The notes under the pieces: model-generated | The model's input: the letters and a program-made list of their open reading frames with translations, nothing else | Told to the model about the DNA's origin: nothing | The model's database searches: none | Made by a program: the position numbers and the translations under genes | In this document: positions 1 to 64,000 of the stretch, piece by piece | Layout of the letters: every line of letters begins with the position of its first letter | Numbering within the stretch: position 1 is the stretch's first letter | Assembly (NCBI GenBank): GCA_025351485.1 | Contig: JANXVU010000164.1 | Coordinates: 1 to 64,000, forward strand | Reading direction: 5' to 3' | Length of the DNA: 64,000 bases | DNA from: Candidatus Eiseniibacteriota bacterium | GTDB lineage: Bacteria > Eisenbacteria > RBG-16-71-46 > JACRLI01

Positions 1-291
1 TGTTGCCCCGCCCCCCACGGGAGTTGGGTGCTTTCACCATTCGCGGGGGAGAATTTCCCTTCTTTTGGAACCGGGGGCCTCCAGGGCCGCCTTCGGCCGC
101 ATTGCGCCCACGCAACGCGGGAGCGTCAATTTGCCATCCCAGTTCCCAACCCGGTCCAGGCCGGCGCGCCGAACTCGTGTTCCTTTCGCAAATTCCAACG
201 CCCGGCGCAGGCGCTTCGTGGCACGAAAGGTGCCATGTATCAGGAACAACACGCGGCTCCGAAGATTCCCAGGTCCACGAGGAGGCCTCCG

Positions 292-996
292 ATGTCCCGC
301 TGGAAAATTGATCGCCATTTCGCGGCCGCCACCGCCGCCCTGCTCGGCGCCACGCTCATCGCGGGGTGCCTGGCCGGTCCGTCCAGCACCGACATCCAGG
401 TGCCCCAGGTGTCGAAGCGGATCCTCGGCGGCGGGTCGTCGCAGAACTTCGGGACGCGGAGCCCCGGCGACATGATCTTGAGGCCCATCGTCATCGCCGC
501 GGATTCGGTAATCATGGATCTTCCCGCCTGGGTGCGATCCGACTCCACGCAAGCCCTCGGCTCGCAAAGCTTCACACTCGATGGTTCGGTGGGCGGGACA
601 TTCACATTCGGACGCTACAAGCTGGAATTTCCGCCCTACGCCGTGCGCGGCAACGGCGTAGTCACCATCTCCATACCGGACCCGGCGGTCGTCGGTTGCG
701 ACCTGAGCATCAGCCCCGCGAACTTGAACGGTTTCAACAAACCGGTGCGCCTGACCATCGAGTGCAGCAGGACCAACCTCGCGGACTCGGGCGTGGTGGC
801 GATCCACTCCCTGCCGCCGCTCTCCAATGGCGGCCGCGCGGCTCCGCTCGCCACGCCGGTCCACATCAAGCCGCCAACCGGCGTGTACTGGAGCTCCCCA
901 GCCGGGTGGATGTGGATGGGAGGCGAAGTCGACACCACCACCTGGGAAATCGCCGCGCCGCTGCAGCACTTTTCAACTTACCGGGCGGGTTGGTAG
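292..996 (+). CDS. Secreted lipoprotein with ZU5-like beta domain
   Basis: Predicted 234-aa lipoprotein. The start is the ATG at 292 because GGAGG lies six bases upstream; the frame is open back to position 28, but nothing there looks coding. The N-terminus is basic, then hydrophobic, and ends in a lipobox LIAGC with the lipidated Cys at residue 26. The body has a stretch resembling ZU5-type surface domains (residues about 103-150, with FPPYAVRG) and a C-terminal LQHFSTY, a motif often seen at the end of such domains in secreted proteins. No catalytic motif is visible. Function unknown; likely periplasmic or outer-membrane associated. Bases 1-291 hold no supported gene. Confidence 0.65.
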   Translation: MSRWKIDRHFAAATAALLGATLIAGCLAGPSSTDIQVPQVSKRILGGGSSQNFGTRSPGDMILRPIVIAADSVIMDLPAWVRSDSTQALGSQSFTLDGSVGGTFTFGRYKLEFPPYAVRGNGVVTISIPDPAVVGCDLSISPANLNGFNKPVRLTIECSRTNLADSGVVAIHSLPPLSNGGRAAPLATPVHIKPPTGVYWSSPAGWMWMGGEVDTTTWEIAAPLQHFSTYRAGW

Positions 997-1042
997 GACC
1001 GGCCCCCGCACGGCCTTCAGCAAGTTCGAATCAGGCCCCCAC

Positions 1043-1072
1043 GGGGCGGCGCGCGGGTAGGCGCGCCGCCCC
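1043..1072 (+). terminator. Perfect 12-bp hairpin after lipoprotein gene
   Basis: Twelve-base arms (1043-1054 and 1061-1072) pair perfectly around a 6-nt loop, 46 bases after the lipoprotein stop codon. No U-tract follows, only GGATTCGTTT, so it is either a weak intrinsic terminator or an mRNA 3'-end stabiliser. Confidence 0.5.
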
Positions 1073-1104
1073 GGATTCGTTTCCGCCGCCGCCTCGCATT
1101 CCAA

Positions 1105-1133
1105 TGGCCGCCCGCCGCCCCTCATGGTAACTT
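1105..1133 (+). promoter_or_regulatory. Candidate promoter of the M16 pair (leaderless type)
   Basis: TGGCCG (1105-1110), 17-nt spacer, TAACTT (1128-1133), only 7 nt before the ATG at 1141. No Shine-Dalgarno sequence precedes that ATG. A start of transcription 6-7 nt after the -10 would fall on the ATG. The -35 match is weak. Confidence 0.35.
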
Positions 1134-1140
1134 CACGCGC

Positions 1141-2424
1141 ATGACCCAGCGCCACGCGCCGCACTTTCCCATCGACACCTACAAGCTTGCCAACGGCCTC
1201 ACGGTGGTCCTGAGCGAGGACCACGACGCGCCCATCGTGGCCACCAATCTGTGGTACCACGTGGGCGCCAAGGACGAAGAGCCCGGGCGCACCGGCTTTG
1301 CGCACCTCTTCGAGCACATGCTGTTCGAGGGCAGCGCGCACGTGGGCGACAAGGCCTACATCTCCGCCATCCAGCGGCTCGGCGGGGACGTGAACGGTTC
1401 CACCGGTCCCGACACCACCAACTACTCCGAGACGGTGCCGTCGGAGTATCTGCCGCTCGCGCTGTGGCTCGAAAGCGACCGCATGGGCTGGCTGCTCCCG
1501 GCGATGACCCAGGAAAAACTGGACAACCAGCGCTCGGTGGTGAAGAACGAGCGCAGCTGGCGCTACGACAACCAGCCCTACGGGCTGTGGCTGGAAAGCT
1601 TTCTGGAGCTCTCTTATCCCGAGGGCTTTCCCTACCGCCACAGCGTGATCGGCTCCATGGAGCACCTGGACCGCGCTTCGCTGGACGACATCGAGCGGTT
1701 CTTCAAGACCTACTACACGCCGCGGAACGCGGTACTCTCGGTGGTGGGGGACTTCGAGCCGGACGAAGCGAAGCGGTGGATCGAGGCCTACTTCGGGGAA
1801 ATCCCCGGCGGCCCACCCACGCCGCGGGTCCAGGCGCGCTTTTCGGGGCAGGCCGGCGAAAAGCGCCGGGAGTTCCACGACCCGGTGCAGGCCGCCCGGG
1901 TGCTGCTCGGCTACCACGTGCCGGCGATCGGAGATCCCGAGCACTACGCCGCCTCGGTCCTGACCGACGTGCTGGCCGCCGGCCGCTCCTCGCGCCTGTA
2001 CATGGAGATGGTGTATCGCCGCCAGATTGCCCAGCAGGCCTCCAGCTTCGTCTATCCCATGGAACTCACCTCGGCGCTGTTCCTGGACGGCATGGCCAAG
2101 CCCGAGGGCGGGCACGAGGAGATCGAGGCCGCGCTGCTCGTGGAGGTGGAAAAGCTCCAGCAGGAGGCGCCGTCGGACCGCGAGATGGACCGCATCCGCA
2201 ACCAGATCGCCTCGCACCAGTACCACTCCCTGCAGACCGTGAACGGCCGGGCCGACAGCCTGTCCGAAGCGGTCACGCATTTCGGAGATCCGTCCCGGGC
2301 GTTCAGCGAAGTCGACCGCTACATCGCGGTGACCGGATCCGATGTGCAGCAGGCCGCGCAGAAATTCCTGAAGGCGGACAATCGCACCGTCATCACCTAT
2401 ATCCCCAGCGGGAAGGAAGCCTGA
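1141..2424 (+). CDS. M16 family zinc metalloprotease, active subunit
   Basis: 427-aa peptidase M16 (pitrilysin/insulinase, processing-peptidase-like). The inverted zinc motif HxxEH is H55-LF-E58-H59, and E137 in the KNERSW stretch is the likely third ligand. The length fits one half of a bacterial M16 heterodimer. The next gene encodes the partner and its ATG overlaps this stop codon by one base (TGATG), implying translational coupling. No signal peptide is obvious although many relatives are periplasmic. No ribosome binding site precedes the ATG; see the leaderless promoter candidate just upstream. The family hydrolyses small peptides or unfolded proteins; the substrate here is unknown. Confidence 0.9.
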   Translation: MTQRHAPHFPIDTYKLANGLTVVLSEDHDAPIVATNLWYHVGAKDEEPGRTGFAHLFEHMLFEGSAHVGDKAYISAIQRLGGDVNGSTGPDTTNYSETVPSEYLPLALWLESDRMGWLLPAMTQEKLDNQRSVVKNERSWRYDNQPYGLWLESFLELSYPEGFPYRHSVIGSMEHLDRASLDDIERFFKTYYTPRNAVLSVVGDFEPDEAKRWIEAYFGEIPGGPPTPRVQARFSGQAGEKRREFHDPVQAARVLLGYHVPAIGDPEHYAASVLTDVLAAGRSSRLYMEMVYRRQIAQQASSFVYPMELTSALFLDGMAKPEGGHEEIEAALLVEVEKLQQEAPSDREMDRIRNQIASHQYHSLQTVNGRADSLSEAVTHFGDPSRAFSEVDRYIAVTGSDVQQAAQKFLKADNRTVITYIPSGKEA

Positions 2425-3803
2425 TGAGCGCGACCCAGGGGGCCCCGGTGGACCGCACGCGCGAGCCGGCCCCGCTCCAGCCCAAGCCTTTCCGCTTCCC
2501 GGCGGTCACCCGGGCCGGCCTCGCGAACGGGCTTCGGGTGTGCGTCGCCACCCGCAACCAGCTGCCGCTCGTTTCCGCGATGATCGCGTTCGAGTACGGA
2601 GGCACCGAGGACCCCGCGGGAGAAGCGGGGCTTGCGGTGATGACCTCGCGGCTGCTCTCCGAGGGCGCCGGCGCGAGGTCCGCCACGGAACTGGCGGAAG
2701 AGGCCGACCAACTGGGCCTGAGCCTGGACCACGCGTCCGGGTGGGACTCCAGCGCCGTGCGCATGCGCATGTTGCAGCAGAACCTGGATCCGGCCATGGC
2801 GCTCATGGCCGACATGACGCTGCGGCCCGGCTTTGCCGAATCGGAGTTCGAGCGCGAGCGCGACCTGCGAGTGGCCGAGATCCAGAGCGACCTGGACGAT
2901 CCCCGCAGCATCGTGATCGAGCGCAGCTCGCATTTCGTGTTCGGTGCGCACCGCTACGGCACCCCGCTGGCGGGCACGGAAGACTCCATCCGATCGCTCA
3001 CCGCCGCCCGGCTGAAGGAACGGCACGCCCAGATGTATCGGCCCGGGATCGCTTACTTGTTGCTGGTGGGCGACATTTCGGCCGACGAGGGCGTGCGGCT
3101 GGCGGAACGGCACTTCGGCGACTGGCAGGGCTCGGTGGCCCCCCGCGGGGCGGTGGCCGCCACGCCGGCGCCGGCCGCCACGCGGATCTACCTGGTGGAC
3201 AAGCCGGGCTCGGCCCAGAGCGAAATCCGGATCGCCCAGCCGGGCGTGACCCGCGATGATCCCGACTACTTCAAGCTGCTGGTCCTGAACGCGGTGCTGG
3301 GAGAGGCCTTCGGATCGCGGCTCTACTTCAACCTTCGCGAGAAGAACGGTTTCACCTACGGGGCCGGCTCCAACTTCCAGATGCGCCGCGGGCGCGGGCC
3401 GTTCGTGGCCTCGGCCGCCGTGGGCACCGAGGTGACCGACAAGGCGGTGGTGGAGTTCATGCGCGAGATCCGGGGCATCCGCGAGATCGCGCCCACGGAT
3501 GCGGAAATGCGCGACGCCAAGGGCTATCTGTCCGGAGGCCTGGCGGTGGATCTGCAGTCCAACGGCAGCGTGGCCGACCGCATTTCGGAGACCGAGTTGT
3601 TCAAGCTCCCGCACGACCACATGGACCACTACCGCGACCTGATCCTGGCGGTCACTTCCGAGGAAGTGATCGCCACCGCCATCCGGGCCATCGATCCGGA
3701 CCACTTGGCCATCACGGTGGTGGGGGACGCGGAAAAGATCCGTCCCGGCCTGGAAAAGCTCATGCCGGTGGAGGTGTTCGACGTGGCGGGAAACCCGAAG
3801 TAG
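2424..3803 (+). CDS. M16 family peptidase, non-catalytic partner subunit
   Basis: 459-aa M16-like protein starting at the ATG that overlaps the upstream stop. The region equivalent to the zinc motif reads GLAVMTSRLLSEG, so HxxEH is absent. The C-terminal half keeps the conserved REKNGFTYGAGS stretch that supplies the Arg/Tyr pair used by the partner subunit in heterodimeric M16 enzymes. The arrangement of an active subunit followed by an inactive R/Y subunit is the standard bacterial two-gene M16 form. Together they probably form one clam-shell peptidase. A bidirectional terminator follows. Confidence 0.88.
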   Translation: MSATQGAPVDRTREPAPLQPKPFRFPAVTRAGLANGLRVCVATRNQLPLVSAMIAFEYGGTEDPAGEAGLAVMTSRLLSEGAGARSATELAEEADQLGLSLDHASGWDSSAVRMRMLQQNLDPAMALMADMTLRPGFAESEFERERDLRVAEIQSDLDDPRSIVIERSSHFVFGAHRYGTPLAGTEDSIRSLTAARLKERHAQMYRPGIAYLLLVGDISADEGVRLAERHFGDWQGSVAPRGAVAATPAPAATRIYLVDKPGSAQSEIRIAQPGVTRDDPDYFKLLVLNAVLGEAFGSRLYFNLREKNGFTYGAGSNFQMRRGRGPFVASAAVGTEVTDKAVVEFMREIRGIREIAPTDAEMRDAKGYLSGGLAVDLQSNGSVADRISETELFKLPHDHMDHYRDLILAVTSEEVIATAIRAIDPDHLAITVVGDAEKIRPGLEKLMPVEVFDVAGNPK

Positions 3804-3819
3804 GCTCCAAAAAACATGA

Positions 3820-3850
3820 CGCCCGGAGGGACCGTGGGTCTCTCCGGGCG
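3820..3850. terminator. Bidirectional terminator between convergent genes
   Basis: Nine-base arms CGCCCGGAG (3820-3828) and CTCCGGGCG (3842-3850), with an A-rich stretch on the left (CCAAAAAACA) and TTACTGTTTC on the right. It lies between the M16 operon and the convergent glucoamylase gene and can serve both strands. Confidence 0.7.
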
Positions 3851-3882
3851 TTACTGTTTCCGGGCGCCCTGGGCGCCGCGGG

Positions 3883-5985
3883 TCAGTCCAGCTCGCTCGG
3901 CAGTTCCACTTCCAGTTCGTCCCCGTTCTTGGCCAGGCTCGCCAGCTTGCCGTCCCACCGGTGCAGCGTGGCGGACGTCGCGGGGAAGCGCGCCCCGGAG
4001 TGCATCAGGCGCGGCGCGGTGTCGCCGTGCACCAGCCGCAGCCGCTTTTCCAGGTACTGGAGCACCGTGGTCACGAAGGTCGCATGGCTCCAGGTGAGCG
4101 GCGAGACCGAGATCGGCGTGTCGTTGTAGGGGTGCACCTGCTCGGCCATCACCCCCGAGGGCAGGGCGCGCGCGGCCGCCCACTGCAAGTACTCCAGCGC
4201 CCGCTCCAGTTCCGGAAGGTTGGTGGCGCGGGCGATCTCATACTGGGCCAGCCACAGCGTGCAGATCAGCCACGGGTTGCCGGGCACGTTCTCGATGTCG
4301 CGGCTGACCTGGTGGTAATAGTCGTTCTCGTAGCGGGCCACGCCGCCCACCTTGGTCCGTACCCACAGCTTTTCCCGCACCGCCTTCATGGTGCCTTCCA
4401 CGCGCGGGTCGCGGGCTCCCAGCGCCTCGAACATGAACAGACCGGCGAGGCTCGCGTCCACGGTCATGTCCAGCTTGTAGCCGTCCCCCTCGCGGGTCCC
4501 CATGCGGGCGAAGCGCCCCAGTTCCGGGTTGTAGAGATGCTTGACCATGGCTTCCCGGATCTCGTCGGCGGCCTGGAAGTAGCGGGCCGAGGCGTCGATT
4601 TCGCCAAAGGCGGACGTGAAGTTGCCGGCGGCCTGGAGCCCCGCGATGACCGCCGCCACGGTGAACGTGTGCACCCCCCAGCGCTCCTCCCACAGGTCGT
4701 GCGAAGGGCGGGGCAGGCCCGTGGCAGGGTCGCGGTAGCGCGCCAGGAAGTCCCCCATGCGCCGCACCACCGGCCGGTACAGGGGCTTGATGAAGTCGAT
4801 CTCGCGGAAGCGCGCGAAGTGCTTCCACAGGGCCCACACCACCAGGGCGGTCTCGTCCTCCTGGATCGGGAGCGCTTCCCGGCCGTTGCGCAGCCACGGG
4901 TGCCACGAGCTCGCGAGCGTGCCGTCGGGGTTGTACTTGTGCAGCAGGAAGCCGCCGGATTCCAGCACCCGTCCGCAGAAGTTGAAGAACCGCTGTGAAG
5001 GCTCGCTATAGCCGGTGCGGATGAGCGCGTCGGCCACCAGGGCGCCGTCGCGCGGCCACAGGTACGAGTAGTGGTCGCGCGAATACATCATCACGTCGGA
5101 ATCGTTGGCCGCCAGGATGGCCCCGTCGTTGTCGGTCTGGGTGCGGATCACCAGCAGGCTGCGGCGGAACAGCCTCGCGATCTCCGGGGGGATGCCCTCG
5201 AAGGTGAACTCTTCCTTCTGCACCCACAGGCGCCAGTAGGCGTCGGTGCGGGCCAGCAGGCTCTCGGGGGACTTGGCCAGCAGCGCGGCCTGCATGCGCT
5301 CGACGTCGTCGTACTTGGTCCCCAGCAACATCCAGTAATAGAGCGTGGCGCTGGAGTGGGACGGGACCGTCAGGTGAAACCCGGCCGTGGAGTCCACGGC
5401 CCCCTGGGCGATGGGATTGCGTCCCAGTTCGCCGTCCTCGGCGTCGCGCCAGGTGCCTTCCGCTCCGTTGACCGCCTTGAGCCCGGTGGCAAAGTCCTGC
5501 ACACCGATGCGCTCGGGCGTCATGCCGCCCATCAGAAACCAGCGCTCACCCTTGTAATGAAGGATGGATTGCGTGTTGGGGTCGAAGTAGGCGGTGTCGC
5601 CCACGTCGGTGCCGAAGATGTGGAAGTCGTGATGAAAGAAGACCCGCACGTCGCGCGGGGTGTCCCGCAGGTTGGTCACGGTCAACCGCCGCACGAACGC
5701 GTTCATGTGGAAATCCACGACGTCGTGCGACTCGAAGGAAAGCCCCATGGAGTCGTTGCTGCCGGTCACCTTGGTGGACAGGGTGTCGTCGGCGTAGCGG
5801 CGGTCCAGGTTCCAGTCGGGCCCCACCCAGCTGAGGCGGCCGTCGGCCCAGAAGCCGAAGCGGAAGGGGTGGCCGGCGGTGTGGTTCTCCATGCCCACAT
5901 GCGGGAAGTACACGTCCCGGATGCGGTAGTCCATGTCGAATGTGACCAGCATCTGCCCATTTCCGACCGGGATGTCGCGAGGCAT
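3883..5985 (-). CDS. GH15 glucoamylase/glucodextranase-like glycoside hydrolase
   Basis: 700-aa glycoside hydrolase family 15 protein. An N-terminal beta-sandwich (about 1-260) precedes an (alpha/alpha)6 barrel. The barrel shows YLWPRDG (308-314), the family substrate-binding signature, a general-acid candidate in LWEE (431-434) and a general-base candidate at E615 in MAEQ. GH15 enzymes release glucose from non-reducing ends of alpha-glucans, dextrans or trehalose; which substrate cannot be read here. No signal peptide, so probably cytoplasmic and acting on stored glycogen or imported oligosaccharides. AAGGA lies about 9 nt before the ATG. The CBM48 protein gene lies 127 bp upstream on the same strand, supporting a glycogen role. 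Confidence 0.88.
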   Translation of the reverse strand: MPRDIPVGNGQMLVTFDMDYRIRDVYFPHVGMENHTAGHPFRFGFWADGRLSWVGPDWNLDRRYADDTLSTKVTGSNDSMGLSFESHDVVDFHMNAFVRRLTVTNLRDTPRDVRVFFHHDFHIFGTDVGDTAYFDPNTQSILHYKGERWFLMGGMTPERIGVQDFATGLKAVNGAEGTWRDAEDGELGRNPIAQGAVDSTAGFHLTVPSHSSATLYYWMLLGTKYDDVERMQAALLAKSPESLLARTDAYWRLWVQKEEFTFEGIPPEIARLFRRSLLVIRTQTDNDGAILAANDSDVMMYSRDHYSYLWPRDGALVADALIRTGYSEPSQRFFNFCGRVLESGGFLLHKYNPDGTLASSWHPWLRNGREALPIQEDETALVVWALWKHFARFREIDFIKPLYRPVVRRMGDFLARYRDPATGLPRPSHDLWEERWGVHTFTVAAVIAGLQAAGNFTSAFGEIDASARYFQAADEIREAMVKHLYNPELGRFARMGTREGDGYKLDMTVDASLAGLFMFEALGARDPRVEGTMKAVREKLWVRTKVGGVARYENDYYHQVSRDIENVPGNPWLICTLWLAQYEIARATNLPELERALEYLQWAAARALPSGVMAEQVHPYNDTPISVSPLTWSHATFVTTVLQYLEKRLRLVHGDTAPRLMHSGARFPATSATLHRWDGKLASLAKNGDELEVELPSELD

Positions 5986-6112
5986 GAGGTGTCGTCCTTC
6001 GAGAGGTCCTGGTGCGATTCGACCGGCAAGCGCGGGGCACGGGATCGCCGCGCCCCTTCCCTTGGGAATCGGCGCGGAGAGCGGCCATCTTTATGGGCTT
6101 AACGGTCCGATG

Positions 6113-6439
6113 TCATTTGGCAGGGCGCGTTTGGGCGCGGGCCTCCGCGGCGATCGGAGCGGGCTCGGGAACCATGACCACCGAGTTCTCGCTCCCCCAG
6201 GGGTTCGGCACGTATTTCGGCGCATCGTAGTCGTTATACCAGATCCGGCCCACCTTGAACTTGTACTCGTATTCGCCCGGGGCGATCTTCAGCTCCAGCG
6301 CGTGGCCGTGGTCGCCCACGCGTATCATCGGATGGGACAATTCGTTCCAGTCGTTGAAATCGCCCACCAGGAAGACGTCTTGATCGGTGGGGCGCACGAA
6401 GGTGAACCGGACGCGGCCGTTGGGCAGGATCTCGACCAT
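6113..6439 (-). CDS. Stand-alone CBM48-like glycogen-binding domain protein
   Basis: 108-aa protein that is almost entirely a CBM48 (isoamylase N-terminal/AMPK glycogen-binding) domain: VRFTFVRP, VFLVGDFNDW, then LELKIAPGEYEYKFKV and a C-terminal NPWGSENS. The conserved Trp in FNDW and the YEYKF strand are the usual glycan-binding features. I chose the ATG at 6439 because GAGG sits six bases upstream; the frame could extend to 6520 but that segment does not look like protein. No enzyme domain is attached. It may target the co-directional GH15 enzyme, or another partner, to alpha-glucan. That partnership is inferred from position. Confidence 0.75.
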   Translation of the reverse strand: MVEILPNGRVRFTFVRPTDQDVFLVGDFNDWNELSHPMIRVGDHGHALELKIAPGEYEYKFKVGRIWYNDYDAPKYVPNPWGSENSVVMVPEPAPIAAEARAQTRPAK

Positions 6440-6715
6440 GGGAAGCCTCAGGATTCGGGGGCAGGGCTGCATGAGACAAGGCAATATTGGCTCCCGGGGG
6501 GCCGGGGCGTCAAGGAGCAAACAGGCCCCGGAGCGCCCCTTTGGCGGCCGGGTCGGGGACCGAAAATTCCTATGCTAGACTCCGGGCAGGAGCGTGCCGT
6601 TAATAAGTGTGGCGGAGCGCCGGGGCTTCCCGCGCTGCCCCGGATTTTGTCCCAGCCACACATGCCCCGCGGTCGCCCCATGCGCCGCGCCGCTTTCCTG
6701 TTTCCCGGAGGTCGC

Positions 6716-7735
6716 TTGAGCCGGTTTCGCCTTTCAGGCTGCATCGCCGTGGTTGTCGCGCTCGCCCTTTCGGGCTGCGGTTTTGGCATCACCGGAACCA
6801 ACGGGGGTGGCGGCAACGGCAAGGGCGGCTGGGTCCAGCAGACCACGCCCACCCTCAACGACCTGCTCGCGGTGTCCTTCGCCGACACGCTTCACGGCTG
6901 GGCCGTGGGCGCGATCACCCTCCTGCACACCAGCGACGGCGGAAAGACCTGGATCAACCAGGTGGGCCAGGTCGGCGCGCTCACCCAGTGGAACGGCGCC
7001 AGCGCCACCGATTCGTCGCACTGCTGGATCGTGGGCGGGGACGGGTTCGTGCGCTGGACCGAGAACGGCGGCACCAGCTGGAGCGCGGTGCAGCCCAGCC
7101 CCTCCGGCAGCGCCACTTTCAACGCGGTCCAGTTCCTGGACCACCTGCGCGGCTGGGTATGCGGCCGGAAGAGCAACGGCGTGGGCGTGATCCTGTACAC
7201 CATCAACGGCGGGCTCTCGTGGTCCGAGGGCAACTACACCGGCTTGAAGGAAGTGCAGGCCATCAGCTTCACCACTCCCAGCACCGGCGTGGCCTGCGGC
7301 GTGCTGGGGCAGATCTACTACACCAGCGACGGCGGCCGCACCTGGACGGCGGGCACTTCTCCCACCACCCAGGCGCTCTTCGCCATCGCTTCGGCGCCGG
7401 CGTCCGCCGGGCAGTTCGGCCTCGCCGGCGGCATCGCGGGCGTGGGCGCGGCACTGGTCACCAGCGACGCGGGTCGCACCTGGACCCGGGGCCAGCCGCT
7501 TCCCCTGGGCATGGACGTGCGTGGCGCCTCCATGGTGGACTTCAATTCCGCCTTCATCGCCGGCTGGAGCAGCCGCGCGGAGATCGCCGCCAGCATCGAC
7601 GGCGGCCGCACCTGGATCTCCCAGTCGCCCACCTGGTCGCATCCGCTCAACGCCATCGACATGGTGGACGCCCGGCACGGCTGGGTTGTGGGCGACCTGG
7701 GCGCCATCTTCACCACCCGCACCGGCGGCAACTGA
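6716..7735 (+). CDS. YCF48/BNR-type beta-propeller lipoprotein
   Basis: 339 aa from the TTG at 6716, which follows GGAGG (6707-6711) and gives a compact lipoprotein signal ending in ALSGC. In-frame ATGs at 6662 and 6680 are alternatives but place a long, poor N-region ahead of the hydrophobic core. After a Gly/Asn linker there are about six repeats with TSDGGKTW- or DGGRTW-type Asp-boxes and LHGWAVG-type strands, matching the YCF48/photosystem II assembly-factor-like propeller also found in BNR glycosidase-like proteins. No catalytic residues of sialidases are evident. Probably an envelope-anchored binding or assembly protein of unknown partner. Confidence 0.75.
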   Translation: MSRFRLSGCIAVVVALALSGCGFGITGTNGGGGNGKGGWVQQTTPTLNDLLAVSFADTLHGWAVGAITLLHTSDGGKTWINQVGQVGALTQWNGASATDSSHCWIVGGDGFVRWTENGGTSWSAVQPSPSGSATFNAVQFLDHLRGWVCGRKSNGVGVILYTINGGLSWSEGNYTGLKEVQAISFTTPSTGVACGVLGQIYYTSDGGRTWTAGTSPTTQALFAIASAPASAGQFGLAGGIAGVGAALVTSDAGRTWTRGQPLPLGMDVRGASMVDFNSAFIAGWSSRAEIAASIDGGRTWISQSPTWSHPLNAIDMVDARHGWVVGDLGAIFTTRTGGN

Positions 7736-7782
7736 CCCCCACGGACGTGAAAACCAACCCGAATCTGCCCGCACGGATCCAA

Positions 7783-9408
7783 ATGAGCCTTCGAGCGCCC
7801 ATTCTGGCGGCCGCGGCCGCGGCCGCCCTGGCCCTGCACCTTCCGGCGGAGGCCCTCCCCGCACCCATCGAACTGCCCGACGTGGCCGTTCCCATCCCGA
7901 CGCGCAACCTGAAGGAAGACGCCGCGCTCAGCGGCTTCATGGACCAGCTGGACTCCCGCTGGCGCGACCTGGAGCTGCGCATGCGCCGCTGCGAGGTCGA
8001 GACCTCGCAGCCCGACAGCTGCCAGAGCGACCGCTGGGCCCAGGAGCTTTCCGAGATGCTGGCCACGCCCGAGTACGTGGACGTGGTCTGGCGCCGGGGC
8101 CCCAAGGCCCACGATCCGGCGCTGCGAGAGCGTATGGAACGCGCGTTCCCGGCCATGCTCACGGCGGTCTTCGACCGCGACCCCTCTTTGCGCCAGCTGC
8201 TGGACCCCATCGCCGACACGGTGGCCTCGTTCCGTCCCGAGGTGGGCGGCATCCTGGTCACGCGCGAGCAGGCCCGCGAGATCATGCGGCGCGACGAGGA
8301 CCGCGCCCGCCGCCGGGCCGCCTACGAGAGCGGCGCGCCGCTTTCGCAGAGAATCGCCCCGGATCTGCGCGACCTGATGCGCCGGCGGAACCTGCTGGCG
8401 GAGCGCTTCGGGTATCACGACTTCGTGGAGATGAAGCTGGGGGGCGAGCTCTTGAGCTCGCAGCAGCTGAAGGCCATCGAGGATACCCTGGAGCGCGCCA
8501 CCCGGGTTCCCTACAGGCGCTTGTGCCAGCGCCTGCGGAGCCGCCTGGACGTTTTCCAACTGCACCCGTGGGACCTGGCTTACGGGCAGTCGCTGCTGGA
8601 CGAATCGGCCGACACCACGCTCAAGGGAGGCGACGCCGGGATCCGGCTGGCCTCGTTTGTCGCGGGGCTCGGGCTCAACCCTGACGCGCTCCCGATCCGG
8701 CTGGTGTTCAGCCAGGGAGGCGTGTACCGCACTCGCTGCGTCCCGGTGGATCCGCCTGCCGACATCCGGATCATCTCCAATCCCAGCGATGGCCTGGACG
8801 GCTATATTTCGCTCTTCCACGAGTACGGCCGCGGCATGCTGGAAGCGCACCTGCCGGATGCGCGGCCCTCCGTCCGCGCGCTCCCCGAGGTGTGGCGCGA
8901 GGCCCAGGGAGCACTGTTCGGAAACTTCACGGTGGAGCCGGACTGGCTCGCGGGCGGACTCAACCTCTCCGACTCTTCCGCCAGCGCCTACCGGCTCGAC
9001 TGGGTGGACTCCAGGCTGCTCTCGCTCCGAGGGCTGATCATGCTCTCGCGCTTCGAGCGCGAGCTCTACACCCGGCCCAATGCCCAGCCCGACAGCTTGT
9101 GGCGCTCCTACACCGAGCGGTATCTTGACGTGGAGGCGCCCGACGCTTCGCTGTGGGCTTCGGAGACCCCGCTCCTGGTGCAGCCGCTGGGCTATTCGCG
9201 CTACCTGGCGAGCGAGGTGATCGCGGCCCAGTTGCTGGTGGCGGCGCGCAGCCGCTTCGGGCGCGCCGAAGGGGGAGAGCTGGGGCAGTTCCTGGTGGAC
9301 GAAGTTTACAAGCCGGGAGCGACGCTGCCATGGAACGAGGTGCTGCTGCGGGCGACCGGATCCACTCTTGACGCCCACTTTCTGGCGCGCGAGCTGGGGG
9401 GACAGTGA
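7783..9408 (+). CDS. Secreted M2/M3-like metallopeptidase with altered zinc motif
   Basis: 541-aa protein with an Ala-rich signal peptide (1-24) and an all-helical body like peptidyl-dipeptidase A (M2) or oligopeptidase (M3) enzymes. The zinc motif region reads FHEYGRGM at 345-352: H346 and E347 are kept, but the second zinc His of HExxH is Arg350 (codon CGC, 8830-8832). The downstream Glu ligand is present as E373 in VWREAQG. A single G-to-A change at 8831 would restore HEYGH. It is therefore a pseudoenzyme, a recent inactivation, or a base-call error. Its stop overlaps the GTG of the next gene. Confidence 0.7.
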   Translation: MSLRAPILAAAAAAALALHLPAEALPAPIELPDVAVPIPTRNLKEDAALSGFMDQLDSRWRDLELRMRRCEVETSQPDSCQSDRWAQELSEMLATPEYVDVVWRRGPKAHDPALRERMERAFPAMLTAVFDRDPSLRQLLDPIADTVASFRPEVGGILVTREQAREIMRRDEDRARRRAAYESGAPLSQRIAPDLRDLMRRRNLLAERFGYHDFVEMKLGGELLSSQQLKAIEDTLERATRVPYRRLCQRLRSRLDVFQLHPWDLAYGQSLLDESADTTLKGGDAGIRLASFVAGLGLNPDALPIRLVFSQGGVYRTRCVPVDPPADIRIISNPSDGLDGYISLFHEYGRGMLEAHLPDARPSVRALPEVWREAQGALFGNFTVEPDWLAGGLNLSDSSASAYRLDWVDSRLLSLRGLIMLSRFERELYTRPNAQPDSLWRSYTERYLDVEAPDASLWASETPLLVQPLGYSRYLASEVIAAQLLVAARSRFGRAEGGELGQFLVDEVYKPGATLPWNEVLLRATGSTLDAHFLARELGGQ

Positions 9409-10001
9409 GCGGAGACTTCGACGAGGACGAACTGCCGATCGTGCCGGATCTGGAAACGGATCCCGACGGCGATCCGGGGCCCGAAGGCGAGGTCGGGCCG
9501 CAGATCGTGGTGGTGGACGGCCCCACGGTGATCGAGGGGGCCGAGCCGCTGCGCGCGCTGTGGACCTCCGACCCCTCGGACGCCGCGCTGCGCCTGGTAA
9601 ATTTGTTGAGCTGGGCGGTGGGGGATGAGACGGTCGAGTTCTCGGTCTACTTCGAACCGGCGGTGCAGGCGCGCGCCGCGGAGATCGGCGTGCGCCGCGT
9701 GAACTCCCTTCGGTCCGAGGAGGGCCAGACGGTGGCCGAGGCGGTGATGGACGAGCTTCGGCGCCTGGACGAGGCGGGCCGGGCGGCGCAGACCACCGTG
9801 GTCACCTCGGACCTTGAAACCGCGCGCTTTGCCAATGAACGGGGGATCCGAACCAATCTGGCCGACCTGTTCGCCGCCAGCCTCCTCGGCGGCTCCAGCG
9901 CCACCGAAGAAGACGAGTTCATCAAGCCGCCCGGCCTGAGCCCCAGGGAGGAAGCGGAGTGGGACGCGTTCGTGGCGGAATGGAAGAAGGGTCGCAAGTA
10001 G
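9405..10001 (+). CDS. NYN/YacP-like RNase-fold domain protein
   Basis: 198 aa, starting at a GTG that overlaps the upstream TGA (GTGA), with a G-rich ribosome binding stretch before it. An acidic, proline-rich N-terminus (1-33) leads to QIVVVDGPTVIEGA, then a helical segment, EFSVYFEP, and TTVVTSDLETARFANERG, followed by an acidic tail. The Asp after the first strand and the TSD motif with a following NERG resemble NYN/PIN-like nucleases of the YacP (DUF901) type, which process RNA. The N-terminal VDGPTVI differs from the usual VDGYN, so activity is uncertain. No partner gene suggests a substrate. Confidence 0.5.
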   Translation: MSGDFDEDELPIVPDLETDPDGDPGPEGEVGPQIVVVDGPTVIEGAEPLRALWTSDPSDAALRLVNLLSWAVGDETVEFSVYFEPAVQARAAEIGVRRVNSLRSEEGQTVAEAVMDELRRLDEAGRAAQTTVVTSDLETARFANERGIRTNLADLFAASLLGGSSATEEDEFIKPPGLSPREEAEWDAFVAEWKKGRK

Positions 10002-10034
10002 GGGCCGGGACGGCGTTCCGACCGTGAAAAAAGA

Positions 10035-10065
10035 CAGCCGCCCCGCGGGCGGCTGCCTTTTTGTT
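10035..10065. terminator. Strong intrinsic terminator
   Basis: Arms CAGCCGCC (10035-10042) and GGCGGCTG (10048-10055) with a short loop, followed on the plus strand by CCTTTTTGTTTTGTT. An A-run (10027-10032) on the other side lets it also terminate the convergent minus-strand lipoprotein gene. Confidence 0.85.
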
Positions 10066-10086
10066 TTGTTACCGGAAAGCCGGCGG

Positions 10087-10944
10087 CTACTTCACCGGCA
10101 CCTTCACCGGCTCGGTGAGCGTGATCCCGAACTTGTGGCCTAGGGCCAGCACCACCGGTTCGCCGCGCGAGGACAGGGCCAGGCCTGCGCCCGCCGCGCC
10201 GCCGATCACAGCACCCTTCTTGGCGTCGCCCGCAGCGCTTCCGATCAGGCCGCCGATCAGGGCGCCCGCGCCGGTCTTGACCACGTCGCCCTTGGTGTTG
10301 CCGCCGGCTTCGTAGGAGAAGGGTTTGGCCGCGATGTCCACCTTCGCCCCGGAGTCCAGCTCCAGCTGGTCGAACGCCAGGGCCAGCATCGCCTTGCTCT
10401 TTCCGCGGCCGGTGGAGTTCACGCCGGTCACGTGGCCGTGCACCTTGGCCCCTGCCGGAACTGCGACCGCGCCATCCACCACGATCGCGTTACCGATGGT
10501 GGCGGTGAACAGGTCACCTTCCTTGGCCGTTTCGCTGGACAGTTCGGCATTCAGCGAGGCCACCCCCGCGGTGCCCACCGGCACCGTGGCGTAGCGCGTC
10601 ACAGGGGCCTTGGGTTCGTGCGTGGCGCCGGAGCCGCTGCCGGCCGAACCGCCGCCATTGGCATCATGGCCACCCGTGGGCTTGTGCGGCCGGCGTGACT
10701 GCCGGGGAGCGCTTCCCGGGCCGAGTTCCTTGCCGGTGCCCCTTTCGGCGTCCGACACGGTTGCTGCCGTTCCGGCGGCTCCGCCGGCCGGCGCCGCCTG
10801 GTTATTCGCGGCCAGTATGGAATCCCGCACCTGCTGGGCCGTCAGGGAGTCGCCCCCCTTCGTGGACAAGTCCTCCTGCTTCTTTGCGCAGCCGAAGGCC
10901 ACCAGGCCAACGACAAAAGCCACTGCCACAAAACGAGTTCCCAT
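10087..10944 (-). CDS. Glycine-zipper lipoprotein
   Basis: 285-aa lipoprotein: a hydrophobic N-terminus ends in a lipobox with FGCAKK. AGGAGGAGAAA lies at a good distance before the ATG. A disordered linker rich in Gly/Ala/Pro (about 45-115) follows. A compact domain (about 120-210) has PAGAKVHGHVTGV and LAFDQLELDSG, resembling domains in VirB10/TrbI-like and other envelope proteins. Near the C-terminus is a classic glycine zipper (GALIGGLIGSAAGDAKKGA, about 228-246), which often inserts in or spans outer membranes. Likely an outer-membrane-associated structural protein; role unknown. Confidence 0.7.
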   Translation of the reverse strand: MGTRFVAVAFVVGLVAFGCAKKQEDLSTKGGDSLTAQQVRDSILAANNQAAPAGGAAGTAATVSDAERGTGKELGPGSAPRQSRRPHKPTGGHDANGGGSAGSGSGATHEPKAPVTRYATVPVGTAGVASLNAELSSETAKEGDLFTATIGNAIVVDGAVAVPAGAKVHGHVTGVNSTGRGKSKAMLALAFDQLELDSGAKVDIAAKPFSYEAGGNTKGDVVKTGAGALIGGLIGSAAGDAKKGAVIGGAAGAGLALSSRGEPVVLALGHKFGITLTEPVKVPVK

Positions 10945-11061
10945 GAGTCTTTCTCCTCCTGGATCAGGTCCTACAGCCTTAACCCTTCCGGGGCGCTATG
11001 GTTCCGCCCCGGGTGGGGGCAGACGGTTAAGGAGTTGATCCAACAGATACATAAGTGGTAT

Positions 11062-11067
11062 ATTATA
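11062..11067 (-). promoter_or_regulatory. Consensus -10 element TATAAT on minus strand
   Basis: The AT-rich island at 11041-11075 is unusual for this GC-rich window and reads TATAAT on the minus strand, about 118 bp before the glycine-zipper lipoprotein ATG. No good -35 lies 16-18 bases upstream. An 8-bp inverted repeat (11097-11104/11117-11124) sits nearby. Confidence 0.35.
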
Positions 11068-11140
11068 GATTCGGTCAGGCCAAGATGGCCGGGGGCCGTG
11101 TCCCTACTGTAGCCCCGGGACACGCGGCTGTCACCATCCC

Positions 11141-11169
11141 TTGCGGGGTGCCGTCGGGGCGACTACTCT
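11141..11169 (+). promoter_or_regulatory. Promoter of the TMTC-like pair
   Basis: TTGCGG (11141-11146), 17-nt spacer, TACTCT (11164-11169). Transcription would start about 30 bases before the TTG start codon at 11207, leaving room for the AAGGAG ribosome binding site. Confidence 0.5.
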
Positions 11170-11206
11170 GTACCCTTGATTTCCCCGGACCTTAAGGAGC
11201 CATTCT

Positions 11207-13195
11207 TTGTCGAGCCAGGCGACCAACCCGAACCGCTTCGAGCTGCCCGAACTGACCGTCCCCGTGGGACTGGGCCTGGCCCTCGTCCTGGCCCTGCTGA
11301 CCTTCGGGCGGGCCACGTTCCAGGCCTTCCCGTTCGTCTGGGACGATCGCTCGGCCATCGCGGGCTCCACGGAAATGCAGGGCGGGCAGGTGGCGGCCGT
11401 GGCTCGCCAGGCGTTCATGGGCCCGGCCGACCCCGCGGACCACACCCACGCCTACAGGCCGGTCGCCGCGGTCAGTTTTGCCCTGAACTCGATGCTGACC
11501 GGCTACCGTTCGCCGGCCTTCCACGCCGTCAATCTGCTGCTGCACCTCGTGGCGGTGGCGCTCCTGTTCTTCCTGGCCCGGGCCAGCCTGGAGAGCGTGG
11601 CGGGGGCCGCGGCGGCCGCGGCGATGCTGGCATCGCATCCCCTGGCCGCCGGCGTGGTGGGCTGGGTCGCCGGGCGGGCCGAGCTGCTGGGGCTGGTGTT
11701 TGCCCTAGGCGCCGCGCTGGTCTATCGCCGGAGCACCTCTTCCGGGCGCGATTCGATCGGGCTCCTCGCAGCGGCCTGGGTCCTGGCGCTTCTTTCCATG
11801 TTGTCCCACGAGTCCGGCCTGGCGCTACTCCTGGCGCTGCCGCTCCTGGACCGGTGGGCCCCGGGATTCCAGCCGGCCAGGGGAATGGGCTCGTTCTTCT
11901 CGCGGCAGGGCGGCCTGTGGGCCGCGGCATTCCTGTACCTCGCGCTTCGGGTGCATGCCCATCCGGCCGGCCTGGATGCGGGGATCGGGTCCGAGGCCCG
12001 GCCGCTCTTCGCCGCCCTGACCATCGGCCGCGCCCTGTTCTACGACGTGCTGGTGGCGCTGCTTCCCCTGCTCACCACGGTGCTTTCGCCCCTGGTGGTG
12101 TCCGGGCCGCGTGGCCTTGAGGTGGTGAACGAGGGCTCCGGGGCCCTGGGCGCCCTGGCCGTTCCGGCGCTGCTGGTCATGCTGGCGCTCTCCATCGGGG
12201 TGCTCATGCGTCACCGCGCCGCGGGTGTCGGGCTGCTCTGGTTCTGGCTCGCCCTGTTGCCGCTGCTGGACCTGTCCATCGTCACCGCCACCACGCCCGA
12301 CCGGGCGCTGTACATTCCGCTGGCCGGCCTGTCGATCGCCTTCGGAGCCCTGGCCATGTGGCTTTTCCGGCGCCTCCCGAGCCCCCGGACCGCGCTGGTC
12401 GCGGTGCTGGGGATCCTGCTGGTCCACACCGGCGTGGGGATCGCGCGCGTGGGGCTCTGGAAAGACGAAGTGTCGCTGCCGCAGACGCTGGCCGCGCGTC
12501 ACCCGCAGAACTCCACGGCGCTGACCGAACTGGGCGCCGCCTACGGCCGCTCGGGCAAGACGGAGGAGGCGCTGAAGACCTTCCGCGCCGCGCGAAGCGT
12601 GGATTCGCTGGATGCCCGCGCGGCGTGCAACCTGGCGCTGGCCTATGTGCGCGCCGGCAAGCCCGATTCGGCGATCCTGGTGCTCGGGCCGGCGCTGCGC
12701 AACTCTCCCGGCATGCCGGAGCTGCACCTGGCCGCGGCCGAGGCGCTGCTGGCCAAGGGCGAAGTGGCCGAGGCGATGTCCTCGTACGCCGACGTGCTGG
12801 ACCACGACACCACCAACGTCACGGCCCACATGGGCATGGCCCAGATCTACTACGGCCAGCACCAGCTGCCGGAGGCGGTCATCGAACTGCAGCGCGCCCT
12901 GGAGTTCGCCCCAAGGGACCCGCGCATCCACAACAACCTGGGGCTCGTCTACTTCGTTGCCCGCAGGTTCGACGAGGCCGACAAGGAGTTTCGCCGGGCG
13001 ATCCAGCTCGACGGCTCGGTGTCCCAGTTCTACTACAACCTGGCCCGCCTCAAGTACCAGCAGGGCCAGTACGCCGAGGCGATGCCGCCGGTGCAGAAGC
13101 TCATGGAATTGCTTCCCGGCAACCCGGGGCCGCGCGCGCTGCGGGACACCATCCAGGCGCGGCTTTCACGCGGGGCCCCCCGCCAGGACCGGTAG
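11207..13195 (+). CDS. TMTC-like multi-pass membrane protein with TPR repeats (1)
   Basis: 662 aa, starting at TTG 11207, which is preceded by AAGGAG at a 7-nt spacing. The N-terminal about 420 residues form many hydrophobic segments typical of GT-C glycosyltransferases. Motifs include VWDD near residue 45, AYRPVAAV, HAVNLLLHLV and VGWVAGRAELLG, the pattern of TMTC/DUF1736 proteins, which in animals are protein O-mannosyltransferases. The C-terminal about 230 residues contain about six TPR units (for example AAYGRSGKTEEALKTF). Bacterial relatives are common in FCB/PVC-type genomes and are thought to modify exported proteins or lipids; the sugar and acceptor are unknown. A paralogue follows 21 bp downstream. 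Confidence 0.8.
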   Translation: MSSQATNPNRFELPELTVPVGLGLALVLALLTFGRATFQAFPFVWDDRSAIAGSTEMQGGQVAAVARQAFMGPADPADHTHAYRPVAAVSFALNSMLTGYRSPAFHAVNLLLHLVAVALLFFLARASLESVAGAAAAAAMLASHPLAAGVVGWVAGRAELLGLVFALGAALVYRRSTSSGRDSIGLLAAAWVLALLSMLSHESGLALLLALPLLDRWAPGFQPARGMGSFFSRQGGLWAAAFLYLALRVHAHPAGLDAGIGSEARPLFAALTIGRALFYDVLVALLPLLTTVLSPLVVSGPRGLEVVNEGSGALGALAVPALLVMLALSIGVLMRHRAAGVGLLWFWLALLPLLDLSIVTATTPDRALYIPLAGLSIAFGALAMWLFRRLPSPRTALVAVLGILLVHTGVGIARVGLWKDEVSLPQTLAARHPQNSTALTELGAAYGRSGKTEEALKTFRAARSVDSLDARAACNLALAYVRAGKPDSAILVLGPALRNSPGMPELHLAAAEALLAKGEVAEAMSSYADVLDHDTTNVTAHMGMAQIYYGQHQLPEAVIELQRALEFAPRDPRIHNNLGLVYFVARRFDEADKEFRRAIQLDGSVSQFYYNLARLKYQQGQYAEAMPPVQKLMELLPGNPGPRALRDTIQARLSRGAPRQDR

Positions 13196-13216
13196 CTTCC
13201 GGCCCGGAAACATGAC

Positions 13217-15187
13217 ATGCGACTGACCGTTCCCTTCGACATGGCCCGGCGCCGCCGGCTGGTGGAGCGCGATCGCACCCGCGATGCCGTGGCCACGCGC
13301 GCGTTCCGGGTGCTGGGGTGGCTCATCCTGTCCGCGGCCACCCTGTGGCTGTACCTGCCGTCTGTCCGCGGCGAACTGGTGTGGGACGACCTCGCCCGCA
13401 TCGGCGTGCCGTCGGCCTCCGGGCACGCGCCATGGTTTCGCGACGTGCTGCCCCGCGACCTGGGATTGGGCGCCGGCCCTGAACGGTACCGTCCGCTCAC
13501 GCAGCTCTCGCTGCGGGCCGACCTGAAGCGCGCCGCAGGAGATTCCGCCGCGTTCCACTGGACGTCCATCCTGCTGCACCTGTTCAACGTGTTGCTGGTC
13601 AATATGCTGGCGCGCCGTCTCCGGCTGACGCGCGGCGCCTCATGGTTTGCCGCGCTGCTCTTCGCGGTCTATCCGCTCGGTACACTGGCCGTGGGCCACG
13701 TCGGTGGCCGGGAGGAAGTTCTGGCGCTCACCTTCCTGTTGATGGCCTTCCTGCTGCACGCGTCCCGCCGGTGGATCTACGAGCCGGTCGCGGTACTGAT
13801 GTTCACGCTGGCGCTGCTGGCCCGGCCGGCGGCGGCCGGCGGCGGCCTGGTGATGATCGCCTGGGAGCTCAAGCGCGGCCGGCCGCTTCGCGAGGCCCTG
13901 GCCCGGCTGGCCCCCTACGCGGTGGTTGGGGCGGTGGTGCTGTTCGCTGTCCGCCGCCACTTCGGGACGCTGGGATTCATGTCGGGAATGGAAGGGGATC
14001 CGCGGGCGCTCTTGCGCACCGTGCCGGTCGCGTTCTACCGGCTGTTCCAGGTGATGCTCCGTCCCTATGCCGTGTCGGAGCCCTCGGTGCTCAACTTCCG
14101 CGGCGAAAACCTCGTGCCCTGGGTGGCGGCCTCCTGGGAGCCGCGCCTGCTGGCCGGTCTCGCGTTCACCCTGGCCTACGGGGCCGCCGTTTGGCTCACC
14201 GTGCGCGGCCGCGGCCGCGCGCTGGTCCCCATGGTGGCGCTGCCGGTGCTGTGGCTGCCGCTGGACAGCATTTTCTTCGGGCGCGCGTTCGACCTGACCC
14301 ACAACTTGTACGCGCCTTCGGTGGCGTTCGTGCTGCTCATGGCCCTGATGGTGGAGCGCGCCGGTTTCGAGGGCCGGGCCGGTGGAGTGCGGCGCGCGCT
14401 GGTGGCGGCGGCGGCCGCCCTGGTGGCGCTCTCGTTCGTGGTGGCCACGCAGGCGAGGCTGGGAGTGTGGCACGACGAGGGCACCGTCTATCTGGAGGCG
14501 ATGAACCGGTATCCTTCCGTGGCCGCCTATCATGCCGGTTACGGAACCTGGCTGGCCCGCAAGGGAGACGATCTTCCCGCGGTGGACGAGCTTCGCCGGG
14601 CGGTGGAGATGGACCCCACCCTGGCCGCGGCGCACTACAACCTTGGTCTTCTCCATGCTTCCCTGGCGCGCGACGGCGAGGCCGCCTCCTCGTTCGAGCG
14701 CGCCGCCGCTCTGGATCCCAGGGACCCGGACGCGCTCCTGGGCCTGGCCCGCGCCTGCCTGCGGCTCGACCGGCCGGCCGAGGCGCTGGCCTCCGCGCAG
14801 CGGGCGGTGGCCCTGGACGGGTCACGCGCCGACCTGCACGAGGCCCTGGGAATGGCGCGGATGGAACGGGGCGACCTGAGCGAGGCCGAATTGGAAGTCG
14901 AGCGCGCGATCCAATTGGAGCCGCGGGGAGCCCGCCATCATGCGGCCCTGGCGGCGGTACTGCGGCGCGCCCGCCGGCTGGAAGAATCCCTGGTGGTGGC
15001 CACCAACGCGGTGCGCCTGGACGGCCGGAGCCCCGAGGCGGCGCTGGAGCGCGCCCGCACGCTGGACGCCCTTGGCCGACGGGGGGAAGCCCTGGAAGAC
15101 CTGAACCGCTACCAGGCGCTGGTGCAGTACCCGGATCCTGCCGCGCTTCGTCTGCTGGAATCCCTCAAGCAGAAGCTGGGCCGCTAG
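13217..15187 (+). CDS. TMTC-like multi-pass membrane protein with TPR repeats (2)
   Basis: 656-aa paralogue of the preceding gene with the same order: basic cytoplasmic N-terminus, VWDD (near residue 56), RYRPLTQLSL, a hydrophobic LLHLFNVLLV segment, HVGGREEVLAL, several more membrane segments, then TPR repeats (about 430-640). Sequence identity to its neighbour is low outside these motifs, so the duplication is old. The acidic WDD pair and the YRP motif are the features conserved in TMTC-type GT-C enzymes. The two are probably co-transcribed and might act as a pair, but that is inferred only from adjacency. Confidence 0.8.
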   Translation: MRLTVPFDMARRRRLVERDRTRDAVATRAFRVLGWLILSAATLWLYLPSVRGELVWDDLARIGVPSASGHAPWFRDVLPRDLGLGAGPERYRPLTQLSLRADLKRAAGDSAAFHWTSILLHLFNVLLVNMLARRLRLTRGASWFAALLFAVYPLGTLAVGHVGGREEVLALTFLLMAFLLHASRRWIYEPVAVLMFTLALLARPAAAGGGLVMIAWELKRGRPLREALARLAPYAVVGAVVLFAVRRHFGTLGFMSGMEGDPRALLRTVPVAFYRLFQVMLRPYAVSEPSVLNFRGENLVPWVAASWEPRLLAGLAFTLAYGAAVWLTVRGRGRALVPMVALPVLWLPLDSIFFGRAFDLTHNLYAPSVAFVLLMALMVERAGFEGRAGGVRRALVAAAAALVALSFVVATQARLGVWHDEGTVYLEAMNRYPSVAAYHAGYGTWLARKGDDLPAVDELRRAVEMDPTLAAAHYNLGLLHASLARDGEAASSFERAAALDPRDPDALLGLARACLRLDRPAEALASAQRAVALDGSRADLHEALGMARMERGDLSEAELEVERAIQLEPRGARHHAALAAVLRRARRLEESLVVATNAVRLDGRSPEAALERARTLDALGRRGEALEDLNRYQALVQYPDPAALRLLESLKQKLGR

Positions 15188-15240
15188 AATCCCCCGCCCG
15201 CCGACACCTGCCTCGGAATAATTCGGCGGGTCGCATTTTA

Positions 15241-15269
15241 TTGACTTTTGGAACCCGCTCCACTAGCCT
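15241..15269 (+). promoter_or_regulatory. Promoter for the large BNR/FlgD-domain protein
   Basis: TTGACT (15241-15246), 17-nt spacer, TAGCCT (15264-15269). Start of transcription about 112 bases before the ATG at 15388. The -35 is 5/6 to consensus; the -10 has the TAnnCT form seen elsewhere in this window. Confidence 0.55.
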
Positions 15270-15387
15270 CTACAGCCACGCTGGACGGAACTCCAAATGC
15301 GCCCACGTCCGTCCCGCGCTCTCCCATCGAAGTCGGCACCCCGTTCCTCATCCGAGCATCCGTGCACCCTCACCGGAGGAGTCCCCT

Positions 15388-18300
15388 ATGACCTTGAAAC
15401 AGTTGGGTGCGGTTTGTCTCATCGCCGGCGCCTCGCTCTGCGCGCTGCTATCCGCGGCGCTGGCCGGTCCCCGCACCGATAACCGCCACCCCGTGGGCTG
15501 GGAGCGCATGCACCGCCCGGTCCGCGCCCAGCGCGCTCAGCTGGACCCCTACGGGACCGTCCAGATTCCCAAGGACATCCAGTCCTACTTTGACGGCGGC
15601 GCCGCGCCCGATGACCAGGTGGACAATCCAGAAGGCGACGGGCACGCTCCGCAGATCCTTCCGAACAACGGCCCCCGCCCGCAGCGCTCCGAACTGGTGG
15701 GCAGCAACGTGCGGGTAAACAACACCGCCGGCGACCCGGCGGGCATTTGCAACTCCGAGACCCACATGGCCGCCCTGGGAAACTACATGGTGGCCGGCTG
15801 GAACGACGGCCTGAACTTTGGCACGCCTCCCGGCAACTCCGGCTACTCCTACTCGGTCGACGGCGGGCTCTCGTGGATTGACGGCGGCGTGCCGCCCAAC
15901 ACCGGCTACCCGACCGGCCGCTACGAGGGCGATCCTGTCCTGGCGGTGGATAACGCCGGCAATTTCTACTACGCGAACCTGTTCACGCCCGACGGTTCCC
16001 AGTCCGGGCTCTCGGTCAACCACGGCAAGTTCGCCGGCTTTGTCTTCACCTGGGACCCGCCGGTGGTGCCGGTGCAGACGGCCACCGACTTCCTGGACAA
16101 GGAATGGATCGCGGTCGACCCGGTGAACGGGAACATCTACATGAGCTACACACGCTTCCTGGGCGCGGGCGGAGACCAGGTCGAGTTCACGTACTCCACC
16201 AACCAGGGCGCCACCTGGAGCGTTCCCCAGGTGCTCACCAACCCGGCGCTCATCGGCATCCAGGGCTCGCGCCCGGTGGTGGACGCCGCGCACGGGGTGC
16301 ACGTGATCTACTACGCCGAAGACAACTTCACCTTCGTGGACGGGCAGCGCATGCGCTCCTCCAGCGACATGGGCGTGACCTTCGGAGCCGAGGCCGTGGT
16401 GGCCGCGCCGATCTACACCAACTACGGCTCGGGCCCCCCGGGATACAACCGGACCAACTGCAACGGATTCGCGTCCGTCGCCGTGGACCGCTCCGGCGGC
16501 CCGCGCAACGGCAACCTGTACGCCACCTGGGCCGAGGCCGTCGACTTCTACGATGACAACCTGGGCGGCAACGGCGTGGTCAACGAGGTCGAGAACAACG
16601 GCACGCCGGCCACCGCCAACCCCTTCACCCTGGGCAACAACCTGCTGGGATCCCTGGCCAGCACCGCCGACCAGGACTGGTTCAAGTTCAACGCGGTCGC
16701 GGGCCAGACCGTGGAATTCTACATGGCCCCCAACGGCAGCGCCGAGGAAGGCTTCCTGCGACTGTTCGCCTTTGGCGGCGCCACCGCGCAGCGCGTGGCG
16801 GTGAGCCACTTCTCGGGCGGCCAGGCGGTGATCGTCTACACCATCCCCACCAGCGGCACGTACTTCCTGCGGGCGCTGAACTTCGACGGCGTGGCGACCC
16901 ACGTGGGCGCCTACGTGGTCTACACCGGGCTGCACTTGCCGGTGGTGGCCGACGTGGCGCGGGACTGCCGCGACGTGATGCTCACCTCTTCCAGCGACGG
17001 CGGCGCGACTTGGACGCCGCGCACCGTGGTGAACGACGATGCGGCGCTGTTCGACAACTCCTTCCCGGAAGTGGCAGTGGACGGCATCGGCAAGGTGCAC
17101 GTGGACTGGTATGACCACCGCAACGACCCCGGGTCGGGCATCCTGACTGACATGTACTACTCCCGCTCGCAGGACGGCGGCGCCACGTTCCCGGCCTCGG
17201 TGCGGATCAACGACGGCCCGTCGCTCAACTGGAGCAACGTCAGCAGCAATCTGCAGCCGAACATGGGCGACTACAGCGCGCTGGTCGCGGACGGGATGAA
17301 CGTGTACGGCAACTTCGCGGACGGGCGGCAGGGGAGCCCGGACTCGTGGTTCGTCCCGATCTCGGGCGGCTTCACGGTGCAGTGCCCGACGGCTGTGGGC
17401 GCGCGCTGCCCGGGCGACACGGTCAGTTACACCTACCACGTGTGCAGCAACGACCCGTTCCCGGCGTACCTGATTTTCAGCTACACCAACTCGGCGGGGT
17501 CCGATTGCGCGCGGACTGACAGCGCGCTGATCAACCCGGGCGAGTGCCGGGACATCAGCTTCAGCTGCGTGATTCCGCGCTGCACCAAGGACAACGAGAT
17601 CGTGTTCGCCGCCGCCTACAGCCTGTCCAACTGCCGCGACCAGGTGGTCCGCTGTTCGCTGACCCAGCCGGTCAATCACAACCAGCTGTACACCTTCGGC
17701 AATTGCGCCCAGGGCAGGATCGCCCAGCCCGGGGAGAGCGTCGCTCTGAACTGGAACTTCTGCGTGCAAGGCGTGCTGGTCTGCCCGGACTCGCTGTTCT
17801 GCGACCTGTTTGACTCGCAGGGCTGGCTCTTTTCGGGACCGCAACACCAGGAGGGCCCGCTGGCCCTCGGGTGCGTGGGTGCCGGTGGACAGATCGACGT
17901 TCCGGCGAACTGCGCGCCGGGCGACTCCACGATCGTCTACTTCATCTGCCACAACACGTGCGGCGACATCGTGGACACGTGCGCGACGGTCATCAAGTGC
18001 CAGCCGATCACTCCGGTGCGGATGACCAACATCGACATCGAGGCCGGCCACCGGTTCATCGAGGTGAAGTGGACCGCGTTCATCGAGGGCGCCTCGTCGT
18101 TCCGGGTGTCCCGCTCCGCGACCCGCGCGGGCAGCTACGCGCAGATCGGATCGGACATCGACGGCGGCAGGGGCAGCGACTTCTCGCTGCGCGACGAGTC
18201 GGTGCGCCCGGCCACCGAGTACTGGTACAAGGTCGGATACAACACGAGCGGCAACTGGACCTGGTCGCAGCCGATCCGGGTGAAGACCCCGGCGGCGGTG

Positions 18301-18573
18301 TTCTCGTTCAGCGCGGCCCGTCCCAACCCGACCCGCGGCGCCACACGCCTCGATTACGAAATCGAGCGCACCGGCACGGCCAGGCTGGAAATCTACAACC
18401 TGAACGGACAGCGCATCCGGACCCTGCTGGACGGCCCGGCGGAAGCCGGAACCGGATCGGTCACCTGGGATGGACGCACCGCCTCGGGCGACCGCGCTCC
18501 GGCGGGCGCGTACTTCGCGCGCCTCAGCTCGGCGGGCAAGGTGGCGAACCAGCGGATCATGCTGCTCCGATAG
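15388..18573 (+). CDS. Large secreted sialidase-fold protein with FlgD-like C-terminal domain
   Basis: 1061 aa from ATG 15388 (GGAGGA 7 nt upstream); in-frame codons further upstream are not a plausible N-terminus. Signal peptide 1-26 ends in ALAG. The middle has Asp-box strands (SVDGGLSW, STNQGATW, SSDGGATW, SQDGGATF) typical of sialidase-like propellers, and a pre-peptidase-type beta domain (about 395-510). Next is a Cys-rich region of about 200 residues (about 665-870) that may be disulfide-linked. A fibronectin-like module precedes the C-terminal 90 residues (ARPNPTRG, IYNLNGQRIRTL, APAGAYFARL), a FlgD/T9SS-type-A-like domain. Probably a surface-displayed or released protein; no enzyme activity can be claimed. 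Confidence 0.8.
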   Translation: MTLKQLGAVCLIAGASLCALLSAALAGPRTDNRHPVGWERMHRPVRAQRAQLDPYGTVQIPKDIQSYFDGGAAPDDQVDNPEGDGHAPQILPNNGPRPQRSELVGSNVRVNNTAGDPAGICNSETHMAALGNYMVAGWNDGLNFGTPPGNSGYSYSVDGGLSWIDGGVPPNTGYPTGRYEGDPVLAVDNAGNFYYANLFTPDGSQSGLSVNHGKFAGFVFTWDPPVVPVQTATDFLDKEWIAVDPVNGNIYMSYTRFLGAGGDQVEFTYSTNQGATWSVPQVLTNPALIGIQGSRPVVDAAHGVHVIYYAEDNFTFVDGQRMRSSSDMGVTFGAEAVVAAPIYTNYGSGPPGYNRTNCNGFASVAVDRSGGPRNGNLYATWAEAVDFYDDNLGGNGVVNEVENNGTPATANPFTLGNNLLGSLASTADQDWFKFNAVAGQTVEFYMAPNGSAEEGFLRLFAFGGATAQRVAVSHFSGGQAVIVYTIPTSGTYFLRALNFDGVATHVGAYVVYTGLHLPVVADVARDCRDVMLTSSSDGGATWTPRTVVNDDAALFDNSFPEVAVDGIGKVHVDWYDHRNDPGSGILTDMYYSRSQDGGATFPASVRINDGPSLNWSNVSSNLQPNMGDYSALVADGMNVYGNFADGRQGSPDSWFVPISGGFTVQCPTAVGARCPGDTVSYTYHVCSNDPFPAYLIFSYTNSAGSDCARTDSALINPGECRDISFSCVIPRCTKDNEIVFAAAYSLSNCRDQVVRCSLTQPVNHNQLYTFGNCAQGRIAQPGESVALNWNFCVQGVLVCPDSLFCDLFDSQGWLFSGPQHQEGPLALGCVGAGGQIDVPANCAPGDSTIVYFICHNTCGDIVDTCATVIKCQPITPVRMTNIDIEAGHRFIEVKWTAFIEGASSFRVSRSATRAGSYAQIGSDIDGGRGSDFSLRDESVRPATEYWYKVGYNTSGNWTWSQPIRVKTPAAVFSFSAARPNPTRGATRLDYEIERTGTARLEIYNLNGQRIRTLLDGPAEAGTGSVTWDGRTASGDRAPAGAYFARLSSAGKVANQRIMLLR

Positions 18574-18584
18574 TCCCATCAAGG

Positions 18585-18610
18585 TGAGGGGCGGGATGTT
18601 CCGCCCCTCA
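18585..18610 (+). terminator. First of two tandem hairpins after surface protein gene
   Basis: TGAGGGGCGG (18585-18594) pairs with CCGCCCCTCA (18601-18610) across a 6-nt loop, directly after the stop codon. No T-run follows; it is likely auxiliary to the next hairpin. Confidence 0.5.
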
Positions 18611-18623
18611 AGTGCCTCAAGTG

Positions 18624-18660
18624 AAAGGCCCCGGGGCTTGACTCCGGGGCCTTTCTTGTT
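18624..18660 (+). terminator. Intrinsic terminator
   Basis: AAAGGCCCCGG (18624-18634) and CCGGGGCCTTT (18644-18654) form a perfect 11-bp stem with a 9-nt loop, followed by CTTGTTG. This is the main terminator of the large surface-protein gene. Confidence 0.85.
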
Positions 18661-18707
18661 GAACTTGGTGGATCAGGATGGAGATTCACCCCGGGACGAG
18701 GGACGCC

Positions 18708-19313
18708 ATGTTTCAGAAAGATCTGCTGATTTACGCCGTGCACCTGCTGTTCTGGGGTTCCAGCGGCATCGGCCGGCTCTTCATCCGATCGCCGAAAGGC
18801 GCCGAGGCCGGGGCCGCTGCGCCGGCCCCGGAGGCGAAAGAGGAGCGCTCCGCGCCCCATTCCCGGCTGCTGCTCGTCTTTCACTCGGTGGCGTTCGGCG
18901 CGATGTACCTCGGCGTGGGCCAGTTCGCGATCCCGGGGCGCGTGCCGGCCTGGTTTCCGGGCCAGCGAATCGCGGGGACGGTGATCATCCTGGCGGGCGG
19001 TGCGATCATGGCGTGGGCCATGGCCACGTTTCAGTCGTGGCGGTTCCGCGCCAAGCTGGAGCAAGGGCATAAACTGGCCACCGGCGGCCCGTTCCGGCTC
19101 TTCCGGCATCCGATCTACCTGGCCCTGGATCTGCTGGCGCTGGGCACGGCGGTGTGGATCCCGTCCGCGGCCTGCTGGATCGGGTTCGTGCTGATGGTGA
19201 TTGGAAGCGATCTCAGGGCGCGCGCGGAAGAGTCGTTGCTCCGGGAGACTTTTGGGCAGGTCTACCTGGACTACTGCGCGCGCACCCGGCGTTTCATCCC
19301 GGGAGTGTACTGA
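18708..19313 (+). CDS. ICMT/PEMT-family membrane methyltransferase (1)
   Basis: 201-aa integral membrane protein. I use the ATG at 18708 (GAGGG five bases upstream) rather than 18678, because the hydrophobic segment begins at once. About five membrane segments are visible. The C-terminal signature ATGGPFRLFRHPIYLAL (about 122-138) followed by EESLLRETFGQVYLDYCARTRRFIPG is that of the isoprenylcysteine carboxyl methyltransferase/phospholipid N-methyltransferase superfamily, where the RHP and EE residues bind S-adenosylmethionine. Bacteria lack prenylated CaaX proteins, so the substrate is probably a lipid or small molecule. A second family member lies at 45.6 kb. Confidence 0.75.
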   Translation: MFQKDLLIYAVHLLFWGSSGIGRLFIRSPKGAEAGAAAPAPEAKEERSAPHSRLLLVFHSVAFGAMYLGVGQFAIPGRVPAWFPGQRIAGTVIILAGGAIMAWAMATFQSWRFRAKLEQGHKLATGGPFRLFRHPIYLALDLLALGTAVWIPSAACWIGFVLMVIGSDLRARAEESLLRETFGQVYLDYCARTRRFIPGVY

Positions 19314-19332
19314 TCGGGTGGATGGCGCCGGA

Positions 19333-20850
19333 TCACTTCCACGGCGGGTCCACTACCTGGTAGACCACCAGGTGGTCGCCGCCGCCGGTGGTGTTGTGGT
19401 GTTCGGACCGGTGGACCTCCCGGAGCCACGGCCGGCTCGAAATCGCGGGATACCATTCCGGAAAGAAGATGCAGTAGTCCGGGCGGGCCTCGGCCAGGAA
19501 TTCCAGGATGACTTCCTCCCGCCCCGGCGCAGGCTGCACCCGCCGGCTCCGCAGATGCAGTTCCACCAGCCTTGAAGAGATCAAACCTTCGGTGTCGATG
19601 CAGTAGCGCCCGCCCAGGTAGGTGATGGCGCCCACGTCGTTGGTGGCCACCCGCGCCCCGGATGGCAGGTGAGCGCGGACCCAGTCGCCGGTCTCCACCT
19701 GCAGCGACAAGATGGTGTCCACGTCGGCCAGGTAGATGTCGTGCGCCAGTACGAAGCCCCGCAACCCGCCCGGCAGCAGCGCCAGGGCCAGGGAAGCCCC
19801 GGCGACTGCGCGCGCCGAAGCGCCGCGCAGCCGCGTCACGATCCACTCCGCCGCCCCCATCGCCAGCAGGAACTGGAACGGGATCAGCGGAATGCTGTAC
19901 CGGGACATGCTGAAGTGCCGCGGGTAGAGCGCCATGGAATAGATCCAGAACGCCACCGGCCACCATGCCACGACTCCCGCGCGCTCGCGCGCGTGCCGCC
20001 ACATCCAGGCCACGAGCCCCGGCACCAGGAGGACAGCCATGATCGCGTTGTCCTGCCACGCCCACGCCAGCATCCGCGGGAGATACCGGGACCGCTCCTG
20101 CCCCAGGATCCCATCCAGGGCCGGAAGCAGGCTCTTGGCGTAAAAGGTGTTGGGCAGCGGCCGGCCGGTGGTGGCCAGACAGAAGAGGGCGTAGGGAATC
20201 AGGAGCGCGATCAGCGTGGCCGCGTAGGCCAGGGCGTCGGTCCCCGCGCCGTGCCTGTTCGCGGCCGGGCGGGAGCGAAGGACTTCCATCGAGCCCACGA
20301 TCGCGGCCAGGATCAGCATCTCCGGACGGGCTGCCACGGCAAGCCCCGCGACCGCTCCCAGCAAGATCCCGCGGCGCCATCCCCGCCATTCCGCCATCTG
20401 GGCGCGCACCAGCAGCAGCGAAAGCGCGGCGGCCAGGCACGTCTCCATGCCCGAGAGCCCCGCCCACACCATTCGTCCGCATGCGGCCGTGCAGGTTCCC
20501 GCGAAGATCGCCGGCAACAGGGGCAGGCCCGCCGCGAGGCCGACCTCGAAGGTGAGCACGGCCGCGGCCGACATGGAAGCCATTCCCAGTCCGAGCGCCA
20601 GCCACTCGGCGCGCACGCCCAGGGTGTTGCCGAGCGCCAGCAGCAGCACCCAAAGCGGACTGGTCGCGCCAGGCGAGGGCTCCCCCGGGTTGAACGAAAA
20701 GCCCGCCCCGTGCGCCAGGTTCCGCGCGTACTGGAAGTGGATATACGGGTCGTCCATCGGAAAGCCCGGCCGCCCAAAGCCGGCCAGCTCATCCCGCAGG
20801 AACCACGCCGCCAGGGCCGCGGCCAGCACGGCGATGCCGGCCCGCGCCAC
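19333..20850 (-). CDS. GT-C-like membrane glycosyltransferase
   Basis: 505 aa from GTG 20850. About 11 hydrophobic segments are visible. Soon after the first there is MDDPYIHFQYARNLAHG and FSFNPGEPSPG, the acidic first-loop pattern of GT-C arabinofuranosyl/mannosyltransferase-like proteins that use polyprenyl-phosphate sugars. A soluble C-terminal domain of about 130 residues follows. AAGGAGG (minus strand, 20936-20930) stands before two in-frame CTG codons (20925 and 20919), but 80 bases before the GTG. A CTG start, adding about 25 basic, proline-rich cytoplasmic residues, is therefore quite possible. Donor and acceptor unknown. Confidence 0.65.
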   Translation of the reverse strand: MARAGIAVLAAALAAWFLRDELAGFGRPGFPMDDPYIHFQYARNLAHGAGFSFNPGEPSPGATSPLWVLLLALGNTLGVRAEWLALGLGMASMSAAAVLTFEVGLAAGLPLLPAIFAGTCTAACGRMVWAGLSGMETCLAAALSLLLVRAQMAEWRGWRRGILLGAVAGLAVAARPEMLILAAIVGSMEVLRSRPAANRHGAGTDALAYAATLIALLIPYALFCLATTGRPLPNTFYAKSLLPALDGILGQERSRYLPRMLAWAWQDNAIMAVLLVPGLVAWMWRHARERAGVVAWWPVAFWIYSMALYPRHFSMSRYSIPLIPFQFLLAMGAAEWIVTRLRGASARAVAGASLALALLPGGLRGFVLAHDIYLADVDTILSLQVETGDWVRAHLPSGARVATNDVGAITYLGGRYCIDTEGLISSRLVELHLRSRRVQPAPGREEVILEFLAEARPDYCIFFPEWYPAISSRPWLREVHRSEHHNTTGGGDHLVVYQVVDPPWK

Positions 20851-21166
20851 GAGGCGCGGAAGCGGTCTCTTGAACGCTGGGGCGCCCGCGGCGGGGACGG
20901 ATGTGGGTGCGGCGGCCAGTGCCAGGAATCCTCCTTGTGAAATTCGATCCCCGCCATCATAGCGGACCCGGCCAAGGGGTAAAGAGCGGGCTGAACGTGG
21001 ATCGGGATTGTCGCCGACAACGAAGGTTCACCCGTCGCCCCGCGCCCGCGGCGGCGCCGCGGCCTGCAAGTCCGCATGCTCTTGGGGTCGCGGGCGATTC
21101 CGCGGGCTGGCCCACTCCTTGCCATTCTTCTCCATTGCCCCACGCGCTCCTCCCCGGTGTCCCAAG
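20851..21166. other. Divergent intergenic region
   Basis: 316 bases between the GT-C-like gene (minus) and the PorV-like gene (plus). It contains the orphan ribosome binding site AAGGAGG with in-frame CTG codons for the minus-strand gene. The rest is GC-rich, with the self-complementary stretch GCGGCGCCGC near 21050. I see no convincing promoter or small gene. Confidence 0.4.
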
Positions 21167-22159
21167 ATGCGCGCAATCCCGCTGTTCATTCTTTTCGCGT
21201 GGCTTGTTCCCGCTCCCGTGCAAGCGGAGGGCGCGGCGGACTTCTTGTTGATGGGCTTCGGCGCCCGCTCTTTCGCGCTGGGCGACGGCATGCTCGCCTC
21301 CGAGCAGGACGCGTCCGCCATCTACTGGAATCCAGCCCTCCTGGCCCGCGCCGGGTGGCGCTCGGCCGAGGCGATGCACGCGGAGAGCTTCGCGGGCGCC
21401 GAAGGCTACGACGCCTTCGCCATCGCGGTGCCGGTGGGCACCGGCGGGGAGGCGGTCTCGCTCGGATTGCTCCGCCTGGCGGTGGACCACATCCCCGACA
21501 CGGGCAATTTCAGATTTGACGACAACGGAGCGGACGGGCTCCCCGGCACGCACGATTCCGGCGAGGGCAATGGCCGGTGGGATCCGGGCGAGCCGGTGAC
21601 GGCGGATCCCTCCGCGGTGCGCTGGCGCTCCGACGTGGAGTGGGCGCTGCTGGCCGGTTACGCCCGCCCGCTGGGCGCCCGCGGGGCCGTGGGGGTGTGC
21701 GCCAAGCTGGTCCGGCAGAGCCTGGCGGGCCAGGGCGCCTCGGGCCTGGGATTCGACGTGGGCGCCCACTGGGCCGGCCCCGCGGGGCTCGAGTTCGCCG
21801 CCCGGGCACGGGACCTCACCAGCACCCGCATTTCCTGGGACACCGGTGCGCGCGAAAGAATCGGTCCCAGCCTGGGACTCGCCGCGGGCCGGGAGATGCC
21901 GGCGGGTCCGCAGGCCCATCTGAAAGTTTCGCTGGAGGGATCTCTGGGCCGCTGGGACCTGGCCGGCGGTCGCTCCGAGTGGCACGCAGGGCTGGAGTAC
22001 GCGTGGCGAGAACTGATCTTTCTGCGCGCCGGCTCCTCCAGCGGAGATGCCGGATTCGGAGCCGGCCTTGGCCTGCGCGGATTCCGCGTGGACTACGCCA
22101 CCCGTCCTTTTCATCCACTCGGGGCGAGCCACCGGCTTTCGGCGCTCGCCCGCTGGTAA
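21167..22159 (+). CDS. PorV/PorQ-type (UPF0164) outer-membrane beta-barrel protein
   Basis: 330 aa from ATG 21167, giving a signal peptide ending VQAEG. The mature start has the family signature: MGFGARSFALGDGMLASEQDASAIYWNPALLA in order, that is, an aromatic GARS/LG motif followed by D-A-S-x-x-Y-W-N-P. Alternating hydrophobic strands and a C-terminal aromatic residue (Trp) fit a barrel of about 14 strands. PorV/PorQ proteins are accessory shuttles of the type IX secretion system in Bacteroidota; relatives occur across FCB lineages without a proven T9SS. The next gene encodes a protein with a FlgD/T9SS-like C-terminal domain, consistent with a cargo relationship. Confidence 0.75.
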   Translation: MRAIPLFILFAWLVPAPVQAEGAADFLLMGFGARSFALGDGMLASEQDASAIYWNPALLARAGWRSAEAMHAESFAGAEGYDAFAIAVPVGTGGEAVSLGLLRLAVDHIPDTGNFRFDDNGADGLPGTHDSGEGNGRWDPGEPVTADPSAVRWRSDVEWALLAGYARPLGARGAVGVCAKLVRQSLAGQGASGLGFDVGAHWAGPAGLEFAARARDLTSTRISWDTGARERIGPSLGLAAGREMPAGPQAHLKVSLEGSLGRWDLAGGRSEWHAGLEYAWRELIFLRAGSSSGDAGFGAGLGLRGFRVDYATRPFHPLGASHRLSALARW

Positions 22160-22169
22160 GGGGGAAATC

Positions 22170-23870
22170 ATGAACGTACGCAGGATCTGCGCGATCATCC
22201 TGGTGGGCCTGGCTTGGGTGCGGGGCGCCTTCGCGCTTCCAGCCAGCATCTCGGCGGGCACCGGTCCCGGAACACCCGGGGCGCTGGTCGCCACGCGCGA
22301 CGATGGCGGCAGGATCGGGCTATGGGACTCGAAGGGAGCGTCCGTGCCGGGGTGGCCCGTCGCGGCGTCCGGCGCCTGGCCGGTTGGAACTCCGCGGCTC
22401 CAGGACCTCGACGGCGATGGCCGGCCGGAGGTGGTGTGCCTGATGAAGTCCGCGGACGGAAGCCGGACCCTGCGCGCCTGGCGCCTCGACGGGCTCACCC
22501 TGGCCGGATACGCGCCCATGCAGGCGCCCGCGGACATGGACGACACCCCGCAATCCGGGGACATCGAGCGGCGCGGTGGGCCCGACTGGGTGTGGCCCAC
22601 CCGGTCCGGCGAGGTGGCGGCATCGATGGTGGGGGATCCGATGCATCCGCGCCCTGGATTCCCGGTCTCGGTGGGCGGAAGTGGTCGGCTGCGCCTGCGC
22701 CTCGCCGACGTGGATGGCGATGGCGTGCCGGAGGTGCTGGGAGGGGTGGAAGCAGGCGCAGCCGGCCGGTGGTTCGTCCTTGGCGCGCTCGGCGGCGATC
22801 CCACCGCGTTCGTGCAGGGCTCCAGTTTCCCGGTCACCTCGCCCCCAGCGCCCGCGCAACTGGTCCCCGGGGGCACTCCGGAACTGCTGGTGAGCATGCG
22901 CGGCCGCCTCGAGGCCCGCGCCTCGGATGGGCTGCGCGGGTACAACATGCTGCCCGGATGGCCGGTGAATGCGGGGCCCGTCTCGGGCGGCGCGCTCAGC
23001 CTGCTCATCGATCCACAACGGCGGGTCCTGGCGAGTTCTCCCGAAGGGCGGCTGGCGGTCTATTCGTCCGAAGGCGAACTGCTGCGGGACTGGCCCGGGG
23101 AAGCGTGCCTGGGCTCGGCGGTGTCCCAGGCGGAAGCGGACACGCTCGGGGGTGTGGTCGCGCACCCGGGGGGATGCCTGCTGCGGATGGAATCGGATGC
23201 GGGAAACGACTCGACCGGCCGCCCCAGGCTTTTCACCCGGGTGCTCGGCGATCGGCACCACGGAGTGGGAACCCCGGCGCCGGTCGGGTTGCTCCCGTCT
23301 TCCAGGCTGCGGATCTGGATCAACGGCCGGGAGGCCTCCGGAAGCTCCTCGCTCACGGTGTCGGGCGGACGACTCCGATTTCACGCGGCGCTCGACGACC
23401 CGGTGGTTGCCGGCCGGCCCGAGATGGAGATGCGGGTGATGCGTGGCACGACTGCGCTCGGAAGCTGCCGGGGCCGCGACGCCATGGATCTCACGCTGGA
23501 GCTCCAGGGCGGCGACTACCTGGCCGTGGCCACGGCGCGCTCCGACACGCTGGCCCACGCGGCCTTCCGGGTGGAATCCGAGCTCACCCTGGAGAACCTG
23601 TGGTTCTACCCGAGCCCCATGCGGGAGCGCGGCGACATCCTGATGGACCTGGGCCAGGACGCCCAGGTGCGCGCCGAAATCTACACCGTGGCCGGGCGGC
23701 GCGTGCGCGCGCTGGAGGCCGCGCTGCCGGCCGGGCACGCGCAGCTTTCCTGGGATGGGCGCGACGGCCTCGGTGCGCCCGTCTCCAACGGCGTCTATTT
23801 CGTGCGGGTCCAGGCCCGATCAGGCAACCGGAACGTGGAATCCATGACCAGGCTGATTCGTCTCAACTGA
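22170..23870 (+). CDS. FG-GAP/VCBS-like surface protein with FlgD-like C-terminal domain
   Basis: 566 aa; AAGGGGGAAATC precedes the ATG at 22170. A signal peptide (1-22) ends in AFALP. The middle contains propeller-type blades with calcium-binding loops LQDLDGDGRPEVV and LADVDGDGVPEVL, as in integrin-like FG-GAP repeats. The C-terminal 85 residues (WFYPSPMRERGDI, AEIYTVAGRRVRAL, SWDGRDGLGAPVSNGVYFVRV) are a FlgD-like domain of the type fused to many secreted FCB proteins. It lies 10 bp after the PorV-like gene and 18 bp before the RHS gene, so all three look like one operon devoted to the cell surface. Confidence 0.75.
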   Translation: MNVRRICAIILVGLAWVRGAFALPASISAGTGPGTPGALVATRDDGGRIGLWDSKGASVPGWPVAASGAWPVGTPRLQDLDGDGRPEVVCLMKSADGSRTLRAWRLDGLTLAGYAPMQAPADMDDTPQSGDIERRGGPDWVWPTRSGEVAASMVGDPMHPRPGFPVSVGGSGRLRLRLADVDGDGVPEVLGGVEAGAAGRWFVLGALGGDPTAFVQGSSFPVTSPPAPAQLVPGGTPELLVSMRGRLEARASDGLRGYNMLPGWPVNAGPVSGGALSLLIDPQRRVLASSPEGRLAVYSSEGELLRDWPGEACLGSAVSQAEADTLGGVVAHPGGCLLRMESDAGNDSTGRPRLFTRVLGDRHHGVGTPAPVGLLPSSRLRIWINGREASGSSSLTVSGGRLRFHAALDDPVVAGRPEMEMRVMRGTTALGSCRGRDAMDLTLELQGGDYLAVATARSDTLAHAAFRVESELTLENLWFYPSPMRERGDILMDLGQDAQVRAEIYTVAGRRVRALEAALPAGHAQLSWDGRDGLGAPVSNGVYFVRVQARSGNRNVESMTRLIRLN

Positions 23871-23888
23871 CGGTGGGAGGGGGGAACG

Positions 23889-26800
23889 ATGGGTGGTGGT
23901 TGGGTGAAAGGCGTGGTCGCCCTGGCGGCGGCCGCGGCGCTGGTGGCCACGGCGCGCGCGGAAGAACCGGGCGAGATGCGGGACGTCCGCGGATTCGACC
24001 TGGCCGGAGACACGCAGACGATCGGCCCGGGGGAGACCGTCGGACTGTTCCAGGGGAGCCCCTCCTACCGGCAACTCCTGTTGCGGTGGCCGGAGCCGGA
24101 AGGGCAGGAACTGGCGCTGACGCTGGAGTACTCGGGCGCGGTGGAGCACCGGCGGTTCGACTTTCGTTCCACTTCGGGCTACGTGAACGCCCCCGGCGTT
24201 TTCGGGGAATGGAGCCTGTGCCTGGACGGCCACGCCGTGTGGACCGGCAACCTGGCGCCCTATCTGTTCAACGGCGAGCTCCCGGGAGTGCCGCACCGCG
24301 ACTCGAGCGGGCAGCCCGTGGACGGCTGCTGGCGCACCTGCGGATTCGGCGTGTGCGACCTGGCCTACTCCTCGGGAGGCTCCAGCGGCGACGTGGAGTT
24401 GCTGGGTTCCGGCGGGGCCCTGGTCCAGTTCGGCTACCCCGGGAACAATCCCGCCGCAGGAAATCCGTGCATGCTGCCGAACGACCCTTCGCTCTCCTGG
24501 CGGGCCCAGCTCGCTCCGCCGGCCGGCAGCGGCCGGTCGCTCACGGTGAAGAAGCCCGACGGTTCCACCTGGCGCTTCGACGAAGTTCCGCTCACCCTCT
24601 ACTGGCCGGGCTACCTCTACAACGTGAGCCAGGGTCCGCGCGCCTTCCGCCTGGCCTACGCCTCCAGCCTGAGCGGGGCCTTCGAGGCGCACATAAACTA
24701 CGAGTACGCCGATTCGCTCCCCGGCCGGTGCGGCGGACTGCATCCCACCGCCATCCGCATCACCGACCAGGTAGGCCGGTCCATGGAGATACGCGTGGAC
24801 CAGCCTTCCGCGGGCGGATCCTGCGAGGTGACGGTGCTCTCCAGCACTTCGCCCGCGGCGCAGTGGCTGGAGTTCACCGAACGGAGTTACGCGGACCCGG
24901 CTTTCCACGTCCGGCGCAGCTATCTGTTCGACCTCGACTCGTGGACCGATCGCGCGGGCCGCGTGACCCGCTTCCGGTACGAAAACGACGACCGGCAGGA
25001 GGCTTTCTCCAACAACTGTTCCGACACGCTGCTGATCCGGGCGCGCCGGCTGGCGGAGGTGGACTATCCGACCGGGGGTAGCTCCAGCTATCTCTACGCT
25101 CCGCTTCCCGCCACACGCCCCGCCTGTCCGGATCCCAGGTACCGTTACCAGGATTCCGCATGGCGCTCCATGGGCCGGACGCCCGCCCTGCACCCCATGA
25201 CCCGGCGGGTGGAGGTCCGGGAAAGCGGCGGCGCGGCCCCGGTGCAAACGGTGGATTTTGCGTACTGGTGGAACTCCTCTCCGGCCGTGGGAGACCCGCT
25301 GGAATCGGAGGGCTATCGCTACCATACGTTAGTGTCCCTGGACCGCTCGGGCCCACCGATTCCCCGGCCGCTCCGCCCGCTCTCGATTGCTTCGGCGCAG
25401 GGAGTGTCGGTGGACTACGAGTTCATCAAGATCCCGCACCAGCCGCAGACGCATGGGGGGCCATCCTACAACCGATGGGCGCCGCGGGAGCTCACCGCCT
25501 CCCTCACGCTTGCCTCGGGGGAGACCCACACGCTGCTGTGTGCCTATGACGCCGTGGCATCGGGGTCTGGATATGCGGGCACGCTGCTGCCGGTCTCGCG
25601 AACCTGCCGCGTGACCTCGGTGCTTGGAACGGCGGAGTACACCACCAGCGTTGGTCACGACAGCCTCGCGCGCGTGACGTTCTTCACCGATCCCTCCGGC
25701 GCGCGCCACCAGCTGGACTATGACGAGGATCCGTCGCTCCACTCACCCTGGGCGGCGAGCGGGCACTATTCCGTGCGGTTGCTTGCGCGGGAGCGGACGT
25801 ATTCGGCCTCGACGGGGGCGCTTCTCGCCGAGGACTGGAGCGATCGGGAGCCGCTGCTGGGAAGGGTCATGGCCAGCCACCGGCGCCTGGATCCCGCTCG
25901 CGTGGCCACCACCACCTACGCCTACGATCCGGAGATTCCCTGGAGGGTGGTCCGGGCCGACGGCCCTGCCGGTGAGACCGCGGAGTTCAGCTACGGAGCG
26001 GAGCTCATCCCCAACACGCTCGGCTGGGCGGGATCACCCGGCGAGGAGGTCCCGGCGCGCATCACGCTGCGCCCGTCCGCGCAGGGCGCCCGGGTGTTCT
26101 TCCAGGGGTTCGACGGGGAGGGCCGCCTGCTGCGCACCGCCGATGGATCCGGCCACATGACCTCCCGCGGCTACGACGGGGACGGCCGCCCGCGCACGCT
26201 GGCCTTTCCCGGGGATGTCATGACCGGCCCGCCGCCCCCCGAAGGGAAGTTCCAGCCGCAGCTTCCGCCCTACGATCTCACGCCCTGGCCGTCCGGAGTG
26301 CGCACGTACTACGACGCTCCGGGCAATTCCTCGGTGCGGTCCACGTTCTACTCGGCGATGTCGGACAGCCTGCCCACGCAGTCGCTGCGGGACGGGCTGG
26401 GGCGGCTCCGCCTGCGCCGGTTCGTGGGAGGGCCGCAGGGCGCGCCCGAGAGTTTCGAGTACGACGCCTTCGGGCGCCTGTCCGTGGCCCACGATCCGGC
26501 GGGGGGCGAATGGAGCTACTCCCACGACGAACTGGGCCGCCTGACCGCGATGGGGGACGCCGGCGGGAACTCGAACCAGTTCGATTTTCATACCGTCCCT
26601 GACCTCGGCGCCTGGGGGGTCGTGCTTGATCCGGCGATTCCTCGCGGATACCTGGAGGCGCGGATCGCCCACATGGCCGGCGGGGCGGGCGCCATCCGGG
26701 CCGTGGATGCGGCCGGCCGCCTGCGGGTGACGGCGGTGCTGCCTTTCGGATCCAACGTCCCGGTGGGCATGCAGTCCTTCGAGTACGACGAGACCGGCAA

Positions 26801-29090
26801 TCTCACTGCGCTGCATGCCGCCGAGGGCCTCACCACCCGGGCGGACTACGACATGGCGGGGCATCTGCGGCACTCCCGCGGGGCCGATGGCGGTGGGCGC
26901 GCCTGGATCTACGATCTTGCGGGCCGGCCGGTTTTTGCCCAGGACGAGAACGGCGTGGGCCGCGGAAGCTGGACCTACTTTCGGTACGACGCCACGGGGA
27001 GGCTCCTGGAGGAGGGCAACGCGAGCGCATCCTCCGAGCCCCAGCTGCAGGCCCTGGCGGACGCGGGGCAGCTGCCTTCGGGAGCCTCCTGGCAGTTCCG
27101 GTACACGTACGATTCGTCCGCGGACCCGAACGGTGAGGGGGCGCTGACCCGGGTAGAGACCCGCCTCGCCGGCGCCTCCATCGACGCCGTGGATCTCCAG
27201 CACGATGCTCGCGGACGGGTCATCCGGAAGGATATGTCGTTTGCCGGGCTGGCCCGAGCGCTCATCGTGAGGTACGCCTACGACCGGCAGGGCCGCCGGA
27301 CGGCGGTCACCTATCCCGATGGCCGCGCCGCGAACTTCACCTACGACCGCTCGCTCGGGGGCATCGCGGGAATATCGATCGGATCGCTTTCCATGGTGGC
27401 GGTGACCTCCGATGGGGCCGGGCGCCCATCGCAGGTTCGAAACGGCGCGGTGAGCGAGTCGCGCCAGTACGGGCCACGCGGGGAGCTCGTTGGCCTGGAC
27501 GCGCGGATTGGCGGGCTCGTGCGCTTCGGCGAATGGCTCCAGCAGGATACGGACGGCCGCCTGGCGCATCGATCCACCCTCACGGACAGCCGCTGGGACA
27601 TCTCTCGCGACGACGCCTCGCGTATCTCCGGGGTGCGCTTCGCCGACGAAGGCGGCGCGCCCTCCCTGGAGTACCGCTACACCGCCGGGGGAGACCTGGA
27701 TTCCGTTGCATCGGACCTGGTGGGGCACCGCGCCACGTGGAGCGCCCACCGCCTGCTGGAGTGGTCCCGCGCCCCGCTCGGGCGCGACGTGTTCTTCTAT
27801 GATCCTCACGGAAACCTGGCTCGCCGGATCCGGCTGCTGGGCACCGACACGCTGGGCACGCTGGACCTGCGCTGGTCCTCGCGGAACGAACTGCTCGCGG
27901 TAACCGGTTGCGCGGACGGCCGCTGTGATTCGGCCACCTACGCCTGCGACGCCTGGGGAGGCCGCAGCCGGAAGACCTGCGCGGGTTCGCGAACACTTCT
28001 GGTGCGGGACGAGTCCGGGGACCTGCTCGCGGAGATCGACTCCGCCGGCAACACCGTGCGCGATTACGTGCGCGCCCGGGGCCGGCTCTACGGGTTTATC
28101 CGCCAGGACGGTTCCTACACCGCCTGCGTGCAGGACGCGCTGGGATCGGTTCGGCTCGGGGTGGATGCGGACGGGGCGGTGCGATTCAGGCAGGACTATC
28201 TGCCCTACGGAGAGCTCAGCCACGCCGAGTATGCGGAACGGCCATCGGTGGGCTATCTGGGCGCGGAGCAGGACGCGGAGACCGGATTCTGCTACTTCAA
28301 GAACAGGCTCTACGATCCAGGGACCGCGCGGTTTCTATCGCCCGACCCGCTGCGCTCGGCGGGCCTTCCCGAATATGCCTACGCGCTGGGGGATCCGCTC
28401 ACCTTCGTGGACGCGGACGGTCTGGCGCCCGACGGGATCGATTCCGAGATCAAGCCGTCGTTCTCCCTGCCGGAACTCATCGTTCGGGCCCACGGAATGT
28501 CCGGGGAAGGGATGGCCCGATGGGTGATGCTGCGCCTTGCGCGCTCGGTGCGGAGCGGGGACGACTTTTCGGATCCCGGCCGGTCGCGCGAGCCATCGGA
28601 GCTCCGTCCGCCCGGTCCGGTTCGCGAGATCGCGCGCGATCTCGGAGGCGGGATCGAGTCGGCGGTGCACGCGCTCCGCCGCGCGGGCCTTCCCACCTCG
28701 GGGCTGGCCCGGGCGCCGGGGATCTCCGCGCTCACCGGGGCCGCCGGATCCGCGCTGCGGCATGCGCTCATCGCCCACGAGTTGATCGCGCTCGCCAAGG
28801 TCGCTCCGGCCATCGACCGCCTGCAGGGCCTCACCCCGGCGCAGCGGGATGCCCTGCGGCTCAAGGCCGGCGTGGTGCTGCTCTCCGAGCTCACGCTGGA
28901 CTCGTTCACGCTGCTGGCGCTGGCGCTCGCCCCGGCAGGCGCGCACCACGCCGAAACGGTCGGTGGCCTGTTGGAGGGAAGAGGCGCCGTCTCCGACTAC
29001 GCCGACCGGTTGCTGGAGGGAATCGTGCCCGGCTACGACGACGTCTCGGTACTCGGCGACCTGGTCGAGGATGCCGGAGAGGAGCCCTGA
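23889..29090 (+). CDS. RHS/YD-repeat protein with unrecognised C-terminal domain
   Basis: 1733 aa, with GGAGGGGGG before the ATG and a signal peptide ending ARAEE. After about 300 residues of beta structure come many YD-type repeats (for example FEYDAFGRLSVAHDPAG, YDETGNLTALH, YDLAGRPVF), which build the RHS/TcC cocoon. The RHS core signature GYLGAEQDAETGFCYFKNRL, then YDPGTARFLSPDP, lies at about 1454-1487 and ends at FVDADGLAP near 1513. The final about 218 residues form the variable C-terminal domain. They are Arg/Pro-rich, then helical with a hydrophobic stretch (about 1660-1690), and match no toxin I recognise. No immunity-like gene follows directly. Confidence 0.85.
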   Translation: MGGGWVKGVVALAAAAALVATARAEEPGEMRDVRGFDLAGDTQTIGPGETVGLFQGSPSYRQLLLRWPEPEGQELALTLEYSGAVEHRRFDFRSTSGYVNAPGVFGEWSLCLDGHAVWTGNLAPYLFNGELPGVPHRDSSGQPVDGCWRTCGFGVCDLAYSSGGSSGDVELLGSGGALVQFGYPGNNPAAGNPCMLPNDPSLSWRAQLAPPAGSGRSLTVKKPDGSTWRFDEVPLTLYWPGYLYNVSQGPRAFRLAYASSLSGAFEAHINYEYADSLPGRCGGLHPTAIRITDQVGRSMEIRVDQPSAGGSCEVTVLSSTSPAAQWLEFTERSYADPAFHVRRSYLFDLDSWTDRAGRVTRFRYENDDRQEAFSNNCSDTLLIRARRLAEVDYPTGGSSSYLYAPLPATRPACPDPRYRYQDSAWRSMGRTPALHPMTRRVEVRESGGAAPVQTVDFAYWWNSSPAVGDPLESEGYRYHTLVSLDRSGPPIPRPLRPLSIASAQGVSVDYEFIKIPHQPQTHGGPSYNRWAPRELTASLTLASGETHTLLCAYDAVASGSGYAGTLLPVSRTCRVTSVLGTAEYTTSVGHDSLARVTFFTDPSGARHQLDYDEDPSLHSPWAASGHYSVRLLARERTYSASTGALLAEDWSDREPLLGRVMASHRRLDPARVATTTYAYDPEIPWRVVRADGPAGETAEFSYGAELIPNTLGWAGSPGEEVPARITLRPSAQGARVFFQGFDGEGRLLRTADGSGHMTSRGYDGDGRPRTLAFPGDVMTGPPPPEGKFQPQLPPYDLTPWPSGVRTYYDAPGNSSVRSTFYSAMSDSLPTQSLRDGLGRLRLRRFVGGPQGAPESFEYDAFGRLSVAHDPAGGEWSYSHDELGRLTAMGDAGGNSNQFDFHTVPDLGAWGVVLDPAIPRGYLEARIAHMAGGAGAIRAVDAAGRLRVTAVLPFGSNVPVGMQSFEYDETGNLTALHAAEGLTTRADYDMAGHLRHSRGADGGGRAWIYDLAGRPVFAQDENGVGRGSWTYFRYDATGRLLEEGNASASSEPQLQALADAGQLPSGASWQFRYTYDSSADPNGEGALTRVETRLAGASIDAVDLQHDARGRVIRKDMSFAGLARALIVRYAYDRQGRRTAVTYPDGRAANFTYDRSLGGIAGISIGSLSMVAVTSDGAGRPSQVRNGAVSESRQYGPRGELVGLDARIGGLVRFGEWLQQDTDGRLAHRSTLTDSRWDISRDDASRISGVRFADEGGAPSLEYRYTAGGDLDSVASDLVGHRATWSAHRLLEWSRAPLGRDVFFYDPHGNLARRIRLLGTDTLGTLDLRWSSRNELLAVTGCADGRCDSATYACDAWGGRSRKTCAGSRTLLVRDESGDLLAEIDSAGNTVRDYVRARGRLYGFIRQDGSYTACVQDALGSVRLGVDADGAVRFRQDYLPYGELSHAEYAERPSVGYLGAEQDAETGFCYFKNRLYDPGTARFLSPDPLRSAGLPEYAYALGDPLTFVDADGLAPDGIDSEIKPSFSLPELIVRAHGMSGEGMARWVMLRLARSVRSGDDFSDPGRSREPSELRPPGPVREIARDLGGGIESAVHALRRAGLPTSGLARAPGISALTGAAGSALRHALIAHELIALAKVAPAIDRLQGLTPAQRDALRLKAGVVLLSELTLDSFTLLALALAPAGAHHAETVGGLLEGRGAVSDYADRLLEGIVPGYDDVSVLGDLVEDAGEEP

Positions 29091-29094
29091 CCGC

Positions 29095-29124
29095 GGCGGG
29101 CGCGCGCCGCCCCGCGCGCCCGCC
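29095..29124 (+). terminator. GC-rich hairpin after RHS gene
   Basis: GGCGGGCGCGC (29095-29105) pairs with GCGCGCCCGCC (29114-29124), loop 8 nt, four bases after the RHS stop. Only CTTGCTG follows, so termination may be partial. Confidence 0.45.
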
Positions 29125-29129
29125 CTTGC

Positions 29130-29158
29130 TGGACTTTGCCCAAAGCCTCTGTTACCCT
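29130..29158 (+). promoter_or_regulatory. Promoter of DUF502 gene (leaderless type)
   Basis: TGGACT (29130-29135), 17-nt spacer, TACCCT (29153-29158), then 9 bases to the ATG. No Shine-Dalgarno sequence precedes that ATG. Confidence 0.5.
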
Positions 29159-29167
29159 CCGCGTTCC

Positions 29168-29845
29168 ATGGCACCCGCACCATCACCCTTCGAGGCAGAG
29201 CCGGAAAACCGGGGGATTCTCTCGGCGATCCGCCGCATTTTCCTCCAGGGGCTGGTCATCACCATCCCGCTGGTCATCACCCTTTGGATCTTCAAGCTCT
29301 TCCTTGGAACGCTGGACGGCTACCTCGATCCGGTGTTCCGCCGCTACCTGGGGCGCCATATCTACGGCCTCGGGGTGATCTCGTCCATCATCACCGTTTT
29401 CCTGATCGGGCTGGTCACTCGCAATCTGGTGGGGCGCATGATCCTCACCGGCGTGGAGAGCCTGCTGCTGACGATCCCGGTGGTGAAGAACGTCTACTAC
29501 GCGGCCAAGGAGCTCATGGACGCCTTCTCGGGCGCCAATCGCTCCCGGATCTTCCGGGAGGTGCTCCTGGTGGAGTACCCGCGGCTCGGCATGTACTCGG
29601 TGGGATTCGTCACCAACCGGGTGCAGTTCCTGGCCGGCCAGCGCGGGGACGAACAGCTCGTGAACGTGTACATTCCGCACCCGCCCAACCCGACCTCCGG
29701 GATGCTGGTGCTGCTCCCGATCGACCAGGTCCACGCCCTGGACATCACCGTCGAAGAAGGGCTGAAGCTTGTCCTTTCGGGAGGCATCGTGTCCCCGGGA
29801 ACGCTCAAGGCCCGGGTTTCCGGGACGGCGCCGCCCCTCCCCTGA
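29168..29845 (+). CDS. DUF502 family membrane protein
   Basis: 225-aa integral membrane protein. Two hydrophobic segments (about 23-46 and 66-86) are followed by the family's conserved IPVVKNVYYAAKELMDAFSG stretch and then a soluble beta-rich domain with VLLVEYPRLGMYSVGFVT and VYIPHPPNPTSGML. This layout is that of DUF502, a widespread bacterial and plant family (LIKE-COV) with no assigned biochemical activity in bacteria. The start at ATG 29168 is fixed by the protein N-terminus rather than by a ribosome binding site, which is lacking. It has its own promoter candidate and a strong promoter for the next gene follows its stop. Confidence 0.85.
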   Translation: MAPAPSPFEAEPENRGILSAIRRIFLQGLVITIPLVITLWIFKLFLGTLDGYLDPVFRRYLGRHIYGLGVISSIITVFLIGLVTRNLVGRMILTGVESLLLTIPVVKNVYYAAKELMDAFSGANRSRIFREVLLVEYPRLGMYSVGFVTNRVQFLAGQRGDEQLVNVYIPHPPNPTSGMLVLLPIDQVHALDITVEEGLKLVLSGGIVSPGTLKARVSGTAPPLP

Positions 29846-29849
29846 GAGC

Positions 29850-29878
29850 TTGATTTATTCATCGTGACCGTCTAAAAT
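29850..29878 (+). promoter_or_regulatory. Strong promoter of the double-cupredoxin gene
   Basis: TTGATT (29850-29855), exact 17-nt spacer, TAAAAT (29873-29878): 4/6 and 5/6 to the sigma-70 consensus. It lies 5 bases after the DUF502 stop codon and about 82 bases of leader precede the ATG at 29967. Confidence 0.7.
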
Positions 29879-29966
29879 CAGGCCTCCCCCAGTCTCCCTC
29901 GGTCAAGCTGGGAAGTTGTTGTTTGGCCCCGCCCGGTTGGCCGAAAATGCTCCGGAGGAATCGAGC

Positions 29967-30890
29967 ATGAAGGTCTCGCTTCTGGTTCTTGCACTGCTTC
30001 TTGCCATCACGCCGGTTTCCGGGGCCGCCGTCACCACCGTCCAGATCGTGGACGCCGGGGGCGGCACTTTTGCGTTTTCTCCCCAGGTGGTGTACGTGGC
30101 CCTCGGGGACACCGTGAAGTGGGTCAACACCACCGCGGCCATCCACACCACCACCAGCGGCATCGCTCCGACCGCGGACGGAACCTGGGACTCCGGGATC
30201 ATCGGGCTCGGGGGGACGTTCCAGTTCCAGTTCACTTCGTCGGGCTCCTATCGTTACTTCTGCGGGGTGCACACCACCATGGCGGGCGTGGTGCGGGTGA
30301 CGCGCGCGGTGGTGACCATCCAGGGATTCGCGTTTCACCCGGCCAGCCTGACCATGGTTCAGGGCGACACCGTCATTTTCAAGATGCAGGACTCCTTTAC
30401 CACTCACACCACCACCAGCGGGACCCCCTTCCCGGGCCCGGGCCCGGATGGGTTGTGGGATAGCGGCTTCCTGGGAACGGGGGGCCAGTTCGTGCTGACC
30501 ACGGGCTCCATTCCCGTCGGCCAGCATCCCTTCTTCTGCCAGGTCCACAATTCGATGAAGGGGACCCTCACCTTGATCGCGCCGGTCACCGGGGTCGGCC
30601 GTGGGGCCATTCCTCCGATCCGGCTGCTGGCGGCCCGGCCCAACCCGGCGCGCCACCAGGTGGAGCTGGCATTCGAGCTTCCGGTCGCGCGGACTGTTCG
30701 GCTGGCGCTCGCTGACGCCTCCGGCCGTTCGGTCCGGACGCTGCTGGAAGGGCCACAGGGCGCGGGACGCCATTCGGTCCGGTGGGACGGCCGCTCGGCT
30801 TCCGGCCGGTTGATGCCTGCGGGCGTGTACTTCTACCGGCTGGATGCGGGCGACTTCCACTCCACCCGGCGGTTCACCTGGGTGAGGTAG
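29967..30890 (+). CDS. Secreted double cupredoxin with FlgD-like C-terminal domain
   Basis: 307 aa; GGAGGA before the ATG, signal peptide ending VSGAA. Two plastocyanin/halocyanin-type domains stand in tandem. The first carries H60, then C99-x2-H102-x2-M105; the second H147, then C191-x2-H194-x2-M197. All four type 1 copper ligands are present in both. The C-terminal about 85 residues (AARPNPARH, ALADASGRSVRTL, WDGRSASGRLMPAGVYFYRL) form a FlgD-like domain, suggesting display on the cell surface or export by the route used by the neighbouring surface proteins. It may shuttle electrons or bind copper outside the cell; partner unknown. Strong promoter upstream. Confidence 0.85.
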   Translation: MKVSLLVLALLLAITPVSGAAVTTVQIVDAGGGTFAFSPQVVYVALGDTVKWVNTTAAIHTTTSGIAPTADGTWDSGIIGLGGTFQFQFTSSGSYRYFCGVHTTMAGVVRVTRAVVTIQGFAFHPASLTMVQGDTVIFKMQDSFTTHTTTSGTPFPGPGPDGLWDSGFLGTGGQFVLTTGSIPVGQHPFFCQVHNSMKGTLTLIAPVTGVGRGAIPPIRLLAARPNPARHQVELAFELPVARTVRLALADASGRSVRTLLEGPQGAGRHSVRWDGRSASGRLMPAGVYFYRLDAGDFHSTRRFTWVR

Positions 30891-30911
30891 AGCGCCCGCG
30901 GCACTGAAGTC

Positions 30912-30947
30912 GAAGGGCCCGTGCCTGTCGGCGCGGGCCCTTCTTCA
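30912..30947 (+). terminator. Intrinsic terminator
   Basis: GAAGGGCCCG (30912-30921) pairs with CGGGCCCTTC (30934-30943), followed by TTCATG. It ends the cupredoxin transcript. Confidence 0.75.
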
Positions 30948-30973
30948 TGCTAGGATGAAGGCATGGAGGGAAA

Positions 30974-32098
30974 ATGAGCGTCACGCGATCCAGGGGCCTC
31001 TCCTTGCTGGGAGCGGCCCTGGTACTATCGGTGCTCCACCCGGCTCCACCCCGCGCCGGAACCATCCTGGCCGGCAATGGCTCGCCCGCGGGCCTGACCA
31101 TCCAGTCCGCCCTGGACCGGGCGCATGCCGGGGACACCGTGCTGGTGCTGCCCGGAACCTACAAAGGCCACCTGGCCATTTCCACAGGCGTAACCATGCG
31201 CAGCCGGGACGGCGCAGATTCCACGCGCCTGGTCGGCGACGGCCTGCGCGGGATCTTGCAGGCGGTGGGGTGCGACAGTTCGACCCGGGTGGAAGGCTTC
31301 ACCTTCACCGAGGGCCGCGGCACCAAGCTGGCGCAGCTTCGGTTCGAGGGCGGGGGCGGCATCCTGGCCTTCCGTTCCGCGCTGCGCGTGCGCGACAACA
31401 TCTTCTTCGCCAACCGGCTGGACGTGGGCAGCGGCGTGGGCGGAGGGATCGCGCTCTTTGACAGCCCCGCGCTCCTCGAGCGCAACGTGTTCGACTCCAA
31501 TTCGGCCAACCAGGGCGGGGCCTTGTACGCCCGGGGCTGCAGCCTGCTGGTGGTGCGCGGGAACCACGCCGTGCACAACAACGCGGACGGGGACGGTGGG
31601 GCGTTCATGTTCGACCTGAACACCGTGGGCCTGGTGGAGTTCAACGTGCTGGAGCGCAACCAGGCATCCTGGGGCGGGGGAATGGAAATCGGCCCGGTCA
31701 CCCGCATGGGAGTCGTGAACAACACCGTGGTCGCGAACTTCTCCCGGCAGTGGGGCGGGGGGATCTTCATCGTGGACTGCCGCCCGCTGGTGATCCGCAA
31801 CCTGGTGGCGGAAAACCGTTCCGAGTTCAAGGGCGGGGGAATCGCGGGCGGGCGTTCCGCGTTTCCGGACTTGAGATGCAACCTGGGCTGGCACAACACT
31901 CCCAGCAGTTTCTTCTTCGGCGAGGATTCGGTGGATGTCCCGGGCATCGCGAGCCAGGTGGAAGTGGATCCGGGCTTCTGCAACTACCTTACGGGCAACT
32001 TTCATCCAACGCCGGGCGGCCCCGCCGACACCGAACCTTGCGGCCTCATCGGCGCGCTCGAAGCGGATTGTCCGAAGCTTGAGAAGATCCTGCGCTGA
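30974..32098 (+). CDS. Secreted right-handed parallel beta-helix protein
   Basis: 374 aa; GGAGGG three bases before the ATG. The signal peptide (about 1-28) ends in PRAGT. The body opens with TIQSALDRAHAGDTVLVLPGTY, the common entry coil of pectate-lyase-like right-handed beta-helices, followed by coils rich in Asn and Gly-Gly (GGGGILAF, NVFDSNSANQGGALYARG, NTVVANFSRQWGGGIFI). No catalytic Asp/Arg set of pectate lyases or polygalacturonases is evident, and no FlgD-like C-terminus is attached. Probably a polysaccharide-binding or adhesin-type extracellular protein. It is followed by 320 bases without a gene. Confidence 0.75.
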   Translation: MSVTRSRGLSLLGAALVLSVLHPAPPRAGTILAGNGSPAGLTIQSALDRAHAGDTVLVLPGTYKGHLAISTGVTMRSRDGADSTRLVGDGLRGILQAVGCDSSTRVEGFTFTEGRGTKLAQLRFEGGGGILAFRSALRVRDNIFFANRLDVGSGVGGGIALFDSPALLERNVFDSNSANQGGALYARGCSLLVVRGNHAVHNNADGDGGAFMFDLNTVGLVEFNVLERNQASWGGGMEIGPVTRMGVVNNTVVANFSRQWGGGIFIVDCRPLVIRNLVAENRSEFKGGGIAGGRSAFPDLRCNLGWHNTPSSFFFGEDSVDVPGIASQVEVDPGFCNYLTGNFHPTPGGPADTEPCGLIGALEADCPKLEKILR

Positions 32099-32345
32099 TA
32101 CCGCGCGCCGATTGTGCGCACATCAAGTTGTGGAAAACTTCCATGCCATTCCCTATGTGCGAAAGTTTTCTGGTCCGCATGCACGTTTTTCATTGAAGCC
32201 GTTTCGACTGCGGTGCAATACTGCTCTTCGCTGATTACGAGTTTGGGAGTCGTTCTGGATTTTCATTGAGGGAGATTCAGGACGCGCCCTCGGTGGCGGG
32301 CCGCGGCAAGGATGCCGCACCGCCACCCTCGTCTTCGGTTCCGCC
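32099..32345. other. Gene-poor spacer, less GC-rich than its surroundings
   Basis: No ORF with protein-like character here. The stretch 32120-32270 is clearly less GC-rich than the genes around it. It contains a perfect 8-bp inverted repeat, GAAAACTT (32133-32140) and AAGTTTTC (32163-32170), with a 22-nt loop. I cannot assign a function; a small RNA or the remains of a mobile element are possible but unsupported. Confidence 0.35.
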
Positions 32346-32381
32346 AAAAAAAAGGCCAGCCCGCGCAAGCGAGCTGGCCTT
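32346..32381 (-). terminator. Intrinsic terminator of thioredoxin gene
   Basis: On the minus strand AAGGCCAGC (32381-32373) pairs with GCTGGCCTT (32360-32352), followed by a run of eight T (complement of 32346-32353). A textbook terminator 38 bases after the trxA stop. Confidence 0.88.
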
Positions 32382-32418
32382 CGTGTTTGTCGCAACTCCG
32401 CGCGCGGCGGATCCGTAC

Positions 32419-32745
32419 TTAGCCGAGGTGCGGGGTCAGCCTGTTGACCAGGTCCTGCTTGCGCATGTTGCCGACCATCTGCTCCACCACCTTGCCGCCC
32501 TTGAACACCAGCAACGTCGGAATGCTGCGCACCATGAAGTGGGTGGCGGTGGCCGGATTGTCGTCCACGTTCACCTTGACCACCTTGAGGGTGCTGGCGT
32601 TTTCGCGCGCCACTTCGTCGACGGTCGGCCCAAGGGCGCGGCACGGACCGCACCACTCGGCCCAGAAATCCACCAGGACCGGGGTGGAGGACTGGAGAAC
32701 TTCCTTTTCAAACGTGGCGTCCGTGACTTCCTGGGCGCTGGACAT
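32419..32745 (-). CDS. trxA: Thioredoxin
   Basis: 108-aa cytoplasmic thioredoxin that reduces protein disulfides using electrons from thioredoxin reductase. The active site is VDFWAEWCGPCRALGP (WCGPC). The family cis-proline appears in VRSIPTLLVFKGG. The start is the ATG at 32745 (MSSAQEV), with AAGGAG nine bases upstream; the frame could extend to 32781 but that adds an unlikely tail. Length matches E. coli TrxA. It is a single-gene unit with its own terminator, divergent from the acetyltransferase gene. TTGACA is present on the minus strand at 32880-32875, but no -10 follows at the right distance. Confidence 0.95.
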   Translation of the reverse strand: MSSAQEVTDATFEKEVLQSSTPVLVDFWAEWCGPCRALGPTVDEVARENASTLKVVKVNVDDNPATATHFMVRSIPTLLVFKGGKVVEQMVGNMRKQDLVNRLTPHLG

Positions 32746-32888
32746 GCTCAAATGCTCCTTTCGGGTGCCAAAACGGTGCATCGCGGCCGGGGGGCCGGAC
32801 TCGTATCTGAATCATGAGATGCGGCGGACCCTGCATGCGATTCGCACTGGACGTTGCCATGTCACTCAATCCCCTGTCAATACGGGGG

Positions 32889-32917
32889 TTTACAGGGCCG
32901 GGCCACTGGCTTAGCCT
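32889..32917 (+). promoter_or_regulatory. Promoter of Eis-like gene (leaderless type)
   Basis: TTTACA (32889-32894), exact 17-nt spacer, TAGCCT (32912-32917); ATG follows after 9 bases. The predicted transcript would begin within about 3 bases of the start codon, leaving out the weak AGGA. Confidence 0.6.
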
Positions 32918-32926
32918 CAGGAATCC

Positions 32927-34201
32927 ATGACCCCGAAAATCCGACGCCTTACAGTCCGCCGCGCGCGGCCGACCGACGTGCCCAACCTGGCGCGTATCTC
33001 CCATGACGCGTTCCCGGGGGCCGACCTCACCTTGGCCGAGCGGGAAGTCTTCATGAGCAAGTCAACCCTGCCCTGGAACACCCGGGCGGTGGTGGAGGTG
33101 GACGGCGTCCACGCCGGCCAGGCCACTGCCATCCCGTTCAGGATGTGGATGGCGGGCGCCGAGTTCCCGATGGGCGGCGTGGCCGGCGTGGCCGTGGCTC
33201 CCGAATCCCGCCGGGCGGGCGTGGCCCGCGCGCTCATGACCGAAATGCTGCGGATGATGCGCGGCCGGGGCGACGTGGTGTCCCTGCTCTATCCCTTCCG
33301 GCACAGCTTTTACCGCTCCTACGGCTATGGCCTGATCGGCGAGCGCCAGCTGTTCGACGTGGCCCCGGCGGTGCTGCCCCGCTACGACGGGCCCGAAAGT
33401 GTCCGGGCCCTGAAGCGCGAGGAGTACGCCCTGGCCATGGAGTGCTACGAACGGGTCATGAAGCGTTCCACCTGCTGGCTCGAGCGCAACGACCGCATGT
33501 GGGATGCGCTGTGGAAGCACGACGAAACCCGGGTGTTTGCGGTCATCCGTCCGGGCGAACCGGGCCGCATCGCCGGCTGCTTTCTGGCCGAGTACCGGGA
33601 CCGCTACGGCCGTCCCGCGATGGACGTGATGGACTACGCGATGGAGGACGAGGGCGCCATGCGCGCCATGCTCGACATGCTCCACTCGCAGCGCGACCAG
33701 GTCTCCCAGGTGCGCATCTTCGCGGCCCCCGACGAGTACTTCGCGCAGCGCCTGGTGGAGCCCGAGCGTCCCGCGCGCGAGAACATCCTTCCGCCCATGT
33801 ATTCCCTGGCGGGGACCCTGGGCTACGGCTACATGGGCCGGGTGCTGGACCTGGTGAAGTCGCTCAAGCTGCGTCCGTTCCATCCGGTCGAGCCGCTGGA
33901 GGCCCGCATCACCCTGCGCGATTCGTCGCTGCAGGGCGGCATCGCCCGCGCCACGCTGTCCCTGGGCCCGGGCGGTGGCCGCGCGCTCAAGACCGCCACC
34001 CCGTTGCGCTCGCGCTCGGGCGGCCCCGGCTCGATTTCCATCGATATCCCCGTGGATCTGTTCAGCCAGTGTTTTTTCGGCTACCTGCCGTGGACGGTGG
34101 CCGCCCGCGACGAACGCATGAAGGTGCGCGGAGAAGAATCCCTCCCCGCCCTGGACCGGGCGTTCCGCGTGGCGCTTCCGTCCATGCGCGATTTCTTCTA
34201 A
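32927..34201 (+). CDS. Eis-like GNAT acetyltransferase with SCP2-like C-terminal domain
   Basis: 424 aa. The N-terminal GNAT domain has the acetyl-CoA loop VAVAPESRRAGVARALM (about 88-104) and the FYRSYGYGLIGE motif. A second degenerate GNAT-like domain and a C-terminal sterol-carrier-like domain follow, the three-part layout of Eis (enhanced intracellular survival) proteins. In mycobacterial Eis the C-terminal Phe carboxylate takes part in catalysis; this protein also ends in Phe-Phe. Eis enzymes acetylate amines such as aminoglycosides or protein lysines; the native substrate here is unknown. The ABC transporter genes follow 16 bp downstream. Confidence 0.82.
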   Translation: MTPKIRRLTVRRARPTDVPNLARISHDAFPGADLTLAEREVFMSKSTLPWNTRAVVEVDGVHAGQATAIPFRMWMAGAEFPMGGVAGVAVAPESRRAGVARALMTEMLRMMRGRGDVVSLLYPFRHSFYRSYGYGLIGERQLFDVAPAVLPRYDGPESVRALKREEYALAMECYERVMKRSTCWLERNDRMWDALWKHDETRVFAVIRPGEPGRIAGCFLAEYRDRYGRPAMDVMDYAMEDEGAMRAMLDMLHSQRDQVSQVRIFAAPDEYFAQRLVEPERPARENILPPMYSLAGTLGYGYMGRVLDLVKSLKLRPFHPVEPLEARITLRDSSLQGGIARATLSLGPGGGRALKTATPLRSRSGGPGSISIDIPVDLFSQCFFGYLPWTVAARDERMKVRGEESLPALDRAFRVALPSMRDFF

Positions 34202-34217
34202 TCAGGAAGGGCCACGC

Positions 34218-34958
34218 ATGATCGAAGCCAAGGGCCTCACCAAGCAGTACGAGGACAAGAAGAAGGGGCCGTTCCGGGCCGCCGACAACATCAGCTTCAC
34301 GGCCCGCAAAGGGCAGGTGTTCGGATTGCTGGGCCGCAACGGGGCCGGCAAGACCACCACGCTGCGGATGCTGTCCACCATCCTCATGCCCACCGAAGGC
34401 ACAGCCGTCCTGAACGGGTTCGACATCCTGGAAAACGCGGCGGACGTGCGGCGCAGCATCGGCTTCCATACCAGCGACACCAAGCTGTACGACCGGCTCA
34501 CCGGGCGCGAGGCGCTGGAGTTCTACGGGCGCCTCCAAGGCATGACCGAGGCCGACGTGCGCGCGCGGGTGCAGGAGCTGGCGGCCGAGTTCAAGCTGGT
34601 CGAGTTCATCGACAACCGCATCGCGAAGCTCTCGGGGGGCCAGAAGCAGCGCATCTCACTGGCGCGCGTGGTGGTGCACCGGCCGCCCATCCTGATCCTG
34701 GACGAGCCCACCGTGGGCCTGGACATCATGGCCGCGCGCGAGGTGATGCTGTTCGTCCAGCGCTCGCGCGCCTCGGGCCACTGCGTGGTGCTTTCGACCC
34801 ACATCATGGCCGAGGTGGAAAAGCTGTGCGACGAGGTGGCGATCATCGAAAAGGGCCGGGTGATCGAGTCCGGCACCCTGGGCGCCATCAAGGAACGCCA
34901 CAAGGAAAACGAGATCGAGGAAGTCTTCTTCAAGCTGGTCGGGGAGGGCGTGCAGTGA
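34218..34958 (+). CDS. ABC transporter ATP-binding protein, NatA-like
   Basis: 246 aa. Walker A GRNGAGKTTT (about 39-48), ABC signature LSGGQKQRISLARVV, Walker B LILDEPTVGLD and the switch-loop His in STHIMAEVE are all intact. It belongs to the NatA/drug-exporter subfamily of ATPases that pair with a permease like the next gene product, whose GTG overlaps this TGA by four bases (GTGA). AGGAAGG precedes the ATG. The complex probably extrudes sodium or another small substrate at ATP cost. Confidence 0.92.
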   Translation: MIEAKGLTKQYEDKKKGPFRAADNISFTARKGQVFGLLGRNGAGKTTTLRMLSTILMPTEGTAVLNGFDILENAADVRRSIGFHTSDTKLYDRLTGREALEFYGRLQGMTEADVRARVQELAAEFKLVEFIDNRIAKLSGGQKQRISLARVVVHRPPILILDEPTVGLDIMAAREVMLFVQRSRASGHCVVLSTHIMAEVEKLCDEVAIIEKGRVIESGTLGAIKERHKENEIEEVFFKLVGEGVQ

Positions 34959-36145
34959 AAAACGTGGGCGTGGTCTACGGCAAGGAAATGAAGGACGCGC
35001 TGCGCGATCCCCGCACGCTGCTCCTGATGATCATCTTCCCGCTCATCATCAACCCGGTGATGATTCTGTTCATCGGAAAGATGTCCAAGAGCGAGGAGCA
35101 GCAGATCAAGAGCACCCGCGTGGTGGTGGCGCTCCAGCGCGGGGCGGAGCTCTCGGACCTGCGCGCGGTGCTGTCTTCCGAGCCCAACCTGGAAGTGATT
35201 GAGTCCGCCAACCCCGAGGCCGACGTGAATTCCAAGCGCGCCACCGCGGGCATCCAGGTTCCCGCGGGCGCCTCGGAATTGCTGCGGCAGGGCAAGGCGG
35301 TCAAGCTCATCGTGGTCTTCGACGGCACGCGCGAGATCAGCCGCCATGCGCGCGACCTGAGCGAGGAGGGGATTAAGAAGTTTGGCGAAAAGACTACGTC
35401 CAAGGCGCTCACCGACCGGGGCCAACCGGCGGACCTGGCCCGGCTGGTCACCGCCGAGCGCAAGGACGCGGCCTCCGCTTCGCGGCAGGCGGGCTATCTG
35501 CTGGGGGTGTTCCTGCCCTACATCCTGACCATCGGCGTGGCCAACGGCGTGACCTCCACGGCCATCGACGTGACCAGTGGCGAGAAGGACCGCAGCACCC
35601 TGGAGACCGTCCTGGTCAGCTCCGCGGGGAGGTCCGACATCCTTGTCGGAAAACTCCTGGCGGTGGTCACCACCGGGTTCGTGGCGGTGCTCTCGAGCGC
35701 GCTCAGCATGGCGCTCATGTTCCTGGGCGGGGGCATGCTCTTCGGGGCCGAAGCCAAGGGCGTGAGCATGAGCGTTTCTCCGGGCGCCCTCACCGGCGTG
35801 GTGCTGCTCTCGATCCCCCTGGCGGTGCTCTTTTCGGCGGTCCTCATGGCCCTCGGGTGCTTCGCCAAGAGCGCCAAGGAGGGCCAGACCCAGGCGGTGT
35901 ACGTGCAGATGGTGCTGATCTTCGCGGGCATCTCCACGCTGGTGAAGCAGACCGAGCCCACCGCGCAGAGCTTCATGGTGCCGGTCCTGGGAACGGCGCT
36001 GGCGCAGCGCGAGCTGCTGATGGGCGAGTTCCACCCTCAACACCTGATCATGGCGGTGCTATGCTCCAGCGTGCTGGCCGTGGTCGCGATCTTCGTGGCC
36101 GTGCGGCTCTTCGGCAACGAACAGGTGATGTTCCGCTCCAAATAG
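34955..36145 (+). CDS. ABC-2 type permease, NatB-like
   Basis: 396 aa from a GTG overlapping the ATPase stop. One membrane segment lies at the N-terminus (about 22-42), then a large extracytoplasmic domain of about 150 residues, then five or six membrane segments in the C-terminal half, with KDRSTLETVLVSSAGRSDILVGKLLAV in between. That order and the KERGTLE-like motif are typical of NatB/ABC-2 permeases. It forms the transport channel with the ATPase encoded just upstream. Substrate cannot be deduced. The GGGGAGGG before the GTG lies within the ATPase gene. Confidence 0.9.
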   Translation: MKNVGVVYGKEMKDALRDPRTLLLMIIFPLIINPVMILFIGKMSKSEEQQIKSTRVVVALQRGAELSDLRAVLSSEPNLEVIESANPEADVNSKRATAGIQVPAGASELLRQGKAVKLIVVFDGTREISRHARDLSEEGIKKFGEKTTSKALTDRGQPADLARLVTAERKDAASASRQAGYLLGVFLPYILTIGVANGVTSTAIDVTSGEKDRSTLETVLVSSAGRSDILVGKLLAVVTTGFVAVLSSALSMALMFLGGGMLFGAEAKGVSMSVSPGALTGVVLLSIPLAVLFSAVLMALGCFAKSAKEGQTQAVYVQMVLIFAGISTLVKQTEPTAQSFMVPVLGTALAQRELLMGEFHPQHLIMAVLCSSVLAVVAIFVAVRLFGNEQVMFRSK

Positions 36146-36155
36146 CGAGGACTTG

Positions 36156-37370
36156 ATGCGCAACGATCTCGAACGGCTCATGGAACAGCGGGGCCTGGAC
36201 GGCATGGCCGTGCTGGGCTCCTCCCTGCGGTCCGCCGCCCTCCGCTACCTGGTGAACGGCGCGGACCTGGGGGACTCGTGGTTCCTGGCCGGCCGGGGGC
36301 GCAAGCGCCACCTGGTCCACAATCCCATGGAGCGGGATTCCGCCGCCGGGGCAGGCGTGGAGATGTCCACCCCGGCGGACAACGACTTTCCGGCGCTGGC
36401 GGACCGCTCCGACTCCATCCAGCACGCTTGGGGCCGCATGCTCGGGGAGCGCCTGAAAAAGATGGGTATCTCGGGGAGCCTCGCGCTTTACGGAGTGGCC
36501 GACGTGGGGCTGGCCCTGGAAGTCCGGCGCACCCTGGAAGACGAGTACGGGCACAAGGTGGTGGGAGACATGCGGCTTCCGCTCACCGACGAGCTTCGCT
36601 ACACCAAGGACATGCACGAGATCGAAATACTGAAAGGCCTCTCGAAGATCACCTGCGAGGTGATGGGCCGGCTGCGCGACCACCTGGCCTCGCTCAAGCC
36701 CTCGGGAGGCAAGCTGGCCGGTCCGGACGGCTCCGCGGCCCGGATCGGCGACCTGCGGCGCATCGTCCGCATGGGCTTCGCCGAGCACGGGCTGATCCAG
36801 CCGCATGGATCGATCATCGCCCAGGGCCGCGACGCGGGCGTGCCGCACAACCACGGCAACGATGCCGAGGAAATCCGCCCCGGCGCGCCCATCGTGGTGG
36901 ACATCTTTCCCCAGGACACGGCCAGCGGCTACTACTACGACATGACCCGCACCTTCTGCGTGGGCCCGGCGCCCCAGGATCTGCGAGAACTCTTCGTCAC
37001 GGTGCACGACGCGCACCTGGCGGCTCTCGACACCTTCACCCTCGGATCGCTGGCGCGCGACTACCAGCACGCCGTGTGCGACTTTTTCGAATCCCGCGGG
37101 CACGCCACCCTTCGCAAGGACGACCGGGCGGAGGAGGGCTACGTGCACTCCCTGGGCCACGGGCTGGGCTTGGACCTGCACGAGCGGCCCCGGTTCAGCG
37201 CCTCGCCCATGAACACCGACGCGCTCCTGCCCGGCACGGTCTTCACCGTGGAGCCGGGGCTTTACTACCCGTCGCGGGGCCTCGGGGTGCGCCTGGAAGA
37301 TGTGGTGGTCGCGCACGGCGACGGCACCTTCGAGAACCTCACGGACTTCCCGCTGACCCTCGAAGTCTGA
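36156..37370 (+). CDS. M24 family aminopeptidase (Xaa-Pro peptidase-like)
   Basis: 404 aa from ATG 36156, with GAGG five bases before; the TTG at 36153 directly ahead is a poorer start. An N-terminal creatinase-like domain (about 1-150) precedes a pita-bread catalytic domain. All five metal ligands are visible: VVDIFPQ, YDMTRTF, HSLGHGLGLDLHE, TVEPGLY and VRLEDVVV. This is the M24B pattern of dimanganese Xaa-Pro aminopeptidases and related dipeptidases. Cytoplasmic; probably releases the N-terminal residue from proline-containing peptides. It follows the permease by 10 bp, so it may be in the same transcript. Confidence 0.9.
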   Translation: MRNDLERLMEQRGLDGMAVLGSSLRSAALRYLVNGADLGDSWFLAGRGRKRHLVHNPMERDSAAGAGVEMSTPADNDFPALADRSDSIQHAWGRMLGERLKKMGISGSLALYGVADVGLALEVRRTLEDEYGHKVVGDMRLPLTDELRYTKDMHEIEILKGLSKITCEVMGRLRDHLASLKPSGGKLAGPDGSAARIGDLRRIVRMGFAEHGLIQPHGSIIAQGRDAGVPHNHGNDAEEIRPGAPIVVDIFPQDTASGYYYDMTRTFCVGPAPQDLRELFVTVHDAHLAALDTFTLGSLARDYQHAVCDFFESRGHATLRKDDRAEEGYVHSLGHGLGLDLHERPRFSASPMNTDALLPGTVFTVEPGLYYPSRGLGVRLEDVVVAHGDGTFENLTDFPLTLEV

Positions 37371-37381
37371 TCGCGAGCCTC

Positions 37382-38524
37382 ATGACACGAACTTTCCACG
37401 ACACCCGGTCGGCCAAGCGGCGCGAGCGCGCCGTGCTGGTGGGCTTCGAGACCAAGCGCCTGGTGGACCCGGGGGCCTCGCTCCGCGAACTGGCCCTGCT
37501 GGCCGACACCGCCGGCGCCGACGTGCGGGCCACCATGCGCCAGACGCGCGGACGGCCCAGCGCCTCCACCTTCCTCAGCAAGGGCAAGGTCGAGGAGGCC
37601 ACCGCGCTGCTCCAGAAGGTGGAAGGTGACCTGCTGATCTTCGACGACGACCTGAGCCCGGCCCAGGTGCGTAATCTTGAAAAAGCCACCGACGCCAAGG
37701 TGGTGGACCGCAGCGAGCTGATCCTGGCGATCTTTGCCCGGCGCGCCCGAACCCGCGAGAGCCGGGTGCAGGTGGAGCTCGCGCAACTCGAATACTCCCT
37801 GCCGCGTCTCATCGGCATGTGGAAGCACCTGGAGCGGCTGGGCGGCGGCATCGGCACCCGCGGTCCCGGAGAAACCCAGCTGGAAAGCGACCGCCGCGCG
37901 GTGCGCTCGCGCATCACCGCCCTGAAGCGGCAACTGGTCAAGGTGGAGGAAGAGCGCAACGTGCAGCGCAAGAAGCGCGAAGGCACCTACCGGGTGGCCA
38001 TCGTGGGCTACACCAACGCCGGCAAGTCCACCCTGATGAACGCGCTCACCGCCTCGGACGTGTTTACCGAGAACCGCCTGTTCGCCACGGTGGACTCCAC
38101 CACCCGGCGCCTCAAGGTGGACCACCTGGAACATCCCATCCTGGTCACCGACACCGTGGGGTTCATCCGCAAGCTGCCCCACCACCTGGTGGCCTCGTTC
38201 CGCTCCACGCTGACCGAAGTGGTGGAAGCCAACCTGCTCTACCACGTGGCGGACGGCACCGATCCGGCGCTCCCGGAGCAACTGTCGGCGGTGGAGTCGG
38301 TGCTCTCGGAGCTGGGCGCCGAGCACAGCCCCCGCATCCTGCTGCTGAACAAGGTGGACGCGCTCACGGACGAGCAGGCCGGGGAACTCCAGGGGCGCTA
38401 CCCCGAGGCGATCCTGATCTCGGCGCGCACCGGCCTGGGCCTGAAGAAGGTCAAGCAGCGGACCCTGGAGTCCCGGGAAGAGCGCACCGGACGGGCGCCC
38501 GCGACCACTGCTTCCGGGAATTAG
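37382..38524 (+). CDS. hflX: Ribosome-associated GTPase HflX
   Basis: 380 aa. The N-terminal glycine-rich domain contains the HflX signature LERLGGGIGTRGPGETQLE, then a coiled-coil-like arm (RRAVRSRITALKRQLVKVEEE). The G domain follows: G1 GYTNAGKST, G3 DTVGFIRKLP, G4 NKVD and G5 SARTG. HflX binds the 50S ribosome and splits stalled or heat-damaged 70S particles. The protein ends shortly after the G domain, without the extra C-terminal domain of E. coli HflX, which is common. It starts 11 bp after the peptidase stop. Confidence 0.95.
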   Translation: MTRTFHDTRSAKRRERAVLVGFETKRLVDPGASLRELALLADTAGADVRATMRQTRGRPSASTFLSKGKVEEATALLQKVEGDLLIFDDDLSPAQVRNLEKATDAKVVDRSELILAIFARRARTRESRVQVELAQLEYSLPRLIGMWKHLERLGGGIGTRGPGETQLESDRRAVRSRITALKRQLVKVEEERNVQRKKREGTYRVAIVGYTNAGKSTLMNALTASDVFTENRLFATVDSTTRRLKVDHLEHPILVTDTVGFIRKLPHHLVASFRSTLTEVVEANLLYHVADGTDPALPEQLSAVESVLSELGAEHSPRILLLNKVDALTDEQAGELQGRYPEAILISARTGLGLKKVKQRTLESREERTGRAPATTASGN

Positions 38525-38525
38525 C

Positions 38526-39551
38526 TTGAGATCGGCACGCCTCGCACTCACCTTGCTGCTGGTCGCCGGCGCATCGCGCGCCCAGGCCTCCCCGGCGCAC
38601 CCGCAGCCCGAGCCTGCCGCTGCGGCGCGGGCGCACGCGGATTCCACGGCCGAGGCCGCCCGCGACTCGCTGCGCGGCAAGCCGCTCCTGGTGGCTCCCA
38701 TGGACCCGACCTTCCACGAGCCGTTGATCTCCTTGAAGATCAACGGTGAGGGGCCGTTCCGATTCCGCGTGGACACTTCCTGGCCGCACTCGGTAATTTC
38801 CTCGGAGATCGCTTCCAGCCTCCGCCTGCATCCCGACGGCGAGGTCCGCCTGCGCCTTCCGGCCGGGGGAGTGGAGGACCACGAGGCCTACCTCGCCTCC
38901 AACGTGACCGCCGGCGAGGCGCGGATCCCCGCGCTGCGCATCGCCGGCATGGACCCCGCCGGGATCCAGGCGTGGAGCCGCAGCGACTACGACGGCGTGC
39001 TGGGCTACGATTTCGTGAAGCAGTTCGTGTTCGAGGTGGACTACCGCGTGAACCTGACCGCGATCTACGATCCGACAGCATTCGTGCCACCCGACTCAGG
39101 CTATCCGCTCCAGGCCGGCGCGGATGTGCCCGCGGTGCAGGCGATCTACGACGGAAAGCATCCCGCCTGGTTCGTCGTGGGCACCGGCCTGCGCAAGGTG
39201 CTGTTCCTGCGCCACCGGTTCGTGGAGAGCCGGCGGTTGTGGCGCGGCGGCGATCCCACCGAGGAAACACAGTTCTGGACGCCCGCCGGCACACGGCGCG
39301 CGAGGGTGTTCCGCCACCGCCGGCTCAGCTTCGGCGACCGGGCGCTGGAGGTGGGAACCGTGTTGGGCTCCATGGCCGAGGAGGAGCAGGGAGGCGACGC
39401 TCCCACCTTCGACGGCGAGCTCAGCGCGCTGGCTTTCCAGAACGAGGGGCTCCGGCTGACCTTCGACGGGCCACGCGGCCGCCTCTACATCGAGCAGCCC
39501 TTCGGCGGCAAGTCCGTGTTTGAAATGATGGAAGACGACTCGCCGCACTAG
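38526..39551 (+). CDS. Retropepsin-like secreted protein with degenerate second lobe
   Basis: 341 aa from TTG 38526 (GGGAA just upstream, one base after the hflX stop), giving a signal peptide ending AQAS. The first aspartyl-protease-like lobe has FRVDTSWPHSVI with catalytic-type D83-T-S and the later LGYDFVKQFVFEVDY strand. The second lobe has the matching position PAWFVVGTGLRK, where the catalytic Asp is replaced by Gly219. Either the protein works through a homodimer of first lobes or it is inactive. The next gene encodes a relative with both DTG motifs intact. Likely periplasmic. Confidence 0.7.
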   Translation: MRSARLALTLLLVAGASRAQASPAHPQPEPAAAARAHADSTAEAARDSLRGKPLLVAPMDPTFHEPLISLKINGEGPFRFRVDTSWPHSVISSEIASSLRLHPDGEVRLRLPAGGVEDHEAYLASNVTAGEARIPALRIAGMDPAGIQAWSRSDYDGVLGYDFVKQFVFEVDYRVNLTAIYDPTAFVPPDSGYPLQAGADVPAVQAIYDGKHPAWFVVGTGLRKVLFLRHRFVESRRLWRGGDPTEETQFWTPAGTRRARVFRHRRLSFGDRALEVGTVLGSMAEEEQGGDAPTFDGELSALAFQNEGLRLTFDGPRGRLYIEQPFGGKSVFEMMEDDSPH

Positions 39552-39591
39552 CGCCTTCATCCCATCCCGCCCCATCCCACGGAGGGCCTGT

Positions 39592-41454
39592 ATGTACCGA
39601 ATCCGCTACCGCGCCCTGGCCCTGCTGGCGGGAGCGCTGCTCGCGCTTTCCCTGGCGCCTCGCGCCTCGGCGCAGGCACCCGACCTGAAAGAAGTCCTGC
39701 GCCGGCACGCCGAGGCGCTGGGCGGGCTCGAAAAGATCCGCGCCCTCAAGTGCCTCCGGGGCGAATCCGCCGTGCACGCGGGGGGCCTCGAGGGGCGATC
39801 GCTGAACTACTCCGAATTCCCGCGCCGGCTCCGGCAGGACCTGGACCTCAAGATCGTGAAGCTGACCGAAGTGCTCGACGATACCATCGCCTGGCAGCGC
39901 GATCCCAACGGACAACTCAAGAAGTTGGACGTGGAAGAGCGCAAACAACTGGTCTCCGAAAGCTGCTTCGGCTCCCTGGCCTACCTCACCGCGCCCGATT
40001 CCCTGGTGCACGTCTCGCTCTCTTCCGACCCCTCCGACAGCGCCCAGTACGTGACCTTGCAGGTGGAGCCCCGCAGCGGGGTGAAGATCCGGCTGGCGAT
40101 CTCGCCCGCCAATTGGCTGGTGGCCAAGATGATGATGACGGTCGTTACCGGCGAAGTGTCCATCTACCTGGACGACTATCGCCCGGTCGGCGGCGTGATG
40201 ACGGCTTTCCACACCGCGCAGGTGATCTCCGGGGACGCGGCGCACGCCATCACCACCGACATACTTCGGGCCGATGCGGTGGAGTCCCTGCCCGACACGC
40301 TGTGGCGCTACCCGCTGGATGCGGCGCGGGACTGGTCCCTGCCCGCCGGCCGCACCAGCCTGGCGGTCCCGATCGAGGTACACGAGCACCACGTGATCCT
40401 GAAGGCCCGCGTCAACGGCCGGGGTCCGTTCAACTTCGTGCTCGACACCGGGGCGGGCGCCACTACGCTGGACAAGGCCTTCGCCATCCAACTGGGGCTC
40501 AAGTCCCAGGGCCAGCTCGGAGTGCAGGGCGTGGGCGGCTCCACCGACTTCGGGTTCGTCCAGGTGGATTCCTTCGATGTCGGGGGCGCGGTGATGCGCG
40601 GACAGCGCGCGGTGACCGTGGACCTCTCGGCGATCCGCGAGGCGATCGGCTCGGACTTCGCCGGGATCCTGGGCTACGACTTCATTTCGCGCTTCGTGGT
40701 GACCGTGGATTATGCCGGCGGCACTCTGGGTCTGTCCGATCCCGCCGCATTCGCGGCGCCGCCCGGGACCCGGGAACTTTCGATCCAGCTGATGCAGAAC
40801 GTCCCCATCGTGGAAGCCGCCTTCAACGACGGGCCGGCCGGCCGGTTCATGCTGGACACCGGCAACAACGGCAGCCTGCTGCTGCACGGCGCGTTCGTGC
40901 GCGCCCACGACCTGGTGAACAGGGCGCCGAAGAAAATCGAGGGCCAGATGCGAGGGGCGGGAGGCCTGGAGGCCAACTACGTCACGCGCGCCGACAGCCT
41001 TTCCCTGGGCGGCTTCACCGTGAGCCGGCCGATCGCGGAGCTCTCCACTTCGGAGGCCGGGATCACCGGCGGGGCCGGGGACATCGCCGGGAACATCGGC
41101 GGTCGGATACTGGAGAAGTTCACGCTCACACTGGACTACGCCCGTCGCAGGATTTGCCTGTCGCCGAACGCGCACTTCGCGGACGAAATGATCTACGACC
41201 GGCTGGGCTGGGTGCTGGAGCGCAGGAACGGTTCGCTGACCGTCAGTGACGTCCGCCCCGGTTCTCCCGCCGAGCAGGCCGGGGTGGCTGTCGAAGACCT
41301 GGTCATGGAGATCGAGGGGAAGGATCTCTCCGGTTTGAAACCCGCCGAGGTCCGCGAGTACTCACAGCGGCCTGAAAATTCGGTGCTCCACCTCAAGCTC
41401 AAGCGAAAGAACAGGTTCGTAACCATGGAGGTCAAGCTCCAGGACATGATCTAG
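39592..41454 (+). CDS. Two-lobed retropepsin-like protease with PDZ domain
   Basis: 620 aa, signal peptide ending ASAQA. Residues 30-245 resemble an outer-membrane-lipoprotein-sorting (LolA-like) domain. Then come two retropepsin lobes: FNFVLDTGAGATTLD with D285-T-G and FMLDTGNNGSLLLHG with D422-T-G, each followed by LGYDF- or IGGRIL-type strands. A C-terminal PDZ domain (about 540-615) contains SDVRPGSPAEQAGVAVEDLV. Proteins of this aspartyl-protease/PDZ type are common in Bacteroidota-like and acidobacterial genomes but are poorly studied. Probably a periplasmic peptidase. It is the intact partner of the degenerate gene 40 bp upstream. Confidence 0.78.
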   Translation: MYRIRYRALALLAGALLALSLAPRASAQAPDLKEVLRRHAEALGGLEKIRALKCLRGESAVHAGGLEGRSLNYSEFPRRLRQDLDLKIVKLTEVLDDTIAWQRDPNGQLKKLDVEERKQLVSESCFGSLAYLTAPDSLVHVSLSSDPSDSAQYVTLQVEPRSGVKIRLAISPANWLVAKMMMTVVTGEVSIYLDDYRPVGGVMTAFHTAQVISGDAAHAITTDILRADAVESLPDTLWRYPLDAARDWSLPAGRTSLAVPIEVHEHHVILKARVNGRGPFNFVLDTGAGATTLDKAFAIQLGLKSQGQLGVQGVGGSTDFGFVQVDSFDVGGAVMRGQRAVTVDLSAIREAIGSDFAGILGYDFISRFVVTVDYAGGTLGLSDPAAFAAPPGTRELSIQLMQNVPIVEAAFNDGPAGRFMLDTGNNGSLLLHGAFVRAHDLVNRAPKKIEGQMRGAGGLEANYVTRADSLSLGGFTVSRPIAELSTSEAGITGGAGDIAGNIGGRILEKFTLTLDYARRRICLSPNAHFADEMIYDRLGWVLERRNGSLTVSDVRPGSPAEQAGVAVEDLVMEIEGKDLSGLKPAEVREYSQRPENSVLHLKLKRKNRFVTMEVKLQDMI

Positions 41455-41496
41455 GCCTTGTCCGGAGCATTCCGGGTGGCGCCGGTTTCTTCCGCG

Positions 41497-41526
41497 CTGG
41501 CGGCGCGCGGCGCGAAACGCTATAAT
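41497..41526 (+). promoter_or_regulatory. Candidate promoter of glutamine synthetase gene
   Basis: A perfect -10 TATAAT (41521-41526) with a weak CTGGCG at an 18-nt spacing. About 100 bases of leader follow before the ATG at 41635. I see no recognisable riboswitch in that leader. Confidence 0.45.
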
Positions 41527-41634
41527 CAACCATGAATCGAGGTTCCGCGCGGGCGAGGCTCGCCGCGGGATTTCCAGGTTCCACATAGATCCCGCCAGGC
41601 CCAGGCTTGTCGTGGTCCACCCAAAGGAGAACCC

Positions 41635-43815
41635 ATGAGCTCCCCTCGTGAAGCGGCGCAGCTTGCCGTGCAGAGCCGCCAGCCCCGCACCTTCGATGTT
41701 CCGCGCCAGCCCGACGGGCACCGCGCGCCGGTCAGCAGCTACTTCGGCCGGCACGTGCTCGACCTTCTCAAGCTGAAAGAGCGCCTTCCGCGCGAGAGCT
41801 ACCAGGCGCTGCTGTCCACGGTGCGCCACGGCAAGCCGCTGCCGAGAGAAGTCGCCGAATCCGTTGCCTCGGTGGCGCGGGAGTGGGCCACGTCCCACGG
41901 CGCCACGCACTTCACGCACTGGTTCCAGCCCATGACCGGGCTCACCGCCGAAAAGCACGACGGCTTCATCGACCTCAACGTGCAGATCCCGGGCGAGCTG
42001 CGCGTGCTGGAGCGTTTTTCCGGCTCCCAGCTATCGCAGGGCGAGCCGGACGCCAGCTCCTTCCCTTCGGGCGGAATGCGCTCCACCTTCGAGGCGCGCG
42101 GCTACACCGCCTGGGACCCGACCTCGCCGATGTTCCTGGTGGAGAGCGCCAACGGCCGCACGCTGTGCATCCCGTCGGTCTACATCAGCTACCACGGCCA
42201 GAGCCTGGACCACAAGACGCCGCTGCTCCGCTCGCTGGACGCGCTGAGCCGCCAGGCGGTCGCCTTCCTGAAGCTGCTGGGCGACGTGGACGTGCACTCG
42301 GTCTCGGCCACCCTGGGCTGCGAGCAGGAATACTTCCTGGTGGACCGCGACCACTTCGCGCTGCGTCCCGACCTGGTGCTGTGCGAGCGCACGCTGCTGG
42401 GGGCGGCTTCCCCGCGCGGCCAGCAGTTCGAGGACCACTACTTCGGTTCCATTCCGCCGCGCGCGCTGGCCTTCATGGAAGAACTGGAGTTCGAGTTGCA
42501 GCGCCTGGGCGTGCCGGTCAAGACGCGCCACAACGAGGTCGCGCCCATGCAGTTCGAGATGGCGCCGATCTTTGAAGACGTGAACATGGCCAACGACCAC
42601 AACGTGCTGGCCATGGACGTGGCCCGCAAGGTGGCGCTGCGGCACCACCTGGTGTGCCTGTTCCACGAAAAGCCCTTCGCGCGCCTGAACGGCAGCGGCA
42701 AGCACTGCAACTGGAGCATGGTCACCGACCGCGGCGATAACCTGTTGGAACCCGGCCACACCCCGCACCAGAACCTCCGCTTCCTGGCCTTCCTGGCCGC
42801 GTGCCTGAAAGCCGTGCACGAGCACGCGGTGGCGCTGCGCTACTCCATCGCCAACGCCAACAACGACCTGCGCCTGGGCGCCAACGAGGCCCCGCCGGCG
42901 ATCCTGAGCGTGTTCGTGGGCGACCTGATGACCGATATCATCGAGAAGATCATCTCGGGCAAGCCCGGCAAGGATCCCGACCACTTCGTGCTGGAGATGG
43001 GCGTCTCCAAGCTGCCCATGCTGGCGCGCGACAACACCGACCGCAACCGCACCTCGCCGTTCGCCTTCACCGGGAACAAGTTCGAGTACCGCGCCGTGGG
43101 CAGTTCGGCCAACTGCGCCGGCCCGGTGACCATGCTGAACGCGGCCATCGCAGACGTGCTGGGCAAGATGACCGCCCGGCTCAAGGCGAAGATCGACGCG
43201 GGCGAGGGCCGCGACGCCGCGGTGCTGTCGCTGCTCAAGGAAGTGTTCTCCGAGACCGCCCCGATCCGTTTCGAAGGCAACGGCTACAGCGACGAGTGGA
43301 AGGCCGAGGCGAAGAAGCGGGGGCTCCCAAACACGCCGGTGGCGCCCACCGCCATCGAGGCCATGCGCGATCCGAAGCAGAGCGGATTCCTGCTCGAGCT
43401 CGGGATCCTGTCCGAGATGGAGCTCTCGAGCCGGTTCAACGTGGAGATCGAGCGCTACATCAAGCAGGTGACGCTGGAGGCCAGCACCATGGTGGAGCTC
43501 CTGACCACCTTCGTGGTCCCGGCGGCCGAACGGCAACTGGTCGCGAGCGCCGGGGCCAAGGGCGCGCTGCTCAAGAAGCGCGCGGACGCGGTGGCCACGG
43601 GGCTCGAAAGCGTGCTGGGAGCGGCGCACAAGCTGGAAGCGCTGCTCGAGGAGCTGGACGGAGTGCACGACGAGTCGGTGCGCGCCGCGCGGCTGGCCGC
43701 GGAGCTGCGCCCGATCATGGACCACGCCCGAGACGCCGCCGACGGCCTGGAGAAGATCCTGGACGACGGCCTGTGGCCCATGCCCAAGTACCGCGAGATG
43801 CTGTTCATCCGCTGA
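41635..43815 (+). CDS. glnN: Glutamine synthetase type III
   Basis: 726 aa, the size of GSIII (about 700-730) and far longer than GSI or GSII. The N-terminal GSIII-specific part includes FPSGGMRSTFEARGYTAWDP. The catalytic domain has GCEQEYFLVD, HNEVAPMQFEMAP and LNGSGKHCNWSM (about 351-362), matching the ammonium/ATP binding blocks of GS. A long helical C-terminal region of about 180 residues is also type-III specific. It makes glutamine from glutamate, ammonia and ATP in the cytoplasm. GSIII is typical of Bacteroidota and other FCB bacteria. AAAGGAG precedes the start. It has its own promoter and a hairpin at its end. Confidence 0.95.
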   Translation: MSSPREAAQLAVQSRQPRTFDVPRQPDGHRAPVSSYFGRHVLDLLKLKERLPRESYQALLSTVRHGKPLPREVAESVASVAREWATSHGATHFTHWFQPMTGLTAEKHDGFIDLNVQIPGELRVLERFSGSQLSQGEPDASSFPSGGMRSTFEARGYTAWDPTSPMFLVESANGRTLCIPSVYISYHGQSLDHKTPLLRSLDALSRQAVAFLKLLGDVDVHSVSATLGCEQEYFLVDRDHFALRPDLVLCERTLLGAASPRGQQFEDHYFGSIPPRALAFMEELEFELQRLGVPVKTRHNEVAPMQFEMAPIFEDVNMANDHNVLAMDVARKVALRHHLVCLFHEKPFARLNGSGKHCNWSMVTDRGDNLLEPGHTPHQNLRFLAFLAACLKAVHEHAVALRYSIANANNDLRLGANEAPPAILSVFVGDLMTDIIEKIISGKPGKDPDHFVLEMGVSKLPMLARDNTDRNRTSPFAFTGNKFEYRAVGSSANCAGPVTMLNAAIADVLGKMTARLKAKIDAGEGRDAAVLSLLKEVFSETAPIRFEGNGYSDEWKAEAKKRGLPNTPVAPTAIEAMRDPKQSGFLLELGILSEMELSSRFNVEIERYIKQVTLEASTMVELLTTFVVPAAERQLVASAGAKGALLKKRADAVATGLESVLGAAHKLEALLEELDGVHDESVRAARLAAELRPIMDHARDAADGLEKILDDGLWPMPKYREMLFIR

Positions 43816-43823
43816 GCAATCCG

Positions 43824-43850
43824 GCGCGGGGAGGAATGCCCTCCCCGCGC
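43824..43850 (+). terminator. Hairpin after glutamine synthetase
   Basis: GCGCGGGGAGG (43824-43834) and CCTCCCCGCGC (43840-43850) pair perfectly over 11 bp with a 5-nt loop, nine bases after the stop. No U-tract follows. Confidence 0.55.
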
Positions 43851-43855
43851 CCGCC

Positions 43856-43885
43856 TTGCCGCTTTCCCGGCCCATCTGCTATTCT
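43856..43885 (+). promoter_or_regulatory. Promoter of efp
   Basis: TTGCCG (43856-43861), 18-nt spacer, TATTCT (43880-43885). About 145 bases of leader run to the ATG at 44037, including a somewhat AT-rich stretch near 43970. Confidence 0.5.
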
Positions 43886-44036
43886 TTGGTCGTTCGGATG
43901 ATCCCGCCCTGGCGGGACCCCGCCGCAGACTTATCTCGCCCGCCGTGGTGTCCGTACAAGTCCTTATTGAATATCAACTTAGTACGTGACCCGGCCGCTG
44001 TGCCGCACACTTCACGCTCACAGGAGGTTTGTTTCC

Positions 44037-44603
44037 ATGCCCATTCCGGCCACTCAGATCAAGGTCGGCATGACCATTCTGTACAACAGCCAGCCCCACA
44101 AGGTGCTCCAGGTGGTGCACGTCACCCCGGGGAACTGGCGCGGCATGGTGCAGACCAAGATGGTCAACATCCAGACCGGATCCAGCGCGGAACACCGCTT
44201 CCGCTCGGAAGACAAGGTGGACAAGGCCGAGATGGAAACGCACCCGATGCGTTACCTCTACAAGGCCGGCGCCGAGTACATGTTCATGAACATGGAATCC
44301 TACGAGCAGGTGAGCATGACCGACGAGATGCTCGGGGAAGCCCGGGACTATCTGATCGAGAACATGGACATCACCGTGGATTACTTCGAGGGTAAGGCCG
44401 TGGGCGTGGAGCTGCCCATTTCGGTGACGCTGCAGATCGTGGAGTGCGACCCGCCGCTCAAGGGCGCCACCGCCAGCGGCAGCCCCAAGCCCGCCAAGCT
44501 CGAGACCGGCGTGGTGGTCAAGGTGCCCCAGCACATGAACGTGGGCGACAAGGTGATGGTGGACACCCGCGAGGGCACCTTCATCGGGCGCGCGGACTCC
44601 TAG
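44037..44603 (+). CDS. efp: Translation elongation factor P, non-lysine tip variant
   Basis: 188 aa from ATG 44037, preceded by AGGAGG. The three beta-barrel domains of EF-P are recognisable: an N-terminal KOW-like domain with KVLQVVHVTPGNWRGM, the middle VDYFEGKAVGVELP and the C-terminal VKVPQHMNVGDKVMVDTREGTFIGR. EF-P enters the E site and rescues ribosomes stalled at consecutive prolines. In E. coli the tip of domain I carries Lys34 (PGKGQ), which is modified; here the tip reads PGNWRG, with Asn33 at that place. No modification gene (epmA/B, earP) lies nearby. A terminator follows. Confidence 0.93.
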   Translation: MPIPATQIKVGMTILYNSQPHKVLQVVHVTPGNWRGMVQTKMVNIQTGSSAEHRFRSEDKVDKAEMETHPMRYLYKAGAEYMFMNMESYEQVSMTDEMLGEARDYLIENMDITVDYFEGKAVGVELPISVTLQIVECDPPLKGATASGSPKPAKLETGVVVKVPQHMNVGDKVMVDTREGTFIGRADS

Positions 44604-44666
44604 CGCGGAGCGCGGCTCCCGGGTGCGCGGATTCCCCCCAGGTGCCCGTTCGAACCCAAAATATCC

Positions 44667-44700
44667 AGGGCCGGCCCGCGATCGCGGACCGGCCCTTCCT
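44667..44700 (+). terminator. Intrinsic terminator of efp
   Basis: AGGGCCGG (44667-44674) pairs with CCGGCCCT (44689-44696); the inner CCGCGATCGCGG is itself self-complementary. TCCTTCAT follows. A near-copy lies at 46214-46256. Confidence 0.7.
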
Positions 44701-44719
44701 TCATCCCGGATCGTCGCAT

Positions 44720-45445
44720 CTAATTTGAGGGATGCCGCTCCAGCTTCTGCTCCAGCTTCTTTCGCCTCCCACCGTTTCTCATGCCCTGCCAGGTGAGGAG
44801 CGGCCCATAGCTGAAATAGAGCCAGCCCGAAAAGCCGATCAATTTCTCCGGACACAGCGCGGCCCACGCCACCGACAGAAGCGGAACGGCCGCCATGGCC
44901 AGGTTCTGCCCGATCTCCGCGCGGGTGTCGTGGAGCTCGATCTCGTTCAGTTCGAGGCCGCCCTGCTCGCTCCACGCATGCCGGTACAGGAACACGAAGA
45001 TCACGAACACGGCCGCCGCACCCAGCCCGTAGAGCTCGAACAGCGCCCGGGCATCCGGGACGGTCAGCTCGAAGTGCCCGCCACCCGAGAGCATGTTCGA
45101 CCAGATGAACTTCAGCGGATAAGCTTAGAACAGCACCACGAACAGCAGCGCCGAATTCAGCCACTTGGTGGGGCCGTCCTGGAGCCCATAGCGGCGGAAG
45201 TACTCGCAGTGCTTGAACCACACCTGCAGGATGAAGAAGAAGCACACCGCGAATCCCGGAAACCCGCGGATGGTGCGCGTGAGTTCGGGGAAGGTTCGGG
45301 GCACTTCCAGGGACACCATGAGGAGTGTCAGGGTGAACGCGAACACTGCGTCGCTGAAGCCCTCCAGCCGGGTCACCTCGAGCCCCCGGGGACGGAAGCC
45401 CTTGTCCAGGCCGGTGTGGCGGTGATGAATGTACTCGCGGATCAT
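44720..45445 (-). pseudogene. TMEM175-like (DUF1211) potassium channel gene, interrupted by one stop
   Basis: Two ORFs lie in one frame on the minus strand. The first part (45445-45125, 106 aa) carries the family signature RLEGFSDAVFAFTLTLL near its N-terminus and four hydrophobic segments. It ends in LLFVVLF, then TAA (45127-45125). The same frame continues AYPLKFIWSNML and, after an ATG at 45094, another 124 aa with two more membrane segments. DUF1211 proteins normally read FYxYPLKF here, so the TAA most likely replaces a Tyr codon by one base change. Intact relatives are about 200-240 aa tetrameric potassium channels. Either a young pseudogene or a base-call error. Confidence 0.75.
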
Positions 45446-45523
45446 GCGGCTTCCTCCCTCTTCGCCCGGCCGGGGCGCCGGAAGCGATGCCGCAGGATAT
45501 CAGAACCAAACCTTCGCCCACCG

Positions 45524-45552
45524 GTGATTTGCGGCCCGCTCCGTGCTATCCT
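45524..45552 (+). promoter_or_regulatory. Candidate promoter of second ICMT-like gene (leaderless type)
   Basis: GTGATT (45524-45529), 17-nt spacer, TATCCT (45547-45552), only 6 bases before the ATG at 45559. No Shine-Dalgarno sequence precedes the ATG. The -35 match is weak. Confidence 0.4.
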
Positions 45553-45558
45553 GCCGCC

Positions 45559-46179
45559 ATGAAACTCGCGGACATGCTCCTCCAGGCGGCGCAGGTGAGC
45601 GGGCGCGTGAGCGCGCTGATCGTGTTTGACGTGCTCGCGGTCTTCCTTGCCGTGCACGCGGGTCGGGGGCTTTCCAGGCGCGGGACTGCCGTGCACGCAA
45701 ACCCACGTTCGCTTGCAGGCGCCGCGCTCACGATGGTGCTCGCGCTGTTCGTTGCCGGCTGTGTGTGGTGGCGCCTCGGCAGCATCCCGGTCGCCGGACC
45801 GCTGGTGGTGGCGCTCATCGGCCTTTGCAGCATCCTGGGCTCGGTGATGTGCTTCATGGCGCTCTCGTTCATCGTGTGGGGCTTTCTGGCGCTGGGCCCG
45901 TCCGGGCATGTGCTGGCGCGGGTGGACCGCGGGGCGAAGCTGGTCACCACGGGTCCGTATCTGCTGGTGCGGCACCCGGTCTATTTTGGAATCGGCCTGC
46001 TGTTCCTGGGTGCGGCCCTGGCGGTGGCTTCGTGGTGGGCGCTGGTGGGGGCGGTGGCGTGGTGGCCGTTGGCGCTGCACCGCGCGCGGCTGGAGGACGA
46101 GCTGCTGCGGCGGGCGTTCGGCGCGGAGTTCGAGGAGTATGCGCGGCGGGTGCCGGGGGTGGTGCCGGGATTCAAGTAG
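45559..46179 (+). CDS. ICMT/PEMT-family membrane methyltransferase (2)
   Basis: 206 aa from ATG 45559. Four or five hydrophobic segments precede the superfamily signature VTTGPYLLVRHPVYFGIGLLFLG (about 133-155 in two halves). The C-terminal block is RLEDELLRRAFGAEFEEYARRVPGVVPG, in which the Glu residues and the FxxEYxxR pattern are those of isoprenylcysteine carboxyl methyltransferase-like SAM enzymes. It is similar in layout to, but clearly diverged from, the family member at 18.7 kb. Substrate unknown. Divergent from the interrupted TMEM175 gene. Confidence 0.75.
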   Translation: MKLADMLLQAAQVSGRVSALIVFDVLAVFLAVHAGRGLSRRGTAVHANPRSLAGAALTMVLALFVAGCVWWRLGSIPVAGPLVVALIGLCSILGSVMCFMALSFIVWGFLALGPSGHVLARVDRGAKLVTTGPYLLVRHPVYFGIGLLFLGAALAVASWWALVGAVAWWPLALHRARLEDELLRRAFGAEFEEYARRVPGVVPGFK

Positions 46180-46213
46180 GCGATCCGGTTGTCCATTCCA
46201 GATCCAGGAAATT

Positions 46214-46256
46214 GAAAGGGCCGGTCCGCCATCGCGAACCGGCCCTTCTTCATTTT
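46214..46256. terminator. Bidirectional terminator, near-copy of the efp terminator
   Basis: AAGGGCCGGT (46216-46225) pairs with ACCGGCCCTT (46238-46247), then CTTCATTTTC. It lies between the convergent ICMT-like and PEP-CTERM genes. The loop keeps the ATCGCG of the efp terminator. Confidence 0.75.
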
Positions 46257-46278
46257 CTCAATCCCGTTGTTGCAGAAA

Positions 46279-46986
46279 CTACCGCTTTACGTTCCGCGCG
46301 ATCGCCAGTCCCGCCAGGCCCAGCGCCATGAAGCCAAGGGTGCGCGGCTCGGGCACCGGGCCCGCCGTGCCTTCGAGGGAAAAAGCCCCGTTGAACGGGC
46401 CCTGGTGGGTGATGTCCGTGCCCACCCGCAGCCAGTCCGGGGAAAGCGCTTCGTTGCGGATCCAGGTCTGCAGGTCGGGAACGAACGGCGTACCGTCCGC
46501 GCCGATCGGCTTGGGCGCCGACAGCCAGTAGAATTCGCCGTTCTGGGTGTCCACTTCGACCTGCGGCACAAAGAAGTAGTGGTCTGAGTCCAGATCGAGC
46601 GGGGCGCTGAACGTGAGGTCGAATTCCACCTCGGTGCCGCGCATGGCCCCCTCGCCGCCCGTGAACTGGTTCGGGATGGGGTTGATTCCGTTCAGCACGC
46701 TGTTGTTCGTGGTGAAGAGCGAGGCCAGGGTCTTGGTCGAGAAAGTCATGTTCGCGTCTGCGGACTGGCGAGAGGCAAAGACCACGTCCGAGGGCGAGTT
46801 CACTCGGGTCGGCACGTTTCCCGTGGGCGGGTTGTTCGAGTCCCCGGGGAACACCCGGTAGATCTCGACTCCCACGTTGAGGATGTCGGAGACGGTCGCG
46901 TTTCCGGAGAGAATCCCGGTGAAGGTCGCGTGCTGGATGCTGGTGGAACTCGTCAGGACGAAGTCGTCCGCGGCTTCGATCTCCAT
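46279..46986 (-). CDS. PEP-CTERM sorting-domain protein, signal peptide out of frame
   Basis: 235 aa from ATG 46986. The C-terminus is a clear PEP-CTERM signal: VPEPRTLGFMALGLAGLAI, then a short basic tail ARNVKR. This signal is processed by an exosortase, which is not in this window. The rest is a beta-rich domain with many Asn/Thr. The ORF as it stands begins directly at MEIEAADDF, with no signal peptide, although PEP-CTERM proteins must be exported. A good signal peptide with its own ribosome binding site exists just upstream in another frame (see 46987-47069). Probably a frameshifted gene, or a base-call error. Confidence 0.7.
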   Translation of the reverse strand: MEIEAADDFVLTSSTSIQHATFTGILSGNATVSDILNVGVEIYRVFPGDSNNPPTGNVPTRVNSPSDVVFASRQSADANMTFSTKTLASLFTTNNSVLNGINPIPNQFTGGEGAMRGTEVEFDLTFSAPLDLDSDHYFFVPQVEVDTQNGEFYWLSAPKPIGADGTPFVPDLQTWIRNEALSPDWLRVGTDITHQGPFNGAFSLEGTAGPVPEPRTLGFMALGLAGLAIARNVKR

Positions 46987-47069
46987 CTTACCGTTGGAGC
47001 CGGCCCGGTCACGCAGATCAGAGCCAACCCCGCGATGAGGGTCGGGATGGTTCGGCTGGAGCGGAACAC
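46987..47069 (-). other. Displaced signal-peptide coding segment of the PEP-CTERM gene
   Basis: From GTG 47069 (AGGAGG six bases upstream) this frame encodes a basic start (FRSSRTIP) and a hydrophobic core (TLIAGLALICVTG), a typical signal peptide. It runs 83 bases to the ATG at 46986, so it is one base short of (or two beyond) a fused frame. Restoring one base would give a normal exported protein of about 263 aa. Confidence 0.65.
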
Positions 47070-47252
47070 GGGAGCCCTCCTGGGTGCGGATGGATGTGGC
47101 CGATCGCCGTGCCCGTCCGCAGTCGCCCCGGTGGCGGCCGCTTGGGTGGCAGTGGACTCAGGAATGCTTTGTGAATTATACGCCCGCGGATCGCCCTGTC
47201 AACGCGCGGGGCAAGGCGCCAAAAATTTCCTGCCCATCCGTTCACTTTTTTC

Positions 47253-47281
47253 TTGCCTACTGCACGCCTGTGCAGTAGGCT
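47253..47281 (+). promoter_or_regulatory. lexA promoter with embedded LexA operator
   Basis: TTGCCT (47253-47258), 17-nt spacer, TAGGCT (47276-47281). The spacer is filled by a perfect palindrome with 11-base arms (47255-47265 and 47270-47280) around GCCT. Its core TGCACGCCTGTGCA matches TGCNC-N4-GTGCA, the LexA box I recall for Fibrobacter succinogenes. A repressor bound here would block RNA polymerase, as expected for autoregulated lexA. A leader of about 90 bases follows. The rest of the 47070-47377 gap shows no gene. Confidence 0.82.
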
Positions 47282-47377
47282 TCTTTCCAGAGGCGTTGGA
47301 CGCGCCCTTGATCCATCTCTGGCCCCGGACGGCCGGGCATTCTGCGGCCCGGCACCCGGGAGTTTGAAAGAGGAACC

Positions 47378-48007
47378 ATGCTCACAGATCGGGAAAAGGA
47401 AATCCTGGGTCTCATCACCCGGCTTACGGAAGAGCGCGGTTTTCCGCCCACCCTGCGTGAAATCGGAGAGGCCGCGGGGATCAGTTCCACCAACGGCGTC
47501 CGCTACTTCCTGGACCGGCTGGAGGCCAAGGGACGGATCCGGCGGGGCGACGGGCTTTCTCGGGCGATCGAGCTCATCGATGGGCCGGCGCGGCCATCGG
47601 CCACCATCCGGCTGCCCGAGCCCGTGGCCGTGCCCCTGATCGGGCGGGTCGCGGCGGGTTACCCGGTGCTCTCGGATGAAAACATCGAAGAGCACATCAT
47701 GGTGGATCCGAGCCTGGCCACCCCGGGGCGCACATTCGCCCTGCGGGTGCGCGGTGAAAGCATGAAAGACGCCGGCATCCTCGAGGGCGACATGGTGGTG
47801 GTGCGGGAGCAGAAAGAGGCCCGCTCGGGAGAGATCGTGGTGGCCATCGTCAACGGCGAAGCCACGGTCAAGACCTACCGGGTCAAGCGCAACGGCTCCG
47901 TGATCCTGGAGCCGGCCAACCCGGACTTCGAGCCCATCGAGATTTCCGAAGAGGCGCCGCTGGAAATCCGGGGCAAGGTGATTGCGGTGCTGCGAAAGGT
48001 GGGGTGA
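47378..48007 (+). CDS. lexA: SOS repressor LexA
   Basis: 209 aa. An N-terminal winged helix (about 1-65) with LREIGEAAGISSTNGVRYFLDRLEAKG binds the operator. The C-terminal S24 domain has the self-cleavage site Ala93-Gly94 (VAAGYP), nucleophile Ser128 in RGESMKDAGI and Lys165 in EATVKTYR. RecA-ssDNA filaments trigger cleavage and derepress the SOS genes. GAGG precedes the ATG. The upstream palindrome indicates autoregulation, and the same core occurs at 48459. The VOC-protein gene overlaps its stop codon. Confidence 0.96.
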   Translation: MLTDREKEILGLITRLTEERGFPPTLREIGEAAGISSTNGVRYFLDRLEAKGRIRRGDGLSRAIELIDGPARPSATIRLPEPVAVPLIGRVAAGYPVLSDENIEEHIMVDPSLATPGRTFALRVRGESMKDAGILEGDMVVVREQKEARSGEIVVAIVNGEATVKTYRVKRNGSVILEPANPDFEPIEISEEAPLEIRGKVIAVLRKVG

Positions 48008-48372
48008 TGAGCCAGTCCGAACATGACCAGCGAGTGGATTACGTGGAGTTTCCGGCCACGGACATCCCTGCCACCAAGCGCTTCTACAACGCCGTGTTCG
48101 GCTGGAAGTTCGACGACTATGGCCCCGATTACATCGGCTTTCACGACGGGCGCCTGGGGGGCGGGTTCTACAAGGCGCCGCATGCCGGCCCGGGCGGGGC
48201 GCTGGTGGTGATCTACGCCGCAGACATGGAGGCGACCCAGGCGCGCGTGGTTCAGGCGGGCGGCAAGATCCTGCGCCCGACGTTTGATTTTCCAGGCGGC
48301 CGCAGGTTTCATTTTTCAGACCCGAGCGGAAACGAGCTCTCTGTCTGGTCGGAGCAGGTCGGTCACAGTTAG
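48007..48372 (+). CDS. VOC/glyoxalase-superfamily protein
   Basis: 121 aa from the ATG at 48007, which shares its A with the lexA TGA; a GTG directly ahead (48004) is an alternative. One vicinal-oxygen-chelate module pair is visible: VDYVEFPATDIPATKRFYNAVFGWKF at the start and RRFHFSDPSGNELSVWS at the end, with the GLGGGF-like middle. Proteins of this sort are small bleomycin-resistance/glyoxalase-like enzymes or binding proteins; the ligand is unknown. Because it overlaps lexA it is probably co-transcribed and thus under LexA control. Confidence 0.82.
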   Translation: MSQSEHDQRVDYVEFPATDIPATKRFYNAVFGWKFDDYGPDYIGFHDGRLGGGFYKAPHAGPGGALVVIYAADMEATQARVVQAGGKILRPTFDFPGGRRFHFSDPSGNELSVWSEQVGHS

Positions 48373-48458
48373 CGGTTCACCGTTCACCCCCTGAAAACCC
48401 GTGCGGGTCGATCGGACTGCCTTCGGGCTCGTCCCATTGGATTCGTGTTCCCCTCAAC

Positions 48459-48472
48459 TGCACATATGTGCA
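48459..48472 (+). promoter_or_regulatory. Second LexA operator
   Basis: TGCACATATGTGCA, a perfect 14-bp palindrome fitting TGCAC-N4-GTGCA, the same core as at lexA. It abuts the AAGGAG ribosome binding site (48472-48477) and lies 12 bases before the ATG of the TnpA-like gene. A weak promoter (TTCGTG at 48442, TATGTG at 48465, 17-nt spacer) would have its -10 inside the palindrome. Confidence 0.78.
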
Positions 48473-48484
48473 AGGAGTTCCAAT

Positions 48485-48841
48485 ATGTCCGCTCCTATGA
48501 GTCATGAGATCGCCACCGAAGCCGGCAGCCGATCCCTGGGACCGATCCCCCTGGATCGACTGCACCTGGTCGCCCTCGAGCCGGTGGGACACAAGCCGGT
48601 GCTGAGCGGCGACGTGGCCGCGGAACTCACCCGCGCGTTCATGGAAATCGCCGCGCACTCCGGGTACCGGGTCATGTCGGTCTCCATCCTTCCGGATCAC
48701 GTGAACCTGGTCGTGGAGCTCGGCGGGCTGCACCGCGCGGAATCGGTCACGCGCGAGCTGCGCGGGCTTTCCAGCCTGCGCCTGATGCAGAGCTTTCCCT
48801 CGCTCCGTCTCAAGCTGCGCGCCAACCACCTCTGGATCTAG
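48485..48841 (+). CDS. IS200/IS605 TnpA-like protein without catalytic residues
   Basis: 118 aa, well placed behind AAGGAG (7-nt spacing). From residue 27 it follows the IS200-type Y1 transposase fold: HLVALEPVGHKPVLSGDVAAEL, a helix, then VMSVSILPDHVNLVVEL, ESVTRELRGLSS and LRANHLWI. In active TnpA the fourth strand carries His-hydrophobic-His; here it is H72-V-N74. TnpA also continues past HLW to a helix with the nucleophilic Tyr; this protein stops there. It therefore cannot cut DNA as TnpA does, but may still bind single-stranded or hairpin DNA. The operator at 48459 places it under LexA. Likely a domesticated transposase. Confidence 0.65.
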   Translation: MSAPMSHEIATEAGSRSLGPIPLDRLHLVALEPVGHKPVLSGDVAAELTRAFMEIAAHSGYRVMSVSILPDHVNLVVELGGLHRAESVTRELRGLSSLRLMQSFPSLRLKLRANHLWI

Positions 48842-48894
48842 CCCGCCCGCGCGCGGCACTCGAAACATCCAATGGAAATGGGCGGGAGACGGAG

Positions 48895-49149
48895 ATGATC
48901 CAGGCTGTCCACGAGCCCATCGAAGTCATCACGGTTTTCTCCGAAGGCCATGCCCGGCCGCTGCGCTTCAAGTGGCGCAAGCGCGTGGTCAAGGTCGCCA
49001 AGGTGACCGGCGAATGGGTTCGCAACGAAGGAGATTCGCGGGTCCACTACTACTCGGTGCTCGGTGAAACCTCGGACTACTTCGAGATCGCCTACGACGC
49101 CCGCAAGGTGCTGTGGACCCTGATGAAAGTCTGGCTGGATGGAGCGTGA
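48895..49149 (+). CDS. DUF6504-like small protein linked to Y-family polymerase
   Basis: 84 aa; GGAGACGGAG lies just before the ATG. The sequence (IEVITVFSEGHARPLRFKWRKRVVKV, a charged middle, YFEIAYDARKVLWTLMKVWLDG) resembles DUF6504, small proteins usually found beside Y-family polymerase or ImuB-type genes. The call rests on the F-x-W pattern and context, so it is moderate. Basic strands and several Trp residues would suit a DNA- or polymerase-binding accessory. It lies 53 bp after the TnpA-like gene and 154 bp before dinB, probably in one LexA-controlled unit. Confidence 0.55.
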   Translation: MIQAVHEPIEVITVFSEGHARPLRFKWRKRVVKVAKVTGEWVRNEGDSRVHYYSVLGETSDYFEIAYDARKVLWTLMKVWLDGA

Positions 49150-49303
49150 GGATGGGATCGAGGGGAGCCACGGCGGAAGTCCCGCCGCCTTATTTCACAC
49201 CTCACGTTTCCGTCTGAGCCAGTTTCGGGATTGAAGCCCCGGCGCGGACCGCTTCTGCGCCACGCGCCACCTCCCGCGCCGGGGCCAACTCGTGGGGAGG
49301 ATC

Positions 49304-50587
49304 ATGGGGTTCTCGCCCTCCCGGGGAGAGGCGCGCCATGGGAAGGAGCCGGGCGCGACCCGGATCATATTCCACGTGGACATGGACGCATTCTTCGCCT
49401 CGGTGGAGCAATTGTTCAACCCGCACCTGCGCGGGAAACCGGTGCTGGTATGCGGCGATCCGGACGGACGCAGCGTGGTGGCGACCGCCTCGTACGAGGC
49501 GCGCCCCTACGGCATCCGCTGCGGCATGCCGGTGCGGGAGGCGCGGCGCCTGTGCCCCCACGCCACGTGCGTGGAAGGAGATCCGGGCAAGTACATCCAC
49601 ATCTCGCTGCAGGTGTTGGACCTGCTCAAGACGTTCAGCCCTTCGGTGGAGCCGTTTAGCATCGACGAGGCGTTCGTGGAAGTCACCGAACAGATCGAGA
49701 AGCGCAGCGAGATGCTGAATCTGGCCAATCGGATCCAGCGCCGGGTGCGGGCCACCGTGGGGGTGACCGCTTCCATCGGGATCGGACCCAACAAGTTCGT
49801 GGCCAAGATGGCCTCCGGGGTGCACAAGCCCGAGGGCATGACCTGCTTTTCCACCGCGGACTTCGTCCGGCACTTTGGGCCGCAGCCGGTCGGGGAACTG
49901 TGGGGGATTGGAAAAGCCACCTCCGAAATCCTGGGATCCCTGGGGCTTCGAACGGTGAATCAACTGGCTGCGGCGCCCCGGGAACTTCTGGCGGGAACCT
50001 TCGGTATCGTAGGACCGGGGCTTAAGCTGGTCGCCCAGGGGTTGGACGAGACCCCGGTGGTTCCGTATCACCAGGCGCCGGATGCCAAGTCCATCGGGCA
50101 CGAACACACGCTGGAACAGGACGAGTCCGATCCCGAGATCCTCGCCGGGCACATGCTGCGCCTCAGCGACATGGTCGCGCGGCGGGCGCGGCTGGACAGC
50201 TTCGCCGGCAAGGTGATCTCGCTCAAGCTCCGGAGCTCGGATTTCCAGACCTTCCAGGCACAGCAGGGGCTGGGGCATCCCACCAGCGATGGCCTGGAGA
50301 TCTACCGGGTGGCCCGGAGCCTGTTCGAGCGACTTAAAGATGGCCCCGCGGGAGATTTCCACCGGGGCCGTGTGCAAAAGAGGAAAACTGCCGCTGGACC
50401 GATTCGGGCGTTCCGGCTTCTTGGGATATCCCTGGGGGGACTGGTCCGCCTCGCGCCCGATCCGCAGCGGCTCTTATTTCCGGAAGAGCAGCGCTATCGC
50501 GATATGATGTCCGCAGTGGACCGCCTTCGCGGACGCCTAGGCGAGGGGATCCTCGTGCGGGCCGGCACCATGATTCTCGAACACTGA
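49304..50587 (+). CDS. dinB: DNA polymerase IV (Y family)
   Basis: 427 aa from ATG 49304 (GGAGG close by; GTG 49292 is an alternative). Palm catalytic residues: D26 in FHVDMDAFFASVEQ and D121-E122 in SIDEAFVE. The steric-gate stretch DAFF, the YEARPYGIRCGMP finger motif and the helix-hairpin-helix ELWGIGKATSEIL are present, followed by a little-finger domain with GHEHTLEQDESD. It performs translesion synthesis on damaged templates. The C-terminal tail (about 350-427) is longer than in E. coli and has no obvious beta-clamp motif. Upstream TnpA-like and DUF6504-like genes and the LexA operator make SOS control likely. Confidence 0.93.
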   Translation: MGFSPSRGEARHGKEPGATRIIFHVDMDAFFASVEQLFNPHLRGKPVLVCGDPDGRSVVATASYEARPYGIRCGMPVREARRLCPHATCVEGDPGKYIHISLQVLDLLKTFSPSVEPFSIDEAFVEVTEQIEKRSEMLNLANRIQRRVRATVGVTASIGIGPNKFVAKMASGVHKPEGMTCFSTADFVRHFGPQPVGELWGIGKATSEILGSLGLRTVNQLAAAPRELLAGTFGIVGPGLKLVAQGLDETPVVPYHQAPDAKSIGHEHTLEQDESDPEILAGHMLRLSDMVARRARLDSFAGKVISLKLRSSDFQTFQAQQGLGHPTSDGLEIYRVARSLFERLKDGPAGDFHRGRVQKRKTAAGPIRAFRLLGISLGGLVRLAPDPQRLLFPEEQRYRDMMSAVDRLRGRLGEGILVRAGTMILEH

Positions 50588-50616
50588 GTCGATCGAGCCA
50601 CAACTCCGGAGGTCGC

Positions 50617-51105
50617 ATGGCCAGTAAGTTCCGACCCGGCGCCGTGGGCGCCATGATGGACGAATACGAGCGCGCCGCAGCGGAGCTCAAGGACCTGGTC
50701 CACGGCCTGACCGACGAGCAGTACGCGGCGCTCGCCGACCCCGACACCAAGGACGAGGATTGCCGAACCATCCAGACCATCATGCGCCACGTGGTGGGGG
50801 CGGGTTACGGCTACGCCAACTACCTGCGGGGCCACTTCGGGGATCCCCAGGTGACGCACGACAACGTGCTCGCTTCCCGTGAAGACTGCCTGCGGCGCTT
50901 CGACGAGATGATGGCCTTCACCGTGCGCACCCTTGAAAACCGCTGGCAGCTCCCGGACAAGGAAATCGACGGCGCCCAGATCCACGTTCGCTGGGGTCCC
51001 GTGTTCAATATCGAGCAGCTCATGGAGCACGCCATCGTCCACCTGCTCCGGCACCGCCGCCAGATCGAAAAGCTGCTGCTGCGCATGAGCGGGGAACCCG
51101 TCTAA
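50617..51105 (+). CDS. DinB-superfamily four-helix protein
   Basis: 162 aa, GGAGG before the ATG, 29 bp after dinB. Helical throughout with the metal triad expected of the DinB/YfiT (damage-inducible, putative metal-dependent hydrolase) superfamily: H58 in IMRHVVGAG, and H138 and H142 in MEHAIVHLLRHRRQIEKL. This family is unrelated to DNA polymerase IV despite the shared name. Members include thiol transferases; the substrate here is unknown. Position suggests it belongs to the damage-response transcript. Confidence 0.75.
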   Translation: MASKFRPGAVGAMMDEYERAAAELKDLVHGLTDEQYAALADPDTKDEDCRTIQTIMRHVVGAGYGYANYLRGHFGDPQVTHDNVLASREDCLRRFDEMMAFTVRTLENRWQLPDKEIDGAQIHVRWGPVFNIEQLMEHAIVHLLRHRRQIEKLLLRMSGEPV

Positions 51106-51183
51106 ACGCAGAGAACCCCCCCAGAGGAGATCATCCGGCCGCCCGGCTTAGGATTCGGACAGCCACAGCCCCGGACCACCCCC

Positions 51184-51972
51184 ATGGGCGAAATTCTAGT
51201 TGGAACATCGGGCTACTCGTTTCCGGACTGGATCGGGCCCTTCTATCCCCCCGAACTCCCGCGGGCGGACCACCTGGCGTTCTACGCCCGCCACTTCAAA
51301 GTGGTCGAGGTGAACACCAGCTATTACCGGATTCCAGCCCCCGGGACCCTGGCCCGAATGGCCAGCCGAACTCCCCCGGACTTCAGGTTCATCCTCAAGC
51401 TGCATATGGACATGACTCACAAGGAATCCCGGGAGCCGGCCCTGTACCGGGAGTTCCAGGAAGCCCTCGAGCCCCTCCGGGAGTCCGGCAAGTTCCATGG
51501 CCTGCTGGCCCAGTTTCCGTGGGCATTCCGGGTGAGCCGGGACTCGGTCCGGCACCTTGCATTCCTCAGGGCTTCCTTTCCCGGAGATTCGCTCCACGTG
51601 GAGTTCCGGCGGGCCGAGTGGAACCGGCCCGATTGCTTCGACTTCTTGGAAGGGCGCGGAATCGGCTATTGTTGTGTGGATGAGCCCTCCCTGCCGGGGC
51701 TGATGCCGCCGCACACGGCCGTGACCACCCCGGTCGGGTACGCGCGGTTTCACGGTCGGAATTCCACCAACTGGTGGGGGCGTGGAGAAGGCGACCGCTA
51801 CGACTACAACTACAGCCGGAAGGAATTGAGCGAGTGGCTGGAAAAATTGAAGTCCATGGCCGAAAAGGCGCGAACGACCTATGTGTTCTTCAACAACTGC
51901 CACGCCGGGCATGCGGCGGCCAACGCCATGCTCATGAAGGAACTGCTGGCCCGGGAAGGGCTTCCATTTTGA
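51184..51972 (+). CDS. DUF72 family protein (YecE-like)
   Basis: 262 aa. It opens with ILVGTSGYSFPDWIGPFYP and continues FKVVEVNTSYYRIPAPGTLARMASRTPPDFRF and, late, VTTPVGYARFHGRNSTNWWG and TYVFFNNCHAGHAAANAMLM, all DUF72 landmarks. The fold is a TIM barrel; the family is widespread and of unknown activity, sometimes linked to nucleic-acid repair by context. No close ribosome binding site is seen before the ATG. The TTG of the next gene overlaps its stop. Confidence 0.88.
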   Translation: MGEILVGTSGYSFPDWIGPFYPPELPRADHLAFYARHFKVVEVNTSYYRIPAPGTLARMASRTPPDFRFILKLHMDMTHKESREPALYREFQEALEPLRESGKFHGLLAQFPWAFRVSRDSVRHLAFLRASFPGDSLHVEFRRAEWNRPDCFDFLEGRGIGYCCVDEPSLPGLMPPHTAVTTPVGYARFHGRNSTNWWGRGEGDRYDYNYSRKELSEWLEKLKSMAEKARTTYVFFNNCHAGHAAANAMLMKELLAREGLPF

Positions 51973-53195
51973 AGGTGGTCCGCGTGGCGGTGGCTCTTGC
52001 GGCCATGCTGTGCCCCCGCGCCGGCCTCGCGCAGCAGGCGGCGGCCACTTCGACGGCGCAGGTGGCTCATTCCGCGCGGGTGAAGCCGGCTGCCCCGGCC
52101 CCGGCGTCCGCAGCTGCCGCCAAGATGCCGGAACCGGCCCCGGCCGTGATCACCCTGCCCAAGCCACTGGAAGACTCGCTTTCCACCGAACTGTCCGAGA
52201 TCCTGGCCTCTTTCATTCGCAAATCCGAACCGGGCTGGCCGCTCCAGGACCACCCGGAAGAGTACGCGCGTTGCGTGGCGGTGCTCGCGCGGCTCTTCAC
52301 CGTGGCAGGGGACACCCTGCTGGACGACGCCGGGGCTCAAAACTATTTCATCGACCGCAGCCTGTCGAACCTTCGCTACCCGACCAGTCCCCGGGGGCAA
52401 TTCCCCCGCACGGTGAGTTTTTCCAACCCGCGCCGGGCCGAGGAATGGGTTACCTATCTGGCGATCCGCAAACAGTCGGGCGGGATCGGCTTCCAACGTT
52501 TGGGCGAAGACGCGCCGTGTTGCTGGCGCGCGAGCGCCATCCAGACATGGGAGGAAGATGGCCGCGACCGGCTCATCGCCACCCTGATGCGCCAGGATTC
52601 CACCGGCGCCCATCAGCGGATCCAGTTCTTCACCCGCGAAGGGGACCGTTACAACCTTACCCGCACGGTCGGTAGCGAGGCCTACGGCGGCCGCTACATC
52701 CCGACTCTTCTGAACAAGGTGGAAAAGACGCCGCTGCTCAACATCATCTACCTGCAAACATCGAACCTGTTCGCAAATTTCCCGGCGGAGCAGATCGTGA
52801 AGCTGCGCGGCTTCTACCGGGTGCGCGGGGATTCCATCGAACTCATCCGCGACCAGTTCGGGGATTCCTACTTCGGGGCCCCGACCTGGGCCATGGAGTG
52901 CATGGCGCGCGGGCGCACCGACTGGGGCAAGCTCTGGACCGAGAACGAAGACGTGCTGCACCGCCTGGCGGCTCTTCCGTGGGACAAGGCGCGTTCCGGA
53001 TGGATCATGGAAAAGTTCTCCACCCGCCACGACACGCTCACCTGCTCGCACCCGTCCGTCGGCCGCATCACCCTCTATTCCGTCCGCTCCAACGGGCTGG
53101 ACCGGGTGAAGGACTTCAAGCTGGAACCGCTGGAAGCTGATACGGCGGCGACTACCCCGAAGCTGCCGGCATCCGGGAAGGATCACGGGCGTTGA
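51969..53195 (+). CDS. Secreted hypothetical protein (408 aa)
   Basis: 408 aa from a TTG overlapping the DUF72 stop (TTGA). The signal peptide (1-21) ends in GLAQQ, followed by an Ala/Pro-rich linker to about residue 62. The rest is a globular domain with no motif I recognise: features are RTVSFSNPRRAEEWVTYLAIRK, CCWRASAIQTWEEDGRD and an alternating pattern of strands. Four Cys residues (179, 180, 313, 356 by my count) could form disulfides. Its TGA overlaps the TTG of the next gene. Likely periplasmic; function unknown. Confidence 0.65.
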   Translation: MKVVRVAVALAAMLCPRAGLAQQAAATSTAQVAHSARVKPAAPAPASAAAAKMPEPAPAVITLPKPLEDSLSTELSEILASFIRKSEPGWPLQDHPEEYARCVAVLARLFTVAGDTLLDDAGAQNYFIDRSLSNLRYPTSPRGQFPRTVSFSNPRRAEEWVTYLAIRKQSGGIGFQRLGEDAPCCWRASAIQTWEEDGRDRLIATLMRQDSTGAHQRIQFFTREGDRYNLTRTVGSEAYGGRYIPTLLNKVEKTPLLNIIYLQTSNLFANFPAEQIVKLRGFYRVRGDSIELIRDQFGDSYFGAPTWAMECMARGRTDWGKLWTENEDVLHRLAALPWDKARSGWIMEKFSTRHDTLTCSHPSVGRITLYSVRSNGLDRVKDFKLEPLEADTAATTPKLPASGKDHGR

Positions 53196-54367
53196 GCCCG
53201 GACTCCCCGAAGCTGCCGGATGACCGTCCCCTGCCCGGCGGGGGGGGGGCTCCTCCTCCCCATGGCCCCAACCGCTGGGTCCTGGTCGGAGCGCTGGTCA
53301 TGTTCCTGCTGGCCGGAGTCATCCTGGCCATGGTGGTTTCGCGCCTCGGGTGCGCGCGCAAGAACGACATTCACCCCAGCTCGACCTTCGTGCCGGGGTC
53401 GGTCTCTCCGGATTCCATCGGGGCGTGGGTGGAGCAGGCCGATTCCATCATGGGCCTGGACGCCCAGACCGACTCGACGCGCTCCGGCCGGGCGTTCGAC
53501 CTGTGGGCGCGCGCGCTGGCCGCCAGCCTGCGCACGGCCGGGGACACGCTCCCGGGGGCGGAGGAAGCCCGGCGCACCATGGACTCCCTGCAGATTCGCG
53601 GCGAGGCGGAGCGCGCCGTTGGGAATGCGGGCGGCCTGGGCGTGAGCCTGCGTCCCCACGCGGCCAGCCGCACGCGCCGGACGTACTTCCTGTATTCCGA
53701 TCGGGGCCGTGTCGGCTACCTGCCGGTGGGGCTGGAAAACGTGGACCAGCTCCACTACGCGGCCTGGCGCGCCGGAACAGACCTGTTCCTCTCGGCGGTG
53801 GGCATGCGGCCGTTCGCGGGCGGAAGCCGCCTGGCGCTCACCTTCCTGAAATCGGCCGGCCCCGGCGGATGGGTCCCGTGGGACTCGCTTCCGCCCCTGG
53901 ACAGCCTGGGCACGCCGGGTTCGACGCCGTCCTTCGAGCAGCCGTCCGACGGCCCGCCGCTCCTGGTGTTCCGGTTCATGCGCGCCGGCAGCCCGTTCGA
54001 GGAGTGCCCCACCTGCCCACACCGCTGGTACGACCGGGTGTGGCGCCCGGAAGGGGCGACGCTGCGGTTCATGGGCGAGCAGATCGAGGACACGCCCTAC
54101 GCGGCCATGGTTTCGTTCGTGGAGGCGCTCGCGCGCGGCGACAACGACAATCTCTCGGTGCTCTCGGTCACTCCGGGCGCGGTGGAGAACGCCCGGGCGC
54201 TGCCGATTGAAAACAGCATCCCCGGAGGGTGGCAACTGGATCCGGGACAGCAGATGCAGGACAGCGTGCTGACCGTCTCGCGTCGGGGCGCCGGGAAGTA
54301 TGTGTTCCGGCTCCGCTACGACTCGGCGCGCTGGAAGGTGGATTCGGTCTATCCGCAGGCTCCCTGA
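53192..54367 (+). CDS. Single-pass membrane protein with N-terminal poly-G coding tract
   Basis: 391 aa from a TTG overlapping the upstream stop (TTGA). A proline/glycine-rich cytoplasmic stretch (1-27) contains PGGGGAPPP, coded by a run of ten G bases. One membrane segment follows (about 29-51, VLVGALVMFLLAGVILAMVV), then a large extracytoplasmic domain with no known signature. ECPTCPHRWYDRVW supplies a CxxC pair near 271-274. It shares transcript and topology with the preceding hypothetical gene, so the two may act together in the envelope. The homopolymer makes the reading frame prone to slippage. Confidence 0.65.
   Translation: MSPDSPKLPDDRPLPGGGGAPPPHGPNRWVLVGALVMFLLAGVILAMVVSRLGCARKNDIHPSSTFVPGSVSPDSIGAWVEQADSIMGLDAQTDSTRSGRAFDLWARALAASLRTAGDTLPGAEEARRTMDSLQIRGEAERAVGNAGGLGVSLRPHAASRTRRTYFLYSDRGRVGYLPVGLENVDQLHYAAWRAGTDLFLSAVGMRPFAGGSRLALTFLKSAGPGGWVPWDSLPPLDSLGTPGSTPSFEQPSDGPPLLVFRFMRAGSPFEECPTCPHRWYDRVWRPEGATLRFMGEQIEDTPYAAMVSFVEALARGDNDNLSVLSVTPGAVENARALPIENSIPGGWQLDPGQQMQDSVLTVSRRGAGKYVFRLRYDSARWKVDSVYPQAP
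53240..53249. repeat. G10 homopolymer inside a coding sequence
   Basis: Ten consecutive G bases at codons 17-20 of the membrane-protein gene. It is the longest single-base run I noticed in the window. Loss or gain of one G would shift the frame before the membrane segment. Confidence 0.85.
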
Positions 54368-54382
54368 CCCAACCGAGGCCTC

Positions 54383-56842
54383 ATGAACACCCCTCCCAAG
54401 AGCGGACACCTGGAATCGGGCTCGTGGCAGGAACCGCCCGCAAATCTCTTCGCGGAATTCGGCCTGGCCGGCGCCACCCGTTATCCCAAGGATGACACCG
54501 GCCGCCGACGGGCGCTCCCGGCCACCGACTTCGACCGCTTCCTGGGGGAGTTCACCGGGCGCCGCGACTACGGCGGCCAGGTGGTGCACGTGGAGCGCAT
54601 CCCGGCCCGCGATGCCCGGCACGCCCGTCCAGCCAAGCCGCTGCCCGAACCGCTGCGCGCCGCGCTGGCCGCCTCCGGCATCCACGAGTTGTACCTGCAC
54701 CAGGCACGCGCGATCGACCTCGCGCGCGACGGCCGCAGCTTCGTGGTGGTGAGCGGCACGGCCTCCGGCAAGACCCTGTGCTACAACCTGCCGGTGGCCG
54801 AGCGGCTCCTGGGCGAACCGGACGCGCACGCGTTCTATCTGTTTCCCACCAAGGCCCTGGCCCAGGACCAGCTCAAGAGCCTGCGGCGCCTGGCCGACGC
54901 GTCCCCGGAATTGAAAGACCTGATCCGCGCCGGCACCTACGACGGCGACACCACGCCGCACGCGCGCCGGAAGATGCGGGAAGAAGGCAACATCATCCTC
55001 ACCAACCCGGACATGCTCCACCAGGGCATCCTGCCCTACCACGCGCGCTGGTCGCGGTTCTTTTCCACGCTTCGCTACGTGGTGGTGGACGAGATCCACA
55101 CCTACCGGGGCATCTTTGGATCTCACGTGGCGCACGTGCTGCGGCGGCTCCGCCGGGTGGCGCGCCACTACGGCGCCGATCCCATCTTCATCGCCTCCAG
55201 CGCCACCATCCGCAATCCCTCCGAGCTGGCCGAAGGCCTGTTCGGGATGCCGGCGGAGCTGGTGGACCAGGACGGCTCGCCGCGCGGGCCGCGCCACTTC
55301 GTGTTCTGGAACCCGCCCTACATGGACACCGCCCGCATGGAGCGGCGGAGCTCCAACGTGGAGGCGCAGGAGCTCTTCACCGCGCTGGTCCGGCGCGGAG
55401 TTCAGAGCATCGTGTTCACCCGCGCCCGGGTGACCGCCGAGATCATCTATCGCTACGCGCGGGAGGCCCTGGAGCGGGAGCGGGGCGGGCTGGCCGCGGC
55501 CGTGAGCGCCTACCGGGGAGGTTACCTGCCCGAGGAGCGGCGCGAGATCGAGCGGCGGCTCTTTTCCGGCGAGCTCATGGGAGTGGTGAGCACCAACGCG
55601 CTGGAGCTGGGGATCGACGTGGGCAGCCTGGACGCGTCCATCCTGGTGGGTTTTCCGACCACCATTGCCTCGGCCTGGCAGCAGGCGGGGCGCGCGGGGC
55701 GCGGGCACGAGCCCTCGCTGGCGGTGCTGGTGGGCTACAACGATCCCATCGACCAGTACCTGATGCGCCACCCGGACTTCTTCTTTTCCGCCTCGCCCGA
55801 GGCCGCGGTGATCGACCCGGAAAACCCGCACATCCTGGCCGCGCACATCGCCTGCGCCGCCTACGAGCTGCCCATCCGGGCGGAGGACACCGAGTGGTTC
55901 GGCGAACTCACGCCGCAGGTCACCGCCATCCTGGCCGAGGAAGGGCAGCTCAAGGAACTGGATGGCCTGCACTACTGGTCCAGCACCGAATTTCCGGCCG
56001 CGAGGGCGCCGCTGCGGACCATCTCCGACGACACCTTCACCATCGTGGACGTGGAGCACGAGAACCGGGTGCTGGCCACCGTGGACGCCATCAGCGCCCC
56101 GGAGCTGGTCTATCCCGAGGCCATCTACCTGCACGAGGGCGACACCTGGTACGTCCGGCAGTTGGACCTGGAGCAGAAGGTCGCGTACGTCGAGCGCAAG
56201 ACCGTGGACTACTACACCAACGCGGTGCTCGACTCCAATCTGCGCATGACCCGGCGCGTCGAGCAGCGGGAGTTCAGCCCGGAGGAGTCGGTCCACTTCG
56301 GGGAAGCCACCGTCTCGTGGTGCACCGTGGGCTTCAAGAAGATCAAGTTCCACTCGCTCGATTCCATCGGCTACAAGGCGCTGGACCTGCCGCGCCTGAA
56401 GCTGGACACGCAGGCCATGTGGTTCCGGCCCGGCGAGCGGGCGTGGAAGGAAGTGATCTTCCAGGGGCGAAACCCGGTGGAGGGGCTCTCGGGGCTGCGC
56501 AATCTGCTGATCACCATCGTGCCGCTGTTGTCCATGTGCGACCGCTCGGACATCGGCGGCATCCTGGACTCCAGCAACTTCGGCTCGCCGCATATGTTCC
56601 TGTACGACCGCTATCCCGGTGGGCTGGGTTTCGTGGAGCAGGGCTACCGCCGCTTCGAGGAGGCCCTCGGGGCCGCGCGCGCGCTGCTGGAGGAGTGCGA
56701 GTGCGAGAGCGGATGTCCGGCCTGCGTGGGGCTGCCGGTGCTGCGCCCGCCGCAGCAGCAGGACCCGGACGTGATGGGCGGATGGCCGATTCCCGACAAG
56801 GCCGTCACGCGCATGCTGTTGCAGGCGATCCTTGGCGGATGA
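54383..56842 (+). CDS. mrfA: MrfA/YprA-type DNA repair helicase
   Basis: 819 aa superfamily 2 helicase. Walker A is VVSGTASGKTL (about 122-132). Walker B is VVVDEIHTYRGIFGSHVAHVLRRL (D236-E-I-H), almost the exact stretch seen in B. subtilis YprA. SSATIRNP is motif III, and GRAGRG motif VI. The C-terminal DUF1998/MZB domain carries a four-Cys zinc site, CECESGCPAC near 771-781. MrfA with its nuclease partner MrfB repairs mitomycin C adducts and crosslinks independently of UvrABC. GAGG precedes the ATG. The mrfB TTG overlaps its end by 11 bases. Confidence 0.88.
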   Translation: MNTPPKSGHLESGSWQEPPANLFAEFGLAGATRYPKDDTGRRRALPATDFDRFLGEFTGRRDYGGQVVHVERIPARDARHARPAKPLPEPLRAALAASGIHELYLHQARAIDLARDGRSFVVVSGTASGKTLCYNLPVAERLLGEPDAHAFYLFPTKALAQDQLKSLRRLADASPELKDLIRAGTYDGDTTPHARRKMREEGNIILTNPDMLHQGILPYHARWSRFFSTLRYVVVDEIHTYRGIFGSHVAHVLRRLRRVARHYGADPIFIASSATIRNPSELAEGLFGMPAELVDQDGSPRGPRHFVFWNPPYMDTARMERRSSNVEAQELFTALVRRGVQSIVFTRARVTAEIIYRYAREALERERGGLAAAVSAYRGGYLPEERREIERRLFSGELMGVVSTNALELGIDVGSLDASILVGFPTTIASAWQQAGRAGRGHEPSLAVLVGYNDPIDQYLMRHPDFFFSASPEAAVIDPENPHILAAHIACAAYELPIRAEDTEWFGELTPQVTAILAEEGQLKELDGLHYWSSTEFPAARAPLRTISDDTFTIVDVEHENRVLATVDAISAPELVYPEAIYLHEGDTWYVRQLDLEQKVAYVERKTVDYYTNAVLDSNLRMTRRVEQREFSPEESVHFGEATVSWCTVGFKKIKFHSLDSIGYKALDLPRLKLDTQAMWFRPGERAWKEVIFQGRNPVEGLSGLRNLLITIVPLLSMCDRSDIGGILDSSNFGSPHMFLYDRYPGGLGFVEQGYRRFEEALGAARALLEECECESGCPACVGLPVLRPPQQQDPDVMGGWPIPDKAVTRMLLQAILGG

Positions 56843-57686
56843 ACCCCTCAAGCGCAAACTCAGCGCGCTGAAGCGCGCCGGCACGCCGTCCGCCGCGCGC
56901 AAGCGGGCCAAGGCCGCCGGGGCCCGCGCCGGGGAAGAAGGGGTCACTCGCGAGCCGCTGGGCGTGGAGGCCTACCTCGCGGGCGCGGAGCTGCAGACGG
57001 CGCACGGCCGGATGTTCGTCCACCAGCGCACCCGCTCCGAGATGGACAAGGGCACGGCGAGGTTCCTGCGCCGGCTGGCCAAGCTCCAGGAAAGTTCCCT
57101 CAAGCTGGACTGCCACGAGCAAATTGCCCAACTGCTCACCGAAGGCCTCCACAAGGCGCTGTTCCTGGACCTGGAAACGACCGGGCTTTCCCAGTCGCCG
57201 GTGTTCCTCACCGGGGTGATGTACGCGGGCCGCACCGACTGGACGCTCCAGCAGTACTTCGCGCGCAACTACGCCGAGGAAAAGGCGCTGGTGCGCACCT
57301 CTCTGGATCTGCTGGACGAGCGGCCCAACCTGGTCACGTTCAACGGGCGCACCTTCGACTGGCCGTTCCTGAAGGTGCGGGCCGCCTACCACAAGCTGAA
57401 GCTCCCGCGGGAGCCCTTCCACGTGGACCTGTTGCACCATTCGCGTCGCCACTGGCGCGGAGCGTTCGAAAACTGCAAACTGCAGACACTGGAGTGGAAG
57501 GTGGTGGGGCGGCGCCGGGTAGGGGACGTGGGCGGGGCCGAGATCCCGGAGCGCTATCACCGCTTCGTCAAGGACGGCGATCCCTGGCCGCTGGCACCGG
57601 TCTTCCACCACAACCTGCTGGACCTTGTCACCATGGGCGACCTCCTGGTGGAAATCCTGGAACGCGAGATCGGGGAAGAGGCCTGA
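56832..57686 (+). CDS. mrfB: MrfB/YprB-type DEDDh exonuclease
   Basis: 284 aa from TTG 56832, inside the end of mrfA. A basic N-terminal tail (1-40, Lys/Arg/Ala-rich) may bind DNA. The RNase H-like exonuclease domain has D113 and E115 in FLDLETTGLS, D176 in VTFNGRTFDWPFL, and H260 with D264 in HHNLLDLVTMGDLL, a complete DEDDh set. In B. subtilis YprB/MrfB is the exonuclease of the mitomycin repair pathway; it also carries TPR repeats, absent here (284 versus about 410 aa). Translational coupling with mrfA supports the assignment. Confidence 0.85.
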   Translation: MADEPLKRKLSALKRAGTPSAARKRAKAAGARAGEEGVTREPLGVEAYLAGAELQTAHGRMFVHQRTRSEMDKGTARFLRRLAKLQESSLKLDCHEQIAQLLTEGLHKALFLDLETTGLSQSPVFLTGVMYAGRTDWTLQQYFARNYAEEKALVRTSLDLLDERPNLVTFNGRTFDWPFLKVRAAYHKLKLPREPFHVDLLHHSRRHWRGAFENCKLQTLEWKVVGRRRVGDVGGAEIPERYHRFVKDGDPWPLAPVFHHNLLDLVTMGDLLVEILEREIGEEA

Positions 57687-58334
57687 ATGCCGGACGGCCA
57701 GCTGAACCTGGAAGAGCTGCTGGCCGACCTGGGCTTTGACTCCCCCGGGGCGCACCAGGCGGCTCTGGCGCTGCTCCGCGAGGAAGGCCTGGTCAGCAGC
57801 CGTCCCAAGACGTTCATTTCCCGGGACAAGAAGCCCCGGGTTCGCGAGATGCTCCAATCCCGCTTCCTGGCCCACTGCGCCGACGCCGAGTGTTCCCGCC
57901 TGGGCCGGGAGCGCGCCCGCTCTTCCGGGCTGGCCCCGGTGCTGGCCGGCCGCCGGGCCGCCTGCCAGATCTGCCAGGGGGCCAACAACCGGCGCGCGTT
58001 CGCGCGGGCCCGGCAGGCGTGCGTGGAGCACGGGATCACCCAGTGGCTCATCGTGGGCGGAAGTCCCAACCTGCGAAGCGACCTGGCGGCCTACCTGGCC
58101 GAGGCCCCGGAGCTGCGGATCGACGTGGACGAGGGCCGCTCCGGGGACTCCAAGTCCGACCGGGCCCGGGCCCGCCGCGTCCAGGCCATCGCGATTCTTT
58201 CCAGAAGCGAGATCAACCACAAGCACACGGCGGTGTATACTGGTGAATTCAAGGAGAAGGTGATTCTCATTCCCGCCCGCGGTCTCGAGGCGCTCTTCGA
58301 GGGCATGGAGCGGCACGCAAGGGGCGCCCGTTGA
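57687..58334 (+). CDS. Zinc-ribbon/DUF2325-like protein, third gene of mrf operon
   Basis: 215 aa, its ATG directly touching the mrfB stop (TGAATG). Three parts are visible: a helical N-terminus (about 1-58); a four-Cys zinc-ribbon-like segment with C64-x4-C69 and C93-x2-C96; and a C-terminal alpha/beta part with WLIVGGSPNLRSDLAAYL (120-137), LRIDVDEG and SRSEINHKHTAVY. The last resembles DUF2325, a small Rossmann-like domain of unknown role. I know of no standard mrfC. Tight coupling suggests it works with the helicase and nuclease, perhaps in damage or nucleic-acid recognition. Confidence 0.5.
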   Translation: MPDGQLNLEELLADLGFDSPGAHQAALALLREEGLVSSRPKTFISRDKKPRVREMLQSRFLAHCADAECSRLGRERARSSGLAPVLAGRRAACQICQGANNRRAFARARQACVEHGITQWLIVGGSPNLRSDLAAYLAEAPELRIDVDEGRSGDSKSDRARARRVQAIAILSRSEINHKHTAVYTGEFKEKVILIPARGLEALFEGMERHARGAR

Positions 58335-58699
58335 AACTGAGACTCCTGTTCACCCTGGCCGTCGTCCTGTTGATGGCCGTCGCTTCCATGGCATCCGCCC
58401 GCGACGCGGGCTTCCGGGACTCCCGGCACCTGCACCAGCACTATCTCAAGCACGGGTCCGAATTCGGGCGCATCAGCGAGCAGCAGTACCTGGAGCTGGC
58501 CGTGGCGCTCCGCGACGCCCGGGTGGGCGGGGACATCCAGGAAATGCGCCGCCCGGATGGCCGGCTGTGCCGATTCGACCGGCGTTCGGGAGCTTTCATC
58601 GCCTTTGACGGCAATCGCACGATCCGAACGTTTTTCAAGCCGCGAGACGGCGAACGCTACTTCCACCGGCAGTCCCGGCGGGGCGATGACCAGCCCTAG
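58331..58699 (+). CDS. Small secreted protein with BECR (RelE/EndoU-like) RNase signature
   Basis: 122 aa from a TTG overlapping the upstream stop (TTGA). A signal peptide (1-23) ends in MASAR. The mature part follows a pattern known from polymorphic-toxin and phage BECR-fold nucleases: H37-x2-K40-H41-G-x-EFG, then ISEQQYLELAVAL, RPDGRLCRFDRRSGAFIAF and IRTFFKPRDG (98-107) with a final aromatic Y-F. His/Lys/Arg/Thr at these places are the usual catalytic candidates. It stands alone rather than at the end of a large toxin, which is unusual. Activity is not proven. The acidic protein gene 19 bp downstream could be its inhibitor. Confidence 0.6.
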   Translation: MKLRLLFTLAVVLLMAVASMASARDAGFRDSRHLHQHYLKHGSEFGRISEQQYLELAVALRDARVGGDIQEMRRPDGRLCRFDRRSGAFIAFDGNRTIRTFFKPRDGERYFHRQSRRGDDQP

Positions 58700-58718
58700 G
58701 GACAACGAAAGAGGCACC

Positions 58719-59144
58719 ATGGGCGCGAACGATGCTGTGAAGAACTACCTGGAAGGGCGCGGCTGCGATTTCGAGACCGTGGACGGCGGGCTCCCAGGGC
58801 TCGTCGCGGACTGGGAAGGCGTGGTCGAGGACATGGCCGAGGAAGGCTACGGGTTCGGCCTGGACGACCTCCTGAACGACATGGACGCCCGGGACATACT
58901 GGAGGGCGCTCTACTGGCGGCCGGAGTGGAAGCCGGAGCCGCCCGCGCCGCCACCCAGCTGGCCGACGACGAGTTCAAGTCGCTGAGCGTCCCCACCGAC
59001 AAGTGCCTATGGGGCGAGTCCATCGCCAAGAAGAACGGCTGGACGCACAAGAAGCAGTGGTGGTACTTCCGCGTGCCGGCCAAGCGCAACGAGGACCTGG
59101 ACGAGGACCTGGAGAGCGCCGGCATCAAGGCGATGAAGAGCTAG
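58719..59144 (+). CDS. Small acidic cytoplasmic protein, possible immunity partner
   Basis: 141 aa, GAGG six bases before the ATG. The N-terminal 90 residues are strongly acidic (VADWEGVVEDMAEEGYGF, LDDLLNDMDARDILEG). The C-terminal third has KKNGWTHKKQWWYFRVPAKR and an acidic tail. No signal peptide, no membrane segment and no family I recognise. Its position right after a secreted nuclease-like gene, its size and its charge are those of many immunity proteins, but that is inference; it could be unrelated. Its last 20 bases overlap the end of the convergent transporter gene. Confidence 0.55.
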   Translation: MGANDAVKNYLEGRGCDFETVDGGLPGLVADWEGVVEDMAEEGYGFGLDDLLNDMDARDILEGALLAAGVEAGAARAATQLADDEFKSLSVPTDKCLWGESIAKKNGWTHKKQWWYFRVPAKRNEDLDEDLESAGIKAMKS

Positions 59145-60003
59145 CCTTGACCCGGTTGGCCTGCCACACCCCCAGCACCACCAGGAGGGCTCCCAGCAGG
59201 TAGTCCGCGCCCAGCGGTTCGTGCAGGTAGAGCCATCCCCAGAACAGCGCCAGGGGAGGCGTGACCAGTGAGATGGTGGAGGCCTTGGTGGCCTCCCAGT
59301 GGCGGAAGAGCCGGAACACCAGCACGAACGCCACCGCCGAGCCGAACACCGCCAGGTAGAGCAGGGAGAAGATCCCCCCGGGCGTGATCGCCCGGACCGG
59401 GTGCCTCTCCAGCAGCAGCGCCGGGAGCATCATCATCGCCCCGGCAAAGAGATGGGCCCAGCCCAGCCCGGTGAATTGCGGGCCGTGCCGCCCCAGCTTC
59501 TTGATGAACACCGCCATGTACCCCTGCACGAAGGCCGCGCCCACGATCGCCAGCGCTCCGCTCAGCGCTGCGTGCCCGTGAAGTTGCGAGCGGCACACCA
59601 GCACCACTCCGCCGACCCCCAGGAGCATCCCCACCAACTGCGCGGGGCGGAAACGCTCCCGGGCCAGCAGGAAGTGCGCGAACCCCACGGCGAACAGCGG
59701 CTGCAGGGAGAACAGCACCGCGGTGAGCCCGCTCGGAAGGCGACTCTCCCCCAGGTAGATGCAGGCATAGGGCAGGGCCAGTGTTCCAAAGCCGAGGATC
59801 CCTGCCAGGCACCATTCCTTGCGGTCGGGCGGCGTGAGCGGCTCACCGGTAAACCGGGCGGCCACGAGCAACACCGGCCCGGCGATCAGGAACCGTACCG
59901 CCAGAAAGGTGAGCGGGGAAAAGCACTCCAGGCCGGTCTTGATGAACAGCCAGGTGGTGCTCCAGATGAGGCAGCAACCGATGTAGGCGAGCAGGTTGGT
60001 CAT
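59125..60003 (-). CDS. EamA/DMT-superfamily transporter
   Basis: 292 aa, start ATG 60003 (GGAG just upstream). Ten hydrophobic helices in two EamA repeats are readable: the first from MTNLLAYIGCCLIWSTTWLFIK, the second from ALSGALAIVGAAFVQGYMAV. Each repeat ends in a PLFAVGFA- or PPLALFWGWLYL-type helix with the EPL loop (LHEPLGADYLLG). The family exports amino acids, nucleosides or other metabolites; the substrate is unknown. The gene is convergent with the acidic-protein gene, overlapping it by 20 bases with no terminator between them. Confidence 0.85.
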   Translation of the reverse strand: MTNLLAYIGCCLIWSTTWLFIKTGLECFSPLTFLAVRFLIAGPVLLVAARFTGEPLTPPDRKEWCLAGILGFGTLALPYACIYLGESRLPSGLTAVLFSLQPLFAVGFAHFLLARERFRPAQLVGMLLGVGGVVLVCRSQLHGHAALSGALAIVGAAFVQGYMAVFIKKLGRHGPQFTGLGWAHLFAGAMMMLPALLLERHPVRAITPGGIFSLLYLAVFGSAVAFVLVFRLFRHWEATKASTISLVTPPLALFWGWLYLHEPLGADYLLGALLVVLGVWQANRVKASSSSP

Positions 60004-60025
60004 GGGACTCCGGGCCCGAAACAGG

Positions 60026-60056
60026 AAGGGGGCGGCCCCATCGGAGCCGCCCCCTT
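60026..60056 (-). terminator. Intrinsic terminator of cytochrome operon
   Basis: AAGGGGGCGGC (60026-60036) and GCCGCCCCCTT (60046-60056) form a perfect 11-bp stem, 15 bases after the minus-strand cytochrome stop; TCCTGTTTC follows on the minus strand. Confidence 0.7.
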
Positions 60057-60070
60057 GATCCAATCGGCGG

Positions 60071-60886
60071 CTACTTGACCGTGATCGTCACCATCTTGGC
60101 GAACTGGATGCGGCCCGATTCCGCGCCGCCTCCGCCCAGCGGGAACTTGCGGCCGTCGGGGGTCTGCACCGTGCCGAGCGGCGTGGACTTTTCCGTGCCG
60201 TACAGGAACGCCGCGGACACCGTGTATTCGCCGGGGGCGGTGGGGGCCTTGAGCGAGTACTCGACCTTGCAGTCGGCGTAGGTTCCCGCGACCGGATCGC
60301 TGTGCACATCGTAGATGTTCACGTAGTTGATGCCCTTCGGCAGTCCGGCGGCGCGTGCGTCGGTCCACTTGGTCTGGGCCTTGCCGTCCATCCCGGTGAC
60401 CTCGGGGGCCTTGGTGATCACGAAGCCTTCGGTCTGGATCGGGCCCGACTGGTTGCGGTAGTCGTTGTCGGTGAGCATCACGCCCACCACCGGGCCACCC
60501 CCGCCGTGGGTCTTCACCGTGACCGTCATGGCGGCGCCCGGCTTGACCGTGGTGGAAGAGAGGGTGAGCGTCACCGTGGAATTCTTGTCCACGGCTTTGA
60601 TGGCGTCCACGAGCTTGCCGCGGTCCGCTTCGCTCAGCTTGCCGTAGGACTCCTCGCCCTTGAGGATGCCGGGGTAGTGCTTCTTCTCCGGCGTCTGCGA
60701 AGCCTGCGCGGCGGCCGGCATTTCCCGAAGCTGCTCGGCGCTGGTCGAGGAGTGGCAGCGCGCGCAGTAGGGCGCGGCGTTGGTTACGCTGGACGGAGTG
60801 CCGCCGGGGTAGGCGGACAGATAGCCGGTGAGCCCCAGGGCTCCGGCCGCGGCGAGCCCGGCGGCAAGAAGAAGCGAACGATTCAT
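60071..60886 (-). CDS. Periplasmic monoheme cytochrome c-like protein
   Basis: 271 aa. The signal peptide (1-25) ends near SAYPG. One heme-binding motif, CARCH, lies at 41-45, right after the signal peptide. A linker and helical segment follow (about 60-95), then an Ig-like beta domain from about residue 97 (TVTLTLSSTTVKPGAAMTVTVKT onward), resembling the reelin-like/choice-of-anchor domains that often accompany cytochromes. Only one axial His is obvious. It probably accepts electrons from the pentaheme protein encoded 49 bp upstream on the same strand. The terminal redox partner is not in the window. Confidence 0.75.
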   Translation of the reverse strand: MNRSLLLAAGLAAAGALGLTGYLSAYPGGTPSSVTNAAPYCARCHSSTSAEQLREMPAAAQASQTPEKKHYPGILKGEESYGKLSEADRGKLVDAIKAVDKNSTVTLTLSSTTVKPGAAMTVTVKTHGGGGPVVGVMLTDNDYRNQSGPIQTEGFVITKAPEVTGMDGKAQTKWTDARAAGLPKGINYVNIYDVHSDPVAGTYADCKVEYSLKAPTAPGEYTVSAAFLYGTEKSTPLGTVQTPDGRKFPLGGGGAESGRIQFAKMVTITVK

Positions 60887-60935
60887 CAGGGTGACTCCTC
60901 TCGAGACGTGGATGATGGGAGAAACAGTTTCAAAT

Positions 60936-61505
60936 CTAGTCGGAACCTTCGCTCCCGGCGGGGCCGCCCGGGTGGCATTTCACGCACTGGGCCTGGACCA
61001 CGGCCGGATTCATGAAGATCCGCTCGCGCGGCCCTGCCGAGTGCACCGTGTGACAGTCCACGCAGCGCGTCGGGATCGAGCGGTGCTCGGCGAGGTCGTG
61101 AAAGCGGCCGCTGTCCGTGTGTAAACCGTGTCCGAGACGTCCGTGGCACTTGGTGCAGGCGGTGTTCTCCAGCTTCACCCTCATGGAGTCGGGCTCGTGC
61201 CGGTCGCCCAAGACCCACCGCGCCGCATCGTAGGCGGAGTAGGCGGTCACCGTGGTCCAGCCTGCCACGCCCTCTCCGCTGTGACAGGTGAAGCATCGCT
61301 CGGGATGGGCCGCGTGCCTGGCGCGGAAATGCCCTCCGGCCAGGGTGCCCGGGGTGGGGGCAATCGTCCTGCGATAGAGGTCTTCGTGCAGGTGGCACGA
61401 GATGCAAAACCGGTTGTCGTTGTCCTTGTGCTTCACAAAGGCTACCGAGCCGCCGGCCAGCAGGATGGCGGCCGCGAGGGCCCCGCCCAGGATGCGTTTT
61501 TGCAT
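60936..61505 (-). CDS. NapC/NirT-like membrane-anchored pentaheme cytochrome c
   Basis: 189 aa. One N-terminal hydrophobic segment (about 7-24), probably an uncleaved anchor, then five CxxCH motifs: CISCH 34, CFTCH 71, CTKCH 117, CVDCH 148 and CVKCH 174. NapC/NirT-family quinol dehydrogenases have four or five hemes and this size, and pass electrons from the membrane quinol pool to periplasmic reductases. The spacing is not identical to NapC and no reductase gene is adjacent, so a generic multiheme electron carrier remains possible. Co-directional with the monoheme gene. Confidence 0.75.
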   Translation of the reverse strand: MQKRILGGALAAAILLAGGSVAFVKHKDNDNRFCISCHLHEDLYRRTIAPTPGTLAGGHFRARHAAHPERCFTCHSGEGVAGWTTVTAYSAYDAARWVLGDRHEPDSMRVKLENTACTKCHGRLGHGLHTDSGRFHDLAEHRSIPTRCVDCHTVHSAGPRERIFMNPAVVQAQCVKCHPGGPAGSEGSD

Positions 61506-61630
61506 GAAGCGGGAAGCGTGTCAGATTGCCGCCCGGGGCACAAGCGGGAATAGGGCCGGGCTTTCCGGCGTCCGCCCCCGGGCGGGCCGTGGGTGCCGCG
61601 GGGCGCAACCAGCGGGGCCCCGGCCAAGGT

Positions 61631-61660
61631 TTGACACACCGGAGGGGGGATTCCTATAGT
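61631..61660 (+). promoter_or_regulatory. Near-consensus promoter of the Tol/TonB-like operon
   Basis: TTGACA (61631-61636, perfect), 18-nt spacer, TATAGT (61655-61660, 5/6). Transcription would start 6-8 bases on, at or next to the ATG 61668. GGAGGGGGG (61641-61649) lies inside the spacer and could only serve the GTG at 61659 if transcription began further upstream. Confidence 0.7.
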
Positions 61661-61667
61661 GTTGAGC

Positions 61668-62378
61668 ATGGATATCTCCCGGCCGCGATTGGATTTCCGC
61701 GGAAGTCTCTTCTTTTCGGCGCTGCTCCACGCCTCTCTGCTGGCGGTTTTCGTTCTCACCCGCCCGCAGGTGATCGAAGTGGCCATGCCCGGCAACATCC
61801 CGATCGCCCTGGAGTCCGGGCCGGCCGGGCCTGTCGCCACGGCGGCGCCGGCGGCGGTGGCGCCTGCGGTCAAGCCGGCACCCCGGGAGATCAAGAAGGA
61901 CGAGGTGGCCGAAGCCCACAAGAAGAAGAAAGAGCCGCCCAAGGCGGTGCCGAAAAAACCCGAGCCGACCAGGCCCGTGCCTCCGAGCCAGACTCCGCCT
62001 TCCGCCTCCACCAGTACTTCGCCGGCCCCCGCGCCCGGGGGTGCCCCCGGCGCGGGCGAGGCCCGGATCGGCACCGCGGGCACGCCCGGGACCTCCGGGG
62101 ACACCCGCCTGGGCTATTACCTGCTGGCCGTTCGCAACAAGATCGGCAGCAACTGGAGTCCCCCGGGAGTGGACCGGCGCACCAAGGCCTCGGTTTTTTT
62201 CAAGGTGGATCGCCGCGGAGCCGTGACGGAGATCCAGTTGGAGCAGTCTTCCGGCTCGCCGGTCTTCGACCAATTGGCCATCCGCGCGGTCAAGAACGCC
62301 GCGCCGCTGCCTCCGCTACCCGACTTTTTCACGCAGCCCGAACTGGGAGTTCATTTTGATTTCGAACAGTCTCACTAG
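61668..62378 (+). CDS. TonB/TolA-like energy-transducing protein
   Basis: 236 aa from ATG 61668 (GTG 61659 possible). One N-terminal membrane segment (about 11-32, SLFFSALLHASLLAVFVLT) with the His-containing pattern of TonB anchors. A Pro/Lys/Glu-rich periplasmic spacer (about 66-115) and a Gly/Ala-rich linker follow. The C-terminal domain has YYLLAVRNKIGSNWSPP, VFFKVDRRGAVTEIQLEQSSG and FDQLAIRAVKNAAPLPPLP, the TonB_C/TolA C-terminal signature. With tolB and pal directly downstream, it most likely fills the TolA place of the Tol-Pal complex, bridging the envelope. tolQ and tolR are not immediately upstream. Confidence 0.82.
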   Translation: MDISRPRLDFRGSLFFSALLHASLLAVFVLTRPQVIEVAMPGNIPIALESGPAGPVATAAPAAVAPAVKPAPREIKKDEVAEAHKKKKEPPKAVPKKPEPTRPVPPSQTPPSASTSTSPAPAPGGAPGAGEARIGTAGTPGTSGDTRLGYYLLAVRNKIGSNWSPPGVDRRTKASVFFKVDRRGAVTEIQLEQSSGSPVFDQLAIRAVKNAAPLPPLPDFFTQPELGVHFDFEQSH

Positions 62379-63657
62379 AATCACCGTCGTCATCATGGTC
62401 GTGGCCGCGGCCGCCGCGCTGATCCTCCGTGCCTCCGTGCCACGCAAGGCCGAGGCCCGCAGCACCGAGGTGCGCATCGGCCTCAAGCGCGGCCTCAAGC
62501 GCGATCCGATTCCACTGCGCCTGGACGACTGGACCTCCGCCGGAGACATGGCCGGGGCGGCCAGCGCGACCACCACCGGAAAGCCGGTCCTGGAAAACGA
62601 CCTCACCATCAGCGGACTGTTCGGGGTCACTACCGGGAGCTCGGTGAGCGACAGCACCGCCGTGGCCGGCCTCTCGGGCTACGAGTTGGCCGTGGAGGTG
62701 CACGCCACCGGCCGGGACGAAGACCTGAACGTGCGGGTGTACAGCCTGCCCGGCCGCAGCGTGGTGTGGCAGAAGACCTACCGGGCCACCGACACCATCC
62801 TGCGCCGGGTGGTGCACGAGATCTCCGACGACGTGGTGTTCCAGCTCGCCGGGGAGACGGGGATCGCCCAGTCGCAGATCGCCTACTCCCTGGAGCTCGG
62901 GCGGGCCCGGGAGATTTTCATCGCCGACTACGACGGCTTCAATCCCCGCCAGGCCACCCGGGACCGGAACCTGGACTTTTCGCCGTCGCTCAGCTCGGAC
63001 GGGCGCTGGCTGGTGTACTCCTCGCTCCGCCGCCAGACCTACGCGATCGTACTCCAGGACATCTCGACCGGGCGCGAGCGGGTGCTGTTCGAGGGCCCGG
63101 GCAGCGCTCTTTCGCCGGCCTTTTCGCCAGACGGCGAATCGGTGGCTTTTGCCACCAGCCGCGACGGGAACCACGAAATCTACACCGTGAAGCGCGACGG
63201 AACCGGCCTGGCCCGGCTGACCCGGAGCGAGGCGATCGACGTGCAGCCCAGCTGGTCGCCCGACGGCCGCCAGATCGCGTTCTGCTCGGACCGGACCGGA
63301 ACCGCCGGTATCTACGTGATGGGCTCGGATGGGACCGATACCCGCCGGATCAGCCGGGACCGAAACCGCTGCGAAGCCCCGTCGTGGTCCCCCAAGGGGG
63401 TGCTGCTGGCCTACATGGCCCGGGTCAGCGGGACCTACGACACACGAATCGCTGACGTGGCGACCGGAAACGATTACAATCTGACCCAGGGGAACGGCAG
63501 CGACGAAAGCCCCCACTGGGCCGCCAACGGCCGTCACCTGGTCGTGGTGGCCCATCGCGGCGGCGAGACGGGCCTGTTCATCTTGAATTCGGAATCCGGC
63601 GAGACGTTCCACCTGCCCATCCGTGGCAACGTCGAAACGCCGACCTGGTATCGTTGA
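62356..63657 (+). CDS. tolB: Tol-Pal system protein TolB
   Basis: 433 aa from TTG 62356 (GGGAG six bases upstream), overlapping the previous gene by 23 bases; ATG 62395 is an alternative inside the signal peptide. An N-terminal alpha/beta domain (about 40-170) is followed by a six-bladed propeller with repeated SPDG-type turns: SLSSDGRWLVYSS, AFSPDGESVAFAT, SWSPDGRQIAFCS and SWSPKGVLLAYMA. TolB is periplasmic and binds Pal and colicin-type ligands during outer-membrane constriction at division. The order TolA-like, TolB, Pal is the conserved one. Confidence 0.92.
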   Translation: MISNSLTRITVVIMVVAAAAALILRASVPRKAEARSTEVRIGLKRGLKRDPIPLRLDDWTSAGDMAGAASATTTGKPVLENDLTISGLFGVTTGSSVSDSTAVAGLSGYELAVEVHATGRDEDLNVRVYSLPGRSVVWQKTYRATDTILRRVVHEISDDVVFQLAGETGIAQSQIAYSLELGRAREIFIADYDGFNPRQATRDRNLDFSPSLSSDGRWLVYSSLRRQTYAIVLQDISTGRERVLFEGPGSALSPAFSPDGESVAFATSRDGNHEIYTVKRDGTGLARLTRSEAIDVQPSWSPDGRQIAFCSDRTGTAGIYVMGSDGTDTRRISRDRNRCEAPSWSPKGVLLAYMARVSGTYDTRIADVATGNDYNLTQGNGSDESPHWAANGRHLVVVAHRGGETGLFILNSESGETFHLPIRGNVETPTWYR

Positions 63658-63697
63658 TCCTTAGTCCCACCCAACAGCCTACATGGAGGTTCGCATC

Positions 63698-64000
63698 ATG
63701 ACTCGCTCCCTCAAGCTCTCCCTGATCTTCGCCCTGGCCGCGGGCCTCGCGGTTGCCGGTTGCGCCCGCAAGGGCAACGACAATCTCGTCAACACCAACC
63801 CGACGGATAAGAGCAAGACCGGCGCGGACGCCACGCCAACCCCGGTCACGAACGATCCGAACTCGCCCACCACCAGCACCGAGAAGGCCGGCGACGGCAA
63901 GCTCTACACCTACCAGGATGTCCGTTTCGCCTACGACGACGCCAGCCTGGACGCCGAGGCCAAGACCGTCCTGAAGGACATCGGGGACCACCTGGTCACT
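63698..64000 (+). CDS. pal: Peptidoglycan-associated lipoprotein Pal (partial, cut by window end)
   Basis: First 101 codons; the gene runs off the right edge. GGAGG lies 8 bases before the ATG at 63698. The signal peptide has a clear lipobox (AVAGC, Cys25). A Thr/Asn/Pro-rich linker (about 28-68) leads into the start of an OmpA-like peptidoglycan-binding domain: LYTYQDVRFAYDDASLDAEAK, then VLKDIGDHLV, corresponding to the family's DVxFDxDxxxL opening. Its place after tolB supports the name. Confidence 0.88.
   Translation, partial: MTRSLKLSLIFALAAGLAVAGCARKGNDNLVNTNPTDKSKTGADATPTPVTNDPNSPTTSTEKAGDGKLYTYQDVRFAYDDASLDAEAKTVLKDIGDHLVT

Follow-up and report, generated by a model that had tools for sequence, protein, structure and literature searches.

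Since the catalytic tyrosine has been lost and the gene is present as a single copy, adjoins lexA and carries its own LexA-type box, a TnpA transposase without its nucleophile appears to have been adopted by its host into the SOS response. The gene, P0001, lies in the 64,000-nt stretch of Eisenbacteria DNA analysed here (the window), and we consider it probable that it encodes a TnpA of the IS200/IS605 type, domesticated and passed on vertically, that is controlled by LexA and binds single-stranded or hairpin DNA. Domestication and retention as a regulated gene had been proposed in an original prediction made from the window alone, and both are supported by the results below; that prediction did not mention that the operator is of the LexA type or that the gene sits between lexA and dinB. 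The locus contains the following features (window positions):

47261-47274, no strand assigned: LexA-type box TGCACGCCTGTGCA upstream of lexA, within a palindrome with 11-bp arms (47255-47280)
47378-48007, + strand: lexA (LexA_DNA_bind, 2e-17; Peptidase_S24, 2e-33)
48004-48372, + strand: VOC/glyoxalase-superfamily protein, overlapping the end of lexA
48459-48472, no strand assigned: LexA-type operator TGCACATATGTGCA, a perfect palindrome, 12 bp before the P0001 start codon
48473-48478, + strand: Shine-Dalgarno sequence AAGGAG of P0001
48485-48841, + strand: P0001, TnpA-like protein of 118 aa that has a Y1_Tnp core, reads HVN at the HUH site and lacks the Tyr helix
48698-48706, + strand: degenerate HUH site of P0001 (codons 72-74, His-Val-Asn)
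48895-49149, + strand: DUF6504 protein (84 aa), starting 53 nt downstream of P0001 and lacking a LexA box of its own
49292-50587, + strand: dinB, DNA polymerase IV-type (IMS, 2e-48); the start may be at 49304

The P0001 frame is genuinely coding. With a GC3 of 0.85 and a synonymous-codon score of +27.9 bits, it has the composition and codon usage typical of genes in this genome, the shifted frames score -33 and -87.5 bits, and the usage is normal across both parts of the 118-codon frame; a 163-aa antisense ORF was rejected as a true gene, having a codon score of -43.5 bits. The start codon is ATG with AAGGAG ~7 nt upstream, and the adjacent palindrome TGCACATATGTGCA is a LexA-type box, in agreement with the ribosome binding site and operator that had been predicted. 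In the Pfam search, Y1_Tnp matched P0001 with E = 1.3e-9 (38.6 bits; cutoff, 23), aligning residues 35-117 to positions 15-97 of the 121 in the profile, and the NCBIfam IS200 model gave 45.2 bits, under its cutoff of 55. The protein thus follows the TnpA fold up to the HLW motif, as had been claimed, and ends with W117-I118 ahead of the catalytic-Tyr helix. The HUH position does read H72-V73-N74 and no nucleophilic Tyr is left, the sole tyrosine being Y61, distant from the position of the Tyr helix. Through 48842-48894, no frame holds any resemblance to the missing "DERY..ETVS.." part; a fresh nonsense mutation, which the original prediction had also discounted, was therefore rejected. Structure prediction, one of the checks proposed, led to the same family: models of P0001 (pLDDT 80) and of one orthologue (81.6) both had ISDra2, IS608 and other IS200 TnpA structures as their best matches (E = 5e-7 and 1.5e-10). 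P0001 alone matches Y1_Tnp in the 3.44-Mb genome, and a protein-pattern scan of a collection of genome contigs with P0001 alone returned no match.

Homologues were sought in 59 related genomes. A sister family, placed in the same Eisenbacteria order and represented by 20 genomes, has one homologue in each of 19. A Y1_Tnp match was obtained with all 19 proteins searched. When the phylum was searched with a profile, 20/21 genomes of the order had a single copy and 0/26 of the other genomes had any. When 385 genomes were searched with a profile that included the window protein, family members scored 245-271 bits, the copy of genome G014 158 bits and the window protein 130 bits, with a gap to ordinary IS200 transposases at ~75 bits or less. 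No close relatives were found in viral contigs. In the sister-family loci checked, the gene (hereafter, tnp) lies directly downstream of lexA, and no VOC/glyoxalase gene was found between the two. The G014 copy, also adjacent to lexA, is frameshifted and lacks a LexA-type box (L042, around 6001-6720), so either the gene is dispensable in that genome or the assembly is wrong; the counts given below for intact orthologues refer to the remaining 18. The orthologues share a conserved C-terminal tail, [LW]AxAS (e.g., L003:1447-1902). A C-terminal degron was considered and rejected, the tail being alike but not identical to the [LF]AA of tmRNA tags in the same genomes.

In a joint alignment, all six IS200 proteins have Tyr in the catalytic column, whereas 17 orthologues have Arg and one has Lys; the column is absent from P0001. 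Comparison with solved structures, among them 2xo6, the Y132F mutant of ISDra2 TnpA, places catalytic Y132 of ISDra2 at Arg137 of the family profile consensus and Q136 at Leu141; five residues past the old Tyr position, His142 is invariant in all 18 orthologues. Since no orthologue retains the catalytic Tyr, its loss is common to the order and probably took place in the common ancestor, not through the truncation seen in the window. The HxH motif, on the other hand, is kept in 18/18 intact orthologues, and the loss of the second His (HVH to HVN) and of the C-terminus is, as far as known, confined to the window genome. Consequently, H72-V-N74 is not a conserved signature as had been expected, only H72 being shared, and the claim that both parts of the active site are gone holds for P0001 but not for its orthologues. 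The contrary possibility, that orthologues keep HUH and Tyr and the window copy is simply truncated, is correct for the histidines and wrong for the tyrosine, which is found in 0/18. Strand-transfer chemistry without this residue is excluded by the established mechanism.

Both boxes of the window follow the pattern TGCAC-N4-GTGCA, and the operator fits TGCNC-N4-GTGCA, which we take to be the LexA box of Fibrobacter. In the sister family, TGCACNNNNGTGCA boxes precede lexA (mostly TGCACGNNTGTGCA), and a box stands ahead of the tnp start in 18/18 intact leaders (mostly TGCACATNNGTTCA); AGGAGG is invariant across the aligned tnp leaders. TGCACNNNTGTGTA occurs upstream of recA in five genomes. LexA-type boxes also precede a radical-SAM gene and DUF6504-dinB operons, often with a distance of ~30 bp to the start. 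Since the bare motif is found about as often as expected (4 found against ~3-4 per GC-rich genome, estimated from base composition), the case for these boxes rests on their conserved position and not on rarity. Sharing its box with lexA and other SOS genes, tnp would apparently belong to the LexA/SOS regulon. The boxed dinB operons, of which there are two DUF6504-like/dinB kinds (L063-L091), and the radical-SAM gene, which is Rv2578c-like (L064, L066), sketch the SOS regulon of Eisenbacteria in outline; no paper on the SOS response of Eisenbacteria was found among the open-licence papers searched.

P0001 apparently heads an operon with the DUF6504 gene and dinB, and the finding of no further box between P0001 and dinB suggests that the three form a single transcription unit. 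DUF6504-like genes ahead of dinB in the sister family carry their own LexA box. A second DUF6504-like/dinB pair lies at a contig edge. The DUF6504 protein is uncharacterised; in this order its gene accompanies dinB, and none of the open-licence papers searched names it. On the other side of lexA, a perfect sigma-70 consensus promoter (TTGACA-16-TATAAT; 47175-47202, - strand) lies upstream of a gene (46279-46986, - strand) whose C-terminus resembles a PEP-CTERM signal.

In the sister family, tnp is under purifying selection, with dN/dS of ~0.09-0.13 in the closest orthologue pairs. Across 13 loci, distances between lexA genes and between tnp genes are correlated (Mantel r = 0.73, p = 1e-4), as joint vertical descent would give. 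The window lineage, represented by one known sequence, is strongly diverged: P0001 shares 25-32% identity with the orthologues and its branch, at 8 changes per site, is very long, which may indicate relaxed constraint. Its residues coincide with the sister-family consensus at 16/39 of the invariant, 9/32 of the well-conserved and 10/46 of the variable positions.

Proteins of the TnpA structure family bind single-stranded hairpin DNA, and by analogy it is plausible that P0001 does so as well. We propose that DNA damage would lead to cleavage of LexA and to synthesis of the TnpA-like protein along with the products of lexA and recA and with Pol IV. Unable to form a 5'-phosphotyrosine bond, the protein would act by binding the single-stranded stretches or hairpins of DNA that damaged forks expose. 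The bound DNA might be protected or marked, or the protein might help to direct repair and translesion synthesis. P0001, in the window lineage, has been reduced to the core; with neither a complete metal site nor a Tyr helix remaining, it could serve only as a binding or partner protein. We find the most economical reading to be that the protein is induced by damage and binds DNA that is single-stranded or folded into hairpins. That the domesticated transposase works together with Pol IV as such a binder, and would represent a new kind of SOS effector, is a more tentative proposal, to which we give somewhat less than an even chance.

The divergence of P0001 also allows a different view of the window, in which its copy is a decaying remnant and the full-length orthologue is the functional gene. 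A rearrangement would have brought the 5' part and the LexA promoter in front of DUF6504-dinB; what is left of the frame would persist chiefly as a translated leader to the dinB operon. The truncation lies 53 nt ahead of a DUF6504 gene that is boxless here but boxed in the sister family, and HVN, the loss of many otherwise invariant residues and the long branch all fit such decay. However, all 118 codons form an intact frame whose two halves show normal codon usage, the Y1_Tnp match is still recognisable, the core fold is modelled confidently, and agreement with the sister family is greater at invariant (16/39) than at variable (10/46) positions. We regard the remnant as rather unlikely.

Two further possibilities each seem improbable to us. 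The full-length orthologues, in which HxH and His142 are both invariant (18/18) and which are under strong purifying selection, might still be nucleases, these residues holding a metal that activates water or another nucleophile, resulting in SOS-induced nicking of single-stranded DNA; yet the usual third ligand, Gln (Q136 in ISDra2), aligns with Leu of the profile, the helix is without its Tyr, and the idea is inapplicable to the window protein, which lacks both the second His and the helix. Alternatively, the protein might recognise a hairpin between lexA and tnp, as TnpA does the ends of its IS, and regulate its own expression or that of lexA. This hairpin (CGGGAG-loop-CTCCCG-TTTT, with the stem leading into a T run) is conserved (L028-L042; e.g., L032:5925-5944) with loops that vary. 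The strict pattern matches five genomes, at this locus only in each, and the hairpin is retained with other stem pairs in further genomes; that TnpA proteins bind hairpins is also in its favor. A general terminator family was rejected, the strict pattern being absent elsewhere in the genomes where it matches, but the hairpin still resembles a normal intrinsic terminator of lexA, and the window has no comparable hairpin (z = -0.68).

The domesticated TnpA that we favor shares with IS200/IS605 TnpA proteins (ISDra2, IS608) its fold and its best sequence and structure matches, and its orthologues share the HxH position. It differs from them in that no family member has the catalytic Tyr, P0001 also lacking the second His and the Tyr helix, and in that the family gene is single-copy, occupies a constant position beside lexA and carries a LexA-type box. 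No tnpB was seen beside the family gene and no end repeats or REP-like inverted repeats were found around the window gene. With a single copy, a fixed locus and no end repeats, a mobile element was rejected. ISDra2 activity is likewise tied to DNA damage, there through single-stranded DNA: its TnpA uses only single-stranded DNA as substrate, and transposition is triggered by irradiation (PMC2806898). The REP-associated tyrosine transposases (TnpAREP, or RAYTs) are likewise domesticated relatives of TnpA; they retain HUH together with Y---NP, and flanking REP sequences occur in several of their subclasses (PMC6006769). In our orthologues, by contrast, the Tyr is replaced, and the RAYT model scored 19.1 bits with P0001 and 42.8 bits with one orthologue, under its cutoff of 80. 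In ISCR, a mobile element, the HUH transposase is of a different type. The promoter of its transposase is LexA-controlled (PMC13393415), so that LexA control of a transposase gene is common to both systems, but the gene described here is immobile and its protein nucleophile-less.

A conserved, Tyr-less Y1_Tnp family linked to lexA was not found in the open-licence papers searched. In a census of TnpA-Y1 proteins, those without HUH, Tyr or a complete core were held to be probably non-functional, 722/924 being kept, and all functional classes were described with HUH and Tyr (PMC6006769). The Tyr-less family, with its one copy in almost all genomes of the order, under purifying selection and apparently under LexA control, argues against this as a general rule, and suggests that the DNA recognition of a transposase, without its chemistry, could join the DNA-damage response.
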